64,000 nucleotides of DNA. Origin: Rhodobacter maris (GTDB lineage Bacteria > Pseudomonadota > Alphaproteobacteria > Rhodobacterales > Rhodobacteraceae). Both the position numbers and the translations under genes were made by a program. Of the stretch, positions 1 to 64,000 are shown piece by piece (within the stretch, counting starts at the first letter, position 1; every line of letters starts with the position of its first letter). Under the pieces are notes generated by a model, which made no database searches, had not been told where the DNA came from, and was given only the letters and a program-made list of their open reading frames with translations. Location of the stretch: assembly GCF_900217815.1 (NCBI RefSeq), contig NZ_OBMT01000001.1, positions 372,001-436,000 on the forward strand, written 5' to 3'.

Positions 1-158
1 GCACCAAGGGGTGGCCCAATTATGGTGCCAGACCGGGACGGACAGGCCAAACTGGCCCCATCGGTTGCGCGACTTTGGCCCTGTGCGTCAGGGTGGCGTC
101 AATGCTTCCCTCGGCCATCCCGTGCAACGGGCGCCGCGAAGGGAAAGGACCAATCACG
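1..158 (+). promoter_or_regulatory. Leader/promoter region of tpa
   Basis: No gene is supported here. The stretch has three direct copies of TGGCCC (12-17, 53-58, 76-81) and an inverted repeat GGCCA-AAC-TGGCC (45-57). Tpa genes in Rhodobacter are known to be activated by the MocR-type regulator TauR, which binds direct repeats, so these are candidate regulator sites. I did not see an exact copy of the published TauR repeat as I remember it. A purine-rich stretch (GGGAAAGGA, 141-149) precedes the tpa start. Confidence 0.35.
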
Positions 159-1532
159 ATGGACGGCCGCTACAACGACATTTCCGCCACGGTCGAGGCA
201 GACCGCGCGCATGTCTGGCATCACCTCTTTCAACATGCCGTGCTTGACAAGCGCGACCCGCGCATCCTTGTCGAGGGCAAGGGCATGACGGTCTGGGACC
301 AGACCGGGCGCGACTATCTCGATGCGGTCTCGGGCGGCGTCTGGACGGTGAATGTGGGCTACGGGCGCGAGAGCATCGCCAATGCGGTGCGCGACCAGCT
401 TGTCAAGATCAACTATTTCGCGGGCTCGGCGGGCACGATTCCGGCGGCGCAATTCGCGCAAAGGCTCACCGAGAAGACGCCGGGGCTCAGCCGCGTCTTC
501 TATGCCAACTCCGGTTCGGAGGCGAATGAGAAGGCTTTCAAGATGGTGCGCCAGATCGCGCACAAGCATCACGGCGGGCGCAAATGGAAGATCCTTTACC
601 GCGAGCGCGACTATCACGGCACCTCGATGGGGGCGCTCGCCGCCTGCGGGCAGGAGCAGCGGCAGGAGCAATACGGCCCCTTCCCGGCGGGTTTCATTGC
701 CGTGCCGCATTGCCTTGAATACCGCAAGCAATGGGATGTGGAGAACTACGGCGAACGCGCCGCCGATGCGATTGAAGACGTGATCCTGCGCGAGGGCCCC
801 GATACGGTCGGCGCGCTCTGCCTTGAACCCGTCACCGCGGGCGGTGGCGTGATCACGCCGCCGGCGGGCTACTGGGAGCGGGTGCAGGAGATCTGCCGCA
901 AATACGACATCCTTCTCCATATCGACGAGGTCGTCTGCGGCATGGGGCGTACCGGCGCGTGGTTCGGCTATCAGAACTACGGCATCAAGCCCGATTTCGT
1001 GACCTGCGCAAAGGGTGTGGCCTCGGGCTATGCGGCGATTTCGTGCCTGATCACCACCGAGGGGGTGTTCGACAGGTTCCGCACCGATCCCGACGATCCG
1101 ATGAGCTATTTCCGCGACATCTCCACTTTCGGCGGCTGCACCGCGGGGCCTGCCGCCGCGCTCGAGAACATGCGCATCATCGAGGATGAGGGCCTGCTCG
1201 AGAACACCCGCAAGATGGGCGTGGTGCTGATGGAGGGGCTCCATGACCTGATGGAGAAACACGCCATTGTGGGCGATGTGCGCGGCAAGGGGCTTTTCTG
1301 CGGGCTCGAACTGGTGGCAGACCGCGCCACCAAGGAGCCGCTCGCCGAGGCGCTCGTCGAGCGGATCGTCGGGCTTTGCGATGCCGAAGGCGTGCTGATC
1401 GGCAAGACCTCGCGGTCGTTTTACGGCTTCAACAACACGCTCTGCCTGAGCCCGGCGCTGATCGTCGGCCCCTCGGAGATGACGCGCATCCTCGACACGC
1501 TCGATGCTGCACTGACCAAGGCCACTCACTGA
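159..1532 (+). CDS. tpa: Taurine--pyruvate aminotransferase
   Basis: A 457-residue class III PLP aminotransferase. Family knowledge: Tpa moves the amino group of taurine to pyruvate, giving sulfoacetaldehyde and alanine in the cytoplasm. The sequence shows the YANSGSEANE loop near residue 115, the HIDEV aspartate at 256 that pairs with the PLP nitrogen, and the likely PLP lysine K285 in TCAKGVASG. The ATG at 159 is preferred over an upstream in-frame ATG at 75 because it has a purine-rich ribosome-binding site and matches the family length. TauABC genes follow at once on the same strand, which strongly supports taurine as the substrate. An omega-amino acid aminotransferase such as a beta-alanine enzyme is the main alternative. 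Confidence 0.88.
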   Translation: MDGRYNDISATVEADRAHVWHHLFQHAVLDKRDPRILVEGKGMTVWDQTGRDYLDAVSGGVWTVNVGYGRESIANAVRDQLVKINYFAGSAGTIPAAQFAQRLTEKTPGLSRVFYANSGSEANEKAFKMVRQIAHKHHGGRKWKILYRERDYHGTSMGALAACGQEQRQEQYGPFPAGFIAVPHCLEYRKQWDVENYGERAADAIEDVILREGPDTVGALCLEPVTAGGGVITPPAGYWERVQEICRKYDILLHIDEVVCGMGRTGAWFGYQNYGIKPDFVTCAKGVASGYAAISCLITTEGVFDRFRTDPDDPMSYFRDISTFGGCTAGPAAALENMRIIEDEGLLENTRKMGVVLMEGLHDLMEKHAIVGDVRGKGLFCGLELVADRATKEPLAEALVERIVGLCDAEGVLIGKTSRSFYGFNNTLCLSPALIVGPSEMTRILDTLDAALTKATH

Positions 1533-1538
1533 ACGAAT

Positions 1539-1564
1539 GCGCCCGGCGGGCAATCGCCGGGCGC
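1539..1564 (+). promoter_or_regulatory. Strong hairpin between tpa and tauA
   Basis: A perfect 10-bp stem (GCGCCCGGCG / CGCCGGGCGC) with a 6-nt loop starts seven bases after the tpa stop. No T-run follows, so it is more likely an mRNA processing or stabilising element, or a partial terminator, than a full terminator. Confidence 0.6.
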
Positions 1565-1611
1565 CCCTCCCCAAGGCCGGACAACAGGCCCCCCAACAGC
1601 AAGAGGACACA

Positions 1612-2610
1612 ATGATCAAGAAAACCGCTCTGCGGCTCGGCGTTTCGGTTCTTGGCCTGCTTTCGGCCACCGGCCTGGCCCATGCCGAAAAGCTGATCAT
1701 CGGCCATTTCGGCATTCCGCTGCCGATGATGACCGAGATCTCGACCGGCGCCTATGACAAGGCGATGGGCTACGAGATCGAATGGCGCAAGTTCGGCTCG
1801 GGCACTGAAGTGATTGCCGCGATGGCTTCGGGCGATGTGAAGCTGGCGGCCCTCGGCTCCTCGCCTTTCGCCATTGGCGCGAGCCAGGGCGTACCGGCGC
1901 AGCTTTTCATGCTTTCGGGCGTGATCGGCACCGCCGAAAGCCTGATCGCCCGCGACGGTGCGGGGATCGAGACGCTCGCGGACCTCAAAGGCAAGCGGGT
2001 GGCCGTGCCGGTGGGCTCGACCGCGCATTTCTCGCTTGTGGGCGCCCTGGCCCATGCCGGGATCGCCGAGAACGAGCTCACCATCCTCAACATGCCGCCC
2101 GATCAGATCACCGCGGCCTGGAGCCAGGATGCGATCGACGCCGCCTTCATCTGGGATCCGGCGCAGTCGCAACTTTTGCAAAACGGCAAAAGGATCGTCG
2201 GCGCGGATGAGACTGCAAAATGGGGCTATCCGACCTTTGACGGCTGGGTGGTGAACAAGGATTTCGCCGCCGAACACCCCGAGGCGGTGGCGGGCTTCGT
2301 CAAGGTGACGACCGCGGCCGATGCCGCCTATCTGGCCGACCCGGCCGCCTGGACGCCCGAAAGCGCGCCGGTGCTGACGATTGCCAAGGAAACTGGTGCC
2401 GATCCCGCGCAGGTGCCGGCGATCCTCGCAGGCTACACTTTCCTGCCGGCCAAGGATCAGGCCGGGGCGGACTGGCTTGGCGGCGGCCTCGCGGCCTCGG
2501 TCAAGGCGACGGCGGAATTCCTCAAGGCGGCGGGTCGCATCGACAGCGTGGCCGAGGATTACAGCCCCTTCATCACGCTCGCGCCCGTCGAAGCCGCGAT
2601 CTCCGAGTAA
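1612..2610 (+). CDS. tauA: Taurine ABC transporter, periplasmic binding protein
   Basis: A 332-residue binding protein of the NitT/TauT family. It should capture taurine in the periplasm and deliver it to TauBC. The N-terminus has two lysines, a hydrophobic stretch and an AHA signal-peptidase I site near residue 24, so it is exported by Sec. The ATG at 1612 follows AAGAGGACACA, a good ribosome-binding site, and gives a clean signal peptide, unlike the longer in-frame ATG at 1537. It sits between tpa and tauB and is bracketed by two strong hairpins, suggesting that its message is tuned apart from its neighbours, as is common for binding proteins needed in excess. Confidence 0.88.
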   Translation: MIKKTALRLGVSVLGLLSATGLAHAEKLIIGHFGIPLPMMTEISTGAYDKAMGYEIEWRKFGSGTEVIAAMASGDVKLAALGSSPFAIGASQGVPAQLFMLSGVIGTAESLIARDGAGIETLADLKGKRVAVPVGSTAHFSLVGALAHAGIAENELTILNMPPDQITAAWSQDAIDAAFIWDPAQSQLLQNGKRIVGADETAKWGYPTFDGWVVNKDFAAEHPEAVAGFVKVTTAADAAYLADPAAWTPESAPVLTIAKETGADPAQVPAILAGYTFLPAKDQAGADWLGGGLAASVKATAEFLKAAGRIDSVAEDYSPFITLAPVEAAISE

Positions 2611-2618
2611 CCTGACCC

Positions 2619-2643
2619 GGGCGGCGCGCCCTCCGCGCCGCCC
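2619..2643 (+). promoter_or_regulatory. Strong hairpin between tauA and tauB
   Basis: A perfect 10-bp stem (GGGCGGCGCG / CGCGCCGCCC) with a 5-nt loop lies just after the tauA stop and 21 bases before tauB. Like the hairpin on the other side of tauA, it has no clear T-run. It would fit retention of a stable tauA message and reduced read-through into tauBC. Confidence 0.6.
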
Positions 2644-2664
2644 CCCTCTCGCGAAAGGCCGAGC

Positions 2665-3450
2665 ATGCTGGAAATCCGCCGCGTCTCCGTTTTCTATCCC
2701 GGCGGCGACAGGACCGACGCCGTCGAAGCGCTCCGCAATATCGATCTCGATATCGGCGAGGGCGAGTTCGTCGTGGCTCTGGGCGCCTCGGGCTGCGGAA
2801 AATCCACGCTGATGAACCTGATCGCCGGATTTCTGGCGCCGAGCTTTGGCCAGCTCCGCCTTGATGGTGCGCCGATTGCCGGGCCCGGGCGCGACCGCGC
2901 GGTGGTGTTTCAAAAACACGCGCTGATGCCCTGGCTCAATGTGATCGACAATCTCGCCTTCGGGCTGAAGCTGCAGGGCGTGGGCCGGGCGGAGCGCTAC
3001 ACCGTCGCGCGCCGCTTCCTTGGCCTGCTGGGGCTTGAGGATTTCGAGACCTCACCTGTCTACATGCTCTCGGGCGGCATGCAGCAACGCGTGGGCATCG
3101 GCCGCGCGCTCACCGCCGATCCGCGCATCCTTTTGATGGACGAACCACTCGGTGCGCTTGATGCGCTCACCCGCGAGCGCGCGCAGGAACTGATCCTGCG
3201 GATCTGGCAATCGCAGAACAAATCGGTGTTCCTGATCACGCATTCGGTCGAGGAGGCGCTCTTCATGGGCACCAAGCTCATCGTCATGTCGCCCCGCCCG
3301 GGCCGGATCACGCATCGCTTCGATCTGCCCTTCTCGCGCCGGTTTCTCGCCGGAGAAAGCGCGCGTGAGGTGAAGGCCTCGCCCGAGTTCATCGCCATGC
3401 GCGAGACCGTGCTGGGCATCATCTTTGCCGACGAGGAGCAGGCGGCATGA
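2665..3450 (+). CDS. tauB: Taurine ABC transporter ATP-binding protein
   Basis: A 261-residue ABC ATPase of the nitrate/sulfonate/taurine class that powers TauC at the inner face of the membrane. Visible motifs are Walker A GASGCGKST (40-48), the signature LSGGMQQR (135-142), Walker B ILLMDEP (155-161) and the switch histidine in LITHS. The ATG at 2665 has only a weak GA-rich site before it. The stop overlaps the start of tauC in an ATGA arrangement, so the two are probably translationally coupled. Confidence 0.9.
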   Translation: MLEIRRVSVFYPGGDRTDAVEALRNIDLDIGEGEFVVALGASGCGKSTLMNLIAGFLAPSFGQLRLDGAPIAGPGRDRAVVFQKHALMPWLNVIDNLAFGLKLQGVGRAERYTVARRFLGLLGLEDFETSPVYMLSGGMQQRVGIGRALTADPRILLMDEPLGALDALTRERAQELILRIWQSQNKSVFLITHSVEEALFMGTKLIVMSPRPGRITHRFDLPFSRRFLAGESAREVKASPEFIAMRETVLGIIFADEEQAA

Positions 3451-4334
3451 GCTTCGAATCCGAGACCGATACCGCGGCAAGCCCCGGGAACGCACCGCAA
3501 ACTCCCTTCCTGAAACGGTTTCTGCGCGCCGCGCCGACCCGGCCGGGGCAGACCTATGGCGTGCCGGGCGAAGGCCGCACCGTGGGCATTTCGGTCGCCG
3601 CGGTGCTGATCGTGCTGATCCTGTGGCAGGTGGTGACGATGGCGGGGCTTGTCGCGCCGCTCTTTCTGCCCTCGCCCGTGCAGGTGGTGGAAAAATTCAT
3701 CGCCATTCTCGGCAACGGCTATACCGGCGCGCCTTTGTGGCTGCATGTGCTCGTTTCCGCGGGCCGGGTCTTTGCCGCCTTCGCGCTCGCCTGCGTGATC
3801 GGCATTCCGCTCGGCCTCGCGATGGGGATGAACCCGGTGATGCGCGGCCTCTTCGACCCGTTCCTCGAGTTTTATCGCCCGATCCCGCCGCTCGCCTACT
3901 TGCCCTTGATGATCATCTGGTTCGGCATCGGCGAGACTTCGAAAGTGCTCCTGATCTTCCTTGCCGTCCTCGCTCCGGTCACGCTCGGCGCGCGCGCCGG
4001 CGTGCGCTCGGTCGCCATCGAGCAGATCCACGCCGCTTATTCGCTGGGCGCGACGCGCGGGCAGGTGCTGCGCGAGGTGGTGCTGCGCGCGGCCACGCCC
4101 GAGATCCTGACCTCGCTGCGGATCGGAGTCGGCTTTGGCTGGACCACGCTTGTCGCCGCCGAGATGGTGGCCTCGACCCAGGGGCTGGGCTATATGGTGC
4201 TTTCGGCGAGCCAGTTCCTGCAAACCTCGACGGTGCTGGTCGGGATCATCCTGATCGGCGCGATCGCCTGGATCTTCGATCTGGCGATGCGGGCACTGGA
4301 GCGGCGAATCGTGCCCTGGAAAGGCCGGATGTGA
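3447..4334 (+). CDS. tauC: Taurine ABC transporter permease
   Basis: A 295-residue BPD-type permease. A soluble N-terminal arm of about 45 residues precedes a hydrophobic core with about six membrane segments and an EAA-type loop (near GARAGVRSVAIEQIHAAYSLGA) that contacts TauB. It forms the channel for taurine entry. The start overlaps tauB by four bases. The charged N-terminal extension is typical of SsuC/TauC relatives. A different sulfonate is possible, but tpa upstream makes taurine the best reading. Confidence 0.87.
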   Translation: MSFESETDTAASPGNAPQTPFLKRFLRAAPTRPGQTYGVPGEGRTVGISVAAVLIVLILWQVVTMAGLVAPLFLPSPVQVVEKFIAILGNGYTGAPLWLHVLVSAGRVFAAFALACVIGIPLGLAMGMNPVMRGLFDPFLEFYRPIPPLAYLPLMIIWFGIGETSKVLLIFLAVLAPVTLGARAGVRSVAIEQIHAAYSLGATRGQVLREVVLRAATPEILTSLRIGVGFGWTTLVAAEMVASTQGLGYMVLSASQFLQTSTVLVGIILIGAIAWIFDLAMRALERRIVPWKGRM

Positions 4335-4347
4335 GGCGCAGGACGCA

Positions 4348-4818
4348 ATGAGGATCCGGAGCGCGCAACCCGAGGATGTGGCGGCGATTGCCGATTGCGC
4401 GCGCCTTGCCTTTGGCCAGTACAGCGCCGCAATCGGCCGCGATCCGGCACCGATGAAGGCCGATTTCGCCGCCCATGTCGCGGCCCGGGAAGCCCATGTG
4501 GCGGTGAGCGAGAGCGGCGCCTTTCTGGGCTATGTCGTGCTCCTGCCCCGTGCCGATCATCTTTATCTTGATGCGCTCGCGGTGATGCCCGAGGCCGCGG
4601 GCCACGGCATCGGCCGCGCGCTTGTCGCCTTTGCCGAGGATCAGGCGCGGGAACTTGGCCTGGCCCGGCTTGATCTCTGCACCAACCAGCGCATGACCGC
4701 GAACCTCACCCTTTACCCGCATCTCGGTTTCAGCGAGACCGGCCGCGGGCACGAAGACGGTTATGACCGGGTGTTCTATACAAAGCGCCTCGGCCCAGAC
4801 AACGGAGAGAGAGAATGA
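4348..4818 (+). CDS. GNAT-family N-acetyltransferase, substrate unknown
   Basis: A 156-residue single-domain GNAT protein. It starts with the usual strand MRIRSAQPEDVAAI, and has a core strand LYLDALAVMPEAAGHGIGRAL containing the acetyl-CoA pyrophosphate loop (GHGIGRAL, about residues 90-97), then LDLCTNQRMTANLTLYPHLGF. It starts 13 bases after tauC and its end overlaps the next gene by four bases (ATGA), so it belongs to the taurine operon. The link suggests a role in handling an amine from this pathway, but that is inference only; the substrate cannot be read from the sequence. Confidence 0.75.
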   Translation: MRIRSAQPEDVAAIADCARLAFGQYSAAIGRDPAPMKADFAAHVAAREAHVAVSESGAFLGYVVLLPRADHLYLDALAVMPEAAGHGIGRALVAFAEDQARELGLARLDLCTNQRMTANLTLYPHLGFSETGRGHEDGYDRVFYTKRLGPDNGERE

Positions 4819-5567
4819 GCAAGATCGCCCTGATCACCGGCGCCACCGCGGGCTTTGGCGATGCCATCGCGCGCCGCTTCGTGGCCGAGGGCTGGCGCGT
4901 GATCGTCACCGGCCGCCGGCAGGAACGGCTCGAGGCGCTGGTGCGCGCGCTGGGTGGCCCCGAAGTGGCCTGTCCTTTATGCTTCGACATCCGCGATGAA
5001 GCCGCAACGCGCGCGGCGCTTGAAAGCCTGCCCGAAGGCTTCGCCGGGATCGACGCGCTGATCAACAATGCCGGCCTTGCCCGCGGCACGGCCCCCGCGC
5101 AGGACTGCGATCTCGACGACTGGAAGGTGATGATCGACACCAATATCACCGGGCTTGTCACCATCACCCGGATCCTGCTCGACCGGCTGATCGCGCGCCG
5201 CGGGCTGATCGTCAACCTCGCCTCGATCGCGGCGAGCTGGCCCTATCCGGGCGGCAATGTCTATGGCGGCACCAAAGCCTTCGTGCGGCAGTTCTCGCTC
5301 GGGCTGCGCGCGGATCTCGTGGGCAAGGGGGTGCGGGTAACCTCGATCGAGCCGGGGCTTTCGGAAAGCGAATTCACGCTGGTACGCACCGGTGGCGATC
5401 AGGCGGCCTATGATCGCCTTTATGCTGGCGCCGATCCGCTTCAGCCCGAGGATATTGCCGAAACCGTCTTTTGGGTTGCGGCGCTGCCCGGGCATGTCAA
5501 CATCAACGCGGTCGAGATCATGCCGGTGAGCCAGAGCTGGGGCCCGCTCAACGTCCATCGCGGCTGA
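4815..5567 (+). CDS. YdfG/IsfD-like short-chain dehydrogenase, possible sulfoacetaldehyde reductase
   Basis: A 250-residue classical SDR. The sequence shows the TGATAGFG dinucleotide loop (8-15), an NNAG motif, a catalytic serine in NLASIAAS, and YGGTK as the YxxxK pair. The stretch VYGGTKAFVRQFSL and the tail HVNINAVEIMPVSQS match the group that holds E. coli YdfG (3-hydroxy acid/serine dehydrogenase) and IsfD (NADPH sulfoacetaldehyde reductase making isethionate). TGRR after the second strand favours NADPH. Being the last gene of a tpa-tauABC operon, whose product is sulfoacetaldehyde, it could reduce that aldehyde to isethionate. A YdfG-type serine/3-hydroxypropionate role remains possible. 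Confidence 0.8.
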   Translation: MSKIALITGATAGFGDAIARRFVAEGWRVIVTGRRQERLEALVRALGGPEVACPLCFDIRDEAATRAALESLPEGFAGIDALINNAGLARGTAPAQDCDLDDWKVMIDTNITGLVTITRILLDRLIARRGLIVNLASIAASWPYPGGNVYGGTKAFVRQFSLGLRADLVGKGVRVTSIEPGLSESEFTLVRTGGDQAAYDRLYAGADPLQPEDIAETVFWVAALPGHVNINAVEIMPVSQSWGPLNVHRG

Positions 5568-5614
5568 ACCCGGCCCGGAACGCCCGGAGGGCTGAGGCAA
5601 GGCATGGATCGCCG

Positions 5615-6406
5615 TCACTCCAGATCGGCGAGCGCCTCGATGAAATGAGAAAACAGCTCCCCCTGCGAGCTGATCCGCAACTTGCTGTAGATATTGCGCT
5701 TGTGGATACGGACGGTTCCGGGGGAGATGTCGAGCGCCTGGCTGGTCGCCTCGGCCGAGTAGCCCTTGAGCGCGAATTCGACGATCTCGCGCTCGCGTGG
5801 CGTGAGCAAGTTGCGCCCGACATTCTGGAAGGCGCGTTCGATCAGTTCGGCCAGACGCGGCCCCTGCGACGGCACGGCCTCGGCGGCAAAGCGAGTCGCG
5901 AGCCCCTCCCAGTTGCGCCGCGCCGCCGCCGCGACGAACGGGAAAACCTCCTGCAACGCCTTGAATTCGCGCGCGGAAAAAACCCGGCTCTCGCGCATGG
6001 CCGAAATCACCACGCTCACCCCGCCCCCCACATCGACCAGAAAGCCGATCTCTTCGGCGAGTTCGGTCCGGATGTAATAATTGCGGAAGTATTCGCCCTG
6101 ATAGAAGCGATCCGGCGCCAGATCGCGCAACCGCACCAGCCGTGGTGTCAAGGGCGCCATCGAGTTGAGATAGAACGGATCGAGCAGATAGGGCCCGGCC
6201 TGATAATCCGCCACCATCACCTGTCGCTTCCAGTCAGGGAACTCGTCATGCAGCGCGATAGGACGAAAATCCCTGTAATAAGCAAAGGTTACGCTGTGCT
6301 CGAAGGGCGTGACGCAGCGCAGCGCGGCCACCAGCGCAGGCGCGAAATCGGCGCTGCCGAGCGCCTCGACCACGCGCGCGGTGCAGGCGATCCATTCCCG
6401 TTCCAT
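5615..6406 (-). CDS. LuxR-family transcriptional regulator
   Basis: A 263-residue regulator. The C-terminal region (about 195-263) is a LuxR/NarL helix-turn-helix: NLLTPREREIVEFALKGYSAEA followed by LDISPGTVRIHKRNIYSKL. The N-terminal 190 residues look like a soluble sensor domain of unknown ligand; there is no receiver aspartate pattern and I cannot call an acyl-homoserine-lactone domain. It is divergent from the polyamine-type ABC operon with a 122-bp shared upstream region, so it most likely controls that operon. The gene ends 47 bases from the end of the taurine operon on the other strand. Confidence 0.82.
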   Translation of the reverse strand: MEREWIACTARVVEALGSADFAPALVAALRCVTPFEHSVTFAYYRDFRPIALHDEFPDWKRQVMVADYQAGPYLLDPFYLNSMAPLTPRLVRLRDLAPDRFYQGEYFRNYYIRTELAEEIGFLVDVGGGVSVVISAMRESRVFSAREFKALQEVFPFVAAAARRNWEGLATRFAAEAVPSQGPRLAELIERAFQNVGRNLLTPREREIVEFALKGYSAEATSQALDISPGTVRIHKRNIYSKLRISSQGELFSHFIEALADLE

Positions 6407-6528
6407 CCCTTCCCCTCTCTGCCGGTATGCTTTTTGTGATATATACAGGAAGGACAGTGTTGCTTACGATTTTTCCCAAAGCAAGGGATAGCCCGCCAAA
6501 GGGCTGACCGACAGGGAAAGACGATCGA
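6407..6528. promoter_or_regulatory. Divergent promoter region (luxR-type gene / ABC operon)
   Basis: This 122-bp region between the two divergent genes is A+T-richer than its surroundings (TTTTTGTGATATATACAGG, 6430-6448). It must hold both promoters. No clean -35/-10 pair or perfect palindrome stands out. GGGAAAG at 6515-6521 is the likely ribosome-binding site for the gene at 6529. Confidence 0.4.
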
Positions 6529-7656
6529 ATGACATATGCGACGGGTCATCACACCGTCAGCGCTGGCGCGGCCATTGCCGAATTCGTCAACACGAGCAAG
6601 CGCTACGGCGAGGTTCTGGCTGCCGACAGGCTGAACCTGCGGATCGAGAAGGGAGAGTTTCTCTCCTTCCTCGGCCCCTCGGGCTGCGGCAAGACCACGG
6701 CGCTGCGGATGCTTGCGGGCTTCGAGACGCCCACGGAAGGCACGATCCTGATCGACGGGCGGGAACTCGCCGCCGAGCCCGCCTATCGCCGCCCGGTCAA
6801 TATGGTGTTCCAGCATTACGCGCTTTTTCCGCATATGACCGTGGCCGAAAACGTCGCCTACGGGTTGCGCCAGCGCCGCCCGAAGATGGCGAAGGCCGAG
6901 ATCGCGACGCGCGTGGCCAAGGCGCTCGACACCGTTCGGCTCGGAGAGTTCGGGCCGCGGCGGATCTGGCAGATGTCGGGTGGCCAGCAGCAGCGCGTGG
7001 CACTCGCCCGCGCCATCGTCAACGAGCCGAAGATCCTGCTTCTGGACGAGCCGATGGCCGCCCTCGATGCAAAACTGCGCGCGGAGATGCAGATGGAGCT
7101 GCTCTCCCTGCAGCGCAGCCTTGGCATCACCTTCATTCTGGTCACTCATGACCAGCAGGAGGCGCTCTCGATGTCGGACCGGATCTGCATCATGGGCAAG
7201 GGCCGGATCATGCAGATCGGCACGCCACGCGAACTCTATGACCTGCCTGCAAATCGCTACGTCGCCGATTTCGTTGGCCGCGCCAATATCCTCCCCGCGC
7301 GGGTGCGTACGGCGAGCGAGGGGCGCGCGCAGGTCGAGCTGTCGGGCGGACTCGCCGTCGAGGTCACCGCGCCATTCGTTCCCACTCCGGGTGCGGCGGT
7401 CGAGGTGGCAGTCCGCCCGGAGGCGCTGCGGCTGGCGCTTGCGCCCGAGCCGGGCGTGCCCGCGCTTGCGGCCACAGTCACGCATATGACCTTCTTTGGT
7501 GAACATATCGAATACCTGCTCGCGCATCCGGTTCTCGGAGCTGTGCAGGTGATGCTGCCCAGACAGGCCGAAAGAGCACTGCCGGGCGCAGGTGTGGGGG
7601 CGCGCCTCCACATCCTCTGGGATCCGGGTTCCGGCCTGGTCCTGGGCCAGGACTGA
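6529..7656 (+). CDS. Polyamine-type ABC transporter ATP-binding protein
   Basis: A 375-residue ATPase of the PotA class. The ABC domain (about 15-250) has Walker A GPSGCGKTT (49-57), the signature MSGGQQQRVALARA and Walker B ILLLDEPMAALD. A C-terminal TOBE-type domain (about 285-375) is expected for regulation or substrate sensing. It is the first gene of a five-gene operon (ATPase, binding protein, two permeases, dehydrogenase). The family takes up spermidine, putrescine, opines, amino-sugar derivatives and similar cationic compounds, so the exact substrate is open. The LuxR-type gene upstream is a likely regulator. Confidence 0.87.
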   Translation: MTYATGHHTVSAGAAIAEFVNTSKRYGEVLAADRLNLRIEKGEFLSFLGPSGCGKTTALRMLAGFETPTEGTILIDGRELAAEPAYRRPVNMVFQHYALFPHMTVAENVAYGLRQRRPKMAKAEIATRVAKALDTVRLGEFGPRRIWQMSGGQQQRVALARAIVNEPKILLLDEPMAALDAKLRAEMQMELLSLQRSLGITFILVTHDQQEALSMSDRICIMGKGRIMQIGTPRELYDLPANRYVADFVGRANILPARVRTASEGRAQVELSGGLAVEVTAPFVPTPGAAVEVAVRPEALRLALAPEPGVPALAATVTHMTFFGEHIEYLLAHPVLGAVQVMLPRQAERALPGAGVGARLHILWDPGSGLVLGQD

Positions 7657-7680
7657 CCTCTCCAACAAGGGATCCGACAC

Positions 7681-8835
7681 ATGAAAAACGACGAGACGCC
7701 GATCACCCGGCAGAAGTTCATGGAAGAATTGCGCCGCTACCAGAAAGGCTCGGTCACGCGCCGCCACTTTCTGGGTGTGACCGGGCTCGGCACGGCAATG
7801 GCCGTTCTGGGCGGGGCCATGCCGATGCTGCACCCCGGCCGCGCTTTGGCCGGTGACATCGGCGACCGTGTCATCCTCGCCACCTGGCCGAACTACCACG
7901 ACCCGGAAAACTTCGAGATCTTCCGCGAGCAGACGGGCGCTGCGGTGCAGGTCAATGTTTTCGGCTCGAACGAGGAAATGCTCGCCAAGCTGCAGGCGGG
8001 CGGATCGGGCTGGGATGTGTTCGTGCCGACGAACTACACCATCACTACCTATGTCGAGGCCGATCTGATCGAACCGCTCGACCTGTCGAAACTGCCCAAT
8101 TACGACGCCTCTGCTTTCGAGGCGCGCTTTGCCGATGCGGGCACAGTGGGCGGCAAGCTCTATGCCGTGCCGAAAAACTGGGGCACCACGGGAATGTCGT
8201 GGGACTCGAGCAAGGCGAAGGCCCCCTTCACCAGCTGGAAAGAGTTTTTCGATGTCACGATGGGCGATTTCTCTGGTCGCACCATCGTGCATGATTATCA
8301 GCTCACCACCATCGGTAATGCGCTGAAATACTTCGGTTATTCCTTCAACTCGATCGACCCGAAGGAGCTTGCCGATGCCGAGAAACTGCTGATCGAGGTG
8401 AAGCCGCATCTCTTCGCCATCACGTCCGACTATCAACCGCCGATGCGCAATGGCGATGCCTGGCTTACCATGTGCTGGACCGGCGAGGGCAAACAGATGA
8501 ACCGCGACATGCCCGAGATCCAGTTCGCGCTGGGCAAGGAGGGCGGCGAGATCTGGTCGGATTACTATGCCGTGCCGAAGAATGCGCCGCATCGCGAGGC
8601 CGCCTATGCGCTGATCAACTTCCTGATCGACCCGCAGGTGAATGCGCGCGAGGCGCTGGCGCATGGCTTCCCGGTGGCAGATGCGCGCGTCAATGCGCTT
8701 CTGCCCGAGGAGCTTCTGAACGATCCGATCCTGCATCCGGCAGCCGACTTGCTCGACGCGCTCGAATTCGGCGCGGCGGCAACGCTCACCGATCCGAACC
8801 GCGCCGAGCTGATGGCACGCTTCAAATCGGCGTAA
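7681..8835 (+). CDS. ABC transporter binding protein, PotD/F-like, Tat-exported
   Basis: A 384-residue extracellular solute-binding protein of the spermidine/putrescine group. The long N-region has a twin-arginine motif (TRRHFLG, arginines 27-28), then a hydrophobic stretch and an ALA cleavage site near residue 57, so export is probably by Tat rather than Sec. The mature part begins with a strand (RVILATWPNYHDPE) typical of the family. AACAAGGGATC precedes the start. Its neighbours are the matching ATPase and permeases. The ligand cannot be assigned from sequence; polyamine is only the family default. Confidence 0.85.
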   Translation: MKNDETPITRQKFMEELRRYQKGSVTRRHFLGVTGLGTAMAVLGGAMPMLHPGRALAGDIGDRVILATWPNYHDPENFEIFREQTGAAVQVNVFGSNEEMLAKLQAGGSGWDVFVPTNYTITTYVEADLIEPLDLSKLPNYDASAFEARFADAGTVGGKLYAVPKNWGTTGMSWDSSKAKAPFTSWKEFFDVTMGDFSGRTIVHDYQLTTIGNALKYFGYSFNSIDPKELADAEKLLIEVKPHLFAITSDYQPPMRNGDAWLTMCWTGEGKQMNRDMPEIQFALGKEGGEIWSDYYAVPKNAPHREAAYALINFLIDPQVNAREALAHGFPVADARVNALLPEELLNDPILHPAADLLDALEFGAAATLTDPNRAELMARFKSA

Positions 8836-8845
8836 GGAGGGGGCG

Positions 8846-9703
8846 ATGGCGATCTCGCAACGCGCGGCGCGCGCGCTTCTGCTCGGCCCGGCAGGGCTCT
8901 GGTATGCGGGCCTTCTGGTCTTGCCGCTCGTTGTCGTCCTCGTCTATTCCTTTGGCGAAAGGGGGGCTGCGGGCGGTTACGCCCCGGCCTTCACCTTCGC
9001 GCAATATGCCAATCTCGGCGCGCGCTGGACGGCGTTTCAGAACACCCTCCTGCTCGCCCCCGCGGGCACGCTGGCGGCGCTTCTGATCGCCTATCCGCTC
9101 GCCTATTTCCTCGCCGTGCGGGTGCGCGAGCGCTGGCGTACGCTTCTGCTCGTGCTCGTGATCGTGCCGTTCTGGACCTCGATCCTCATTCGCAGCTACG
9201 CGTGGATCTTTTTGCTCGGGGGGCGCGGCATCCCGCATCTGCTGGCGGAACTCGGAATGGGCGACATCCGCCTCATCAACACACCCTTTGCCGTGCTTGT
9301 GGGCATTGTCTACGGTTATCTGCCGCTGATGGTCTTTCCGATCTATGTGAGCCTTGAAAAGCTCGACAAACGGCTTCTTGAGGCCGCGGGCGACCTTGGC
9401 GCACCGCCCTGGCGCAGCTTTCTGCAAATCACCCTGCCGCTCTCGCTGCCGGGCGTGGCCACCGGCTCGATGCTCGTCTTCATCCTGCTCATGGGGGAAT
9501 ATCTGATCCCGCAGATGCTCGGCGGCGGCAAGGTGTTCTTTGTCGGCAATGCGCTCGTCGATCTGTTCCTGCAATCGCGCAACTGGGCTTTCGGCTCGGC
9601 GATGTCGGTGACGCTCGTGGCCGTCATGCTCGTCACCGTCACGCTTTACATGCGCTTTCTCAAACGCATCGGCGCCGCGCGCGACGATGTCGGCCTGATG
9701 TGA
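8846..9703 (+). CDS. ABC transporter permease, PotB-like
   Basis: A 285-residue inner-membrane permease with about six membrane segments, a periplasmic loop after the first helix (residues about 33-60), and an EAA-type loop (LEAAGDLGAPPWRSF) for docking of the ATPase. GGAGG stands about six bases before the start. It is the first of two permeases in the operon, which pair as PotB and PotC do. The start lies ten bases after the end of the binding-protein gene. Confidence 0.87.
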   Translation: MAISQRAARALLLGPAGLWYAGLLVLPLVVVLVYSFGERGAAGGYAPAFTFAQYANLGARWTAFQNTLLLAPAGTLAALLIAYPLAYFLAVRVRERWRTLLLVLVIVPFWTSILIRSYAWIFLLGGRGIPHLLAELGMGDIRLINTPFAVLVGIVYGYLPLMVFPIYVSLEKLDKRLLEAAGDLGAPPWRSFLQITLPLSLPGVATGSMLVFILLMGEYLIPQMLGGGKVFFVGNALVDLFLQSRNWAFGSAMSVTLVAVMLVTVTLYMRFLKRIGAARDDVGLM

Positions 9704-9710
9704 GGGCGCG

Positions 9711-10517
9711 ATGAGACTTTACGCCCTCGCCGTCTATGCCTTCCTCTATCTGCCGATTGGCATCATCGCGCTTTTCAGCTTTTCGGCCGGGCGCAACGCA
9801 AGCCAGATGCAGGGGTTTTCGACCCAATGGTATGGCCGCGCGCTTTCCAACCCCTTCGTGATCGACGCGCTAAAGACATCGGCCGGGATCGCGCTCACCT
9901 CCGCCGTGCTCGCCAGCGTCTTCGGCACGCTCGCGGCGCTGGCGCTTTCGGGCATGAAGGGGCGGTGGCGCGCGCTCTTCGATGCGCTGATCTACATCGC
10001 CGTGATGATCCCGGGCATCGTGATCGGCATCGCCACGCTGATCGCTCTCGTCACTGTCTTCAATGCCCTCAATCCCTGGCTCGCGGCCGCAACCGGCTGG
10101 CAACTCTCGATGGGGGCGGGCTCGCTGGTCGCCGCGCATGGGCTCTTCACCATGTCGCTTGTGATCATCCTCGTGCGCGCGCGGATCGAAGGGATGGACC
10201 GGGCGTTGATCGAGGCATCGTCAGATCTCGGCGCGGGGCCGCTCGCCACCTTCCGGCAGGTGACGTTGCCACTGCTGGCGCCGGCGATCCTTGCTGGGTT
10301 CCTGCTCAGCTTCACCTTCAGTTTCGATGATTTCATCATCGCCTTTTTCGTCGCAGGGTCGGAGACGACGCTGCCGATCTACATCTTCTCGTCGATCCGG
10401 CGCGGAGTGACACCTGAAATCAATGCCATCGGCACGATGGTGATGGCGGCTTCGCTTTTGATGCTGGTGATCGCGCAGCTCACCCTGCGCCGCGGCGGGA
10501 CGCCCAAAGACCAATAG
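9711..10517 (+). CDS. ABC transporter permease, PotC-like
   Basis: A 268-residue partner permease with about six membrane helices. It opens with the PotC-like segment YAFLYLPIGIIALFSFS, and the EAA loop reads LIEASSDLGAGPLATFRQVTLP. The start is seven bases after the first permease. It forms the heterodimeric membrane channel with the preceding gene. The stop is followed after ten bases by a short-chain dehydrogenase in the same operon. Confidence 0.87.
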   Translation: MRLYALAVYAFLYLPIGIIALFSFSAGRNASQMQGFSTQWYGRALSNPFVIDALKTSAGIALTSAVLASVFGTLAALALSGMKGRWRALFDALIYIAVMIPGIVIGIATLIALVTVFNALNPWLAAATGWQLSMGAGSLVAAHGLFTMSLVIILVRARIEGMDRALIEASSDLGAGPLATFRQVTLPLLAPAILAGFLLSFTFSFDDFIIAFFVAGSETTLPIYIFSSIRRGVTPEINAIGTMVMAASLLMLVIAQLTLRRGGTPKDQ

Positions 10518-10527
10518 GAGACAGACT

Positions 10528-11292
10528 ATGACGGGGTGCTTGCAGGGGCGCGTTGCGCTGGTGACGGCGGCGGGCTCGGGGATCGGCCGCGCGGGCGCGC
10601 TGGCGATGGCGCGCGAGGGGGCGACGGTCATTGTCACCGATCTGAGCGCGGAGCTTGCCGCCGCGACCGCAGAAGCGATCACCGCGGCGGGGGGCGCAGC
10701 CGAGGGGGTTGCGCTCGATGCGCGCGATGATGTGGCGATCGCGGAAGCGGTGACGGATGTGTTGGCCCGGCATGGCCGGATCGACGTGCTTCACTCCCAT
10801 GCCGGGATCCAGATCCCCGGCAAGCTCGAAGAGGTGAGCGCCGCGCAGATGGACCTTGCCTGGGCGCTCAACGTGCGGGCGCATTTCGTGCTGGCGCAGG
10901 CGGTGGTGGTGCCGATGCGCGCGCAGGGCGGCGGCTCGGTGATCGTCACCGCCTCGAACTCGGGCTGTCAGTATGACCGCGGCATGATCTCCTATGCGAC
11001 GACCAAGCATGCTGCGGTGGCGATGGTGCGGCAGATGGCGGCCGATTACGCGCGCGAGAACATCCGCTTCAACGCGCTCTGCCCCGGCTTTGTCGATACG
11101 CCTTTCAATGCCGGGTTCGAGCGGCAGATGGGCGGGCGGGCAGCGCTCGAAGCCTATGTGGCGGAAACGATCCCGATGGGGCGCTGGGCCAGCACCGCGG
11201 AGATCGCCGAAGGCATCGTCTATCTCGCCTCGGAGCGCTCCTCCTTCGTGACGGGGCTTGCGCTCGTCATCGACGGCGGCGAGATCCTCTGA
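10528..11292 (+). CDS. Short-chain dehydrogenase/reductase, substrate unknown
   Basis: A 254-residue classical SDR. The cofactor loop TAAGSGIGRAGA (13-24) and an acidic residue after strand 2 (TDLSAE) suggest NAD(H). The catalytic serine lies in ITASNSG and the YxxxK pair is YATTK. The usual NNAG after strand 4 is replaced by HSHAG, a departure from the family. The C-terminus IDGGE is typical. It is ten bases downstream of the PotC-like permease and so probably oxidises the imported compound or a product of it. No more exact substrate can be read. Confidence 0.83.
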   Translation: MTGCLQGRVALVTAAGSGIGRAGALAMAREGATVIVTDLSAELAAATAEAITAAGGAAEGVALDARDDVAIAEAVTDVLARHGRIDVLHSHAGIQIPGKLEEVSAAQMDLAWALNVRAHFVLAQAVVVPMRAQGGGSVIVTASNSGCQYDRGMISYATTKHAAVAMVRQMAADYARENIRFNALCPGFVDTPFNAGFERQMGGRAALEAYVAETIPMGRWASTAEIAEGIVYLASERSSFVTGLALVIDGGEIL

Positions 11293-11308
11293 CAATTTCC
11301 TAAAAACA

Positions 11309-11325
11309 GCAGGTTCGGAACCTGC
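11309..11325 (+). terminator. Possible terminator of the ABC/SDR operon
   Basis: A 7-bp stem (GCAGGTT / AACCTGC) with a 3-nt loop starts 17 bases after the dehydrogenase stop. It is preceded by AAAAACA and followed only by TT, so termination strength is doubtful. The rest of the gap to 11509 shows no gene. Confidence 0.45.
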
Positions 11326-11509
11326 TTGGGGCACCCTGCCGGACCCTTTCGGGCGCGGGCGGCACGGCCCGCGGCGGCTGCAGCCCAAACCAGAGGGCGG
11401 GCGGAACCTCGGCCATAAGGGCGTGGAGGCGCCCTTCCTCTACACCTTAACCGGGCGCGAACACAGTTCACGCCCGGACCATGTCCCGGTCTCTCCGCGA
11501 GGTCGCGGA

Positions 11510-11839
11510 TCAGCCCTCGTCTTCGCTGCCCGCGACATCTGCGATGTCGTCGAGCGAGACATTGTCGTCTTCGTCATCCTCGAGCAGATCGTCGTCAAGG
11601 TCCACGTCGCCGCCGTCTTCGTCCAGATCGTCGTCGGCCAGATCATCAACGTCGATTTCGGCCTCGCGCGGCGCCACCTTGTCGGCCACCATCACACGGC
11701 CGCGACCCGCCGCGCTCAGGCTTTCGAGCGTGAAGCTGTTGCCGCACACCGGGCAGGTCATCGGATCTTTCGTCAGATCGTAAAACCGGCTCGCGCAATG
11801 CGGGCAGAGGCGCTTGACGCCCCATTCCTCTTTCGGCAT
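11510..11839 (-). CDS. TIGR02300 / FYDLN-acid domain protein
   Basis: A 109-residue protein with an N-terminal zinc-ribbon-like part (CPHC ... CPVC, residues 12-33) holding the FYDL motif, and a very acidic C-terminal half of Asp/Glu-rich repeats. This is a well-conserved but uncharacterised alphaproteobacterial family. The four cysteines suggest metal binding, and the acidic tail suggests contact with a basic partner such as a ribosomal or DNA-associated protein; both are inference. GGAGATTTCC precedes the start. It is divergent from the metallopeptidase gene. Confidence 0.88.
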   Translation of the reverse strand: MPKEEWGVKRLCPHCASRFYDLTKDPMTCPVCGNSFTLESLSAAGRGRVMVADKVAPREAEIDVDDLADDDLDEDGGDVDLDDDLLEDDEDDNVSLDDIADVAGSEDEG

Positions 11840-11943
11840 GGAAATCTCCTGGCAAGCTCTTAGGCACAGAGTCGCAGCCGATTGCCATAACCATTGCAGG
11901 GTGTCAAAGCCTTTTCGCGCCCATCGAGCGAAGCGTAACGAGA

Positions 11944-12666
11944 ATGAGCGAAAGTCCGATCCTGCTGCCCGAACTCTCCGGCGTCGCGCTGCATCTGCGC
12001 CGCTCCGCCCGGGCGCGACGATTCTCGCTCCGGGTCAGCCGTATCGACGGCAGCGTGACGCTGACGTTGCCAGCGCGCGCGCGGCTCGCCGATGCGCTCG
12101 CCTTTGCCCGGTCCCAAAGCGCCTGGCTTCAAGCCGCGCTTGAAAAACTGCCGCAGCGCCACTGCCCCGGCTTCGGCGACAGCCTGCCCTTCGAGGGACG
12201 CCTGTTGCGCATCGAGGCGGCGGCAACACGCGCGCCGCGGGTCGAGGGCGACCGGCTGTTGGTGCCCCCGGGCGAGGAGCGGCTCGGCGCCCGGCTCGAG
12301 ACCTTCCTCAAGCATTGCGCACGGCTGCGCCTGCAGGCGGCCTGCGAGCGGCACGCCCGCGCGCTCGGAAAACCGTTTCGGCGCATCACCCTGCGCGACA
12401 CCCGCTCGCGCTGGGGCTCCTGCGCGGCGGATGGCTCGCTCAGCTTCTCCTGGCGGCTGATCATGGCCCCTCCCGAAGTGCTCGATTACGTCGCCGCTCA
12501 TGAGGTGGCGCATCTGGCGGAGATGAACCATTCCCCCGCGTTCTGGGCGGTGGTGGCGCGGCTGATGCCCGATCATGCGCCGCACCGGGCCTGGCTGAAG
12601 CGGCATGGGGCGGAGCTGCAGGCAATCCGGCTGCGCCTGCGCGAGGGCGCGGCTGTGCCGCATTGA
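11944..12666 (+). CDS. YgjP-like (DUF45) M48-type metallopeptidase
   Basis: A 240-residue protein of the YgjP/WLM group. The C-terminal half has the zinc site HEVAH (about 184-188), a following MNHSPAFW block whose histidine should be the third ligand, and the RWGSCAADGSLSFSWRLIMAP block typical of the family. The N-terminal half (about 1-110) is the usual beta-rich domain. The biological role is not established. It is the gene just before the GntR-type regulator on the same strand, with 30 bases between them. Confidence 0.82.
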   Translation: MSESPILLPELSGVALHLRRSARARRFSLRVSRIDGSVTLTLPARARLADALAFARSQSAWLQAALEKLPQRHCPGFGDSLPFEGRLLRIEAAATRAPRVEGDRLLVPPGEERLGARLETFLKHCARLRLQAACERHARALGKPFRRITLRDTRSRWGSCAADGSLSFSWRLIMAPPEVLDYVAAHEVAHLAEMNHSPAFWAVVARLMPDHAPHRAWLKRHGAELQAIRLRLREGAAVPH

Positions 12667-12676
12667 CGGCGGAATG

Positions 12677-12692
12677 CTTTGTGATCACAAAG
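12677..12692 (+). promoter_or_regulatory. Candidate AkgR operator overlapping the akgR ribosome-binding site
   Basis: CTTTGTGATCACAAAG is a perfect 16-bp palindrome ending four bases before the regulator ATG (12697). Its right arm supplies the AAAGG that would act as ribosome-binding site. The 14-bp core TTTGTGATCACAAA recurs before sdhC and in two part-degenerate copies before sucC. The position suggests autorepression. Confidence 0.75.
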
Positions 12693-12696
12693 GCGC

Positions 12697-13356
12697 ATGA
12701 GCGACACCAGGCCCCGACCCGCCCCGCGCCCGGCCGACACGGCCGCGCATGACCGGCTTTACCGCGCGCTGCGCCAGCAGATCCTGGTCGGCGAGCTCGG
12801 CCCCGGTCAGGCGCTGACGCTGCGGGGCCTGGGCAAGCAGTTCGGCCTTTCGATGACCCCGGTGCGCGAGGCCTTGCGGCGGCTTGTGGCGGAGGGAGCG
12901 CTGACGCTGTCCTCTTCCGGCCGGGTGGCGACGCCTGAGCTCACCAACGAGCGCATTGAGGAGCTTGCGGCCCTGCGCGCGCTGATCGAGCCGGAGCTTG
13001 CTTCCCGCGCATTGCCACGAGCCCATCTTGCGCTGATCGACCGGCTCTCGGCCATCAACACCGCCAATGCCGAAGCGGTGGCGAAACGCGATTCGGTGGC
13101 CTATATCCGCACCAATCTGGAGTTTCACCGCACGCTTTACCTGCGCGCGCAAGCTCCTGCGATGCTGGCGGTGCTGGAGACGGTCTGGCTGCAACTGGGG
13201 CCGACGATGCGCGACCTGTATGAGCGCGTGCCGCGGGTCGAGCCGCCCCGTCATCACCGGCTCATTCTCGCCGCGTTGCGCGCGGGGGACGAGCCGGGGT
13301 TGAGGCTGGCGGTACGCACCGATGTTACGCAGGGGCTACGCCATCTGATCGGCTAG
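12697..13356 (+). CDS. akgR: GntR/FCD-family regulator, probable AkgR
   Basis: A 219-residue regulator. Residues 15-80 form a winged helix-turn-helix of GntR type (LRGLGKQFGLSMTPVREALRRL). Residues about 85-215 form an FCD effector domain, with N-x3-H in TNLEFH and a histidine in RHHRLI. The last family histidine seems replaced by aspartate (AVRTDVTQG). AkgR, known from Rhodobacter sphaeroides as a GntR-type activator of TCA-cycle genes, lies from memory next to sdh in that species, as here. The TTTGTGATCACAAA operators in this window support the call. The ATG at 12697 was chosen for the operator/ribosome-site overlap and family length. Confidence 0.7.
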   Translation: MSDTRPRPAPRPADTAAHDRLYRALRQQILVGELGPGQALTLRGLGKQFGLSMTPVREALRRLVAEGALTLSSSGRVATPELTNERIEELAALRALIEPELASRALPRAHLALIDRLSAINTANAEAVAKRDSVAYIRTNLEFHRTLYLRAQAPAMLAVLETVWLQLGPTMRDLYERVPRVEPPRHHRLILAALRAGDEPGLRLAVRTDVTQGLRHLIG

Positions 13357-13389
13357 AGACCCGAAAGCAGGCGCGAGCGCCAAACCGGC

Positions 13390-13554
13390 TCAGGCGGCGT
13401 AGTATTCGAACATTTGTTCGATCTCGGTTTCTTCGACCGCAGCCGCCGGGCCGCGCAGGGGCGTGTAATAGGCCCAAGCCGCTTCGAGGGCCGCCAGCGC
13501 TTCGGCTGCTTTGTCCTGTTCGGATTTCTTCCGGAAGGTAACGATCTTCGACAT
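13390..13554 (-). CDS. Small conserved-looking protein, 54 residues
   Basis: A short gene on the minus strand. The start MSKIVTFRKKSEQDKAAEAL is preceded by AGGAGAG six to seven bases upstream, a near-ideal ribosome-binding site. The N-terminus is basic (FRKK), the middle is an Ala/Glu helix (EALAALEAAWAYYTPL), and the C-terminus is acidic and aromatic (EETEIEQMFEYYAA). No membrane segment or signal peptide is seen. It lies between the sdh operon terminator and akgR. I do not recognise a family. Codon use and the strong ribosome site argue that it is real. Confidence 0.72.
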   Translation of the reverse strand: MSKIVTFRKKSEQDKAAEALAALEAAWAYYTPLRGPAAAVEETEIEQMFEYYAA

Positions 13555-13705
13555 GAAACTCTCCTAGTTACGCAAGCCTCCCGGAGAGCCTTATAAGCGA
13601 CATTCGGTCGCATCACCCCTGCTAATGCTGCAAATGCGGTATGCAATTTCTGCGCTGCGGCATTAACGGTAACACAAGCTTTTTGCAAACCTATGCGCCA
13701 TGACA

Positions 13706-13732
13706 AAAGGCCCCGGCACTGCCGGGGCCTTT
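13706..13732 (-). terminator. Rho-independent terminator of sdhCDAB
   Basis: A 12-bp stem (AAAGGCCCCGGC / GCCGGGGCCTTT) with a 3-nt loop lies 18 bases after the sdhB stop. Read on the minus strand it ends in TTTTG. The symmetry means it could act in both directions. Confidence 0.85.
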
Positions 13733-13749
13733 GCACGCGGCAAGCGCGC

Positions 13750-14529
13750 TCAGACGTGACGGCTGACCATCAGTTTCTTGATCTCGGCAATGGCTTTCGC
13801 CGGGTTCAGCCCTTTCGGGCAGGTCTTGGTGCAGTTCATGATCGTGTGGCAACGATAGAGCTTGAACGGGTCTTCGAGCGCATCGAGCCGTTCGCCCGTC
13901 GCCTCATCGCGGCTGTCGATGATCCAGCGATAGGCATGGAGCAGCGCCGCCGGGCCGAGGTAGCGATCCGAGTTCCACCAGTAGCTCGGGCAGGAGGTGG
14001 AGCAAGACGCGCACATCACGCATTCATAAAGCCCGTCGAGTTTCTTGCGATCCTCGATCGACTGGCGCCATTCCTTCTCGGGCCGGTTCGTCTTGGTTTG
14101 CAGGAACGGCATGATCGAGGCGTGCTGGGCGTAGAAATGCGTCAGATCGGGCACCAGATCCTTCACCACCGGCATATGCGGCAGCGGGTAGATGCGGACA
14201 TCGCCTCTCACCTCATCGAGCCCGTAGATGCAGGCGAGCGTGTTGATGCCGTCGATGTTCATCGCGCAGGAGCCGCAGATCCCCTCGCGGCAGGAGCGCC
14301 GGAAGGTCAGCGTCGGGTCGATCTCGTTCTTGATCTTCAAAAGCGCATCAAGAACCATCGGGCCGCAGCGGTCCATGTCGAGGAAATAGGTGTCCACCCG
14401 CGGGTTTTCGCCGGTGTCCGGATCCCAGCGGTAGATCATGAACTTGCGGACGTTCTTCGCGCCCTCGGGCCGCGGCCAGGTCTTGCCGACGCGGATCTTC
14501 GAATTCTTGGGAAGCGTGAACTGAACCAT
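13750..14529 (-). CDS. sdhB: Succinate dehydrogenase iron-sulfur subunit
   Basis: A 259-residue subunit of complex II that passes electrons from SdhA to quinone at the SdhCD anchor. It shows the three cysteine groups: CREGICGSC ([2Fe-2S]), [12 protein letters not shown] ([4Fe-4S]) and [17 protein letters not shown] ([3Fe-4S] and the last [4Fe-4S] ligand). Length and order match alphaproteobacterial SdhB. It is the last gene of sdhCDAB. A 143-bp spacer separates it from sdhA, and a strong terminator follows. Confidence 0.97.
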
Positions 14530-14672
14530 GGTTTATCCCTTCCAGTCGGTTCGGGCGAGACACGGCCGCGTCGGCAGGCGGCCGCATTGGCAGGACAGAG
14601 GGCGGCCGGGCAGGCCCGCGCAAGCGGAGAGAGGCCCCGCCGCGCAAAGCGCATATGCACCGGCCCGCGCCA

Positions 14673-16478
14673 TCAGAAGGTGCGCGCCTTGGGCGCGATC
14701 AGGCCAAGCGAGATGCCGCCTTCGGCTTCGGTGGTCAGCGGTTCGGTGATCACCGGACGATAGCTCAGATCGACCGTGTTGCCCTCGACACGCAGCACCG
14801 AATGCTTGCGCCAGCTGGCGTCGTCGCGCGTGGTGTGATCTTCCGAGGCATGGGCGCCGCGGCTCTCCTTGCGCGCCTCGGCGCCGACGATGGTGGCCAG
14901 CGCATTCGGCATCAGGTTGGTGAGTTCGAGCGTTTCCATCAGGTCGCTGTTCCAGATCAGCGAGCGGTCCGTGACCTTGAGGTCGGCCACTTTCGCGGCG
15001 ATCTCGGTCATCTTCGCCTTGCCTTCCGCCAGCGTCTTGTCGGTGCGGAACACCGCCGCATCGGCCTGCATGGTGCGCTGCATCTCAAGGCGCAACTCGG
15101 CCGTGGGGATGCGCCCCTTGGCATGGCGCAGGCCGTCGAACCGGTCAAAGCACTTGTCGACCGAGGCCTGATTGTAGGCCGCCGGGCGGGCTTTCGGGTC
15201 GACCACCTCGCCCGCACGGATGGCGGCAGCGCGGCCGAACACGACAAGATCGATCAGCGAGTTGGAGCCGAGCCGGTTCGCCCCGTGCACCGAGGCGCAC
15301 CCCGCCTCGCCCACGGCCATCAGGCCCGGTACGATCCCCGTCGGGTTCTCTGCGGTCGGGTTGAGCGCCTCGCCCCAGTAATTCGTCGGGATGCCGCCCA
15401 TGTTGTAGTGCACGGTCGGCAGCACCGGGATCGGCTCCTTGGTGACATCGACGCCGGCAAAGATCTTTGCCGATTCCGAGATCCCCGGCAGCCGCTCGGC
15501 CAGAGCTTCCTTCGGCAGGTGGCTGAGGTTGAGGTGGATGTGATCCTTGTGCTCGCCCACGCCGCGGCCCTCGCGGATCTCGAGCGTCATGCAGCGCGAA
15601 ACATAATCGCGCGGCGCGAGATCCTTGTAATGGGGCGCATAGCGTTCCATGAAGCGCTCGCCCTCGGCGTTGGTGAGGTAGCCGCCCTCTCCGCGCGCGC
15701 CCTCGGTGATCAGGCAACCCGAGCCATAGATCCCGGTCGGGTGGAACTGCACGAATTCCATGTCCTGCAGCGGCAGGCCCGCGCGCGCCACCATGCCACC
15801 CCCGTCGCCGGTGCAGGTGTGTGCCGAAGTGGCGGAGAAATAGGCGCGCCCATAGCCGCCCGTCGCCAGCACGACCATTTTCGCGTTGAAGACATGCATC
15901 GTGCCGTCATCGAGCTTCCAGCAGACCACGCCTTGACAGACGCCATCTTCCGACATGATCAGATCAAGCGCGAAATATTCGATGAAGAATTCCGCGTTGT
16001 TCTTGAGCGATTGGCCGTAAAGCGTGTGCAGGATCGCGTGACCGGTGCGGTCCGCTGCGGCGCAGGTGCGTTGCACCGGCGGGCCTTCGCCAAATTCGGT
16101 GGTATGGCCGCCGAACGGGCGCTGGTAGATCTTGCCCTCTTCGGTGCGCGAGAACGGCACGCCGTAATGCTCAAGCTCGTAAACCGCCGCCGGGGCGGAA
16201 CGGGCGAGATATTCCATCGCATCGGTGTCGCCCAGCCAATCCGAGCCTTTCACCGTGTCATACATGTGCCACTGCCAGCTGTCCGGGCCCATGTTGCCAA
16301 GCGAGGCGGCGATGCCGCCCTGCGCGGCAACGGTATGCGAGCGGGTCGGGAAGACCTTGGTCACGCAGGCGGTGCGCAGCCCCTGTTCGGCCATGCCCAG
16401 CGTGGCCCGCAGGCCAGCGCCACCGGCACCGACCACCACGACGTCGTAGTTATGCGTCTCGTAAGTGTAGGAAGCCAT
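14673..16478 (-). CDS. sdhA: Succinate dehydrogenase flavoprotein subunit
   Basis: A 601-residue flavoprotein that oxidises succinate to fumarate on the cytoplasmic face of complex II. The N-terminal dinucleotide fold [12 protein letters not shown] (15-26) is followed by the [11 protein letters not shown] motif, whose histidine carries the covalent FAD, and by the HPTGIYGSG and RGEGGYL active-site blocks. The start [13 protein letters not shown] is the family standard. It lies 12 bases after sdhD in the operon. Confidence 0.97.
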
Positions 16479-16490
16479 CTGTCCTGCCTC

Positions 16491-16892
16491 TTATTGGTTC
16501 AGCATCTGCGCGGCGGTGCTCATGAACACCATCTTGCCCAGCGCATAAAGCACCATCGCCGTGACCAGGTAGGACAGCGAATAAACGGTGATCACCAGCG
16601 CCTTGCGCACAGTGCCGGCGGTGTAATCCTCCAGCATCACCTGCGCCCCCTTGGCGAAGTGACGCATGCCCACCAGCGTGACGAGCCCGGTCAGGATCGC
16701 CGGGAACGGGCGCGAGAAATGGGCGATCACCTCTGCCTGCGTGCCGCCGATGGCGGAGCCGAAGACGAAGACGAAGACGGGCACGAGAAAGGCCAGCGCG
16801 ACGGAAGACATCGTCATCCACCAGAAATGCTCGGTGCCGGAGCCCGAAGCCCCCTTGCCGACGGCGCGTTTGCGATCGGTCAGATAGCGCAT
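16491..16892 (-). CDS. sdhD: Succinate dehydrogenase membrane anchor subunit
   Basis: A 133-residue membrane subunit with three hydrophobic segments (about 31-50, 63-82, 101-121). The N-terminus MRYLTDRKRAVGKGASGSG is typical of Rhodobacter SdhD, and the histidine in MRHFAKGAQVMLEDY region is a candidate haem ligand or quinone-site residue. With SdhC it anchors SdhAB and forms the ubiquinone site. It starts ten bases after the sdhC stop. Confidence 0.92.
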   Translation of the reverse strand: MRYLTDRKRAVGKGASGSGTEHFWWMTMSSVALAFLVPVFVFVFGSAIGGTQAEVIAHFSRPFPAILTGLVTLVGMRHFAKGAQVMLEDYTAGTVRKALVITVYSLSYLVTAMVLYALGKMVFMSTAAQMLNQ

Positions 16893-16902
16893 GGGAACCT
16901 CC

Positions 16903-17301
16903 TCAGACGATCCAGAGAACGATGAGCGTGAACAGAGTCAGCCCGGTGGCGCCGTAGAACGCGCCCCAGCCGAGCTTCTCGGCGGTCTCGATGTCGAGGC
17001 CGCGCCCGCTGTCCCACCACAGGTGCCGCAGGCCGGTCAGATAGTGATACCACATCGACCAGGCCATGCCGGCAAAAATCAGCCAGCCGATCCAGGAGGT
17101 GACGATCCAGTTGACGAAAGCGAAATGGCCGGGGCTCGAAACCGCGGCGATGAGCCACCAGGCGCCCAGCAGGAAACCCGCAATCAGCGCGTTGCCGGTG
17201 GCGCGCGTCATGATCGAGCTCATCGATGTCATTTGAACGCGGTAATAGGGGCCGATCATGAAGGGGGAAAGGGGTCGCTCGACCCGTTTCGTTTCAGCCA
17301 T
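16903..17301 (-). CDS. sdhC: Succinate dehydrogenase cytochrome b556 subunit
   Basis: A 132-residue membrane subunit. It opens with the conserved RPLSPFMIGPYYRVQMTSMSS block (near 10-30, including the Ser/Arg quinone-site residues), then has three membrane helices. GMAWSMWYHYLTGLRHLWWD carries the conserved histidines, one of which ligates haem b. It is the first gene of the sdhCDAB operon. A perfect TTTGTGATCACAAA palindrome lies 163-176 bases upstream of its start. Confidence 0.94.
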   Translation of the reverse strand: MAETKRVERPLSPFMIGPYYRVQMTSMSSIMTRATGNALIAGFLLGAWWLIAAVSSPGHFAFVNWIVTSWIGWLIFAGMAWSMWYHYLTGLRHLWWDSGRGLDIETAEKLGWGAFYGATGLTLFTLIVLWIV

Positions 17302-17463
17302 TGGAGAACCCTCTGTGCTGGGCCGCCTGCGACTGGACCCGTGAAGGAGGCGCGGGCGGGTTGGCCGGAATTATGTATTTTCCTTAGGCCGATCCGGCGC
17401 CCAAGTCACCTGTCCAGATCAAAAAATCCTTTCGCAAATGCAAAAAAATCGGTGAAAGGCGGT

Positions 17464-17477
17464 TTTGTGATCACAAA
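17464..17477 (-). promoter_or_regulatory. Candidate AkgR operator upstream of sdhC
   Basis: A perfect 14-bp palindrome TTTGTGATCACAAA, the same core as at the akgR start. Its place 163 bases before sdhC, upstream of any likely promoter, fits activation. The 290-bp gap from 17302 to 17591 holds no gene; on the minus strand an A+T-rich stretch (17372-17387) may contain the -10 region. Confidence 0.72.
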
Positions 17478-17591
17478 GCCTCGCGGCGGGCGCGGAGGTT
17501 GAGCGCAAACATTCAAATCCCTGTCCGCATCGCGCAAAGCAAAGGGCGGCGCCTGTGCGCCGCCCCGCAAAGCGCCCGAGTCGCCCGCGAT

Positions 17592-18629
17592 TCAGAGCGG
17601 CATCAGCGCCCAGTAATCGAGATCGAGCAGCACCTCGGGGAGGTATTTGCCATCGTCGCCTTTGAGCGCGAAAGGCGTCGCGCCCTGCTTGGTCGCGACG
17701 AGCCGCAGCCGGATCGCGCCCACGCCCGGCGCGTCCGTTTCAGCCTTGTCGAGCACCTCGGACCAGGCCTTGACCGTATCCCCCGCAAAACAGGGGTTGG
17801 CATGCGCACCGCCATTGAGCGCGACGATCATCTGCGCATTGGCCAGCCCGTTGAACGAAAGCGCCCGCGCCATCGAGATCACATGGCCGCCATAGATCAG
17901 CCGCTTGCCATCCTCGCGGAAGGTGGCGTCGAAATGCACCTTGGCGGTGTTCTGCCACAGCCGGGTGGCGAGCATGTGCTCGGCCTCCTCGATCGTCACG
18001 CCATCGACATGGTCGATCTTCTCGCCAATCTCGTAATCCGAGAGCCGATGCGGCTCGCCCGCCAGCGTGAAATCGTAATCCTCGAACGTCAGCCCCTCGG
18101 GGATCACCAGATCCTCGACCGGCACCACCTTGCGCAGTTCGGGGAGCACCGGCGCGGGCGCGGGGCTTGCGGCGTCGCGTTTGCGCACCATCACCCAGCG
18201 CACATAGTCGAGCACGATCTCTCCGTTCTGGTTGAGGCCCTGCGTGCGCACATAGACATTGCCCGACTTGCCGTTCGAGTTCTCCTTCACCCCGATCACT
18301 TCGGAGACGGAGCGCAAAGTGTCGCCCGGATAGACGGGCAGGAGCCAGCGCCCCTCGGCATAGCCGAGGTTGGCGACGGCATTGAGCGAGACATCGGGCA
18401 CGGTCTTGCCAAAGACGACATGGAAGGCCGCAAGGTCATCGAGCGGCGAGCCGTCAAGCCCGCATTCGGCAGCGAAGACATCGCTCGAATAGAGCGCATG
18501 CCGGGCCGGATAGAGCGCGTGGTAAAGTGCGCGCTCCCCCTCGGCGATGGTGCGCGGCACGGCGTGCTCGATCACCTGCCCCACCGCGTAATCCTCGAAA
18601 AACCGGCCCGGATTCGTCTTCGTCGCCAT
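17592..18629 (-). CDS. mch: Mesaconyl-CoA hydratase (beta-methylmalyl-CoA dehydratase)
   Basis: A 345-residue double hot-dog protein of the MaoC/(R)-hydratase group. The length and the start GRFFEDYAVGQVIEHAVPRTI match the alphaproteobacterial enzyme of the ethylmalonyl-CoA pathway, which interconverts mesaconyl-C1-CoA and beta-methylmalyl-CoA. Repeats of the fold are seen in both halves: the block near YPARHALYSSDVFA in the first and FEDYDFTLAGEPHRLSDYEIG in the second. A malyl-CoA thioesterase gene (mcl2) lies in the same cluster, as in R. sphaeroides, which strengthens the call. The start is close behind DUF1737. Confidence 0.9.
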   Translation of the reverse strand: MATKTNPGRFFEDYAVGQVIEHAVPRTIAEGERALYHALYPARHALYSSDVFAAECGLDGSPLDDLAAFHVVFGKTVPDVSLNAVANLGYAEGRWLLPVYPGDTLRSVSEVIGVKENSNGKSGNVYVRTQGLNQNGEIVLDYVRWVMVRKRDAASPAPAPVLPELRKVVPVEDLVIPEGLTFEDYDFTLAGEPHRLSDYEIGEKIDHVDGVTIEEAEHMLATRLWQNTAKVHFDATFREDGKRLIYGGHVISMARALSFNGLANAQMIVALNGGAHANPCFAGDTVKAWSEVLDKAETDAPGVGAIRLRLVATKQGATPFALKGDDGKYLPEVLLDLDYWALMPL

Positions 18630-18632
18630 GTT

Positions 18633-18836
18633 TTAAAGCTCTCCCAGTTTCAGATCGGGGTGATAGTCGCCCTCCACTTCCTTCACCACGGCCTGGGCGC
18701 AGCGCATCACGCCGCGCGCGGCGTCAAAGGCGTAGCTCGGGCTGCCATGCAGCGCCCAGCCCTTCGCGAGCGCGAGCGAGACCTTGTGGCAGAAGGCCGA
18801 GGTGTCGTCCTCGGTCAAAAGACGATAGGCCAGCAT
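18633..18836 (-). CDS. DUF1737 protein, 67 residues
   Basis: A short protein MLAYRLLTEDDTSAFCHKVS with a compact alpha/beta look, including GWALHGSPSYAFD, the mark of the DUF1737 family (function unknown). The start ATG at 18836 overlaps the stop of the NnrU-like gene in an ATGA arrangement, so translation is probably coupled. A longer in-frame start at 18941 would read into that neighbour and is rejected. The stop lies three bases before mch. Confidence 0.82.
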   Translation of the reverse strand: MLAYRLLTEDDTSAFCHKVSLALAKGWALHGSPSYAFDAARGVMRCAQAVVKEVEGDYHPDLKLGEL

Positions 18837-19387
18837 CAGTAATTCCCCATGAAGGGGCTGTGGCCCAGAAGGATATGCACCCAGGCGATCAGTCCGTAAA
18901 CGAGCCCGGTGCCGATAAGGTTTTTCAGATCGCCTGTCCATTTGCCGGGTTTGGGGCGTTTCCAGGGGCCAGCGCGGTTGATCAGCACCATTTCCGCCAC
19001 GGCCCAGAGCCCGAGACTGCCGAAGAGCACGAGCGACGAGAGATCGCCGTTCACCAGCAGGTGGGCCGCCGACCAGAGCACCATGCCGGTGAGCATCGGA
19101 TGGCGCAGCTTGCCGATCAGCACCGAGCGCGATCCGCTCACGCCAAAAAGATAAAGCGAAATCAGCATGATCAGGTTGTTGGCATGGCCCATGCCGGGGA
19201 GCGGGTCATAAACCGGCACCACCGGCGCCAGCCGGTAGCCGATCACCATCAAAACGACCCCCACCAGCACGAAACCCGCAACCATCCCCTTCACTTGCGG
19301 CATCAGCATCAGATGCTTTCGTGGCGCGAGGCGCTTGAACATGTGCGGCAGCACCCAGAGCAGGATGCCCAAAATGAGAATCGTCAT
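18836..19387 (-). CDS. NnrU-family membrane protein
   Basis: A 183-residue integral membrane protein with about five hydrophobic segments. The blocks KGMVAGFVLVGVVLMVIGYR, LRHPMLTGMVLWSAAHLLVNGD and GWVHILLGHSPFMG-like C-terminal region (WVHILLGHSPF) are typical of the NnrU/isoprenoid-reductase-like fold. NnrU was first linked to nitrite/NO metabolism, but here it sits between two ethylmalonyl-CoA pathway genes, so that role is doubtful. The gene starts 11 bases after mcl2. Confidence 0.82.
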   Translation of the reverse strand: MTILILGILLWVLPHMFKRLAPRKHLMLMPQVKGMVAGFVLVGVVLMVIGYRLAPVVPVYDPLPGMGHANNLIMLISLYLFGVSGSRSVLIGKLRHPMLTGMVLWSAAHLLVNGDLSSLVLFGSLGLWAVAEMVLINRAGPWKRPKPGKWTGDLKNLIGTGLVYGLIAWVHILLGHSPFMGNY

Positions 19388-19398
19388 GGCCGTGTCCC

Positions 19399-20268
19399 TC
19401 AGTTGGCGAGCGCGACAATCGCCTCCGCCTTCGCGAGGACTTGCCGCGCGGTCACGATATGCAGGTTTTCAACGATCTTACCATCCACAACCGCAACGCC
19501 GAGGCCCTGTGCCTGCGCCTCCTCAAAGGCGGCGATCTGGCGGCGGGCGAGGTCGATTTCGGCCTCCGAGGGGGCAAAGGCCGCATTGGCAATCTCGAGC
19601 TGCGCGGGGTGGATCAGGGTCTTGCCGTCAAAGCCCATGTCACGGCCCTGATCGCATTCGACCTTCAGCCCCGCCTCGTCCTTGAAGGCGTTGTAGACGC
19701 CGTCGACGATGATCCGGCCATAGGTTTTCGCGGCGAGCAGGCAGAGCCCGAGCCCGGTGACGAGCGGCAACCGGTCGGCGCGGAAGCGGCTTTGCAGTTC
19801 TTTGGCGAGGTCATTCGTGCCCATCACCATGCCTTCGAGCCGCGGATGGGCAGCAATCTCGGCGGCGTTGAGCATGCCCATCGCGGTTTCCATCATCGCC
19901 CAGAGCGGCACGCCGTTGATCAGGTTCGCCACCGCATCGAGATCCCCCTTCATCGACACTTTGGGGATCAGGATCGCGTCGATCTTCGCGCCCGCATGCA
20001 CCGCCTCGGCCATGGCGAGCACATCGTCCCTGCCCCATGGGGTGTCGAGCCCGTTCACCCGCACGATCCGCGCGCGAGAGCCGTAATCGGCCTCGGTCAA
20101 GGCCTTGATCAGCGTGGCACGGGCATTAACCTTTTCCTCCACTGCCACCGCATCTTCGAGATCGAAGATGATCGCGTCACAGGCGAGCGTGGCGGCCTTT
20201 TCCAGCGCGCGGTCCTTGGAACCGGGGATATAGAGCACCGAGCGATAAGGGCGGGCGGCGGCGGTCAT
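19399..20268 (-). CDS. mcl2: (3S)-malyl-CoA thioesterase, CitE-like
   Basis: A 289-residue CitE/HpcH-fold protein. The start RPYRSVLYIPGSKDRALEKA and the metal-site block DLEDAVAVEEK (about 35-45), with the later METAMGMLNA glutamate, match Mcl2 of R. sphaeroides, which hydrolyses (3S)-malyl-CoA to malate in the ethylmalonyl-CoA pathway. Mcl1 (the lyase) starts differently. ATG at 20268 follows GAGGAGAGAATC; a longer frame to 20442 lacks such a site. It is the first gene of the mcl2-NnrU-DUF1737-mch cluster. Confidence 0.85.
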   Translation of the reverse strand: MTAAARPYRSVLYIPGSKDRALEKAATLACDAIIFDLEDAVAVEEKVNARATLIKALTEADYGSRARIVRVNGLDTPWGRDDVLAMAEAVHAGAKIDAILIPKVSMKGDLDAVANLINGVPLWAMMETAMGMLNAAEIAAHPRLEGMVMGTNDLAKELQSRFRADRLPLVTGLGLCLLAAKTYGRIIVDGVYNAFKDEAGLKVECDQGRDMGFDGKTLIHPAQLEIANAAFAPSEAEIDLARRQIAAFEEAQAQGLGVAVVDGKIVENLHIVTARQVLAKAEAIVALAN

Positions 20269-20362
20269 GATTCTCTCCTCGAAACAATCTTGCGCCAAAG
20301 AACATGAGGCAGACACATTCGGCAAGTCCTGATTTGCCGCAGCGCAGAATGGCGGTATCGGA

Positions 20363-20406
20363 GCGGGGCGGAGCCCCCGCACGGGCCGCCTCGCCAAAGC
20401 GAGGCG
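20363..20406. repeat. Pair of G+C-rich hairpins
   Basis: Two adjacent inverted repeats: CGGGGC / GCCCC(C)G near 20363-20378 and a perfect 8-bp stem CGCCTCGC / GCGAGGCG (20387-20406). They lie in the 212-bp space between mcl2 and the atp terminator, where I see no gene. Confidence 0.55.
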
Positions 20407-20429
20407 AAAGACAGCACGTTGAGAATAGC

Positions 20430-20456
20430 AGAAACCCGGCACGAGGCCGGGTTTCT
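20430..20456 (-). terminator. Terminator of the atp F0 operon
   Basis: An 11-bp stem (AGAAACCCGGC / GCCGGGTTTCT) with a 5-nt loop begins 25 bases after the atpF stop. The T-rich 3' arm on the minus strand is only partly a T-run, but position and strength fit a terminator. Confidence 0.75.
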
Positions 20457-20480
20457 GGATCTTATCTGGACCGGATCGGC

Positions 20481-21038
20481 TCAGTTCAGGCGCGTTTCCA
20501 CGTCGCCAATCGCCTTGTCGATCAGACCGGCCTGCTCCGAAGCCGACATCTGTTTCGCCAGAACTTCGCCCGCAGCGGCAACAGCCACCAGCACGGCGCG
20601 GTCCTTGACTTCCTTCAGCGCCGCGGCTTCCGCCGAGGTGATCCGGTCTTCGGCCGCTTTCAGGCGGCGTTCGATCGCCACCTTCAGATCGTCCTTGGCC
20701 TGATCGGCTGCAAGCTGCGCATCGCGCTTCGCCGCCACCACGATCTCTTCGGCCTGGGCCTGCACTTCGCGCGCCTTGCGCTCGTAAGAGGCGAGGATCG
20801 TCTGCGCTTCTTCGCGCAGCGCCCGGGCCTCTTCGAGCTCGGAGCGGATGCCCGCCGCGCGCTTGTCGAGCATGCCCGCCAGCTTCGAGGGCACCTTCAC
20901 TTTAAGCAACACGCCGATGAAGATCAGGAACGCCACCAAGATGACGAAATGCGCGTTGCGCAGCGAGAAGAATGGCCCTTCGGAGGCGAAAGCCGGCGAG
21001 GCCGAAAGGGTCACGAGCAGGAACATCAGTTTCTTCAT
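20481..21038 (-). CDS. atpF: ATP synthase F0 subunit b
   Basis: A 185-residue peripheral-stalk subunit. An N-terminal signal-like segment (1-19, ending AFAS) precedes the membrane helix (about 30-50), then a long charged coiled coil (55-160). It pairs with the b' subunit encoded just upstream to hold F1 against rotation. The order atpI-B-E-X-F is that of Rhodobacter, where F0 and F1 genes are in separate operons; the F1 genes are not in this window. It starts four bases after the preceding gene. Confidence 0.93.
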
Positions 21039-21042
21039 CGTG

Positions 21043-21603
21043 TTACCCTTTCACCCGCGCATCAACCGCCGCGCCCAGCGCCTTGGCATCCGCCTTGCCA
21101 CCGAGCGCCACGACGATTTCCGCCGCCGTCTCGGCGGCAACCGCCTGCACCGCCTCGAGCGCACCGGCGCGGATCTCGTCGATCGCGACTTCCGATTGCG
21201 CCACACGTGCGGCGATTTCCGCATCGGCCTTGGCCGTCGCGGCGTCGAGCTCTTTCTGGATCTCGGCCCGGGTCTCGGCGATGATCTTTTGCGCTTGCGC
21301 GCGAGCATCGGCGAGCGCCTTGGCATAGGCCGCTTCCGCGTCCTTGGCCTTGAGCTTGTATTCCTCGGCCGCCGCCAGATCGCCCGAGATGGTCCCCTGA
21401 CGGTCCGCCAGCACCGAGGCGATGCGCGGCAGCGCAATCCGCGTCAGCAACCAGTAGATGACGCCGAGCGACACCAGAAGCCAGAAGATCTGGTTCGGGA
21501 AGGTCGAGAAGTCGAGCTGCGGCATCCCGCCTTTTTCTGCGGCTTCGGCGGCATGACCGGCGACAGCGGCAGCGGCGTCGACCGCCTGTGTTTCGTTTGC
21601 CAT
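21043..21603 (-). CDS. atpX: ATP synthase F0 subunit b' (atpX/atpG)
   Basis: A 186-residue second b-type subunit found in phototrophic and other alphaproteobacteria. An Ala-rich N-terminal arm of about 30 residues is followed by one membrane helix ([19 protein letters not shown], about 37-55) and a long coiled coil. It forms a heterodimeric stalk with subunit b. It lies between atpE and atpF. Confidence 0.92.
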
Positions 21604-21630
21604 GTCGTCCCCCTGGACCCCTCAGTTACC

Positions 21631-21649
21631 GGGCGGGCGTGTGCCGCCC
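21631..21649 (-). promoter_or_regulatory. Hairpin between atpE and atpX
   Basis: GGGCGG / CCGCCC with a 7-nt loop lies in the 74-bp gap after atpE. No T-run follows. Such hairpins after atpE are a plausible way to protect or overproduce the c-subunit message, which is needed in many more copies. Confidence 0.45.
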
Positions 21650-21677
21650 ACCCGACCGCAAGGATGAGGTAGTGGGA

Positions 21678-21914
21678 TCAGACGGCGAACATCAGCAGAA
21701 GCGCGACGAGGAACGAGAAGATCCCCAGCGCTTCGGCGAACGCGATACCGATGAACATGGTGGCGGTTTGCGAGGCAGCCGCCGAGGGGTTGCGCAGCGC
21801 GCCCGAGATGAAGTTGCCCACGACGTGGCCCACACCGACGGCAGCGCCGCCCATGCCGGTGCACGCGAGGCCGGCACCGATGTAGGCACCCATTTGAACG
21901 ATATCGCCTTCCAT
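21678..21914 (-). CDS. atpE: ATP synthase F0 subunit c
   Basis: A 78-residue hairpin of two membrane helices forming the rotor ring. The first helix has the Gly/Ala-rich packing motif ([21 protein letters not shown]), the loop has RNPSA, and the second helix carries the proton-binding glutamate in [10 protein letters not shown]. The ATG at 21914 follows AAGGAGTGTCGATC and gives the standard length; a longer frame to 21974 lacks support. Confidence 0.96.
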
Positions 21915-21992
21915 GATCGACACTCCTTGAGGTTGGAATTGGCTAGATAGGTTGAAGACTTGTGATTTACCCAAGGGCGCGGCTGCGGGGGC

Positions 21993-22760
21993 TCAGTGGC
22001 CCGGATGCAGCGCGTCCTTCAGGTAAACGCAGGTCAGGATGGTGAAGACATAGGCCTGCACGAAGGCCACCAGCGTCTCAAGCGCATACATGGCGGTGAT
22101 CGCGAGGACCGAGAGCGGCGTGACGGCAATGCCGACGGCCGAAACGAGGATCAGCGGCGCAAAGGCGGCAAACACTTCCATCACGGCGTGGCCGGCCATC
22201 ATGTTGCCCGCAAGCCGGATGGAGTGGCTGACGGGGCGCACGAAGTAGGAGATCACTTCGATCAGCGCCAGAAGCGGGCGCAGCGCGAGCGGCGCGGAGG
22301 TGATCCAGAACAGGCCGAGGAAGCCCGCGCCGTGCTTGACAAAGCCAAGGATCGTCACGCCAAGGAACACCGCAATCGCCATCAGCCCGGTCACCGCAAT
22401 ATGCGAGGTGGGGGTGAAGGCCATCGGGATCAGGCCAAGGAAGTTCGAGAAGACGATGAACAGGAACAGCGTGAAGATATAGGGGAAATACTTCAGCCCG
22501 TCCTTGCCCGCGACGTCTTCGACCATCTTGTGCACGAAGCCATAAGCGAGTTCGGCAACCGACTGCACCCGGCTCGGCACCACGGCGCGACCGCGCGTGC
22601 CCACCACGAGCAACAGCGTGATCGCCAGAATGCCGATGAACATCCACAGCGTCACGTTGGTGGGGGTGTACCAGTGGATCGGACCATCGCCGAACAGCGG
22701 ATGGATCTTGAACGGTTCCATCGGGTGGAACACAAGGCCGGTGCCAGCTTCTTCTGCCAC
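21993..22760 (-). CDS. atpB: ATP synthase F0 subunit a
   Basis: A 255-residue stator subunit with five to six membrane helices that forms the proton half-channels. The essential arginine is in [14 protein letters not shown]. The N-terminus ([28 protein letters not shown]) is the usual alphaproteobacterial form. It lies between atpI and atpE, two bases from the atpI stop. Confidence 0.96.
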
Positions 22761-22762
22761 GA

Positions 22763-23107
22763 CTATTTCCCCTCTTTGCCAGCGGACTGGGCCGCCGCCT
22801 GTGCCTTTGTCATCTCGTCGGCGGAGCGCAGCATCACCTTCACGCCCGCCGCAAAGCCGAGGAAGATGAACACCAGCATCAGAAAAGGCTTGGTGCCAAG
22901 AATGGCGTCGAGCCCGTAACCGATACCGAAGCCGATCCCCAGCCCCGCAATCAGATCGATGATCATCCGGTAGCCCATCTCGGCCATCCGAAAATCACCC
23001 GTTGCCGCAGGTTTGGGCGTGGCTTCTTCCTTGCGCAGCGTCGCAAGGCGTTTTTCCAGCGCCGCGAGGCGCTCGGGATCGGGTTCTTCCGAAACTGGAT
23101 CCGACAT
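22763..23107 (-). CDS. atpI: ATP synthase assembly protein I
   Basis: A 114-residue AtpI/Gct1-type protein. A charged N-terminal half ([22 protein letters not shown]) is followed by two membrane helices (about 53-72 and 79-98). The family helps assemble the c-ring or supports magnesium handling. The ATG at 23107 was chosen as it gives the standard start MSDPVSEE; the longer frame to 23221 runs through the promoter. It is the first gene of the F0 operon. Confidence 0.88.
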
Positions 23108-23132
23108 GAGACGCCCCCCGCAGGTTGAGGTT

Positions 23133-23161
23133 TGTCTAACCATGAGAGGCCCCTGAGTCAA
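23133..23161 (-). promoter_or_regulatory. Promoter of the atp F0 operon
   Basis: On the minus strand TTGACT (23156-23161), a 17-bp spacer and TAGACA (23133-23138) form a good housekeeping-sigma promoter. The -10 lies about 26 bases before the atpI ATG at 23107. Confidence 0.6.
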
Positions 23162-23272
23162 CGCCGTTGGGTCGCGGGTTGGCACGTTGCAAGCGCATGA
23201 TTTTGTTGATCTTCGAGTCATTCGCGCGATGAGGCGCGCTGGCGTTAGCGCAATCTCGCTGCGCGCGCATAT

Positions 23273-23288
23273 TCAACCGATCGGTTGA
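23273..23288 (+). promoter_or_regulatory. Palindromic operator before the arsR-type gene
   Basis: TCAACCGATCGGTTGA is a perfect 16-bp palindrome whose end is 31 bases before the regulator ATG at 23320. ArsR-family repressors bind such inverted repeats at their own promoters, so autoregulation is likely. Confidence 0.65.
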
Positions 23289-23319
23289 CGTTTTCGGGGC
23301 GCGCGCGCATTCTGCCGCC

Positions 23320-23667
23320 ATGATTGCCCCGCCCAGCCCCGCTCTCGATGCCGTTTTTGCCGCGCTGGCAGACCCGACCCGGCGGACGATCCTCACCATG
23401 CTTCTTGAAGACGACATGGCGGTAACCGATGTGGCCGAGCCCTTTGCCATGTCGCTTGCGGCAATCTCGAAGCATCTGGCGATCCTCGCGGAGGCCGGGC
23501 TGATCAGTCAGGAAAAGCGTGGCCGTGTGAAATGGTGCAAGCTCGAGCCCGCGGCGATGGAGGGGGCGATCACCTGGATCCAGAGTTTTGGCCAGTTCGA
23601 GCCGCTCGACCTCGACGCGTTCGAGCGCTTTCTCGAGGCCGAACTGGGGCCGGGCGAGGCGGGCTGA
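23320..23667 (+). CDS. ArsR-family transcriptional regulator
   Basis: A 115-residue winged-helix regulator: ALADPTRRTILTMLLEDDMAVTD, then the recognition helix region FAMSLAAISKHLAILAEAGLI, and the wing QEKRGRVKWCKL. There is no ELCVCDL metal-binding motif, so it is of the non-metal type that often acts with SRPBCC/AHSA1 partners, though none is next to it here. A perfect palindrome upstream suggests autoregulation. The following thioesterase gene, 95 bases away, might be a target. Confidence 0.85.
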   Translation: MIAPPSPALDAVFAALADPTRRTILTMLLEDDMAVTDVAEPFAMSLAAISKHLAILAEAGLISQEKRGRVKWCKLEPAAMEGAITWIQSFGQFEPLDLDAFERFLEAELGPGEAG

Positions 23668-23762
23668 GCGCGCGCTTGGTCGCAGGAGCGCGCCCCGGAT
23701 CGGGCGTGGTATCCGGCGAGCAAAACCGTTAGTCAGGGGCAGGATTTCCGTTGGAGAGCGCC

Positions 23763-24266
23763 ATGACCAACACGATCGCCGAAGCCGAGCGCAAGACGCT
23801 CGAGATGACCGTCCTGATGACACCGGATCTCGCCAATTTCTCCGGCAAGGTGCATGGGGGCGCGCTTCTGAACTGGCTGGACCGCGTCGCCTTCTCGCTC
23901 GCCTCGCGCTATTCGGGCCGCTATGCGGTGACGATCTCGGTGGACCAGGTGATCTTCAAGGAGCCGATCCATGTGGGCGAATTGGTGCGGTTTCGCGCCA
24001 GCGTGAACCATACCGGGCGCTCCTCGATGGAAATCGGCATCCGGGTCGAGGCGGAAAACATCCGCGAGGGCACGCGGCGCCACACCAACAGCTGCTATTT
24101 CACCATGGTGGCGGTGGATGAGGCGGGCAAAACCGTGCCGGTTCCGCCTCTGGAGCCTGCGACCGAAACCGAAAAACTGCGCTGGAAGGCTGCGGAATTG
24201 CGCAAGGCGCTGCGCCGCGAGCACGAGCAGCAGATGGACGCGGCGGCCCTCGGCAAATCCGAATAA
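23763..24266 (+). CDS. Acyl-CoA thioesterase, hot-dog fold (YciA/Acot-like)
   Basis: A 167-residue single hot-dog domain protein. The sequence TVLMTPDLANFSGKVHGGALLNWLDRVAF carries the family Asn/Gly-rich active-site region, and VTISVDQVIFKEPIHVGELV is the second conserved strand pair. The C-terminus is a charged helix. It should hydrolyse acyl-CoAs, with no clear chain-length preference from sequence. The ATG at 23763 follows GGAGAGCGCC; a TTG at 23751 is in frame but has no ribosome site. Confidence 0.83.
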   Translation: MTNTIAEAERKTLEMTVLMTPDLANFSGKVHGGALLNWLDRVAFSLASRYSGRYAVTISVDQVIFKEPIHVGELVRFRASVNHTGRSSMEIGIRVEAENIREGTRRHTNSCYFTMVAVDEAGKTVPVPPLEPATETEKLRWKAAELRKALRREHEQQMDAAALGKSE

Positions 24267-24296
24267 GCGCACATCTTCGCTGAACCTGCAGGGGGT

Positions 24297-24344
24297 CCGG
24301 GGGGCGCAGCCCCCCGGCGGGTCGCGCCCCGCGCAAGCGGGGCG
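24297..24344 (-). terminator. Double hairpin after lpd
   Basis: Two perfect stems lie between the thioesterase stop and the lpd stop: a 9-bp CCGGGGGGC / GCCCCCCGG (24297-24317) and an 8-bp CGCCCCGC / GCGGGGCG with loop GCAA (24325-24344). They probably end transcription from both sides, though no T-run is seen. Confidence 0.55.
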
Positions 24345-24351
24345 AAACCAG

Positions 24352-25746
24352 TCAGGCGTGGATCGCGCCATCTCCGCAAGCAAGGGCTGCCTCGCGCACC
24401 GCTTCCGAATAGGTCGGGTGGGCATGGCAGGTCAGCGCCACATCCTGCGCCGAGGCGCCGAATTCCATCGCCACGCAGATCTCGTGGATCATGTCGCCCG
24501 CGCCGGGGCCGATGATGTGACAGCCGAGAATCCGGTCCGTTGCCGCATCGGCAAGGATCTTCACGAAACCATCGGCCTGGAACACCGCCTTGGCGCGGCC
24601 ATTGCCCATGAAGGAGAATTTGCCAACCTTGTAGGCGCGGCCTTCCTGTTTCAGGGTTTCCTCGGTCTTGCCGACCGAAGCGACCTCGGGCGTGGTGTAG
24701 ATCACGCCGGGGATGACGTCGTAATTCACATGGCCATGCTTGCCCGCGATCACCTCGGCCACGGCCATGCCCTCGTCTTCCGCCTTGTGCGCCAGCATCG
24801 GGCCCACGATCGCATCGCCAATCGCATAGATGCCGGGAACGGAGGTCGCCCAGTGGCTGTCGGTCTTCACCTGCCCGCGCGGCAGCATCTCGACGCCGAG
24901 CGCTTCCAGCCCGAGCCCGCCGGTGAAGGGCTTGCGCCCGGTCGCCACCAGCACCACCTCGGCCTCGATCTCATGCGTGCTCTCGTCCTTGCGCAGCGCA
25001 TATTTCACCGTGGCCTTGCCTTTGGTCTTCTCGACCCCGCTAACGGCGGCGCCGAGCACGAATTTAAGGCCATGTTTGGCAAGGATCTTCTGCAGCCCCT
25101 TGGCCACCTCGCCATCCATGCCGGGGGTGATCGCATCAAGATATTCGACCACCGTCACCTCGGCGCCGAGGCGACGGTAAACCGAGCCAAGCTCAAGCCC
25201 GATCACGCCCGCGCCGATCACCACCATCGATTTTGGCACTTTCGGCAGACTGAGCGCGCCGGTGGAGGTGACGACCATCTGCTCGTCGATCTCGATGCCC
25301 GGCAGGCTCGCGGCCTCCGACCCGGTGGCAATGACGATGCTTTTGGCCGAATGCACCTCTTCACCCACCTTCACCTGACCGGGCGCCGGGATCGAGCCCC
25401 AGCCCTGCAGGTAGGTGACCTTGTTCTTTTTGAACAGGAACTCGATGCCCTTGGTGTTCCCGTCGATGACATCCTGCTTGTAGGATTGCATCTTTGCCCA
25501 ATCGACCTTCACCTTGGCGCCCATCAGCCCCATTTTCTCGAAGTTTTCATGCACTTCGTGAAGTTCGTGGGTGGCATGCAGCAGCGCCTTGGAGGGGATG
25601 CAGCCCACGTTGAGGCAGGTGCCGCCAAGGCTGCCGCGCCCCTCGACACAGGCGGTTTTCAGGCCCAGTTGCGCGCAGCGGATCGCACAGACATAGCCGC
25701 CCGGGCCGCCGCCGATGATGATCACGTCGAAGTCTGCCATGGTCAT
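24352..25746 (-). CDS. lpdA: Dihydrolipoyl dehydrogenase (E3)
   Basis: A 464-residue flavoenzyme that reoxidises lipoyl groups of 2-oxoacid dehydrogenases with NAD. It has the FAD loop [12 protein letters not shown] (9-20), the redox disulfide [13 protein letters not shown] (about 41-53), the NAD loop [13 protein letters not shown], and the catalytic His-Glu pair in [11 protein letters not shown]. Its place after sucAB makes it the E3 of the 2-oxoglutarate dehydrogenase complex. A 120-bp gap holding a dispersed repeat separates it from sucB. Confidence 0.95.
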
Positions 25747-25762
25747 TCCCCTGACGAATGGC

Positions 25763-25814
25763 GGGGGGCGCTGCCCCCCGGGCCCCCCGGGATATTTTCA
25801 GCAAGATAAAGGGG
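25763..25814. repeat. Dispersed repeat, copy 1 (hairpin plus GGGATATTT core)
   Basis: A 7-bp hairpin GGGGGGC / GCCCCCC (25763-25779) is followed by CCCCCCGGGATATTTTCAGC and AAGATAAAGGGG. The same layout recurs at 46502, 47523, 57292 and 62784. Here it lies between sucB and lpd. Confidence 0.7.
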
Positions 25815-25866
25815 AGCGGTTTGCGTGAAGGGGGCGGGTTTCCGCCCCCTGCGGCATCGGAAGGGA

Positions 25867-27408
25867 TCAGAGATCCATCAAGAGGCGGCGCGGATCTTCG
25901 AGCGCTTCTTTCACGCGCACGAGGAAGGTCACCGCGCCCTTGCCGTCGACGATCCGGTGATCGTAGCTGAGCGCCAGATACATCATCGGGCGGATCACGA
26001 TCTGGCCGTTCACCACCACGGGCCTCTCCTGGATCTTGTGCATGCCAAGGATGCCCGATTGCGGCGGATTGAGGATCGGCGAGGACATCAGGGAGCCATA
26101 GACGCCGCCGTTCGAGATCGTGAAGGAGCCGCCCTGCATTTCCTGCATGGTCAGCTTGCCGTCGCGGCCGCGTTTGCCGAGCGCGCCGATTTCCTTTTCG
26201 ATTTGCGCAAAGCCCTTGGCATCGGCATCGCGCACCACCGGCACGACGAGGCCCGAGGGCGTGCCCACGGCCACGCCCATATGGACGTAGTTTTTATAGA
26301 TGATGTCGCCGCCGTCGATCTCGGCATTGACCTCGGGCACCTCCTTGAGCGCATGGCAGCAGGCCTTCACGAAGAAGCCCATGAAGCCGAGCTTGACGGC
26401 GTGTTTTTTCTCAAACTGGTCCTTGTAGGCGTTGCGCAGATCCATCACTGCCGACATGTCCACCTCGTTATAGGTGGTCAGCATCGCGGCGGTGTTCTGC
26501 GCATCCTTGAGGCGGCGCGCGATGGTGGCGCGCAGACGGGTCATCTTCACGCGCTCTTCGCGGGCGGCATCCTCGGCCGGAACGGGCGCGCGCGGCACTG
26601 AAGCGGGCGGCGGCGCAATCGAAAGCTGCGTGGTCTGCACAGGCGCGGCTGCGGGCGCGGGGGCAGCCGCGGCAGCCGCCACATCTTCCTTCATGATCCG
26701 GCCGTCGCGACCGGTGCCGGTGACCTGATCGGGGGAAAGCCCGGCCTCGGCCATCGCCTTTTTCGCGGCGGGCGCATGTTCGACATCCTTGCCCGCCGCA
26801 GCCGGGGTCGGAGCGGCTGCCGGAGCAGCGGCTTTCGGCGCGGCGGCCGCGCCAGCACCCTCGGCCATGACCGCAAGCTTGCCCCCCGCGGCGACGGTCT
26901 CGCCCTCGGCGGCGAGGATCTGGCTCAGCGTGCCCGCGACGGGGGCGGGCACTTCCACCGAGACCTTGTCGGTCTCAAGCTCGCACAGGATCTCATCTTG
27001 CGCCACGGCATCACCCGGTTTCTTGAACCAGGTGGAAACGGTGGCTTCCGACACGCTTTCGCCCAGCGCAGGCACCATTACATCCGTCATCTTGACCTCT
27101 TGAGAATTGGGCGCGGCGGAACGCGGGGCGGCCGGGCCTTCGGGCTTGGGTTGGGCGGGCGCGGCTTTCGCGCCAGCAGGCAGCAGCGTGGCGAGGAGGG
27201 CATTCACGCCCACCGTCTCGCCTTCGGCGGCGACGATCTCGCCCAGCACGCCCGCCTCGGGCGCGCGGACCTCGACCGTCACCTTGTCGGTTTCGAGCTC
27301 GCACAGGATTTCGTCGGCACCGACCGCCGCCCCGGGTTTGACAAACCAGGTGGCAACCGTCGCCTCGGTGACGCTTTCGCCAAGCGTGGGGACACGCACA
27401 TCACTCAT
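25867..27408 (-). CDS. sucB: 2-oxoglutarate dehydrogenase E2, with two lipoyl domains
   Basis: A 513-residue dihydrolipoyl succinyltransferase. It carries two lipoyl domains in tandem: residues 2-77 with lysine K42 (ETDKV), and 108-183 with K148, joined and followed by Ala/Pro-rich linkers. A peripheral subunit-binding domain (about 220-255, ending [11 protein letters not shown]) and a catalytic domain ending in [11 protein letters not shown] with the active histidine follow. Most OdhB proteins have a single lipoyl domain. A second ATG (residue 107, base 27090) with AAGAGG upstream lies exactly at the start of the second lipoyl domain. The start is four bases after sucA. Confidence 0.94.
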
Positions 27409-27412
27409 CGGC

Positions 27413-30382
27413 TCAGCCCTCCAGCGCGTCGTTCACGAGCGCGTCCTGCTCGGCCTTGTGGCGCGAGGCGAGGCCCGTGGCGGGCGAGGCGGAGGCGGCG
27501 CGGCCGGCATAGCGCGGGCGCTGATGCTTGGCGCCGATCTTCGAGAGTACCCATTCGAGGTTCGGCTCGACGAAGGTCCAGCCGCCCTGGTTCTTCGGCT
27601 CTTCCTGGCACCAGATCACCTGGGCATCCTTGAAACGGCCCAGCTCGGTCACCATCGAATGCGCCGGGAACGGGTAGAACTGCTCAAGCCGCAGGATGTA
27701 GACATCTTCGAGCCCGCGCTTGTCGCGCTCGGCCAGCAGGTCGTAATAGACCTTGCCCGAGCAGATCACGACGCGGCTGATCTCGGCATCGGGCTTCACC
27801 GTGAGTTCCGAATTGCCCGGATGCTGCGGATCGGCATCATCCCAGTTCACGCGGCGGAAGAACGAGCCGGTGGTGAAATCCTCGGCGCGCGAGATGCAGA
27901 GCGGATGGCGCAGCAGCGATTTCGGCGTCATCAGGATCAGCGGCTTGCGGAAGTTGCGGTGGATCTGGCGGCGCAGGATGTGGAAATAGTTCGCGGGCGT
28001 CGAGACATTGGCGACGATCCAGTTGTCTTCCGCGGAGAGTTGCAGGAAGCGCTCGGGGCGCGCCGAGGAGTGCTCGGGGCCCTGACCCTCAAAGCCATGC
28101 GGCAGCAGGCAGACCAGCCCCGACATCCGCAGCCATTTGCGCTCGCCCGAGTTGATGAACTGGTCGAACATGATCTGCGCGCCGTTCGCGAAATCGCCGA
28201 ATTGCGCTTCCCAGAGGGTGAGCGCGTTCGGCTCCGCGAGCGAATAGCCGTATTCGAAGCCGAGCACCGCATATTCCGAGAGCATCGAGTCGATGACCTC
28301 GTATTTTGCCTGACCGGGCTTGATGTGGTTGAGCGGGTAGTGGCGCTCTTCCGTGGTCTGGTCGATCAGCCCGGAATGGCGCTGGGAGAAGGTGCCGCGG
28401 GTGCAATCCTGCCCCGCAAGGCGTACCGGGAAGCCCTCGGCCAGAAGCGAGCCGAAGGCGAGCGCCTCGGCCGTGGCCCAGTCAAAACCCTGGCCGCTCT
28501 CGAACATCGCCTTTTTCGCCTCGAGCTGGCGCGCAACGGTGCGATGGATGTCAAAATCTTCCGGGTGGCTCGTGAGAGCCTTGCCCACTTCCGCCATCAG
28601 TTCGGGCGAGATCGGGGTGACGCCCGCGTCATAATCCGAGGTTTGCCGGTCGAGATGCTTCCAACGGCCATCGAGCCAGTCCGCCTTGTTCGGGCGGAAC
28701 TGTTTGCCGGCCTCGTATTCCTCGTTCAGCACGGCCTGGAAGGCGGCCTTCATGTCGTCGATCTCGCCTTCGGGGATCAGCCCGTCGGCCACCAGCCGCT
28801 CGGTATAGAGCTGGAGCGTGGTCTTGTGGCCCTTGATGTTTTTATACATCGCCGGGTTGGTGAACATCGGCTCGTCGCCTTCGTTATGGCCGAAGCGGCG
28901 ATAGCAGAAGATGTCGAGCACCACGTCCTTGTGGAACTTCTGGCGGAATTCGATGGCCACTTTCGCGGCATGCACCACCGCCTCCGGGTCGTCGCCGTTG
29001 ACGTGGAAGATCGGGGCTTCCACCATCAGCGCGATATCGGTCGGATAGGGCGAGGAACGCGAGAAGTGCGGCGCCGTGGTGAAGCCGATCTGGTTGTTGA
29101 CGACGATATGGATCGTGCCGCCGGTGCGGTGGCCGCGAATGCCGGAAAGCTGGAAGCATTCCGCCACCACGCCCTGACCGGCAAAGGCCGCGTCGCCATG
29201 CAGCAGCACCGCCATCACCTGCGTGCGGTCAGGATCGTTAAGCTGGTCTTGCTTGGCGCGCACCTTGCCCAGCGCCACCGGGTTCACCGCCTCAAGGTGC
29301 GAGGGGTTCGCGGTGAGCGACAGGTGCACGGTATGCTCGTCAAAAGTCCGGTCGGCGGAGGCGCCGAGGTGGTATTTTACATCGCCTGAGCCATCGACAT
29401 CGTCGGGCTTGTAGGAGCCGCCCTGAAATTCGTGGAAGATCGCCCGGTAGGGCTTCATCATCACATTGGCGAGCACCGAGAGACGGCCCCGGTGCGGCAT
29501 GCCGAAGACGATTTCCTTCAGCCCGAGATTGCCGCCGCGCTTGATGATCTGCTCCATCGCCGGAATGAGCGCTTCGCCGCCATCAAGGCCAAAGCGCTTG
29601 GTGCCGGTGTATTTGACATGCAGGAACTTTTCGAACCCCTCGGCTTCGACGAGCTTGTTGAGGATCGCGCGCCGCCCCTCGCGGGTGAACTGGATCTCCT
29701 TGCCGTAGCCCTCGATCCGTTCCTTCAGCCAGGCGGCTTCCTCGGGGTTCGAGATATGCATGTACTGCAGCGCGAAAGTGCCGCAATAGGTGCGCTTGAG
29801 CACGTCGATGATCTGGCGCATCGAGGCGATCTGCAGCCCGAGCACGTTGTCGATGAAGATCATCCGATCCATGTCGGCCTCGGTGAAGCCGTAGGAACGC
29901 GGATCGAGTTCGGGGTGGGGGTCGCCCGAGCGCATGCCGAGCGGGTCGAGATCGGCGATCAGATGGCCGCGGATCCGGTAGGCGCGGATGATCATCAGCG
30001 CACGGATGGAATCGAGCACGGCGCGCTTGATCGAGTCCTCCGAGGCCTGCACCCCCGCGGCCTTGGCCGCAGCGGCGATCTTCTCGGCGGCGGCCTTGCT
30101 TTCCTTCGGCGCGACCGGCATCGCCCATTCGCCGGTCATCGCCGCGGTCAGGTCGTCATCGGGGCTCGGCGGCCAGTCGGCGCGCGCCCAGCTCGGCCCG
30201 TGGGCAGACCGTTTCGCATCCACCTCACTGTCGCCGAGCGAGGCGAAGAAGGAGGCCCAGGCCGGGTCGACCGAGCCGGGGTCATTGGCGTAATTGGCGT
30301 AAAGCTGCTCGACGTAATCGGCATTCGCGCCCTGCAGAAAGGACGAGGCATGCAGCTGGTCGTTCGGAGAATGATCATTCAT
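27413..30382 (-). CDS. sucA: 2-oxoglutarate dehydrogenase E1
   Basis: A 989-residue thiamine-diphosphate enzyme that decarboxylates 2-oxoglutarate and passes the succinyl group to SucB. The N-terminal arm ([21 protein letters not shown]) is the usual E2-binding region. The HRGRLNVL-like block here reads [13 protein letters not shown], and [13 protein letters not shown] is the ThDP site. The ATG at 30382 gives the family start MNDHSPNDQ; an in-frame ATG at 30550 lies in low-value, Pro/Arg-rich sequence. Confidence 0.96.
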
Positions 30383-30453
30383 CGGCGTGATCCTTGCGAG
30401 ATCGGTTGAGGGGCTGGGCTGCGGCGCGGGGGCGGCGCCGGGGCCGGTCGGTA

Positions 30454-30810
30454 TCAGTTGCAGCGCACCACGAGCGCTTTCATGCCGGGAACCCGGTCGC
30501 CGGGTTCGGTGACATGCGAGTCTTTCAGCGCCCGGCCATAATGGCCGCACAGCCGCGCCGGGGCGGCCGCGACCGCCGCCTTGTCAGCGGCGAAAAGGTC
30601 GTAATAGATCACGCTCTGGCGAGCATCTCCCGAGAGCGCGGCCACCGCATCGCTGTTGATGCCGGTGATCGCGGTGAACTCGGCCTTCGGCCGGTCATCG
30701 CGCGGGATCGGCGGCGCCAGATCGGGCGCAGTGGCGGGCGTCGTCGGGCTGATGCAAGCCGAAAGCGTAAGCGCCGCGAGGCCAAGCGTGGAAAGGCGGA
30801 ACAGGGACAT
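30454..30810 (-). CDS. Putative lipoprotein, function unknown
   Basis: A 118-residue protein with a Sec/lipobox signal (LAALTLSAC, cysteine 19). The mature part is Pro/Ala-rich at first, then has a Cys pair (ARLCGHYGRALK and the C-terminal VVRCN) that may form a disulfide. GGGAGACCGGC precedes the ATG at 30810; the longer in-frame start at 30996 runs into the neighbouring gene. It lies between a second lipoprotein and sucA in the 2-oxoglutarate dehydrogenase operon. I do not recognise a family. Confidence 0.75.
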   Translation of the reverse strand: MSLFRLSTLGLAALTLSACISPTTPATAPDLAPPIPRDDRPKAEFTAITGINSDAVAALSGDARQSVIYYDLFAADKAAVAAAPARLCGHYGRALKDSHVTEPGDRVPGMKALVVRCN

Positions 30811-30821
30811 GCCGGTCTCCC

Positions 30822-31454
30822 TCAGTCGCGATAGACGACGAGCGCTTCGCCGCCATTGGTGTTGAATACGAAGATGTAGCGCTTGCCGTTCACCACCTTC
30901 TGCGCGGTGGTGCCAGCGCCGGTAAGCCCCTGCGCAGCAAAGAAGGCCTGTCGCAGGAGTTCGGGGGCGGCGACATCGGCGCCGGTGACGGCGCATTCAA
31001 ACCCGTGCGGCGTCGTGACATTGACCTGAACGCTCTGATCGAGGGCGGGGTTTTCGGCGATATAGGCGGTGGGGCCGAGCAGGCCCGAGCCGCTGAGCGC
31101 GCTCGGGCCGAAGCCGCGCGCCCTTGCCGCATTGGCAATGGCCGCAGGATCGTCGAGATGGGCGGCACAGAGCGCCCCGAAGGTTTCGACGAGCGGTTGA
31201 GCGGCGACCGAAGCCGCGCCGGGGCCGGAAACGGCAGCCGGGGCGGGAAGCGGCATCGCGACGATCGCCCCCGGGGTGGCCTGCGCATAGCCGGTCGCGC
31301 CGGTGGAGATCATGCCCGCCGGGACCGCCGCGACAACGCGCGCCGGAGCGGTGGTGACCGGACCGGGCGGCGGGGCGGTTGTCGGGGTGCTCGCGCATCC
31401 GGCAAGCATCAGCGCGGCGCCCCCAGCCAGGATTGTTACCCGTTTCCTCGTCAT
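30822..31454 (-). CDS. Putative lipoprotein, function unknown
   Basis: A 210-residue protein with lipobox ALMLAGC (cysteine 20). A Thr/Pro/Ala-rich linker to about residue 90 is followed by a domain with two cysteines (FGALCAAH and FECAVTG). The C-terminus (VNGKRYIFVFNTNGGEALVVYRD) looks beta-rich. GGAGGTCAAG precedes the ATG at 31454. It is 11 bases before the second lipoprotein gene and 105 bases after sucD. No family is recognised. Confidence 0.75.
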   Translation of the reverse strand: MTRKRVTILAGGAALMLAGCASTPTTAPPPGPVTTAPARVVAAVPAGMISTGATGYAQATPGAIVAMPLPAPAAVSGPGAASVAAQPLVETFGALCAAHLDDPAAIANAARARGFGPSALSGSGLLGPTAYIAENPALDQSVQVNVTTPHGFECAVTGADVAAPELLRQAFFAAQGLTGAGTTAQKVVNGKRYIFVFNTNGGEALVVYRD

Positions 31455-31503
31455 CTTGACCTCCAAAGACTTCATCTCACGACCGGAGACCGGTCGCGGG
31501 ACG

Positions 31504-31546
31504 GGGGGCATGCCCCCAAGAGGGAAGGGGCGGCTCCGCCCCTTCC
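31504..31546 (-). promoter_or_regulatory. Two strong hairpins between sucD and the lipoprotein genes
   Basis: A 5-bp stem GGGGG-CATG-CCCCC (31504-31517) and an 11-bp perfect stem GGAAGGGGCGG / CCGCCCCTTCC with a 2-nt spacer (31523-31546). They could attenuate or process the message between sucCD and the genes downstream. Confidence 0.55.
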
Positions 31547-31559
31547 GATGGTCCGGGCC

Positions 31560-32444
31560 TCAGCCCTTGATCGCTTTCAGCACGGCCTCGCCGAGGCTCG
31601 CCGGGCTGTCGGCCACGACGATGCCCGCGCGCTTCATCGCCTCGATCTTGCTTTCGGCATCGCCCTTGCCGCCCGAGACGATCGCCCCGGCATGGCCCAT
31701 GCGGCGGCCCGGAGGGGCGGTGCGCCCCGCGATGAAACCCGCGGTGGGTTTCCAGCGGCCCTTTTTCTTTTCCGCCATCAGGAATTCGGCGGCTTCTTCC
31801 TCGGCGGAGCCGCCGATTTCACCGATCATGATGATCGAGGTGGTTTCCGGGTCGGCGAGGAACATCTCAAGCACGTCGATATGTTCGGTGCCCTTGATCG
31901 GGTCGCCGCCGATGCCCACGGCGGAGGATTGGCCAAGGCCCACATCGGTGGTTTGCTTCACCGCTTCATAGGTCAGCGTGCCCGAGCGCGAGACCACGCC
32001 CACCGAGCCGCGCTTGAAGATCGAGCCCGGCATGATGCCGATCTTGCAGGCGTCGGGCGTCATCACGCCGGGGCAGTTCGGGCCGATGAGGCGGGACTTG
32101 CTGTCGACGAGCGCGCGTTTCACCCGCATCATGTCGAGCACCGGAATGCCCTCGGTGATGCAGACGATGAGTTCCATCTGCGCGTCGATCGCCTCAAGGA
32201 TACTGTCAGCGGCATAGGGCGGCGGCACATAGATCACCGTCGCATCGGCGCCGGTCACGTGCTTGGCTTCATGGACCGAGTTGAAGACCGGCAGGCCGAG
32301 GTGTTCGCTGCCACCCTTGCCCGGCGTCACGCCGCCGACCATCTTGGTGCCATAGGCGATCGCCTGTTCGGAGTGGAAGGTGCCCTGCGAGCCGGTGAAG
32401 CCCTGGCAGATGACCTTGGTGTTTTCGTTGACGAGGACCGCCAT
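31560..32444 (-). CDS. sucD: Succinyl-CoA synthetase alpha subunit
   Basis: A 294-residue subunit with an N-terminal Rossmann CoA-binding domain ([22 protein letters not shown], about 7-28) and a C-terminal flavodoxin-like part that carries the phospho-histidine in [10 protein letters not shown] (about 242). It works with SucC to make ATP (or GTP) from succinyl-CoA. It lies 14 bases after a small membrane-protein gene and in the same operon as sucC. Confidence 0.97.
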
Positions 32445-32458
32445 GGGTCAGTCTCCTA

Positions 32459-32734
32459 TTACGAGAAGATTGCGCTGACGAGGTGCCAGCCGGTAAAGCC
32501 GAAGGCGACCAGAGCGAAGCCGCGAAGCATCCAGACTTGTGCCAAGAGCACGGTCGGATTCTGGGCCAAACGCTCCATGCCGCCTTGGCGCCATGTCTTT
32601 GCCACCTCACGCCGCCATGCCATGTAGCTGCTCTCCTTGCGCGTCCGCTGCATGGCCTCTGCGAAGAGAGCCATCAGCACGCACATCACGAAGAGAGCAA
32701 AGCCGAGCATGGCAAGGCCGACGTGAGTGTTCAT
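32459..32734 (-). CDS. Small two-helix membrane protein in the suc operon
   Basis: A 91-residue protein. Hydrophobic segments at about 6-26 and 67-88 flank a basic cytoplasmic-looking loop ([27 protein letters not shown]). The start overlaps the sucC stop in an ATGA arrangement, so it is translated with sucC, and it lies before sucD. I do not recognise a family. The strict coupling suggests a membrane role tied to succinyl-CoA synthetase or its complex, but that is inference. Confidence 0.8.
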
Positions 32735-33924
32735 CCTTTCACCGCTGCGACGATTTTCTTCGCGCCATCGGCCAGATCGTCGGCCGCAATCACGTTGAGC
32801 CCGGATTTCGCGATGATCTCCTTGCCCAGTTCCACATTGGTGCCCTCAAGGCGCACGACGAGCGGCACCTTCAGCCCCACTTCCTTCACCGCCGCCAGCA
32901 CGCCCTCGGCGATGATATCGCAGCGCATGATGCCGCCGAAAATGTTGACGAGAATACCCTTCACCTTCGGGTCGGAGGTGATGATCTTGAACGCCTCGGT
33001 GACCTTTTCCTTGGTCGCGCCGCCGCCCACGTCAAGGAAGTTCGCCGGTTCCGCGCCGTAAAGCTTGATGATGTCCATCGTCGCCATGGCGAGGCCCGCG
33101 CCGTTCACCATGCAGCCGATCTCGCCGTCGAGTGCGATGTAGTTCAGATCGAACCGCGAGGCTTCCAGCTCTTTCGGGTCTTCCTCGGTCACGTCGCGCA
33201 GGTCGAGAATGTCGGGCTGGCGGTAAAGCGCGTTGTTGTCAAAGCCGAGCTTCGCGTCGAGCACTTTGAGGTGATGGTCGGTGGTGACGATCAGCGGGTT
33301 GATCTCCAGCATCTCCATGTCCTTCTCGAGGAAGGCCTTGTAGAGCTTTTTGACGAGCTGCGAACATTGCTTGATCAGGTTGCCCTCGAGCCCGAGCGCA
33401 AAGGCGATACGGCGACCGTGGAAGTCGCTGAGCGAGGTGGCCGGGTCAACCGAGAAGGACAGGATCTTTTCGGGCGTATGCGCCGCGACTTCCTCGATAT
33501 CCATGCCGCCCTCGGTCGAGCAGACAAAGGAGATCCGCGAGGTCTTGCGGTCGATCAAGAGCGCGAGATAAAGCTCGCGGTCGATGTCCGAGCCCTCCTC
33601 GATATAGATGCGGTTGACCTGCTTGCCCGCCGGGCCGGTCTGATGGGTGACAAGCGTCCGGCCCAGCATCTTGCGCGCCTCGGTCTCGGCTTCGGCGACC
33701 GACCGGGCGAGCCGCACGCCGCCCTTTTCGCCCGCCTCGGGCTCGACGAAATGGCCCTTGCCGCGGCCGCCGGCGTGGATCTGCGCCTTGACCACCCAGA
33801 GCGGGCCATCAAGCTCGCCCGCCGCCGATTTTGCCTCGTCGGCCTTGAGCACGACGCGGCCCTCGGAGATCGGGCAGCCGTAGCTCTTGAGGAGCTGTTT
33901 GGCCTGATATTCATGAATATTCAT
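32731..33924 (-). CDS. sucC: Succinyl-CoA synthetase beta subunit
   Basis: A 397-residue ATP-grasp subunit that binds nucleotide and, with SucD, CoA. It has the start [16 protein letters not shown] and the blocks GGRGKG (nucleotide loop) and [17 protein letters not shown] (phosphate and succinate site). It is the first gene of sucC-ORF-sucD-two lipoproteins-sucA-sucB-lpd. Two TTTGTGATCACAAA-like sites lie 105-139 bases upstream. Confidence 0.97.
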
Positions 33925-34028
33925 GGCTTGGTTCCCATGCTGATTTGTTCGCCCCGGTGTCGCACATCCCTCTGTTGTAACAAAACGATAAATGCGTGAT
34001 TTGCAGGCAGATGGCGAAGAAAACGGGT

Positions 34029-34063
34029 TTTGTGATCACGCATTCGCAGAGTGTGATCACAAA
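34029..34063 (-). promoter_or_regulatory. Paired AkgR-type operators upstream of sucC
   Basis: Two palindromic sites, TTTGTGATCACGCA (34029-34042) and AGTGTGATCACAAA (34050-34063), have centres exactly 21 bp apart, about two helical turns. The outer half-sites are perfect and the inner ones carry two mismatches each. They lie upstream of the expected sucC promoter. Confidence 0.75.
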
Positions 34064-34145
34064 ATTTCGGGACCAGCAAAAATGCTTGCGATAACGGAAT
34101 CAGCCGCAGTGCAGCATAAGCCCCGTCGCCGCGCCACAAAGGAAA

Positions 34146-34166
34146 AGGGCGGGGAAACCCCGCCCT
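34146..34166 (-). terminator. Terminator after mdh
   Basis: A 9-bp stem (AGGGCGGGG / CCCCGCCCT) with an AAA loop lies 33 bases after the mdh stop; on the minus strand it is followed by TTCCTTT. It separates mdh from the sucC operon, so sucC needs its own promoter. Confidence 0.8.
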
Positions 34167-34199
34167 CTCCAGCCCGGTCCGGGCAATCCTTTGCGCGGC

Positions 34200-35407
<1,208 letters not shown>

Positions 35408-36148
35408 ATGGAACTGGACGGCTTTGGCTGGGCAATGGCGATCCTTGCCGCGATCAGCGTCGGAATTGCAAAGGGCGGGCTGCCAATGGCCTCCTCGCTC
35501 TCGGTGCCGCTTCTGGCGGGGGTGATGAACCCGGTCGCCGCGGCGGGGCTGTTGCTGCCGGTCTACATCATCTCCGACATCTTCGGGCTGATTGCCTATC
35601 GGCGGGAATTCGACGCCCGGGTGCTGAAAATCATGATCCCTGCGACGATGCTCGGCGTCGGGTTCGGCTGGGCAACCGCCTCGGTGGTGCCCGAACGGGC
35701 GGTAACGGCGCTTGTGGGGGGCATCGGTGTGGTCTTTGCGCTCAATGCGCTGATCCGCCCGCATCTGGGCATGGCGCGCGCGGCGAAAGTCGGCCCGGGC
35801 CTGTTCTGGGGAGCGCTTACCGGCTTCACGAGTTTTGTCAGCCACTCGGGCGGCCCGCCTTATCAGGCCTATGTGATCCCGCTCGGCTTGCCGCGGACGG
35901 TTTTTGCGGGCACCTCCACGATCCTTTTTGCCTGGGTCAATGCGATCAAGCTCATTCCTTATGCGGCGCTTGGCCAGCTCAATTTCTCGAGCCTCGAGCT
36001 GGCCTTGAAACTGGCGCCCTTCGCGGCCCTCGCCGTCTGGAGCGGAGTAAAGCTCGTGCGCGTGATCCCGCATGAGACCTTCTACAAGATCGTCACCTGG
36101 GCGCTGCTCCTGATCTCGCTGAAACTGCTTTGGGACGTCTTCATCTGA
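35408..36148 (+). CDS. TSUP/TauE-SafE family permease
   Basis: A 246-residue membrane protein with about seven to eight helices. It has the duplicated family motif: GIAKGGLPMASSLSVPLL in the first half and GFTSFVSHSGGPPYQAYVIPL in the second. Family members export sulfite or sulfoacetate, or move other small anions, so the substrate is open. The ATG at 35408 was chosen over that at 35282 because of the GGAGAC site and because the longer form adds a Pro/Gly-rich, non-membrane leader. It is divergent from mdh. Confidence 0.85.
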   Translation: MELDGFGWAMAILAAISVGIAKGGLPMASSLSVPLLAGVMNPVAAAGLLLPVYIISDIFGLIAYRREFDARVLKIMIPATMLGVGFGWATASVVPERAVTALVGGIGVVFALNALIRPHLGMARAAKVGPGLFWGALTGFTSFVSHSGGPPYQAYVIPLGLPRTVFAGTSTILFAWVNAIKLIPYAALGQLNFSSLELALKLAPFAALAVWSGVKLVRVIPHETFYKIVTWALLLISLKLLWDVFI

Positions 36149-36273
36149 CGTCGCGGGCGGTGTGTTCCCGCGTCACGCAACCAATTCGGCGAAATACCCA
36201 CCCACAAGGCATTGAAAAAAATAAATATCTCAACAGCACCCGCAATGGAAGCCGTCAATACCCCAAGGGATGC

Positions 36274-36320
36274 GGGGGGGGCAGCGCCCCCGCAAGGGCC
36301 GCGCCCCGCTTGCGGGGCGC
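36274..36320. terminator. G+C-rich hairpin pair between TSUP gene and ppaC
   Basis: GGGGGC-AGC-GCCCCC (near 36276-36291) and a perfect 9-bp stem GCGCCCCGC / GCGGGGCGC (36301-36320). They lie between two convergent genes and probably end both transcripts. The rest of the 195-bp gap has an A+T-rich patch (36212-36230) and no gene. Confidence 0.6.
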
Positions 36321-36343
36321 GAAACCTCTCCTCTCGATCCGGT

Positions 36344-37264
36344 TCAGACCTTGAGCGCGGGGATGATCTGCTTCTTGCGGCTCATGATGCCCGGCAGCAC
36401 GACGCTGTCGCCGGTGACGGTGCAGCCAAAGCTCGCCTCGGCGACTTTTTTCACGAAGTCGTTCGGCACCAGCAGCGTCGCTTCCTCGTTGAGGATGTCG
36501 ACGACGAAAAGGAGCACCTGATCGGCGCCGTCTTCCTTGGCCACGTCGACCATCGAGGCCATCAGGCTCGCCTTGCGGTCGAGCACCAGCTTCGGTGCGG
36601 TGGTTTCGAGCACGCTCACGCGCAGCTCCTTGCCATCGACGGTGTATTCCTTGCTGTCCATGCGCAGCAGTTCGGCATCCGAGAAGGCCGAGACATCGGA
36701 TTTCGCCTCGAACATCGCCGTGGCGAGCGCGCCCATGTCGACGCCGAGATCGGCTGCCAGCGCGGCGCAGACTTCCTTGTCATGCGCGGTGGTGGTGGGC
36801 GAGCGGAATTCGAGCGTATCGGAGAGGATGCACGACAGCATCGCGCCCTTGATGCCGCGCGGCGCCTTGGCCACGGCCTCGCCCATCAGGTCATACATGA
36901 TAGTGGCGGTGCAGGCGAGCGGGCGGATCGTGATGTCGATCGGACCCTTGGTCTCAAGCCCGCCCACCAGCTTGTGGTGGTCGATGATCGCGGTGATGTC
37001 GGCCTTGTTGATGCCCTCGGGCAGCTCGGCAGGGTTGTTGGTGTCGACGATCACCACTTTCTCGCCCTCGGCCACGCCCGAGATGATCTCGGGTTTTTCA
37101 AGCGCCCAGTGCTTGAGCACGAAAGCGGCTTCGGTGTTGGGCTCGCCGAGCAGCGCGGCGCGCGCGGGCTGGCCCAGCACTTCGGTCATGTACCAGGCCC
37201 AGGCGATGGGCGAGCCGGTGGAATCGGTGTCAGGAGATTTATGGCCGAAAACCTTGGTGGTCAT
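36344..37264 (-). CDS. ppaC: Manganese-dependent inorganic pyrophosphatase (family II)
   Basis: A 306-residue DHH-phosphoesterase. It shows the N-terminal metal ligands (VFGHKSPDTDS, 5-15), VDTNNP, the DHH motif in IIDHHKLVG (about 95-97), and the substrate-binding SRKKQ near the C-terminus. It splits pyrophosphate to phosphate in the cytoplasm and pulls biosynthetic reactions forward. GGAACGC precedes the start. It stands alone between the TSUP gene (convergent) and lepA. Confidence 0.94.
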   Translation of the reverse strand: MTTKVFGHKSPDTDSTGSPIAWAWYMTEVLGQPARAALLGEPNTEAAFVLKHWALEKPEIISGVAEGEKVVIVDTNNPAELPEGINKADITAIIDHHKLVGGLETKGPIDITIRPLACTATIMYDLMGEAVAKAPRGIKGAMLSCILSDTLEFRSPTTTAHDKEVCAALAADLGVDMGALATAMFEAKSDVSAFSDAELLRMDSKEYTVDGKELRVSVLETTAPKLVLDRKASLMASMVDVAKEDGADQVLLFVVDILNEEATLLVPNDFVKKVAEASFGCTVTGDSVVLPGIMSRKKQIIPALKV

Positions 37265-37368
37265 GCGTTCCTCGGGTGATCTGATGGTGTGAAGTCGGAC
37301 GCCTTATAGGCACTGCCGGGGCGCTTGTCACCTCCCGGCAGCGGCTTTCACACCCGCGCCCGAGGGGC

Positions 37369-39168
37369 TCAGTCGTCCATCTTCAGCGCGGCGATGAAGG
37401 CGCTTTGCGGGATCTCGACCTTGCCGAACTGGCGCATCTTCTTCTTGCCCGCCTTCTGCTTTTCCAGAAGCTTCTTCTTGCGGGTGGCATCGCCGCCATA
37501 GCATTTCGCGGTCACGTCCTTGCGCATGGCGGAAAGCGTCTCGCGCGCAATCACCCGCCCGCCGATCGCTGCCTGAATCGGGATCTTGAACATGTGGCGC
37601 GGGATCAGCTCCTTGAGCTTTTCCACCATCGCCCGGCCCCGGCCCTCGGCGCGGTCACGGTGCACCATGATCGAGAGCGCGTCCACGGGCTCGTCATTCA
37701 CAAGGATCGACATTTTCACGAGAAAATCCTCGCGATATTCGGCAAGCTGATAGTCAAAGCTCGCATAGCCCTTGGTGACGGATTTCAGCCGGTCGTAGAA
37801 ATCGAACACCACCTCGGAGAGCGGCAGGTCATAAACGACCATCGCGCGCGAGCCCGCATAGGTGAGATCCATCTGGATGCCGCGCCGGTCCTGGCAGAGC
37901 TTGAGCACGTCGCCCAGATATTCGTCGGGCACCATGATCGTCGCCTTGATGCGCGGCTCCTCGATATGGTCGACATAGGTGAGGTCAGGCAGGTCGGCGG
38001 GGTTGTGGAGTTCCCGCACCTCGCCGTCCTTCATGTAGAGCTTGAACACAACCGAGGGCGCGGTGGTGATCAGATCAAGATCATATTCGCGCTCGAGCCG
38101 GTCACGGATCACCTCGAGGTGCAAAAGCCCGAGGAAGCCGCAACGGAAGCCAAAGCCGAGCGCGGCCGAGGTCTCCATCTCGGAGCTGAAGCTTGCGTCG
38201 TTGAGCGCGAGTTTTTCAATCGCGTCGCGCAGGGCGTCGAAATCATTCGCGTCGACCGGAAAGAGGCCGCAGAACACCACCGGTTGCGCCGGTTTGAAGC
38301 CCGGCAGCGGCTTGTCACAGGGCTTTTTCTCATGCGTGATCGTGTCGCCCACGCGGGTATCGCGCACCTGCTTGATCGAGGCGGTGAGAACGCCGATCTC
38401 GCCCGGGCCAAGCTCGGCAATATCGACCATCTGCGGCTTCAGCACGGCCAGCTTGTCGATGCGGTAGGCCGCACCGGTTTGCATCATCTTGATCTGGTCG
38501 CCCTTGCGGATCACCCCGTCCATGACGCGGATCATCACGACAACACCGAGATAAGCATCATACCAGCTGTCCACCAGCATCGCCTTGAGCGGCGCGTCGC
38601 GCTCCCCTTCGGGCGGGGGCAGCCGGTGCACGATTGCTTCGAGCACATCGGGAATGCCGAGCCCGGTCTTGGCCGAAATCGGAACCGCGTCGGAGGCATC
38701 GAGGCCGATCACATCCTCGATATTCGCCTTCACCGCCTGCGGGTCGGCCGCGGGCAGGTCGATCTTGTTCAGGACCGGCACGATCTCATGGCCCGCATCG
38801 AGCGCATGATAGACATTGGCGAGCGTCTGCGCCTCAACGCCCTGCGAGGCGTCAACGACCAGAAGCGAGCCCTCGACCGCGCGCATCGAGCGCGAGACTT
38901 CATAGGCGAAGTCGACATGGCCGGGGGTATCGATCAGGTTCAGGATATAGGTCTGGCCATCCTTCGCCGGATATTCGATCCGCACGGTGTTCGCCTTGAT
39001 GGTGATGCCGCGCTCACGCTCGATATCCATGCTGTCAAGGAGCTGCTCCTTCATGTCGCGCTGCGCCACCGTGCCCGTCATCTGGATCAGACGATCGGCC
39101 AGCGTGGATTTGCCGTGGTCGATATGCGCCACGATGGAGAAGTTGCGGATGTGATCGAGCTTTTTCAT
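37369..39168 (-). CDS. lepA: Elongation factor 4 (LepA)
   Basis: A 599-residue translational GTPase that acts on ribosomes, with back-translocation or assembly roles. The G domain has [14 protein letters not shown] (G1), DTPGHVDF (G3) and NKIDLP (G4). The C-terminus has the LepA-specific domain ending in [25 protein letters not shown]. The start at 39168 ([17 protein letters not shown]) fits the family; an in-frame ATG at 39330 is too far upstream. Confidence 0.96.
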
Positions 39169-39332
39169 GCCGCGCGTATAGCGGCAAACAGGCAGGCCGG
39201 GAAGGGGTCTCGGAAGCGCTGCAAAGGGTCTTTCACCGCGTCTGACAAGGCTCTCGCACGCGTCGCGATATTGCCATTGACCGCGCGCTCCGCTTGGTCG
39301 ATCAATCGCAGCACAGACCCCCGGAGGCACCC

Positions 39333-39521
39333 ATGATCCTGTCCGTCCCCAACATGACCTGCGGCCATTGCAAGGCCGCCGTCGAGAATGCCATCACCGA
39401 AGTGGGCGGCACTGCCCTTGTCAGCCTTGAGGACCGCGAAGTCGAGGTGAACGGCCTGCCCGAGGAAACCGTGCTCGCGGCGCTGAAAGCCGCAGGCTAC
39501 GAGGCCGAGGTGATCGCCTGA
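39333..39521 (+). CDS. Heavy-metal-associated domain protein, copper-chaperone-like
   Basis: A 62-residue single HMA domain. The metal site is MTCGHC (residues 8-13), and the fold ends with [12 protein letters not shown]. Such proteins carry Cu(I) to P-type ATPases or other partners in the cytoplasm. GGAGGCACCC before the ATG at 39333 is a strong ribosome-binding site, so the longer in-frame start at 39294 is rejected. No copper ATPase is in the window. It is divergent from lepA. Confidence 0.87.
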
Positions 39522-39724
39522 GACTGGCCGGACGCGGCCGCCTTGCGCCACAAATTGCGGCTGCAGTGCGGGGCCTCCCCATATCTTGGCCGGCCTCGCA
39601 CCCGGGATGAAATGCCGCCGAATGCATTGTATCTGCCGCGCAAATCCCTTAAAAACTTTGTCAAATCAACCGGCGCGGCAGCGACCGCCTGGACCGGCAT
39701 GAAGACAACCTTGGGAACATCAGC

Positions 39725-40021
39725 ATGAAGACCCTCGTTATCGCGGCAACGCTCACCCTTGCGGGCAGCGCGGCTTTTGCAGGCCCGATTGATGGCGCCT
39801 GCCTGCAGGCCGGGCGCACTGCGGACCGGGCGCTTTGCGGTTGCATCCAGCAAGTCGCGGATGCGACGCTTTCCCGCGCCGATCAGCGCCGCGCGGCGAA
39901 GTTCTTCACCGACCCGGACATGGCCCAGGATGTGCGCATGTCCGACAGCCGCGCAGACGAGGATTTCTGGCTGCGCTACAAGAGCTTCGCCGAAGCCGCC
40001 GAGGCCTATTGCGCTCCCTGA
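39725..40021 (+). CDS. Small secreted protein, function unknown
   Basis: A 98-residue protein with a signal peptide (MKTLVIAATLTLAGSAAFAG, cleavage near 19). The mature part has four cysteines (ACLQAG, LCGCIQQ, YCAP) which could form two disulfides in the periplasm, and a charged middle. Its stop overlaps the 3' end of the phosphatase gene on the other strand by 16 bases. No family is assigned. Confidence 0.72.
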   Translation: MKTLVIAATLTLAGSAAFAGPIDGACLQAGRTADRALCGCIQQVADATLSRADQRRAAKFFTDPDMAQDVRMSDSRADEDFWLRYKSFAEAAEAYCAP

Positions 40022-40455
40022 AGCCGTGCGAGCAACGCCTGCGCACCTGCCTCGATAATATCGAGGCATCCATCGAAATCACGGCTGTAATAGGGGTCGG
40101 GCACCTCTGAATGCCCTTGCGTTCCCTGCAGGAACATCTCGAGCCGCGCCGTTGCTCCTGCCGGGCGTGCGGATTGCGCATCGCGCAGATTCTGCCCGTC
40201 CATCGCCAGAATCAGATCGAATTCCACAAAATCGGCACGGGTGAGCTGGCGCGCCCGCAGCGCGCTCAGGTCATAGCCGCGGCGCGATGCCGCTCTTTGC
40301 ATCGGCGCATAGGGCGGCTCGCCCGCGTGCCATCCGCCGGTGCCTGCGCTGTCGAGCATGGCATCGAACCCGGCGCCTTCGGCCATCCCCCGGAAAATCC
40401 CCTCGGCGGCAGGAGAGCGACAGATATTGCCAAGGCAGAGAAACAGGATACGCAT
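40006..40455 (-). CDS. Low-molecular-weight protein-tyrosine phosphatase
   Basis: A 149-residue phosphatase with the P-loop CLGNICRS (7-14) and the general-acid aspartate in EVPDPYY (about 119). It dephosphorylates phosphotyrosine; in bacteria this often sets exopolysaccharide-linked tyrosine kinases, but no kinase is present here. It is convergent with the small secreted protein gene, with a 16-base 3' overlap, and divergent from cobB. Confidence 0.92.
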   Translation of the reverse strand: MRILFLCLGNICRSPAAEGIFRGMAEGAGFDAMLDSAGTGGWHAGEPPYAPMQRAASRRGYDLSALRARQLTRADFVEFDLILAMDGQNLRDAQSARPAGATARLEMFLQGTQGHSEVPDPYYSRDFDGCLDIIEAGAQALLARLQGAQ

Positions 40456-40483
40456 GGGTCATCTGTAACGAAGGAGCGCGCGC

Positions 40484-41182
40484 ATGGCCAGAATCGTGAT
40501 TCTCACCGGCGCGGGAATTTCGGCCGAGAGCGGCATCCGCACTTTCCGGGCCTCGGATGGGCTGTGGGAAGAGCACCGCATCGAGGACGTGGCCACGCCG
40601 GAGGGATTCGCCCGCAACCCGGAGCTGGTGCATCGCTTTTACAATGCGCGCCGGGCCGCCGCCGCGGCTGCGGCGCCAAATGCCGCGCATCAAGCTTTGG
40701 CCGCGCTGGAGGCCGACGGGCGGCACACGGTTCTGGTGGTGACGCAGAATGTGGACGATCTGCACGAGCGTGCGGGCACGCAAAACCTCATCCACATGCA
40801 TGGCACGCTTGCGGGGGCACTGTGCGCGGGCTGCGGCCATCGCTGGCCTGCGCCGACGCAGATGCAGGTCACCGACCCCTGCCCCGCCTGCGGCAAGCCG
40901 AAGACCCGCCCCGATATCGTCTGGTTTGGGGAAATGCCCTACCGGATGGAAGAGATCTGGGCCGCGCTGCGGCAGGCCGATCTCTTCGTCTCGATCGGCA
41001 CCTCGGGCAATGTCTACCCCGCGGCGGGGTTTGTTGCCGATGCGATGCATGCCGGTGTGCCCACGCTCGAACTCAACCTCGACCCCTCTGCAGGCACCCG
41101 GATGTTCGACGCAGCGCGCCATGGCCCGGCAACACAGGTGGTGCCCGGTTGGGTGCATGAGATGCTGGCCCGCGACAGATGA
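40484..41182 (+). CDS. cobB: NAD-dependent protein deacylase (sirtuin)
   Basis: A 232-residue class III sirtuin of the CobB type. It has GAGISAESGIRTFR (9-22), QNVDDLHERAG, the catalytic histidine in HMHG, and a zinc site CAGC ... CPAC (about 117-137). Tyr and Arg typical of desuccinylases can be expected, and the sequence WFGEMPYRMEEI fits that class. It removes acyl groups from lysines, consuming NAD. It is followed by rpmB with its own promoter. Confidence 0.92.
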   Translation: MARIVILTGAGISAESGIRTFRASDGLWEEHRIEDVATPEGFARNPELVHRFYNARRAAAAAAAPNAAHQALAALEADGRHTVLVVTQNVDDLHERAGTQNLIHMHGTLAGALCAGCGHRWPAPTQMQVTDPCPACGKPKTRPDIVWFGEMPYRMEEIWAALRQADLFVSIGTSGNVYPAAGFVADAMHAGVPTLELNLDPSAGTRMFDAARHGPATQVVPGWVHEMLARDR

Positions 41183-41187
41183 ATCGC

Positions 41188-41216
41188 TTGACGCGGGGCC
41201 GCTTTGCCCTTATGCC
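41188..41216 (+). promoter_or_regulatory. Promoter of rpmB
   Basis: TTGACG (41188-41193), a 17-bp spacer and TATGCC (41211-41216) form a strong housekeeping promoter just after cobB. The leader to the rpmB start is about 80-85 bases. Confidence 0.6.
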
Positions 41217-41305
41217 CCGCGAACGGATTTCCGGGAACCGCGCCAGCGGATCTCGCAGTATTGGAAGTGGGCCGCGAGCGCCCGAGGAAACGAAGGAACA
41301 TCGCC

Positions 41306-41593
41306 ATGTCGCGCGTCTGCGAACTGACCGGCAAAGGCCCGATGTCGGGCAACAACATCAGCCACGCGAACAACAAGACGCGTCGCCGGTTTCTGCCGAA
41401 CCTGAATGACGTCACCCTGATCTCGGACGTGCTGGGCCAGTCGTTCAAGCTGCGCGTTTCGGCCGCCGGCCTGCGCACCGTTGACCACCGTGGTGGCCTC
41501 GACGCTTTCCTGATGAAAGCCTCGGACACCGAGCTTTCGGCGACGGCGCTGAAAATCAAGAAAGCCATCCAGAAAGCCCAGGCCGCTGCCTGA
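41306..41593 (+). CDS. rpmB: 50S ribosomal protein L28
   Basis: A 95-residue ribosomal protein. It begins [25 protein letters not shown], with the family NNISHA and TRRRFLPNL blocks. The ATG at 41306 follows GAAGGAACATCGCC. An in-frame upstream ATG at 41204 would extend into the leader and is rejected. It is a single-gene unit with a promoter before and a good terminator after it. Confidence 0.97.
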
Positions 41594-41617
41594 TCGCTTC
41601 CGATGGTTCGCGCAAGG

Positions 41618-41638
41618 CCCCGCTTCGGCGGGGTTTTT
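41618..41638 (+). terminator. Rho-independent terminator of rpmB
   Basis: A 6-bp stem CCCCGC / GCGGGG with the stable TTCG loop is followed by TTTTTGCTTTT, a textbook terminator on the plus strand 25 bases after the rpmB stop. Confidence 0.93.
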
Positions 41639-41647
41639 GCTTTTCAA

Positions 41648-42640
41648 TCAGCGCCCCAGCGCAGCGAGCATCTCGGCCGCTGCAGCCGCGGGGGCGGCGT
41701 GGCCCGCGGCCACCGAGGCCCCCAGCGCCTGCATCCGGGCCCGCACTTCGGGGTCGGTGTGCAGCCGCGCCAGCAGCCCCTCGCGCACTTCGGTCTCAAA
41801 CCAGTGCCGTGCCTGCTCGGCCCGGCGCCGCTCGAAATGGCCCTGCGCGCGCCGCCATTCGGCAAGCGCCTGCATGTCTTCCCAGGCAGCCTTCAACCCT
41901 TCTTCGGCGAGCGCAGAGACGGCAACGGCCTTCGGGAAGCCCTCGGGGTCCTGTGGACGGCGGCGCAAGAGCCGCAGCGCGCCCGCATAATCGGACCGGG
42001 TGCGCAGGGCGGCGGCCTTCAGATCGCCATCCGCCTTGTTGACGAGAATCATGTCGGCCATTTCCATGATGCCGCGCTTCACCCCCTGCAACTCGTCGCC
42101 CCCCGCAGGCGCCATGAGGAGGATGAACAGGTCGGTCATCTCGGCCACAAGCGTTTCCGACTGGCCAACCCCCACAGTCTCGATCAGTACCACATCGAAG
42201 CCCGCCGCCTCGCACAGCGACACCGCCTCCCGCGTGCGCCGCGCCACGCCGCCGAGCTGTGCCTGGCTCGGTGAGGGCCGGATGAAGGCCATCGGCTCGC
42301 GCGACAGCCGTTCCATCCGCGTCTTGTCGCCCAGAATCGAGCCGCCCGAACGCGCCGAGGAAGGGTCGACCGCCAGCACGGCGACCTTGAGCCCCTGCCC
42401 CACCAGCATCATGCCGAAGCTCTCGATAAAGGTCGATTTGCCCACCCCGGGCGTGCCGGAAAGGCCGATCCGCAGCGCCTGTTTTCCCCGCCCTGCGAGC
42501 ACGTCCAGAAGCGCCGCCGCCTGCGCGCGATGATCCGCCCGCCCCGATTCCACCAGCGTGATCGCCCGCGCCAGCGCCCGGCGCTCCCCCGTCAGGATCC
42601 GGGGGGCAAGATCGGTCGCGGGGTCGGTCAACACGGTCAT
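41648..42640 (-). CDS. meaB: Methylmalonyl-CoA mutase GTPase chaperone MeaB
   Basis: A 330-residue G3E-type GTPase. It has the P-loop GTPGVGKST (about 61-69), the VDPSSARSGGSILGDKTRM block, ETVGVGQSE (switch/Walker B) and NKAD. MeaB protects B12-dependent acyl-CoA mutases and gates their cofactor, so it supports the methylmalonyl-CoA or ethylmalonyl-CoA mutase of the ethylmalonyl-CoA pathway. The mutase genes are not in this window. It is divergent from the DUF3108 gene. Confidence 0.92.
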   Translation of the reverse strand: MTVLTDPATDLAPRILTGERRALARAITLVESGRADHRAQAAALLDVLAGRGKQALRIGLSGTPGVGKSTFIESFGMMLVGQGLKVAVLAVDPSSARSGGSILGDKTRMERLSREPMAFIRPSPSQAQLGGVARRTREAVSLCEAAGFDVVLIETVGVGQSETLVAEMTDLFILLMAPAGGDELQGVKRGIMEMADMILVNKADGDLKAAALRTRSDYAGALRLLRRRPQDPEGFPKAVAVSALAEEGLKAAWEDMQALAEWRRAQGHFERRRAEQARHWFETEVREGLLARLHTDPEVRARMQALGASVAAGHAAPAAAAAEMLAALGR

Positions 42641-42764
42641 TTCAGCCCTTCCTCAATGCGGTCGCCTAACGAAACTGTCATCGGCGCGTCGATCTGTTCC
42701 GGTTTCATGCCCGAGGTGGGCAGTGTATGTCCAGAGTGAACCCCCAGATAGTCCCGAGGCACCG

Positions 42765-43499
42765 ATGAGAGCCGCTCTTCGTTCCCTGACTGCCCTTGCC
42801 ACCGGGCTCGCGCTCGCGCTGGCGCAACCGGTCCAGGCCGACCAGACAGATCACATCGTCTTCGATGTTGTGCTGGGCGGGATCAAGGCAGGCGAACTGG
42901 TGATTGACGGCAAGATCACCGCGGGTCGCTACGGCGCACAGGGCATGATGCAGACAACCGGCCTTGCCGGCATGCTCAAGAAGATCCGCTACGAGGCCGC
43001 GGCCGATGGCCGGTTTGCGCAGGGCCGCTTCAGCCCGCGCAGCACGGAGGTTTTGTCGCAGCGCGGCGACAACCGCTCGCGCAATACGGTGATCTACAAC
43101 GGCGGCGTGCCGGTGTCGGTGATCCATGAACCGCCCCGCGCTTCCCGGCCCAACGACGTCGACCCCGCGAAGCAGGGCGGCACGATCGACCCGCTCACCG
43201 CGCTTTACGCCGTTTTGCGCGATGTCCCCCCCGCCGAGGCCTGCAAGCTTTCGGTGACGATGTTTGATGGCACCAAACGCTCTGAAGTGGCCCTCTCCGC
43301 GCCCCGGCCTTCCGGCAAGGGCGTGACCTGCGCAGGCGAATACCGCCGCATCGCCGGGTTTTCCGACAAGGAGATGGCGGAAAAGACCCGCTTTCCCTTC
43401 ACGCTGACTTATGCGCCCACCGCGGATGGCGCCCATCTGCAGGTCGTCGATATTTCCACCGAAACGATCCTTGGCAAAGGCCGCCTGAAACGGCGATAA
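42765..43499 (+). CDS. DUF3108 domain protein, exported
   Basis: A 244-residue protein with an N-terminal signal (ALATGLALALAQPVQAD, cleavage near residue 27). The mature chain is beta-rich (FDVVLGGIKAGELVIDG, LAGMLKKIRYEAAADGRF, PLTALYAVLRDVP), matching DUF3108, periplasmic proteins of unknown role. GAGGCACCG precedes the ATG at 42765. It lies seven bases before hrpB and so is likely cotranscribed. Confidence 0.82.
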   Translation: MRAALRSLTALATGLALALAQPVQADQTDHIVFDVVLGGIKAGELVIDGKITAGRYGAQGMMQTTGLAGMLKKIRYEAAADGRFAQGRFSPRSTEVLSQRGDNRSRNTVIYNGGVPVSVIHEPPRASRPNDVDPAKQGGTIDPLTALYAVLRDVPPAEACKLSVTMFDGTKRSEVALSAPRPSGKGVTCAGEYRRIAGFSDKEMAEKTRFPFTLTYAPTADGAHLQVVDISTETILGKGRLKRR

Positions 43500-43506
43500 G
43501 GGCCGG

Positions 43507-45945
43507 GTGAAAGACGCACTGCCCATCGATGCGATCCTGCCTGACCTCTGCCGCACCCTTGCTGCGGCGGGGCGTGTTGTGCTGATGGCTCCGCCCGGCG
43601 CGGGCAAGACCACGCGGGTGCCGCTGGCACTCCGCGATCAGGTCGCGGGCCGGATCCTGATGCTGGAGCCGCGCCGCCTCGCCGCGCGCGCCGCGGCCGA
43701 GCGGATGGCGGAAACGCTGGGCGAGAGCGTCGGCGCCACGGCGGGTTACCGCATCCGCGGCGAGGCGAAGCTCTCGAAGGCAACCCGGATCGAGGTGGTG
43801 ACCGAGGGCATTCTTACCCGCATGCTGCAATCCGACCCCGAACTTGCGGGCGTCGGCTGCCTGATCTTCGACGAATTTCACGAACGCTCGCTCAATGCCG
43901 ATCTCGGCCTCGCGCTCGCCTGGGAGGCGCGCGCGGCGCTGCGCCCCGATCTTGCGCTTGTGGTGATGTCGGCCACGCTCGACGCCGCGCCGGTGGCGGC
44001 GCTTTTGGACGATGCCCCGATCCTGCGCTCCGAGGGGCGCGCCTTTCCGGTGGAAACACGATGGCTGCCGCGCCCCGTCGCGCCGGGGATGCGGCTTGAG
44101 GCGGCGCTCGCGGGGCTCGTGCACCACGCGGTGGAAGAGACCACCGGCGGCGTGCTCGTGTTCCTGCCTGGCGAAGGAGAGATCCGCCGCGTCGAGGCGC
44201 TTTTGCGCGACCGCTTGCCCGCCGATGTCGCCCTGCGCCCGCTCTTTGGCGCGATGGAATTTGCCGCCCAGCGCGCTGCGATTGCGCCTTGCGAGCGGGG
44301 CCGCAAGGTGGTGCTCGCCACCTCCATCGCCGAAACCTCGCTCACCATCGAGGATATCCGTGTGGTGGTCGATGCAGGCCGCGCGCGGCGGCTGCGCTTT
44401 GACCCCGCCTCCGGCATGGCGCGGCTGGTCACCGAACGCGTCTCCCGCGCCGAGGCCGAGCAGCGCCGCGGCCGCGCGGGCCGTGTCGCCGAGGGGATCT
44501 GCTACCGGCTCTGGACCAAGGGCGAAGAGGGCGCACTCCCCGCCTTTGCGCCGCCCGAGATGGCGGTGGCGGATCTCGCGGCGCTTGCGCTTGAGCTTGC
44601 GGCATGGGGTTCGGATGGCGCGGACCTTGCCTTTCTCACCCCGCCGCCCGGCCCGGCGCTGGCCGAGGCCCGCGCGCTTCTCGAAAGCCTTGGCGCGCTC
44701 GATGCGGGCCGCATCACCGCGCATGGCAAGGCCCTCGCCGCGCTGCCGCTCCATCCGCGCCTCGCGCATATGCTGGTGATGGCCGGGCCCGAAGCGGCGC
44801 CGCTCGCCGCGCTCTTGGAGGAACGCGACCCGATCCGCGGCGCCCCGGCAGACCTCACGCTGCGGCTGAGCGCGATCCGCGATCCGGGCCGCTACGAGGC
44901 GCACCACCCCGGCCAGCTCCATCGCGGCACGCTGGAGCGCATCCGCACCGAGGCCAAACGCCTCGCGCGCATGGTCCCGGCCCCGGCCGAGCGCTTCAGC
45001 CCCGCCGAAATGCTCGCCCTCGCCTACCCCGACCGGATCGGCCTGCGCCGGAAGGGCGATGCCGCGCGCTATGTGCTCTCGGGCGGCAAGGGCGCGGTGG
45101 TGGACGAGGCCGACGGGCTTGGCAAGCATCGGCTGATCGTAGCCTCCGACCTTGACGGAGACCCCCGCGAGGCGCGGGTTCGCCAAGGCCTCGCGCTCGC
45201 CGATGCCGAGTTGCGCCGCCTTTATGGGGACCAGATCGCGTGGCACGACGTTTGCGCTTGGTCAAAGCGCGACGGGCGCGTTGTGGCGCGCCGCCAGGAG
45301 CGCTTTGGCGCGCTGGTGCTCGAAGATCGGCACTGGCCCGAGGCCCCGCCCGAAGCGCTGGCGCGCGGCGCGCTCGACGGGCTGCGCCAGATCGGGCTCC
45401 CGCTGACGCCCGCCGCCGCCCGCTTCCGCGCCCGTGTCGATATTTTGCGCGGCGATGGCGCCGCGTTCCCGGACCTCTCCGACGCGGCCCTGCTCGCGGG
45501 TGAGGCCCTGCTGCCATGGCTCAAACGCGCGCGCACCGAATCCGACCTGCGCGGTCTCGATCTCACCGAGGCGCTGCGCGCCCAGCTTGACTGGGCCCAG
45601 ATGGCCGATCTCGACCGGCTCGTGCCCGGCCATTTCGAAACCCCGCTCGGGCGGCGCGTGCCTATCGATTACGGCGCCGAGGTGCCGACGATCGAGGTGA
45701 AGCTGCCCGAGATGTATGGCGTGACGCACCACCCCACCGTGGGCCCGAAGCGCCATCCGCTGCGCATCGCGCTCCTCTCCCCGGGCGCAAAACCTATTCA
45801 GGTGACGATGGACCTGCCCGGCTTCTGGGATGGCTCCTATGCCGAGGTGCGCAAGGACATGCGGGGCCGCTACCCGCGCCACCCCTGGCCGGAGAACCCG
45901 CGCGAGGCCGACCCGACCACGCGCGCGAAACCGCGGGGCACCTAG
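43507..45945 (+). CDS. hrpB: ATP-dependent helicase HrpB
   Basis: An 812-residue DEAH-type helicase. The start is GTG at 43507. Motif I is MAPPGAGKTTRVPL (about 27-40), motif II DEFHERS, motif III MSATLDA, and motif VI QRRGRAGR. A helicase-associated region and the HrpB C-terminal domain follow (YGVTHHPTVGPKRHPLRIAL ... PGFWDGSYAEVRKDMRGRYPRHPWPENP). The biological role in bacteria is unclear; an RNA or nucleic-acid helicase function is expected. Its stop overlaps the stop of the next gene on the other strand (CTAG). Confidence 0.94.
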   Translation: MKDALPIDAILPDLCRTLAAAGRVVLMAPPGAGKTTRVPLALRDQVAGRILMLEPRRLAARAAAERMAETLGESVGATAGYRIRGEAKLSKATRIEVVTEGILTRMLQSDPELAGVGCLIFDEFHERSLNADLGLALAWEARAALRPDLALVVMSATLDAAPVAALLDDAPILRSEGRAFPVETRWLPRPVAPGMRLEAALAGLVHHAVEETTGGVLVFLPGEGEIRRVEALLRDRLPADVALRPLFGAMEFAAQRAAIAPCERGRKVVLATSIAETSLTIEDIRVVVDAGRARRLRFDPASGMARLVTERVSRAEAEQRRGRAGRVAEGICYRLWTKGEEGALPAFAPPEMAVADLAALALELAAWGSDGADLAFLTPPPGPALAEARALLESLGALDAGRITAHGKALAALPLHPRLAHMLVMAGPEAAPLAALLEERDPIRGAPADLTLRLSAIRDPGRYEAHHPGQLHRGTLERIRTEAKRLARMVPAPAERFSPAEMLALAYPDRIGLRRKGDAARYVLSGGKGAVVDEADGLGKHRLIVASDLDGDPREARVRQGLALADAELRRLYGDQIAWHDVCAWSKRDGRVVARRQERFGALVLEDRHWPEAPPEALARGALDGLRQIGLPLTPAAARFRARVDILRGDGAAFPDLSDAALLAGEALLPWLKRARTESDLRGLDLTEALRAQLDWAQMADLDRLVPGHFETPLGRRVPIDYGAEVPTIEVKLPEMYGVTHHPTVGPKRHPLRIALLSPGAKPIQVTMDLPGFWDGSYAEVRKDMRGRYPRHPWPENPREADPTTRAKPRGT

Positions 45946-46487
45946 AGCCCAGCGATCACCGCCTCCGAGCGCGACAGCGTGGCGAAATCGGCGCCAAGGA
46001 GGCCGAAGGTCACCGCGGCGATCGCCTCGGCCGAAAGACCCATCATCGGCAGATCGAAGCCCAGACAGGCATCGCGTGGCAAGATCACCTCAAAACCCAG
46101 ATCGGCGGCGGCCCGCACCGCGGAGGTGACACAAAAGCCAAGCACCGCGCCGGTGACGATGAGCCGGGTGATCCCCTCGGCGCGCAAATGCGCGGCAAGA
46201 TCGGTCGAGGCAAAAGCCGAAGAGGTGGATTTGTAAAACACCGCTTCCCCCGGCAGGGCCTCGGCGCAAGGCATCGGCTGCGCCCCGGGCGCTGCGGGAT
46301 AAAACGGCGAGGCGGGATCGGCGTCATGATGGCGCACATGCACGACCGCGAACCCCTTTTCCCGGCAGGCCGTGGCGAGCCGGGCAATAGCGGCCCCGGC
46401 CTCGGGGTTCATCGCCGCGCGCCCCCCATCCAGTCGCGCCTGCATCTCCATCTGCATGTCGATGATCAAAAGCGCCGTCTTGCCCAT
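45942..46487 (-). CDS. Isochorismatase-like cysteine hydrolase
   Basis: A 181-residue alpha/beta hydrolase. The catalytic triad residues are visible: D in LLIIDMQME, K in FYKSTSSAFA, and C in VLGFCVTSAV. Members hydrolyse nicotinamide, isochorismate, N-carbamoyl compounds or similar amides; the substrate here cannot be read. The ATG at 46487 (MGKTALL) is preferred over 46511. The stop codon pairs with that of hrpB on the opposite strand, sharing CTA/TAG. Confidence 0.84.
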   Translation of the reverse strand: MGKTALLIIDMQMEMQARLDGGRAAMNPEAGAAIARLATACREKGFAVVHVRHHDADPASPFYPAAPGAQPMPCAEALPGEAVFYKSTSSAFASTDLAAHLRAEGITRLIVTGAVLGFCVTSAVRAAADLGFEVILPRDACLGFDLPMMGLSAEAIAAVTFGLLGADFATLSRSEAVIAGL

Positions 46488-46501
46488 CCTCGCCCCTTCG
46501 A

Positions 46502-46567
46502 CTTTGTCCAAATATCCCGGAGGGTGAATTTTGCGCGTCAGCGCAAAAGAGGGGGGCAGCGCCCCCC
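46502..46567. repeat. Dispersed repeat, copy 2 (reverse orientation)
   Basis: The reversed core (AAATATCCCGGAGGG, 46510-46524) is followed by an 8-bp stem TTTTGCGC / GCGCAAAA (46529-46548) and a 7-bp stem GGGGGGC / GCCCCCC (46551-46567). It lies after argF on the minus strand and probably ends its transcript. Confidence 0.68.
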
Positions 46568-46574
46568 TTCTGTC

Positions 46575-47504
46575 TTACTTCCCCAAAGCCCAGCGCATCA
46601 CGGCCTTTTGCGCATGGAGCCGGTTTTCCGCCTCGTCGAAAATCACCGAATGCGGGCCATCCATCACCGCGCTTGTCGCTTCGTCGTTGCGATGCGCGGG
46701 CAGGCAATGCATGAACAGGCAATCGGGCTTCGCCTTGGCCATCAGCGCCTCGTTCACCTGATAGGGACGCAACTGGTTATGGCGACGCTCCTTGGCCGAT
46801 TCCGGGTCATGCATCGACACCCAGGTGTCGGTCACGATCAGATCTGCGCCCTCGACCGCCTTTGCCGGGTCGCGCTCGATCGTCACCTCAACACCCTTTT
46901 CGCGCGCGAACGCGATCCAGTCGCGCTCGGGGTCGAGCGTCGAGGGGCCGGTAAAGGTGAAGTCAAAACCGAACTGCCCCGCCGCCTGCAGGAAGGAGGC
47001 GCAGACGTTGTTGCCGTCGCCCGACCAGACCACCTTGCGCCCCGCGATCGGGCCACGGTGCTCCTCATAGGTCATGATGTCGGCCATGATCTGGCAGGGA
47101 TGGGTGCGGTTCGTCAGCCCGTTGATCACCGGCACCGAGGCATATTCGGCCATCTCAAGGAGCGTCTGCTCCTCGAAGGTGCGGATCATGATCAGATCGA
47201 CATAACGGCTCAGCACGCGGGCGGTGTCGGCGATGGTCTCGCCATGTCCGAGCTGCATTTCCTTGCCCGAGAGCACCATCGTCTGGCCGCCCATCTGCCG
47301 CACGCCAACGTCGAAGCTCACGCGGGTCCGGGTCGAGGGTTTCTCGAAGATGAGCGCCACCATGCAGCCATCGAGCGGCTTGTCGTCATCGGGCGCGCCT
47401 TTCGGGCGGCCGAGGCGGGCGGTTTTCATGGCGCGGGCGCTGTCGATCATCGCGCGCAGTTCGGTGGGCGCGGTGGTGTGGATGTCGAGGAAATGGGTCA
47501 TCAT
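46575..47504 (-). CDS. argF: Ornithine carbamoyltransferase
   Basis: A 309-residue enzyme making citrulline from ornithine and carbamoyl phosphate. It has the carbamoyl-phosphate loop [12 protein letters not shown], the HPCQIMAD block, and the ornithine-site motif HCLPAHRND. Two ATG codons, 47504 and 47501, are possible, and the ribosome site does not decide between them. It follows argD with a repeat-bearing gap of about 70 bases; both are arginine-biosynthesis genes. Confidence 0.95.
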
Positions 47505-47522
47505 CTTTTCTTTCTTGCGAAG

Positions 47523-47573
47523 CCGGGGGCTGTCTGCCCCCGGACCCCCGAGGATATTTTCGGCAAGATGAAA
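47523..47573. repeat. Dispersed repeat, copy 3 (between argD and argF)
   Basis: An 8-bp stem CCGGGGGC / GCCCCCGG (47523-47543) precedes CCCCCGAGGATATTTTCGGC and then AAGATGAAA. It is the cleanest copy of the five. Confidence 0.72.
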
Positions 47574-48755
47574 TCAGGCCGGGTTCTGTTCCAGATGCGC
47601 GGCGGCGGCATCGAGGCGGCGCACGGCCTCGGCCATGTCGTCTTCCGAGATCGTCAGCGCGGGCAGGAGGCGCAGCACATTATCTGCCGCGGGCACGGTG
47701 AGCAGATGTTCCGCGTAAGCGGCTTTGACCACATCGGCAGGCGCGGGCACGCATTTGAGGCCAAGCATCAGGCCTTGGCCGCGCACCTCGGTGAACACCT
47801 CGGGATGGGCCGCAACAAGCCCTTCAAGGCGCTGGCGCAAAAAGGCCGCCTTGCGGCTCACCGCGTCAAGAAACCCCTCGGCGGTGACAATCTCCATCAT
47901 CTTCGCGCCGATGGCGCAGCCAAGCGGGTTGCCGCCATAGGTCGAGCCATGGGTGCCCGCGGTCATGCCGGAGGCGGCGTTTTCGGTGGCGAGCACCGCG
48001 CCAAGCGGGAAGCCGCCGCCGATGCCCTTGGCCACCATCATCACATCGGGCGTGACGCCGGCCCATTCATGCGCAAAGAGCTTGCCGGTGCGGCCCATGC
48101 CGCATTGCACCTCGTCAAACACCAGAAGCGTGCCGGTCGCATCGCAGATCTCGCGCAGCCCCTTGAGGAAGGCGTCCGTCGCCGGGCGGATGCCGCCCTC
48201 GCCCTGCACCGGCTCGATCAGGATCGCGGCGGTGGTCTCGCCGACCGCGGCCTTGACGGCCTCAAGGTCATCCCAGGGCAGATGCACGAAGCCCGGCAGC
48301 AGCGGGCCAAAGCCCTTGGTCATCTTTTCCGAGCCAACCGCGGCGATGGCGGCGGAAGACCGGCCATGGAAGGCACCGGCAAAGGTGATGATATCGGTGC
48401 GCTCGGGCGCGCCTTTCTCATACCAGTATTTGCGCACCATCTTCACCGCAAGCTCGCAGGCTTCGGTGCCCGAGTTGGTGAAGAAGACAGTATCGGCAAA
48501 CGTGGTGGCCACGAGCAGATCGGCGAGCTTTTCCTGCTCGGGGATCTGGTAGAGGTTCGAGACATGCCAGAGCTTGCCCGCCTGTTCGGTGAGCGTGGCC
48601 ACAAGCGCGGGCGCGGCATGGCCAAGTGCATTCACCGCAATGCCCGCGCCGAGGTCGAGATATCGGCTGCCATCTGCCGCCTCGAGCCAGGAACCTTCGC
48701 CCTTCACAAAGGCGAGGGGCGCACGGGAATAGGTGGGCAGGATGGAAGCGATCAT
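47574..48755 (-). CDS. argD: Acetylornithine aminotransferase
   Basis: A 393-residue class III PLP aminotransferase converting N-acetylglutamate semialdehyde to N-acetylornithine (and often the succinyl-diaminopimelate step too). It has [29 protein letters not shown], the PLP aspartate in [15 protein letters not shown] and the PLP lysine in [15 protein letters not shown]. The ATG at 48755 follows CCGGAGCACAAA and fits the family; the longer frame to 48863 lacks support. Confidence 0.94.
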
Positions 48756-49083
48756 TTTGTGCTCCGGAAAAGGAAGGCCAAGGGGTGCAACAGGCGCGCG
48801 GCGGCTGTCAACTCTGTCTGGCCGGGATGGGCGGTTTTGTGGAGAGATGTGGCGAGAAGCCACGGCAGATCTGGCGTCAGGCGCGGCTGCGGCGACGTCG
48901 GGGACGGGCGATATTTGCGGTCCGGGGGATCATGGGCTGCGCTTAGCGAATCCGTCCCGCGCTGTCAAAGCCAAACGGCGGCATGCTTCACGCTTTTGCG
49001 AAAGATGCAGCGCAGATGCGCAACTGACTTGGCCCGGGGGGCGCGCGCCTCTATGATCCCAGCGACTTGAGGAGGACCCCCGG
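48756..49083. other. Gene-free region between argD and ccmF (328 bp)
   Basis: This space between two divergent genes should hold both promoters. I see no gene, no perfect palindrome and no close match to the operators found elsewhere in the window. GAGGAGG (49069-49075) is a strong ribosome-binding site for ccmF. Confidence 0.5.
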
Positions 49084-51045
49084 ATGATCGTCGAAACCGG
49101 GCATTTTGCCCTGATCCTCGCGCTGTTCGTGGCGCTGGTGCAAACCACCGTGCCACTTGTCGGCGCGCACAAGGGCTGGTCGGGCTGGATGGCGGTCGCC
49201 GCCCCCGCGGCACTGGCGCAATTCCTGCTCATTGCCACCGCCTTTGCCGCGCTGACCTATGCCTTCGTCGTCTCCGATTTCTCGCTCGAGCTCGTCTATG
49301 CCAATTCGCATACCGACAAGCCGATGCTTTACAAGGTCTCTGGCGTCTGGGGCAACCATGAGGGCTCGATGCTCTTGTGGGTGCTGATCCTGTCGCTGTT
49401 CGGCGCAGCGGCGGCGGCCTTTGGCGGCGCGCTGCCCGAGCGGCTGCGCGCGCGGGTGCTCTCTGTGCAGGGTTCGATCGGGCTTGCGTTCCTTGCCTTC
49501 ATCCTCTTCACCTCGAACCCGTTCACGCGGATCGTCGATGTGCCCTTCAACGGGCGTGACATGAACCCGCTTTTGCAAGACCCCGGCCTCGCCTTCCACC
49601 CGCCCTTCCTCTATCTCGGCTATGTCGGGCTCTCGATGGCGTTTTCCTTCGCCGTCGCCGCGCTGATCGAGGGGCGGGTCGATGCCGCCTGGGCGCGTTG
49701 GGTGCGGCCCTGGACGCTCGCGGCCTGGGTGTTCCTCACCATCGGTATCGCGCTCGGCTCGTGGTGGGCCTATTACGAGCTCGGCTGGGGCGGCTTCTGG
49801 TTCTGGGATCCGGTCGAGAATGCCTCTTTCATGCCCTGGCTGCTCGCGGCGGCGCTGCTCCATTCCGCCATCGTGGTCGAAAAACGCGAGGCGCTGAAAA
49901 GCTGGACGATTCTCCTTGCGATCATGGCCTTCGGCTTCTCGCTGATCGGCACGTTCCTCGTGCGCTCGGGGGTCATTTCCTCGGTGCACAGCTTCGCCAA
50001 TGACCCGGAGCGCGGCGTGTTCATCCTGATGATCCTCGCCGCCTTCACCGGTGGCGCGCTGATGCTCTATGCGGCGCGGGCGGGGGAGATGCAGGCCAAG
50101 GGCATCTTCTCGATGGTCAGCCGCGAATCTGCGCTGGTGATCAACAACATCCTGCTTGCCGTCGCGGCGCTTGTCGTCTTCACCGGCACGGTCTGGCCGC
50201 TGGTGGCGGAACTCTTGTGGGATCGCAAGCTCTCGGTCGGCGCGCCCTTCTTCGAGAAGGCCTTCACCCCCTTCATGGTGGCGCTGGCGGTCCTGCTGCC
50301 AATCGGCGCGATGATGCCGTGGAAGCGCGCAAACCTCGCCCGTCTGGTCGGCCCGCTCGCGCCCGCCGCGATCCTCACCCTCGCGGTGATGGCGCTCGTC
50401 TGGACGATGGCCACCGGGCGGCCGGTGCTCGCTCTCGTTTCCGCCGGGCTCGGCTCCTGGCTCGTGTTCGGAGCGCTTGCCGAGATCTGGCAGCGTGCGG
50501 GCCACACCCCCGCCCGCATCGCCCGGTTGCCGCGCGCCGATTGGGGCAAGGCGCTGGCGCATGGCGGGCTTGGCATCACCATCGCCGGGATCGGGCTTTT
50601 GATGGCCGGTCAGGTCGAAGATATCCGCGTGGCAAAAGCGGGCGACAGCTTCACGGTCGCGGGCTTCGAGATCACGCTTGACGGGGTCGAGGCTGTGCCG
50701 GGGCCAAACTACACCGCGCAGCGCGCGACGATGGAGGTGCACCGCGGTGACAGGCTCATTGCGACGCTCCACCCCGAAAAGCGCGTCTATCCAGTGCAGG
50801 CGATGCCCACGACCGAGGCCGATATCGACAACGGCTTCTGGCGCGACATCTACCTTGTCATCGGCGATCCGCAGGAGGGCGGGGGCTGGGCAGTGCGCAC
50901 CTATATCAAACCCTTCGCGAACTGGATCTGGGCGGGCTGCCTGATCATGGCCTTTGGCGGGCTGATGAGCCTCTCGGACCGGCGCTACCGGGTCGCCGCC
51001 GGAGCGCGCAAGGCCGCGCCTCTCACGGCCGTTCCTGCGGAGTGA
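49084..51045 (+). CDS. ccmF: Cytochrome c haem lyase subunit CcmF (Ccl1)
   Basis: A 653-residue integral membrane protein with about 15 membrane segments. The WWD haem-handling motif WGGFWFWDPVENASFMPW (near residue 235-252) and WGNHEGSMLLWVL (about 90-102) are clear. It attaches haem to apocytochromes c in the periplasm with CcmH. The length matches Ccl1 of R. capsulatus as I remember it. A very good ribosome-binding site (GAGGAGG) precedes the start. The ccmH gene follows within five bases. Confidence 0.95.
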   Translation: MIVETGHFALILALFVALVQTTVPLVGAHKGWSGWMAVAAPAALAQFLLIATAFAALTYAFVVSDFSLELVYANSHTDKPMLYKVSGVWGNHEGSMLLWVLILSLFGAAAAAFGGALPERLRARVLSVQGSIGLAFLAFILFTSNPFTRIVDVPFNGRDMNPLLQDPGLAFHPPFLYLGYVGLSMAFSFAVAALIEGRVDAAWARWVRPWTLAAWVFLTIGIALGSWWAYYELGWGGFWFWDPVENASFMPWLLAAALLHSAIVVEKREALKSWTILLAIMAFGFSLIGTFLVRSGVISSVHSFANDPERGVFILMILAAFTGGALMLYAARAGEMQAKGIFSMVSRESALVINNILLAVAALVVFTGTVWPLVAELLWDRKLSVGAPFFEKAFTPFMVALAVLLPIGAMMPWKRANLARLVGPLAPAAILTLAVMALVWTMATGRPVLALVSAGLGSWLVFGALAEIWQRAGHTPARIARLPRADWGKALAHGGLGITIAGIGLLMAGQVEDIRVAKAGDSFTVAGFEITLDGVEAVPGPNYTAQRATMEVHRGDRLIATLHPEKRVYPVQAMPTTEADIDNGFWRDIYLVIGDPQEGGGWAVRTYIKPFANWIWAGCLIMAFGGLMSLSDRRYRVAAGARKAAPLTAVPAE

Positions 51046-51049
51046 ACCG

Positions 51050-51508
51050 ATGCTGAAACGTGTTTTGCTGCTCGCCCTTCTTACCCTCGCCGCACCAGCA
51101 CATGCCGTGCAACCCGACGAGGTGCTCGCCGATCCCGCGCTTGAGGCACGGGCGCGGCAGATCTCCCAAGTGCTGCGCTGCCCGGTCTGCCAAGGCGAGA
51201 ATATCGACGAATCGAACGCCGGCGTCTCGCGCGATCTGCGCCTTGCCGTGCGCGAACGGCTCGTTGAGGGCGATACCGACACGCAGGTGATCGACTATGT
51301 GAAGGATCGGTTCGGGGAATATGTGCTTTTCGAGCCCGAGCGCAGCGGCGCGAACCTGATCCTTTACTGGATGGGGCCGGTGGTTCTGGTGATTGCACTT
51401 GGCGGCGTGTTCTTGTGGCTGCGCGGGCGGCGCAAGGACGAGGCCGCGCCCACCGTGGCGCTGAGCGTCGCCGAGCAAGCCCGCCTGAAGGAATTGCTCA
51501 AGGACTGA
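51050..51508 (+). CDS. ccmH: Cytochrome c biogenesis protein CcmH (Ccl2)
   Basis: A 152-residue protein with a Sec signal (ALLTLAAPAHA, cleavage near residue 18), a periplasmic thioredoxin-like part with the redox motif RCPVCQGENIDES (about 41-53), and one membrane anchor (about 104-124). It reduces or binds the CxxCH cysteines of apocytochromes and hands them to CcmF. It is translated in tandem with ccmF. The basic C-terminal tail is cytoplasmic. Confidence 0.94.
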   Translation: MLKRVLLLALLTLAAPAHAVQPDEVLADPALEARARQISQVLRCPVCQGENIDESNAGVSRDLRLAVRERLVEGDTDTQVIDYVKDRFGEYVLFEPERSGANLILYWMGPVVLVIALGGVFLWLRGRRKDEAAPTVALSVAEQARLKELLKD

Positions 51509-51613
51509 GGCAGCGCCGGTATGCGGCTGTTGCCCTGCGCCGTCCCCCCTTGTGGGCCTCGCCCGGCTCGGGTAGCGGTGTGACAGTTTCATGACAGCGA
51601 GATCCGGCCCGCG

Positions 51614-52453
51614 ATGAGCCTGCACATTTTCCTCGCGGTGCTCTCCGCCGCTTTCCTGCATGCGCTCTGGAACGCCCTTTTGCGCTTTGGCGGGTCAAAA
51701 ATCCGCGCCATGGTAATGCTGAGCCTGATGGAAGCTTTGGTCGGCCTTGCCATCGCGCTGGCCCGTCCCCTCCCCGAGCCGGCAGCATGGAAATGGGTCG
51801 CCGCCGCCTGCCTCGTGCATTTTGCCTACAAGTATTTTCTTGCCCACGCCTATGAACAGGGCGATCTGAGCCGGGTCTATCCGATCGCGCGCGGCACCGC
51901 ACCGATGCTTGTGGCCATTGTCACGGCGCTTCTGGCGCTCGATGTGGTGCGCCCGCTCGGCTACCTCGGTGTCGGCGTGCTCGGGCTCGGCATCCTCTTC
52001 ATGGCGCGCGGCGTTTTTACCGATGGCGAGAGCCGGCGGCTGCTGCCCTATGCCTTCGGCTCCGCCTGCGCGACGGCCACCTACACCCTCACCGACGGGC
52101 TCGGCGCCCGGGTGGCGGGCGATGCGGCAGGCTATGTCGGCTGGCTGATGGTCGGAGGCGGGCTGCTCTTTGGCCTCACCATGAGCTTGCGCCGTCCGAA
52201 GGGGTTTCTGACGCTTTCGCCCGCCCGCGACTGGGGCATGGCGGCCCTTGGCGCGGCGGCCTCCTACGGCGCCTATGCGATCTCGATCTGGGCTATGACG
52301 AAGGCGCCGATTGCGCTCGTCGCGGCCACGCGGGAAACCGCGATCCTGTTTGCGGTGCTGATCGGTTGGCTCGCCTTTGGCGAGCGGATGACGCGCTCGA
52401 AAGCGATTGCGGCGGTGCTGATCGTGGCGGGCGTGGTGCTGACGCGGCTTTAG
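51614..52453 (+). CDS. DMT-superfamily permease (EamA type)
   Basis: A 279-residue protein with about ten membrane helices in two EamA repeats: ALWNALLRFGGSKI and AYKYFLAHAYEQGDLSRVYPIARGTAPM in the first, ISIWAMTKAPIALVAATRETAILFAVLIGWLAFGERM in the second. The family exports metabolites, often amino-acid-related; the substrate is not determined. Its stop overlaps the pcs stop on the other strand by four bases. Confidence 0.84.
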   Translation: MSLHIFLAVLSAAFLHALWNALLRFGGSKIRAMVMLSLMEALVGLAIALARPLPEPAAWKWVAAACLVHFAYKYFLAHAYEQGDLSRVYPIARGTAPMLVAIVTALLALDVVRPLGYLGVGVLGLGILFMARGVFTDGESRRLLPYAFGSACATATYTLTDGLGARVAGDAAGYVGWLMVGGGLLFGLTMSLRRPKGFLTLSPARDWGMAALGAAASYGAYAISIWAMTKAPIALVAATRETAILFAVLIGWLAFGERMTRSKAIAAVLIVAGVVLTRL

Positions 52454-53148
52454 TCGGCGTGCCGCGCCGGGAAGATCTGCTGCAAGATCCCCGCGCCGAG
52501 CAGATAGACCGAGGTCACGACAAGACCCCAATGCGCCCAGCTCCCCTCATGGAAATTCACCCAGGCCGCCCAAGCGGCAAACACCGTCCACAAGAGTGCG
52601 GTGCTGAGCGAGAGCGGGCGCCAGCGTTTCGTGCGCGTGGGATGGATGAACTTGAGGGGAAAGAACATCGCCACTGCCAGCGCCAGCACCACGGCAAGCG
52701 TCACCCAATAGCCCGGGCTGATCGCGAACAGCACCAGCACCACCATGTTCCAGCACGCCGGAAAGCCGGAGAAGGAACAGTCTTTCGTCTTCATCCGGGT
52801 ATCGGCGAAATAGATCACGCTCAGATAGGTGATGGCGATGATCGCGAGCCAGCCGGTCCAGCCGGGCAGCAGACCGGATTTGAAGAGCGCATAAGCGGGA
52901 ATGAAGACATAGGTCAGGTAGTCGATGATCAGATCCATCAACACCCCGTCATAGGTGGGGCAGTTGGTCTTCACCTCATAGCGGCGCGCGAGCGGCCCGT
53001 CGATGCCATCGACGACGAGCGCCACCACGAGCCACAGAAACATCAGCGACCATTTCTCTTCCACGGCCGCCAGCATCGCCAGCATCGAAAGCACCGCACC
53101 GGTGGCGGTAAAAAGGTGAACCGAGAGCGCCTTGATACGAATGTCCAT
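52450..53148 (-). CDS. pcs: Phosphatidylcholine synthase
   Basis: A 232-residue CDP-alcohol phosphatidyltransferase with eight or so membrane helices. It condenses CDP-diacylglycerol with choline to give phosphatidylcholine. The active site motif D-x2-D-G-x2-A-R-x8-...-D-x3-D is visible as DGIDGPLARRYEVK with TYDGVLMDLIIDY. The blocks PTYDGVLMDL and YVFIPAYALF mark the Pcs subgroup. It is found in alphaproteobacteria that make phosphatidylcholine in one step. Confidence 0.92.
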   Translation of the reverse strand: MDIRIKALSVHLFTATGAVLSMLAMLAAVEEKWSLMFLWLVVALVVDGIDGPLARRYEVKTNCPTYDGVLMDLIIDYLTYVFIPAYALFKSGLLPGWTGWLAIIAITYLSVIYFADTRMKTKDCSFSGFPACWNMVVLVLFAISPGYWVTLAVVLALAVAMFFPLKFIHPTRTKRWRPLSLSTALLWTVFAAWAAWVNFHEGSWAHWGLVVTSVYLLGAGILQQIFPARHAD

Positions 53149-53219
53149 GGCCCTTCCTGCCGCAAACCCCCGGAGCGCGCAAGGCGCCGCGGGCAGAAGC
53201 GCTTCCTTTGCCGCCCGCT

Positions 53220-53615
53220 TCAGCGGATTCCGTTCAGGAGCGCCTTATATTGCTGCGAGAGCACGCCGCCGGACATGGTGTCGCGCGCGGTCCCCTCCGC
53301 ATTGTTCCGCGCCGAAAAGAGCGACTCGGCAAGCGAGGGGGGGGCCAATCCTTCCGCGGGTGCGAGAGACCCGGTTTCGGACCGGGGCATCGCCACCGCC
53401 TCGGCCCCCGCCCCGTCCCCGTCCCCGGCCCCGGCGACAGGATCGACACTGGCCAGTGCCATCACCAGAGCCTGCATCTCCGCACTGCCTGAAGGCGCGA
53501 GCATCTCCTCGAAACTGACGGAAGCGGCGGGTGGAGAGGGGCTCGGCGGCGCAGCCGCCACCGTGCTCGCGGTGCTTTGCGTGCCGAGACCGGAAAGCTG
53601 CGGTAGATCCATCAT
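53220..53615 (-). CDS. Hypothetical protein, 131 residues
   Basis: A Pro/Ser/Ala-rich protein with no signal peptide or membrane segment. It begins MMDLPQLSGLGTQSTAS, has a short helical stretch (VSFEEMLAPSGSAEMQALVMALASV), an Asp/Gly/Ala-rich patch (GAGDGDGAGAEA) and a C-terminus GGVLSQQYKALLNGIR. GGGGGACAG precedes the ATG at 53615. It is next to the EF-hand protein gene on the same strand. The C-terminal segment recalls the end of flagellar rod-binding proteins, but this is too weak to call. I do not know the function. Confidence 0.6.
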   Translation of the reverse strand: MMDLPQLSGLGTQSTASTVAAAPPSPSPPAASVSFEEMLAPSGSAEMQALVMALASVDPVAGAGDGDGAGAEAVAMPRSETGSLAPAEGLAPPSLAESLFSARNNAEGTARDTMSGGVLSQQYKALLNGIR

Positions 53616-53748
53616 TCTGTCCCCCTGGCGACGGTTTGGCGCCACTATGCCCGGACGGGGTGAAGGCGGGCTTACTGCGCGCCGCCCCGTTGCGGTGCAT
53701 TGTCTTCATTGTCCGTCGCCGCTCCCCCGAGCCTGGACGGAAAAGATC

Positions 53749-53774
53749 CGGGCCGGAGCGAAGCCCCCGGCCCG
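53749..53774 (-). terminator. Terminator after the EF-hand gene
   Basis: An 8-bp stem CGGGCCGG / CCGGCCCG with a 10-nt loop lies about 20 bases after the EF-hand stop. On the minus strand it is followed by ATCTTTTCC. The following 53220 gene therefore probably has its own promoter. Confidence 0.7.
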
Positions 53775-53794
53775 AACGCTGGGTCACGCGTGAC

Positions 53795-54676
53795 TCAGGA
53801 GATTTCCTCGAGCAGCGACATGAACTGGTTCGCAAGGTCGCGGTCGAGGGAGACGCTGCTGGAGTTGTCATCCTGGGTGGCCAGAGCGTTGAAGAGCGAC
53901 TCATAAAGCGATTGAGCCGTGGTCTCGGTGCTGGTCGAGGAGGTGCCGCTGTCACTTTCTGTGTCTTCAGCCCCCGGCGGCGGGCCGGAAGGCGGCGGCG
54001 GCATGGCTCCCTGGGCGCCGCCCGCGCCCTGGGACCGGCTCGCGGCTTCTGCCGTATCGAGCTCGGTTTCGCTCAGCAGGCCATCCCCGTCGCTGTCGAT
54101 GGTCGAGAACTGGCTCGACAGCAGGTCGGCCACGGGGCTGGCTGCAATTTCCGTTTCGGAAAGCAGACCGTCCCCGTCCGTATCATCGTTGGTCGAAAGC
54201 GCTTCGAACAACGAGGTGATGTCATCCTCTGTTTCCTCCGAGGACTCCGACGGCGGCGGGCCGGGCGGCGGCGGGGGCCGCGAGCCCTGCGCCTCGCTCG
54301 TTCCACCGGACCGGCTCGCGGCTTCTGCCGTGTCGAGCTCGGTCTGGTTCAGCAGACCATCGCCATCGCTGTCGATCGTCGAGAACTGGCTCGACAGCAG
54401 GTCTGCCACGGGGCTGGCTGCGACTTCCGTTTCGGAAAGCAGACCATCCCCGTCGGTATCGTCGTTCGTGGCAAGCGCCTCGAACAGGGATTGGGAATCC
54501 GCACCGCCCGAGCTGGACGCGGGCGGCGGCGGGGGCGGCGGCGGCGAACCGCTGCTCTGCGTCGTGGTCGTGGAACTGGTGCTTTGCGTCGTGCTGCTGG
54601 AGGAGGATTGCTTCAACAGCGCAAGCGCCGTGCTGCTGGAATAGCCAGACAGCGAAGAGAGGGAAGAGACGTTCAT
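53795..54676 (-). CDS. Duplicated four-EF-hand calcium-binding protein
   Basis: A 293-residue protein built from a repeat. Four canonical EF-hand loops are seen: 73-84 (DTDGDGLLSETE), 102-113 (DSDGDGLLNQTE), 165-176 (DTDGDGLLSETE) and 194-205 (DSDGDGLLSETE). The two pairs have a period of 92 residues, separated by Pro-rich linkers (44-52, 133-142, 226-234). A third unit (260-293) keeps SLFNALATQDD but has lost its loop. The N-terminus is Ser/Thr-rich (MNVSSLSSLSG...). No Sec signal is seen. Calcium binding is very likely; location and partner are unknown. GAAAGGATCTCTG precedes the start. Confidence 0.85.
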   Translation of the reverse strand: MNVSSLSSLSGYSSSTALALLKQSSSSSTTQSTSSTTTTQSSGSPPPPPPPPASSSGGADSQSLFEALATNDDTDGDGLLSETEVAASPVADLLSSQFSTIDSDGDGLLNQTELDTAEAASRSGGTSEAQGSRPPPPPGPPPSESSEETEDDITSLFEALSTNDDTDGDGLLSETEIAASPVADLLSSQFSTIDSDGDGLLSETELDTAEAASRSQGAGGAQGAMPPPPSGPPPGAEDTESDSGTSSTSTETTAQSLYESLFNALATQDDNSSSVSLDRDLANQFMSLLEEIS

Positions 54677-54792
54677 CAGAGATCCTTTCTGGATGACAAC
54701 GTGCCCTGAGGCTCGTCTGGACTGATGAACGACTCCTTACCCAGGCCATAAACCTTGGTTTGAAAAGGTTCTGATTTTATTGGGTTATACTA
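54677..54792 (-). promoter_or_regulatory. Upstream region of the EF-hand gene
   Basis: This A+T-rich 116-bp gap between xerC and the EF-hand gene holds AAACC-TT-GGTTT (54750-54761), a 5-bp inverted repeat, and an A+T-rich block beyond it. It probably contains the EF-hand promoter, but no -35/-10 pair is convincing. Confidence 0.35.
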
Positions 54793-55716
54793 TCAGGCGC
54801 GCGGATGGGCCGCCTGATAGACTTCCATGAGGCGGGCCGAATCGACGGCCGTGTAGACCTGCGTGGTGGCAAGGCTCGCATGCCCCAGCAACTCCTGGAT
54901 CGCCCGCAGATCACCGCCCGCGGACAACAGATGCGTGGCAAAGCTGTGGCGCAACGCATGCGGCGTGGCAGAAGCCGGCAGGCCAAGCGCGAGCCGCGCG
55001 CGTTCCATCGACTTGGCAACGATGCGCGGGTTGAGCGCGCCACCGCGGCTGCCGCGGAACACCGGTTCCCAGGGCGCGGGCACGAAGGGGCAGAGCCGCA
55101 GATATTCGGCCATCGCATCGCGCGCCGCGGGCAGCACCGGCACCATCCGTTCCTTGTCGCCCTTGCCGCGGATGCGCAGCACTTCGGGCAGCGGCACGTC
55201 TTCGCCCTTGAGGCTGAGCGCCTCGGAGATCCGCAGCCCGCAGCCGTAAAGGAGCGTCATCACCGCCGCGTCGCGCGCGGCCACCCAAGGCTCGTTGGCC
55301 TGCAACTCCACCTGTTCGATCACCGCCTGCGCCGCATCTTCGGCGAGCGGACGGGGCAGGTTGCGCTGATATTTGGGCGCGCGGGTCGAGAGCACATGGG
55401 TGGCGTCGAACCCCTCGCGCTCAGCCAGCCAGCGCATGAAGCTTTTCACCGCCGAGAGCGCCCGGGCGAGCGAGCGGCCCGACAGGCCACGGTTGCGCTC
55501 ATAGGCCATCCAGGCGCGCATATCGGCGGGGGTAAGCTCGCCCAGCCGTGCCATGCCCAGGCTTTCGCCGTAATGCAGATGCAAGAAGCCGAGAAAGCCG
55601 CTCACATCGTTGCGATAGGCGGTCAACGTATGCGGAGAGGCCCCCTTGAGCGCGCGCATATGCTCAAGCCAGCGCCCGAGCGCCATGCCCGCGGCGGGCG
55701 AAAATCCGATGCCCAT
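54793..55716 (-). CDS. xerC: Tyrosine recombinase XerC
   Basis: A 307-residue tyrosine recombinase. The N-terminal SAM-like domain (about 10-95) precedes the catalytic domain with the R-K-H-R-H-Y set: GCGLRISEALSL (R), GKGDKERMVP (K), HALRHSFATHLL (H-R), ELLGHASLATTQVYT (H and tyrosine). It resolves chromosome dimers at dif with XerD. The ATG at 55716 starts two bases before the end of DUF484 (translational coupling), an arrangement common in proteobacteria. Confidence 0.93.
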   Translation of the reverse strand: MGIGFSPAAGMALGRWLEHMRALKGASPHTLTAYRNDVSGFLGFLHLHYGESLGMARLGELTPADMRAWMAYERNRGLSGRSLARALSAVKSFMRWLAEREGFDATHVLSTRAPKYQRNLPRPLAEDAAQAVIEQVELQANEPWVAARDAAVMTLLYGCGLRISEALSLKGEDVPLPEVLRIRGKGDKERMVPVLPAARDAMAEYLRLCPFVPAPWEPVFRGSRGGALNPRIVAKSMERARLALGLPASATPHALRHSFATHLLSAGGDLRAIQELLGHASLATTQVYTAVDSARLMEVYQAAHPRA

Positions 55717-55717
55717 G

Positions 55718-56422
55718 TCAGGCCAGCCAGCGCCGCATCGCGCGCTCAAACACGCCCGCAAAGAAGGCCAGAAGGTCCGTGCCCTGCGAGGGTTTGAACT
55801 GGTGCGGATCTTCCGCGCCCATCACCAGCATGCCCGGCAGACGGCCTTCGCCAAGATCGAGCCGCATCAGCGCTTCCGAGCGCACCCAGGTCGAGGCCTC
55901 GCCGTAGATCGTTTCCGACTGCGGCAGGGTCTGGCGCAGAACCACGGGGCGCAATTGCGAGCCCTTGCCCGAGCGCATGTATTCCGCGATGAACCCCGGC
56001 TCAGCGACGCAAAGCACATTGCCAAGGCGGCGCAGCGCGACCTCTTCGCCCTCCTGCTCGGTCTCAAGCACGAGTTTGACACTGTCGACGCGCAGGATGT
56101 CGGCCACTTCGGTGGCAAGGTTCTTCAGGAAGGTCTCGAACTCGATCGGGTCGAGCATGCGCAGCACCGCGCGGTGGATCTGGTTGGTGCCGGCGAGGTT
56201 TTCATAGGCGGCCGCGATCACCGAGCGATGCGTGTCTTCGAGGCGGTCGAGTCGGCGTTCGAGCCGCTCCATCGCCACGCCGCGCAGATCGACGATATTG
56301 GCGCCCATGGCGCGTTCATTGGCCGAGATCAGAGCCCGCATCAGGTCGCGATCCTCGAGGATCACATCGGGGTCGTTGATGATCTTGGTGCGGAGTTCGG
56401 GTGCAAATGCCGTGTCGCTCAT
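55718..56422 (-). CDS. DUF484 family protein
   Basis: A 234-residue protein with an N-terminal helical part (LRTKIINDPDVILEDRDLMRALI, then a coiled-coil-like stretch to about 70) and a GAF-like C-terminal domain (LGNVLCVAEPGFIAEYM ... LGEGRLPGMLVMGAEDPHQFKPSQGTDLLAFFAGVFERAMRRWL). The family sits beside xerC in many proteobacteria and its function is not established. A perfect TTAA-N7-TTAA site lies 50-64 bases upstream. Confidence 0.87.
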   Translation of the reverse strand: MSDTAFAPELRTKIINDPDVILEDRDLMRALISANERAMGANIVDLRGVAMERLERRLDRLEDTHRSVIAAAYENLAGTNQIHRAVLRMLDPIEFETFLKNLATEVADILRVDSVKLVLETEQEGEEVALRRLGNVLCVAEPGFIAEYMRSGKGSQLRPVVLRQTLPQSETIYGEASTWVRSEALMRLDLGEGRLPGMLVMGAEDPHQFKPSQGTDLLAFFAGVFERAMRRWLA

Positions 56423-56471
56423 GCCGTCCTCGTGGTCAGCGGGTTACTGTGCAAATTGACACAGATTCTAG

Positions 56472-56486
56472 TTAATTGCAGGTTAA
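56472..56486 (-). promoter_or_regulatory. Perfect CtrA-type box before DUF484-xerC
   Basis: TTAATTGCAGGTTAA, a full match to TTAA-N7-TTAA, lies in the A+T-rich leader of the DUF484-xerC unit. CtrA controls cell-cycle, motility or gene-transfer-agent genes in alphaproteobacteria. Confidence 0.5.
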
Positions 56487-56505
56487 ATTTCGGTCAAATA
56501 TGCAA

Positions 56506-56529
56506 AGACCCGCCCCGAAAGGCGGGTCT
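56506..56529 (-). terminator. Terminator after the transaldolase gene
   Basis: A 9-bp stem AGACCCGCC / GGCGGGTCT with a 6-nt loop lies about 20 bases after the tal stop. On the minus strand it is followed by TTGCATATTTG. Confidence 0.82.
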
Positions 56530-56549
56530 GTTGCCGGTTTCAGGCCGGT

Positions 56550-57203
56550 TCAGACGATTTTCTGGCCGGTTTTCGCCCAGTCTTTCAGGAACTGGTCGAG
56601 CCCCTTGTCGGTGAGCGGATGGCTCGCCATCGCCTTGATCACCGAGGGCGGCGCGGTGATCACATCGGCGCCGATCTTGGCCACTTCGGTGATGTGGTTG
56701 ACCGAGCGGATCGAGGCGGCAAGGATCTCGGTCTTGAAATCGTAATTGTCGTAGATCGTGCGGATGTCGTCGATCAGCTGCACGCCATCGAGGTTGATGT
56801 CGTCGAGACGGCCAAGGAACGGCGAGATGAAGGTCGCCCCCGCCTTGGCGGCGAGGATCGCCTGCGCGGCGGAGAAGCACAGAGTGACGTTGACCATGTG
56901 GCCTTCGGATGCGAAAGCCTTGCAGGCGGTGAGGCCGGCCCAGGTCAGCGGCACCTTGATGGCGATGTTGGAGGCGATCTTGGCCAGTTTCAGCCCCTCG
57001 GCGATCATCTCCGGCGCTTCGGTGGCAACCACTTCGGCCGAGACCGGGCCAGGGATCATCTCGCAGATTTCCTTCGTCACCTCGAGGATGTCGCGGCCCG
57101 ATTTCAGGATCAGCGACGGGTTGGTGGTGACGCCATCGACCATGCCGAGATCGGCAAGTTCCTTGATGGCGGCGACATCGGCGGTATCGACGAAGAATTT
57201 CAT
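56550..57203 (-). CDS. tal: Transaldolase (short, subfamily 3 / FSA-like)
   Basis: A 217-residue short transaldolase, with a TIM barrel beginning [32 protein letters not shown]. The catalytic lysine is in [12 protein letters not shown] (about 86). The GVTTNPSLI block and GRLDD match the TalC group, which transfers dihydroxyacetone units; fructose-6-phosphate aldolase is the close alternative. The ATG at 57203 follows GGAGGCCCCCC; the much longer frame to 57614 overlaps priA on the other strand and is rejected. It is divergent from priA. Confidence 0.9.
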
Positions 57204-57291
57204 GGGGGGCCTCCTGCGCTCTCTCCAGCGGGGATTTAGCGCAAACGGAACCGGGATGCGAGAGCGGATCGACCGCTCTGGACAGAGGAAC

Positions 57292-57350
57292 GGGGCGGCT
57301 GTCCGCCCCCGCCGGCCTTGTGGCCTCTCCCCCCGAGGATATTTGCACCC
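57292..57350. repeat. Dispersed repeat, copy 4 (before priA)
   Basis: A 7-bp stem GGGGCGG / CCGCCCC (57292-57309) is followed by CCCCCCGAGGATATTTGC (57329-57346). The CAAGATGAAA end is absent. It lies in the divergent tal/priA space. Confidence 0.65.
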
Positions 57351-57382
57351 AGCCGCAGGGGCGACGAGGCGCGGAGGCGCGC

Positions 57383-59572
57383 ATGGCTGAGCCGGGGTTC
57401 TATCCGGAAGGGGCGCGGGTCTCGGTGCTGACGACCGAGCCGGTGGGCAAGCCGCTCGATTATCTTGCCCCCGAGGGCGGGTGTTTTCCGGGCGCCTTCG
57501 TCGAGGTGCCGCTTGGGCCACGTCGCGTTGTGGGCGTGGTCTGGGGGCCGGGGGACGGGCGGTTTGCGGCGGAGAAGCTGCGCGCCGTCGTTCGTGTGCT
57601 CGATGTGCCGCCAATGCGCGCCGAGCTGCAGCAGTTCCTGATCCGCATGGCCGATTACACGATGACCTCGCGGCCCGGCGTGCTCAGGCTGGCCACCCGG
57701 ACGCCGGGGCTTTTCGAGCCGCCGGGCGCGCGCAAGATCTATCGGCTGGGCGCGGGCACGCCTGCACGGATGACCGACGCGCGCGAGAAGGTGCTGGGCG
57801 TGCTCGGTGATCACGGTGGCGCGGGGTTTTATCTCACCGAACTCGCGCAGCTCGCCGGAGTGACGCCGCAGGTGGTGAAGGGGCTCGTGGCGCAGGGCGC
57901 GGTGGTGGAGACCGAAGCGCCGCGCGACCTGCCCTATCCGCGGCTCGACCCGCAATTGCCGGGCAAGGCGCTGTCCGGCGATCAGGCGGCGGCGGCGGCG
58001 GCGTTGCGCGCCGGGCTCGGGCAATTTGGCGTCACGCTTCTCAAGGGCGTTACCGGTTCGGGCAAAACCGAGGTCTATCTCGAAGCGGTGGCGGAATGCC
58101 TTGCCAAGGGCCAGCAGGCTCTGGTGCTTTTGCCCGAGATCGCGCTCACCTCCGAATTCCTCGCGCGGGTCGAGGCGCGGTTCGGGGCGCGGCCGGGCGA
58201 ATGGCATTCGGGCGCGACCCAGGCCGAGCGGCGCAGGCTCTGGCGCATGGTGGCCGAGGGCGGCGCGCAGATGGTGGTGGGGGCGCGCTCGGCACTGTTT
58301 CTGCCCTATCGAGACCTCGGGCTGATCGTTGTCGATGAGGAGCACGACAGCTCCTACAAGCAGGAAGAAGGCGCGCTTTACAATGCCCGCGACATGGCGG
58401 TGCTGCGCGCCTCGCTTGCCGGCGCGCAGGTGGTGCTGGCCTCCGCCACGCCCTCGCTCGAGAGCTGGGCCAATGCCGAGGCAGGTAAATATCGCCGCCT
58501 CGATCTGCAAAGCCGCTTTGGCACCGCCGACCTTCCCGAGATGCGCGCGATCGACATGCGCGAGGAACGCATCGAATCGGTGCACTGGATCTCGCCTTCG
58601 CTTGTGGGCGCGGTGCAGGCCACGCTTTCGCGCGGCGAACAGGCGATGCTGTTCTTGAACCGCCGCGGCTATGCGCCCGTCACCATCTGCCGGGCCTGCG
58701 GCCATCAGATCGGCTGCGATCATTGCGATGCACGGATGGTGGAACACCGGTTTTTGAAGCGCCTCGTTTGCCACCAATGCGGCGAGACGAAACCAATCCC
58801 CACCGCCTGCCCCTCTTGCGGGGTGGAGGGCAAGCTCGCCCCGGTCGGCCCCGGCGTCGAACGGCTCGCGGAAGAGGTGGCCGAGCGCTTCCCCAAGGCG
58901 CGAACCGCGGTGCTCTCCTCCGACCTCTTCGGCTCGGCCCGCGCGCTGAAAGAGGCGGTGGAAAGCATCGCCGCCGGCGGCGCCGATATCATTATCGGCA
59001 CGCAGATCGTGGCGAAGGGGCACAACTTCCCGCTTTTGACCCTTGTCGGGGTGATCGACGCCGACCTTGGCCTGCAAGGCTCGGACCTGCGCGCCGCCGA
59101 GCGCACCTTTCAACTGATGCGACAGGTGGCGGGGCGCGCCGGGCGCGCCGACAAGCCCGGCCTTGCGCTCTTGCAAACCTGTCAGCCCGAACACCCGGTG
59201 ATCCGCGCCATCCTGGGCGGCGACGAGGAGGCGTTCTGGCGCGCGGAAGCCGCGGGGCGGCGCGCCGTGGGCGTGCCACCCTATGGCCGCATGGCGGGGA
59301 TCATTCTCTCTGGCCCCGAGGTTGCGCCGCTCTTCGAGCTTGGCAACCAGCTCGCGCGCAATGCCGCCCCGCTCACACGCATTGGCGCGCAACTCTTTGG
59401 CCCCGCCCCCGCGCCCATCGCCCGGGTGCGCGGCCGTCATCGGGTGCGGCTCCTGATCAAGGCCGAGAAAAGCGCGCCCCTGCAAGGCGCGATCCGCGCC
59501 TGGCTGCGCGGCGTCAAGTTCCCCAATGCCGTCAAGCTGGCCATCGACATCGACCCGCAGAGCTTCCTGTAA
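57383..59572 (+). CDS. priA: Primosomal replication restart helicase PriA
   Basis: A 729-residue superfamily 2 helicase that reloads the replisome at stalled forks. An N-terminal DNA-binding region (1-195) precedes the helicase: [14 protein letters not shown] (motif I), DEEHDSSYK (motif II, DEEH) and [10 protein letters not shown] (motif VI). Zinc cysteines are [14 protein letters not shown] and [27 protein letters not shown] precedes the ATG at 57383, so the earlier in-frame ATG at 57320, which reads through a dispersed repeat, is not favoured. Confidence 0.94.
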
Positions 59573-59635
59573 AGCCGCTACAGTTGACCCGGCCCCGCTT
59601 TCGCGCCATTGGGGGCGAAAGCAACGGAGCCCGCC

Positions 59636-60508
59636 ATGACCACCTTCACCGCCTTCGCCGTCCTGCCCGAACGCGAGCTTGCCGAAGATCTGGCCGAGCG
59701 GGTGGAAGAACTCGACCCCGCGCCCTATGGCGTGGGCGTGTTCGAGATCGAGGACGGATCGGGCAAATACGAGGTCGGCGCCTATTTCCTCGAACGCCCG
59801 AACGATGTCGTGCTCGACATTCTCGCCGTCGCCTTCCGCGGCACCGGGTTCACCGTCTCGGAGCTCCCCGAAACAGACTGGGTCGCCCATGTGAAGCGCG
59901 AGCTCGCCCCCGTGGTCGCGGGGCGGTTCTTCGTTCATGGCAGCCACGATGCCGACAAGGTGCCCGCGGAGGCGATCGCGCTGCGCATTGATGCTGCGAT
60001 GGCCTTTGGCACGGGCCACCATGGCACCACGCTCGGCTGCCTCACCGCGCTCGACCGGCTCGAAGCGGCGGGGCTGCGGGCGCGGAATGTGGCGGATATC
60101 GGCTGCGGCACCGCGGTGCTGGCGATGGCGGCGGCAAAGCTCTGGCCCGAGCGGGTGCTCGCCTCCGACATCGACCCGGTGGCGGTCCAGACCGCCGCGG
60201 CCAATGTGGTGACAAACGGGCTCGAAGGCCAGGTGCTCTGCCTTGAGGCGGCGGGCTTCGCCCATCCGATGCTGCAAGAGACCGCCCCTTTCGACCTCAT
60301 TTTCGCCAATATCCTGAAGGCGCCGCTCATCGCGCTCGCCCCCGACATGGCGCGCTTCTGTGCCGAATCAGGGCATGTGATCCTCTCCGGTATTCTCAAC
60401 GAACAGGCTGAGGACGTGCAGGCCGCCTATGTTTCGTCCGGATTTGCCCCCCGCATGCGCGACGAACACGGCGACTGGACGACATTGGTTCTGACGCGGA
60501 ACCAGTGA
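59636..60508 (+). CDS. prmA: Ribosomal protein L11 methyltransferase
   Basis: A 290-residue SAM-dependent methyltransferase. The SAM site is AFGTGHHGTTLGCL (about 122-135) and IGCGTAVLAMAAAKL (about 158-172); the NPPF-like site is FANILKAPLIAL (about 225-236). It trimethylates ribosomal protein L11, with a small N-terminal recognition domain. The ATG at 59636 follows ACGGAGCCCGCC. It lies 63 bases after priA. Confidence 0.92.
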   Translation: MTTFTAFAVLPERELAEDLAERVEELDPAPYGVGVFEIEDGSGKYEVGAYFLERPNDVVLDILAVAFRGTGFTVSELPETDWVAHVKRELAPVVAGRFFVHGSHDADKVPAEAIALRIDAAMAFGTGHHGTTLGCLTALDRLEAAGLRARNVADIGCGTAVLAMAAAKLWPERVLASDIDPVAVQTAAANVVTNGLEGQVLCLEAAGFAHPMLQETAPFDLIFANILKAPLIALAPDMARFCAESGHVILSGILNEQAEDVQAAYVSSGFAPRMRDEHGDWTTLVLTRNQ

Positions 60509-60552
60509 GCGCAAGCCACGCTCGCAAAAAACCGAAATTTGCTCCATATCTG

Positions 60553-60567
60553 TTAAGTCTTCGTTAG
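60553..60567 (+). promoter_or_regulatory. CtrA-like near-match (TTAA-N7-TTAG)
   Basis: TTAAGTCTTCGTTAG (7 of 8 core bases) lies 40-54 bases before the start of the small membrane protein gene. The second half is TTAG rather than TTAA, so it is a weaker candidate than the one at 56472. Confidence 0.3.
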
Positions 60568-60606
60568 CCAATTGGGCTGACGGCCATGCGACTGTGGAGC
60601 CTGGTC

Positions 60607-60954
60607 ATGAGTGATACCGGAAGAAGTGATTTTGCGCATCGTCTGGAACGGATCGACACGATCCATGCTGCGGGCGGTGCTTTCGAGGCTGAAGGCGCGC
60701 TTGGGCGCAGCTATTTCGATGCGCATCGCCGCCGCGATCGACGCACGCTGCCGATCCGGGCGCTGGCGCTGATCCTGATCGGCGCGCTCCTGTTCAAAGG
60801 GGCCCTGCTCGCGCAGATCGGCGCCGAGAGCTATGACCGCCGCGTGGCGGAGCTGCAGGCCGGAAGCGCGCTCGACCAGCTGGGCGGCTGGGCGATGCAG
60901 GCCGATGCACCAACGCGCTGGATCGCCGGAGAGTTGCGCGCTTTGCTCTACTGA
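60607..60954 (+). CDS. Small membrane protein, function unknown
   Basis: A 115-residue protein with one membrane helix (about residues 50-69, IRALALILIGALLFKGALLAQI), an N-terminal cytoplasmic part with charged residues (HRLERIDTIHAAGGAFEAEGALGRSYFDAHRRRDRR) and a C-terminal domain after the helix ending in TRWIAGELRALLY. The start at 60607 has GGAGCCTGGTC before it and is preferred over 60586. A strong terminator follows. No family is recognised. Confidence 0.7.
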   Translation: MSDTGRSDFAHRLERIDTIHAAGGAFEAEGALGRSYFDAHRRRDRRTLPIRALALILIGALLFKGALLAQIGAESYDRRVAELQAGSALDQLGGWAMQADAPTRWIAGELRALLY

Positions 60955-60972
60955 ACCGCAGCAGACAAGCGA

Positions 60973-61005
60973 AAGGCCGCGTCCCGGGACGCGGCCTTCT
61001 TTTTT
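60973..61005 (+). terminator. Strong terminator after the small membrane protein gene
   Basis: A perfect 26-bp palindrome (AAGGCCGCGTCCC joined to its complement, 60973-60998) is followed by CTTTTTT. It ends the plus-strand gene and may also end the DUF1127 transcript on the other strand. Confidence 0.92.
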
Positions 61006-61034
61006 GCCTTCGGGCCGGGCGCGGCCCTTCCGGT

Positions 61035-61223
61035 TCAGCGACCGATGCGGTCGATGTCGAAACGGCTCAACCCGATGTCATTGAGCTCGCGGTCGCTGAG
61101 CTGTTCGAGCGCGCGGCGGGTCAGCCGGGCCTCGTTCCAGACCACGAATGTCTCAAGAACACGGTTGAAAAGACCCGCCCGCGCATTCCGGGCAGAAAAG
61201 CGGTAGCTGTCGAGGGCGGACAT
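61035..61223 (-). CDS. DUF1127 small protein
   Basis: A 62-residue basic protein with the DUF1127 core NRVLETFVVWNEARLTRRALEQLSDRELNDIGLSRFDI (about 20-57). Family members in Rhodobacter and other alphaproteobacteria are linked to stress and RNA metabolism, often under alternative sigma factors. No CUYCC-rich small-RNA tail is seen after it. It is convergent with the gene at 60607, with about 80 bases between stops, and divergent from ruvC. Confidence 0.88.
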   Translation of the reverse strand: MSALDSYRFSARNARAGLFNRVLETFVVWNEARLTRRALEQLSDRELNDIGLSRFDIDRIGR

Positions 61224-61506
61224 GTCGCGTTTCCTTCATAAAGTGCAAAATCTTTGGGCATCGCACCCATGAATCCGCATCTAGATGAGGCTCCGCGAGA
61301 AAACAACACCCGCAGGATCAGCCCCGCCATGCAGATTTTGCATGGCTTTTCAGAAAGTTAACAGGTTCGTGACGGATTCGTCGAATTGCCAAGCGGTTTC
61401 GTCATTTTGGCAGGAGCTTTCCCGCACAACAAGGCGTTTTCACGCGAATTTCTGGCGTCGCGGCACGGCAGCGTTAAAGTTTTCGACCGGCTTTGTCCTT
61501 TGCGAT

Positions 61507-61521
61507 GTTCCTCTTTTGTGC
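61507..61521 (+). promoter_or_regulatory. LexA-like box upstream of ruvCAB
   Basis: GTTC-N7-GTGC departs by one base from GTTC-N7-GTTC, the alphaproteobacterial SOS box. It is 39-53 bases before the ruvC start. RuvAB genes are SOS genes in many bacteria. Confidence 0.45.
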
Positions 61522-61552
61522 TAGCCGTGGATAAAATGCCACACAAAAGAGG
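61510..61552 (+). promoter_or_regulatory. Inverted repeat masking the ruvC ribosome-binding site
   Basis: CCTCTTTTGTG (61510-61520) and CACAAAAGAGG (61542-61552) are perfect 11-bp arms with a 21-nt loop. The right arm contains AAGAGG, the likely ribosome-binding site, seven bases before ATG 61560. If transcription starts upstream, the stem would hide it. Confidence 0.6.
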
Positions 61553-61559
61553 CGGGCTG

Positions 61560-62111
61560 ATGCGGGTGATCGGAATCGATCCGGGGTTGCGCAACCTCGG
61601 CTGGGGCGTGATCGAGATGGAGGGGCCGCGGCTGCGCCACATCGCCAATGGCACGCTGCATTCCGAGGGCACCGATCTCGCGCAGCGCCTCGTCGCGCTT
61701 CATGCCGGGCTCACAGAGGTGATCGCCGCCCATCGCCCCGAGGCCGCAGCAGTAGAGCAAACCTTTGTGAACAAGGACGCCGTTGCCACGCTGAAGCTCG
61801 GGCAAGCGCGCGGCATCGCGCTGCTGGTACCCGCGCAGGCGGGGCTGGAGATCGGCGAATATGCCCCCAATGCGGTCAAAAAGGCCGTGGTCGGCGTTGG
61901 CCATGCCGAGAAAGGGCAGGTTCAGCACATGGTGCGCCACCAGCTCCCCGGCGTGGTCTTTGACAGCCCCGATGCGGCCGATGCGCTCGCGATTGCGATC
62001 TGTCATGCCCATCACCTGCAATCCGCGCGCCGCATCGGCGCGGCACAGCTCGGTCGCGCGGCCCTTGAGATCACCGCCGGGCAGGCGCGGATCCGGAGGG
62101 CGCGCGGATGA
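61560..62111 (+). CDS. ruvC: Holliday junction resolvase RuvC
   Basis: A 183-residue RNase H-fold endonuclease that cuts Holliday junctions. The metal-binding acidic residues are D in [11 protein letters not shown] (7), E in [10 protein letters not shown] (about 66) and D in [16 protein letters not shown] (about 140). The ATG at 61560 is preferred because it follows AAGAGGCGGGCTG and starts at the family position; 61536 is an in-frame alternative. Its end overlaps ruvA by four bases. Confidence 0.95.
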
Positions 62112-62782
62112 TCGGGCGCATCGCCGGAGTGATCCTGCACCGGGCCATGGATCACGTGCTGATCGACGTGCGCGGCGTGGGCTATATCGTCCATGTCTCC
62201 CCCCGCACGGCCTCCAACCTGCCGCCCGTGGGCGAGGCCTGCGCGCTCTATACCGAGCTTGTGGTGCGCGAGGATCTGCTTCAACTCTTCGGCTTCCCCA
62301 GCCTGATCGAGAAGGAATGGCACCTGCTTCTGACCTCGGTGCAGGGGATCGGCGCGAAGGCCGCGCTCGCCATTCTCGGCACGCTCGGCCCCGAAGGGGT
62401 GAGCCGCGCGCTCGCCCTTGGCGATTGGGCGGCGATCAAGGCCGCCCCCGGTGTAGGCCCCAAACTCGCGCAGCGCGTGGTGATGGAGTTGAAGGACAAG
62501 GCGCCGAGCGTGATGGCGATGGGCGGCGCGCTGACAATCGACACCGGTCCCGCCGATGACGTGATTGAAGCGCCGGAAAAACCCGCCGCCAAACCCGCCA
62601 AACGCCCGGCCCCCGCGCCAAAGACCAACTTCACCGCCGAGGCCCTCTCTGCGCTCACCAACCTCGGCTACGCGCCGGCAGAGGCCGCCAGTGCCGTCGC
62701 ACGCGCCGCAGATGACCCCGCCGCCACCGATACCGCCAAGCTGATCCGCACCGCCCTGCGCCTGCTTGCGCCAAAGGACTAG
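62108..62782 (+). CDS. ruvA: Holliday junction DNA helicase subunit RuvA
   Basis: A 224-residue junction-recognition subunit. Domain I (1-63) is an OB fold ([30 protein letters not shown]), domain II has the two helix-hairpin-helix motifs ([13 protein letters not shown] and [17 protein letters not shown]), and domain III (about 175-224) follows a Pro/Ala linker and binds RuvB. Start overlap with ruvC is ATGA-type. Confidence 0.95.
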
Positions 62783-62783
62783 C

Positions 62784-62833
62784 CTTTTCATCTTGCCCCA
62801 AATATCCCGGGGGTGTGGGGGCAGCGCCCCCAC
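62784..62833. repeat. Dispersed repeat, copy 5 (reverse orientation, before ruvB)
   Basis: CTTTTCATCTTGCC (62784-62797) and CAAATATCCCGGGGG (62799-62813) are followed by an 8-bp stem GTGGGGGC / GCCCCCAC (62815-62833). The core is the reverse complement of copy 3. It lies between ruvA and ruvB. Confidence 0.72.
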
Positions 62834-62851
62834 GGATCCTGAAAGCAGACG

Positions 62852-63898
62852 ATGACCGACCCCGACCCGACCCTTCGCCCCGACCGCCTCCCCGAGGATG
62901 CCGACCGCGCCCTGCGCCCGCAGGTGCTGGAGGAGTTCATCGGTCAGGCCGAGGCACGGGCAAACCTGCGCGTCTTCATCGAAAGCGCGAAGATGCGCGG
63001 TCAGGCGATGGACCACACGCTCTTTCATGGCCCGCCGGGCTTGGGCAAAACCACGCTGGCGCAGATCATGGCGCGCGAATTGGGCGTGAATTTCAAGATG
63101 ACCTCGGGCCCGGTGCTGGCCAAGGCGGGCGACCTTGCTGCCATTCTCACCAACCTTGAATCACGCGATGTGCTCTTCATCGACGAGATCCACCGCCTCA
63201 ACCCGGCGGTCGAAGAAGTGCTTTACCCGGCGATGGAGGATTTCGAGCTTGACCTCGTGATCGGCGAGGGCCCGGCCGCGCGCACCGTGCGGATCGAACT
63301 CCAGCCCTTCACGCTCGTCGGCGCCACCACGCGGCTGGGCCTGCTCACCACGCCCTTGCGCGACCGCTTCGGCATCCCGACGCGGCTGCAGTTCTACACC
63401 GAGGACGAGCTTGATCTGATCGTGAGCCGCGGCGCGCGGATGCTCGGCATCCCCGCCGATGCCGATGGCACCCGCGAGATCGCCAAGCGCGCCCGCGGCA
63501 CGCCGCGCATTGCTGGCAGGCTTTTGCGCCGGGTGGTCGATTTTGCGCTCGTTGAGGGGGATGGTCGCCTCACCCGTGCGCTGGCCGACAATGCGCTGAC
63601 CCGTCTTGGCGTCGACCATCTCGGCCTTGATGGCGCGGACCGGCGCTACATGCGGCTGATGGCGGAACATTACGGCGGCGGACCGGTGGGCGTGGAAACC
63701 CTCTCCGCCGCGCTCTCGGAAAGCCGCGACGCAATCGAAGAGGTAATCGAGCCTTACCTTCTGCAGCAGGGCCTTGTGCAGCGCACCCCGCGCGGGCGCA
63801 TGCTGGGCGCGCGCGCCTGGCGCCACCTCGGGCTCGATGCACCGCAAGCGCCCAATGCGCAAGGACCGGGCCAATCCGACCTCTTTGACGGGGCGTGA
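62852..63898 (+). CDS. ruvB: Holliday junction branch migration helicase RuvB
   Basis: A 348-residue AAA+ motor that drives branch migration with RuvA. It has Walker [14 protein letters not shown] (about 63-75), Walker [10 protein letters not shown], the sensor block [18 protein letters not shown], and the C-terminal winged helix ([19 protein letters not shown]). It starts 69 bases after ruvA; a dispersed repeat fills the gap. Confidence 0.96.
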
Positions 63899-63934
63899 CT
63901 GGACGCGCGCCGCCTTCGGCGTATCATTTCCCCC

Positions 63935-64000
63935 ATGAACACCCTGCCGCCCCCCCGCTTCACCATCACCGAGGAAGAGATCGAGCGTGTCGTCGCGCGC
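63935..64000 (+). CDS. Partial gene at the window edge
   Basis: An open frame starting ATG at 63935 (MNTLPPPRFTITEEEIERVV...) runs off the end of the window after 22 residues. The start TITEEEIERVVAR recalls the opening of group III truncated haemoglobins, but too little is present for a firm call. It lies 36 bases after ruvB. Confidence 0.45.
   Translation, partial: MNTLPPPRFTITEEEIERVVAR

Follow-up and report, generated by a model that had tools for sequence, protein, structure and literature searches.

The slot between xerC and the phosphatidylcholine synthase gene pcs is occupied, in Rhodobacter maris, by a gene whose product carries repeated pairs of EF-hand loops. The locus raises the question of how such a protein is put together, which of its parts are maintained in relatives, and how its synthesis may be controlled. 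All coordinates refer to the window, i.e. the whole stretch of 64,000 nucleotides that was analyzed. The genome under study, indicated as G000, clusters with Rhodobacter; of the relatives recurring in the text, G002 is Rhodobacter aestuarii DSM 19945 and G011 is R. capsulatus DSM 1710.

Anatomy of the EF-hand protein

The open reading frame is located exactly where the initial annotation had placed it, at 53795..54676 on the minus strand, and encodes 293 amino acids. The chain starts with an N-terminal segment and a Ser/Thr tract, continues with two EF-hand pairs carried on proline-rich linkers, and ends with a C-terminal module. Loops fitting the strict pattern D.D.DG.....E start at residues 73, 102, 165 and 194, the four canonical loops, two per unit, already recognized by the same annotation; in 20,000 shuffles of the protein the mean number of such loops is 0.00155 and the maximum is 1. 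The first pair (residues 62-122; 54311..54493, minus strand) contains loops 73-84 and 102-113, the second (residues 154-214; 54035..54217, minus strand) loops 165-176 and 194-205. The Pfam EF-hand models PF13499 (53 bits; cut-off 30), PF00036 (40.2; 25.4), PF13405 (36.9; 25) and PF13202 (33.1; 25.9) score over their cut-offs, while PF13833 (EF-hand_8) remains below, with 25.2 vs 28. Scores over the curated cut-offs, together with canonical loops, place the product among the EF-hand proteins and, as judged from its sequence, it very probably binds Ca2+.

The N-terminal segment (residues 1-25; 54602..54676, minus strand) is conserved, and a helix is predicted with low confidence at residues 14-25; residues 1-23 are 74–83% identical among three species with two EF-hand pairs. 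A polyproline run is seen in the sequence at residues 45-52 (54521..54544, minus strand), and proline-rich stretches are found in relatives too; linkers rich in proline are indeed present between the units, as had been annotated. No hydrophobic signal peptide is visible by eye in the 293 residues, in agreement with the earlier remark that a Sec signal is lacking. The AlphaFold2 model is poor overall (mean pLDDT 58.7), the N-terminal helix being at low pLDDT. Sequence comparison with solved structures gave three weak matches, one to a subunit of NADH dehydrogenase (0.0023) and two to a putative calcium-binding protein (0.0056 and 0.0059).

A slot holding zero, one or two EF-hand pairs

The slot is bordered upstream by xerC (54793..55761, minus strand) and downstream by pcs (52450..53148, minus strand), which is named from NCBIfam matches below cut-offs. 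Orthologues of the EF protein are found in the same slot of other Rhodobacter genomes. In a series of 18 congeneric genomes, where each species is represented by one genome and counts are between species, xerC adjoins pcs in all 18. No gene is present in eight slots (G003-G007, G010, G015, G016), where the gap measures 45–89 nt; one EF-hand pair is found in six (G001, G008, G009, G011, G012, G014) and two pairs in three (G000, G002, G017). The remaining genome, G013, has a slot protein of 114 aa, counted from the MNVTS start, in which both ends and a proline-rich linker are kept and no EF hand is present (L067): Ca2+ binding is thus dispensable to the locus. Variation in copy number, suggested for strains in the initial annotation, is in this way supported at the level of species.

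At E<=0.01, a profile of the C-terminal module has matches in four of the 394 family genomes, R. maris itself counted; the three outside the genus (G265, G292, G117) all have the match in the xerC-pcs slot. The survey was widened to 60 further regions upstream of pcs, chosen among the family genomes where pcs gave a strong match (167 of 198): xerC lies beside pcs in 52 of the 60, with a gap of 250 nt or less in 46. Of the six larger gaps, two (G131, G091) contain proline-rich EF proteins; no such EF protein is found in the other four among ORFs oriented like pcs. C-terminal similarity is reached by none of 1000 shuffles for the G131 protein and is weak for that of G091 (20 of 1000 shuffles as high). 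Both slot proteins (L124 and L130, respectively) belong to other genera and are very divergent; by eye, the first has one EF loop and the second three.

Taken as a whole, the slot gene looks like an old, patchily retained occupant. As to a phage origin, 50,697 phage records gave no match at E<=1e-3; the plasmid search gave a single weak match, to a Rhizobium plasmid. The gene is absent among the matches listed for literature searches on R. capsulatus EF-hand proteins, XopAW, EF-hand duplication and Rhodobacter RNA thermometers or start codons. Separate EF-hand proteins, with four loops and apparent signal peptides, occur in six Rhodobacter genomes where the slot gene is missing (L015, L016, L020, L024, L025, L026).

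Duplication and homogenization of the EF units

A DNA stretch of 236 nt, including one EF-hand pair, is repeated at a spacing of 276 nt with 85% identity. The internal duplication proposed in the initial annotation is thus supported at the DNA level; in an unrooted tree of xerC and pcs, the three two-pair species are separated from all others with a support of 100, the backbone being otherwise weak for the most part. The same annotation described near-identical units of 92 residues: this holds for the 58-residue EF cores, alike at 54 of 58 positions (93%, counted by eye; 88.5% for DNA), but not for the whole unit, since the proline-rich linkers, of about 30 residues, diverge and evolve much faster than the cores. 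Similarly, the period of 276 bp applies to G000, but is not a fixed one: unit spacing is 92 residues in G000 and G017, 101 in G002.

EF units are 80–90% identical between two-pair species. Within G000, the first and second units show a synonymous difference of 0.37, with a dN/dS of 0.06 (range 0.04–0.38 across computable unit pairs), compared to 0.69 and 0.60 for the first unit of G000 against the first units of G002 and G017. The two G000 units resemble each other more closely than they resemble the corresponding units of the two sister species; in G002 and G017 the second units are nearest each other (83.9%), and the pattern is mixed. The lead-in DITSLFEAL precedes the second pair in all three two-pair species, while the first pair differs; this common lead-in points to one ancestral duplication. 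A later homogenization of the G000 units fits the sequences, an independent duplication in G000 being just conceivable as the alternative, and EF units appear, from these comparisons, to recombine.

The C-terminal module and a neighboring ORF

Residues 253-293 (53798..53920, minus strand) form a conserved C-terminal module, with two predicted helices and no EF loop; the helices span residues 248-270 and 279-292 in the AlphaFold2 model, which is poor overall. The module is found in zero-, one- and two-pair relatives, and nine of the 14 positions invariant among eight relatives fall within it (L257, Y258, S260, A264, R279, Q284, F285, L288, L289). Between two-pair species, identity is 70–73%, with nonsynonymous differences of 0.14–0.16 vs synonymous differences of 0.51–0.69; constraint is slightly below that of the EF units, which are somewhat more conserved. 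By these substitution rates, the module is under purifying selection.

These data bear on the initial annotation, where the same segment was read as the third of three tandem units, decayed and deprived of its loop. Such a reading draws on the resemblance of SLFNALATQDD to SLFEALATNDD, a 12-residue match that is significant against shuffles in G000 (p 0.003), G001 (p 0.0005) and G265 (p 0.0015), but not in G011, G008 and G292 (p 0.08–0.23). A constrained segment, shared by relatives with one pair or none, contradicts recent decay, which almost certainly did not produce the module; a decayed third unit is accordingly highly improbable. A very old common origin of module and EF unit is possible.

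A neighboring ORF of 130 aa (MDLPQLSGL...; 53220..53612, minus strand) resembles the module in its C-terminal part and has no EF hand. Apart from G000, only G002 and G017 have a counterpart among the slots listed, the comparison covering slots only. In each of the three, a SLxESLFxA segment scores 7.0–7.5 bits against the C-terminal profile, as high as in none of 1000 shuffles. The ORF evolves fast (34–54% identity; the final part is missing in G017) and may be an EF-less paralogue. The EF protein of G034, also considered as a relative by the C-terminal profile, was rejected, 907 of 1000 shuffles scoring as high.

A predicted leader structure pairing the start codon

The region preceding the gene was analyzed for RNA folding. 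The leader element, including the first codons, spans 54659..54741 (minus strand): a predicted stem, whose 10-bp core is formed by 54722-54731 with 54670-54679, covers the start codon, and the ribosome-binding site is within a small inner hairpin. In G000 the sequence CGTTCATCAG, upstream of a 23-nt block, would pair with CTGATGAACG across the start codon. The 23-nt block does not differ among G000, G011 and G017, although their coding units have diverged (synonymous differences of 0.5–0.7); with up to 3 mismatches allowed, it occurs in these genomes at this locus only, and it is absent from the gene-less G005 and G010.

Stem length is 10 bp in G000, 14 bp in G002 and G017, 8–10 bp with G-U pairs in the R. 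capsulatus group, and 9 bp in G001. The stem is longer than in shuffled upstream DNA (p<0.05) in seven of nine species (G000, G001, G002, G008, G009, G011, G017) and borderline in G014 (p 0.066); significance is not reached in G012 (p 0.41), nor in G013, G265, G292 and G117. In the fold of the G013 leader the start codon is also paired, through another stem. Among 48 filtered ORFs of the window, the start-codon stem has the best score (10.0; next 8.0, mean 5.2, s.d. 1.5).

Covariation was evaluated on the aligned leaders of nine species, the EF-bearing Rhodobacter. Of the alignment cells 88.2% pair, and both sides have changed in 6 of the 19 pairs. The covariation score, 0.329, is reached by none of 500 shuffles and falls to 0.048–0.114 on sliding. 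Weaker indicators are the number of pairs with changes on both sides, as high in 54 of the 500 shuffles, and that of extra pair types, as high in 40. Folding z-scores, available for six of the nine leaders, are -3.7, -5.5 and -6.2 for the two-pair species, -2.4 for G011, -1.0 for G008 and +0.6 for G001.

A covariance model was run on 101 relatives, with the stricter filters adopted for more than 40 genomes, and finds the leader in nine, exactly the species used for building it. These match by construction, so that the search tests absence elsewhere, not presence: nothing is found by the model in G013 or in the eight gene-less species. Outside the training set, the leader is recognized in G292 (3e-10) and G265 (4e-5), mainly through sequence. 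Three extra weak matches in genomes of the R. capsulatus group (E 0.03–0.08), antisense inside an apparent polysaccharide-type coding gene, were discarded as probably due to chance; they are located at positions 1501-1577 of L189, L190 and L191, and in G009 and G011 the slot is some 14 kb away. Rfam 15 gives no match at E<=1 in 53100-55000.

The arms could also be seen as an inverted repeat acting at the DNA level, as a protein-binding site, or as a by-product of mutations that make arms match. The stem region is near-palindromic, and the leader model gives a weak match on the opposite strand (17.9 bits), as such a repeat would predict. However, U-G pairs occur in four of the nine species at one position and in two at another, where U-A or C-G are commonest, and their retention is not expected from DNA pairing; moreover, the two arms lie on either side of the ribosome-binding site, and the start codon is within them. 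A DNA-level origin is hence quite improbable, while a real, conserved leader structure is likely. The predicted pairing over the start codon, with its covariation, is a new finding.

Flanking signals and transcription unit

A dyad, AAACCWWGGTTT, is found just upstream of the leader (54750..54761, unstranded) and is a possible operator or promoter part. One site each is present in G000, G002, G011 and G017, two in G009, and none in the gene-less G005 and G010; a reversed control pattern gave one match, in G002. By eye, G008 and G014 have an imperfect dyad, and none is seen in G001, G012, G013, G265 and G292. The dyad is confined to this locus in G000, G002, G011 and G017; one further site was found in G009. 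The stop codon is closely followed by a GC-rich, terminator-like stem-loop of 13 bp (53746..53777, minus strand). Terminator-like sites in the region (3 vs 1.8 expected in shuffles) do not exceed chance in number and are weak evidence alone; the nine relatives folded likewise have stable stems within 80 nt downstream of the stop. From the dyad on the leader side and the stem-loop after the stop, the gene looks like a transcription unit of its own.

Export or a cytoplasmic role

The lack of a visible signal peptide is compatible with different destinations. The protein could be a substrate of flagellar (type III) export or an effector of the XopAW type, with the conserved, Ser-rich N-terminus as signal, exported unfolded and folded by Ca2+ outside. 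The XopAW family (NF041410), which shares the presence of EF hands, is its best NCBIfam match, with 66.5 bits; this is well below the cut-off of 120, the termini have no NCBIfam match when taken alone, and membership was rejected. The one-pair protein of R. capsulatus reaches just 33.3 bits with the same model. NF041410 itself, containing EF hands, gives matches at E<=1e-8 in 160 of 198 family genomes, all of them short of the cut-off, and the matching proteins that were inspected (e.g. G016, G027, G029, G033) resemble Sec-secreted EF proteins; within the family, then, EF-hand proteins are not rare, canonical loops of such regularity having been called uncommon in bacteria in the initial annotation.

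Flagellar rod genes and the export-gate gene are present in 15 out of 16 genomes searched (the 15 with a slot gene, plus G034). The exception is G001, where the slot gene is present and neither FHIPEP nor flagellar rod genes were detected, in an assembly 81% complete. This co-occurrence is uninformative, since within the genus FHIPEP is found in gene-less (8 of 8) and gene-bearing genomes (9 of 10) alike. The R. maris genome has one FHIPEP gene, read as flagellar, on a contig with flagellar rod genes; no type III injectisome is seen in it, judging by FHIPEP genes, and a single export gate, so located, makes an injectisome effector unlikely. Overall, a flagellar or XopAW-type substrate is improbable, and export as such is somewhat doubtful.

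A soluble, cytoplasmic Ca2+ buffer or sensor, similar in role to calerythrin or CabC, with termini that solubilize or dimerize it, would equally agree with the absence of a signal peptide by eye and with canonical EF pairs. Long proline-rich and Ser/Thr linkers are, however, unusual in compact buffers, and the protein has both. Furthermore, the ends are conserved in G013, though the EF part is missing there, which suggests that they have a function of their own. This role is regarded as rather unlikely.

A model for the locus

The reading preferred here, about evenly balanced between right and wrong, is that of a translationally gated, calsymin-like Ca2+-binding protein, in which conserved ends enclose EF-hand pairs that come and go as cartridges. 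The N-terminal segment and the C-terminal helical module would be the constant ends, and EF pairs would be beads on proline-rich linkers; recombination would add, remove and homogenize these cartridges (0, 1 or 2 in Rhodobacter). The mRNA leader would fold the start codon into a long stem, gating translation; with the start codon so locked, the protein is probably made only when the stem is opened. The stem might be opened by heat, by a regulatory RNA, by a protein or through processing by RNase; with 10–14 bp, it may be too stable for simple opening. Each EF pair would bind up to two Ca2+ and become ordered, the number of pairs thus setting Ca2+ capacity; the C-terminal module would dock to a partner, and export without Sec is a speculative addition. 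What the model takes directly from the data is the anatomy, the slot, the number of pairs across species, the conserved ends and the leader covariation. The lack of the gene in eight of the 18 species counts against the model.

The leader is recognizable in all nine EF-bearing Rhodobacter, with a clear stem in seven, and undetected in the EF-less G013. This distribution suggests, at low confidence, that switch and Ca2+ binding may be one regulatory unit, for example through opening of the stem in dependence of Ca2+ or stress. A more specific formulation, in which a single-locus, cis-acting RNA element of Rhodobacter and two neighboring genera locks the start codon of a cartridge Ca2+-binding protein, is put forward tentatively, as a minority view. 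The locus offers a natural series, where one slot holds zero, one or two EF pairs in close relatives, along with a predicted RNA switch; as the genus includes the laboratory organism R. capsulatus, the roles of EF-hand number and of non-Sec bacterial EF-hand proteins become directly testable.

Comparison with known systems

RNA thermometers and other leaders occluding the start site, such as ROSE and fourU, similarly pair a 5' leader with the translation start. These cover mainly the ribosome-binding site, whereas here the start codon is covered, the stem is long and stable, and no Rfam match is found. EfhP from Pseudomonas aeruginosa also has two EF-hand loops; it differs by a transmembrane segment and by EF hands predicted to be in the periplasm (PMC4053335).

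The closest likeness is with calsymin (CasA) from Rhizobium etli, in which EF-hand domains are repeated in one chain, as the two pairs are here. EF-hand pairs are found within each calsymin domain, and calsymin is not known to have a Sec signal. A difference is that its expression is symbiosis-specific. A protein from a plasmid of Rhizobium sp. 11515TR (L102, NZ_CP022999.1) is Ser-rich, with duplicated EF pairs and a calsymin-like layout; PLSDB gives one feature for the whole record. It matches residues 73-209 only (30.3% identity, 47% of the query, E 4e-7). Calsymin is described as having three domains of predicted EF-hand motifs (PMC10574481) or two EF-hand motifs (PMC9860679), and as secreted or exported (PMC9860679, PMC6421345). 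With the likeness drawn from layout, and membership not claimed, the EF protein of R. maris would work most like calsymin.
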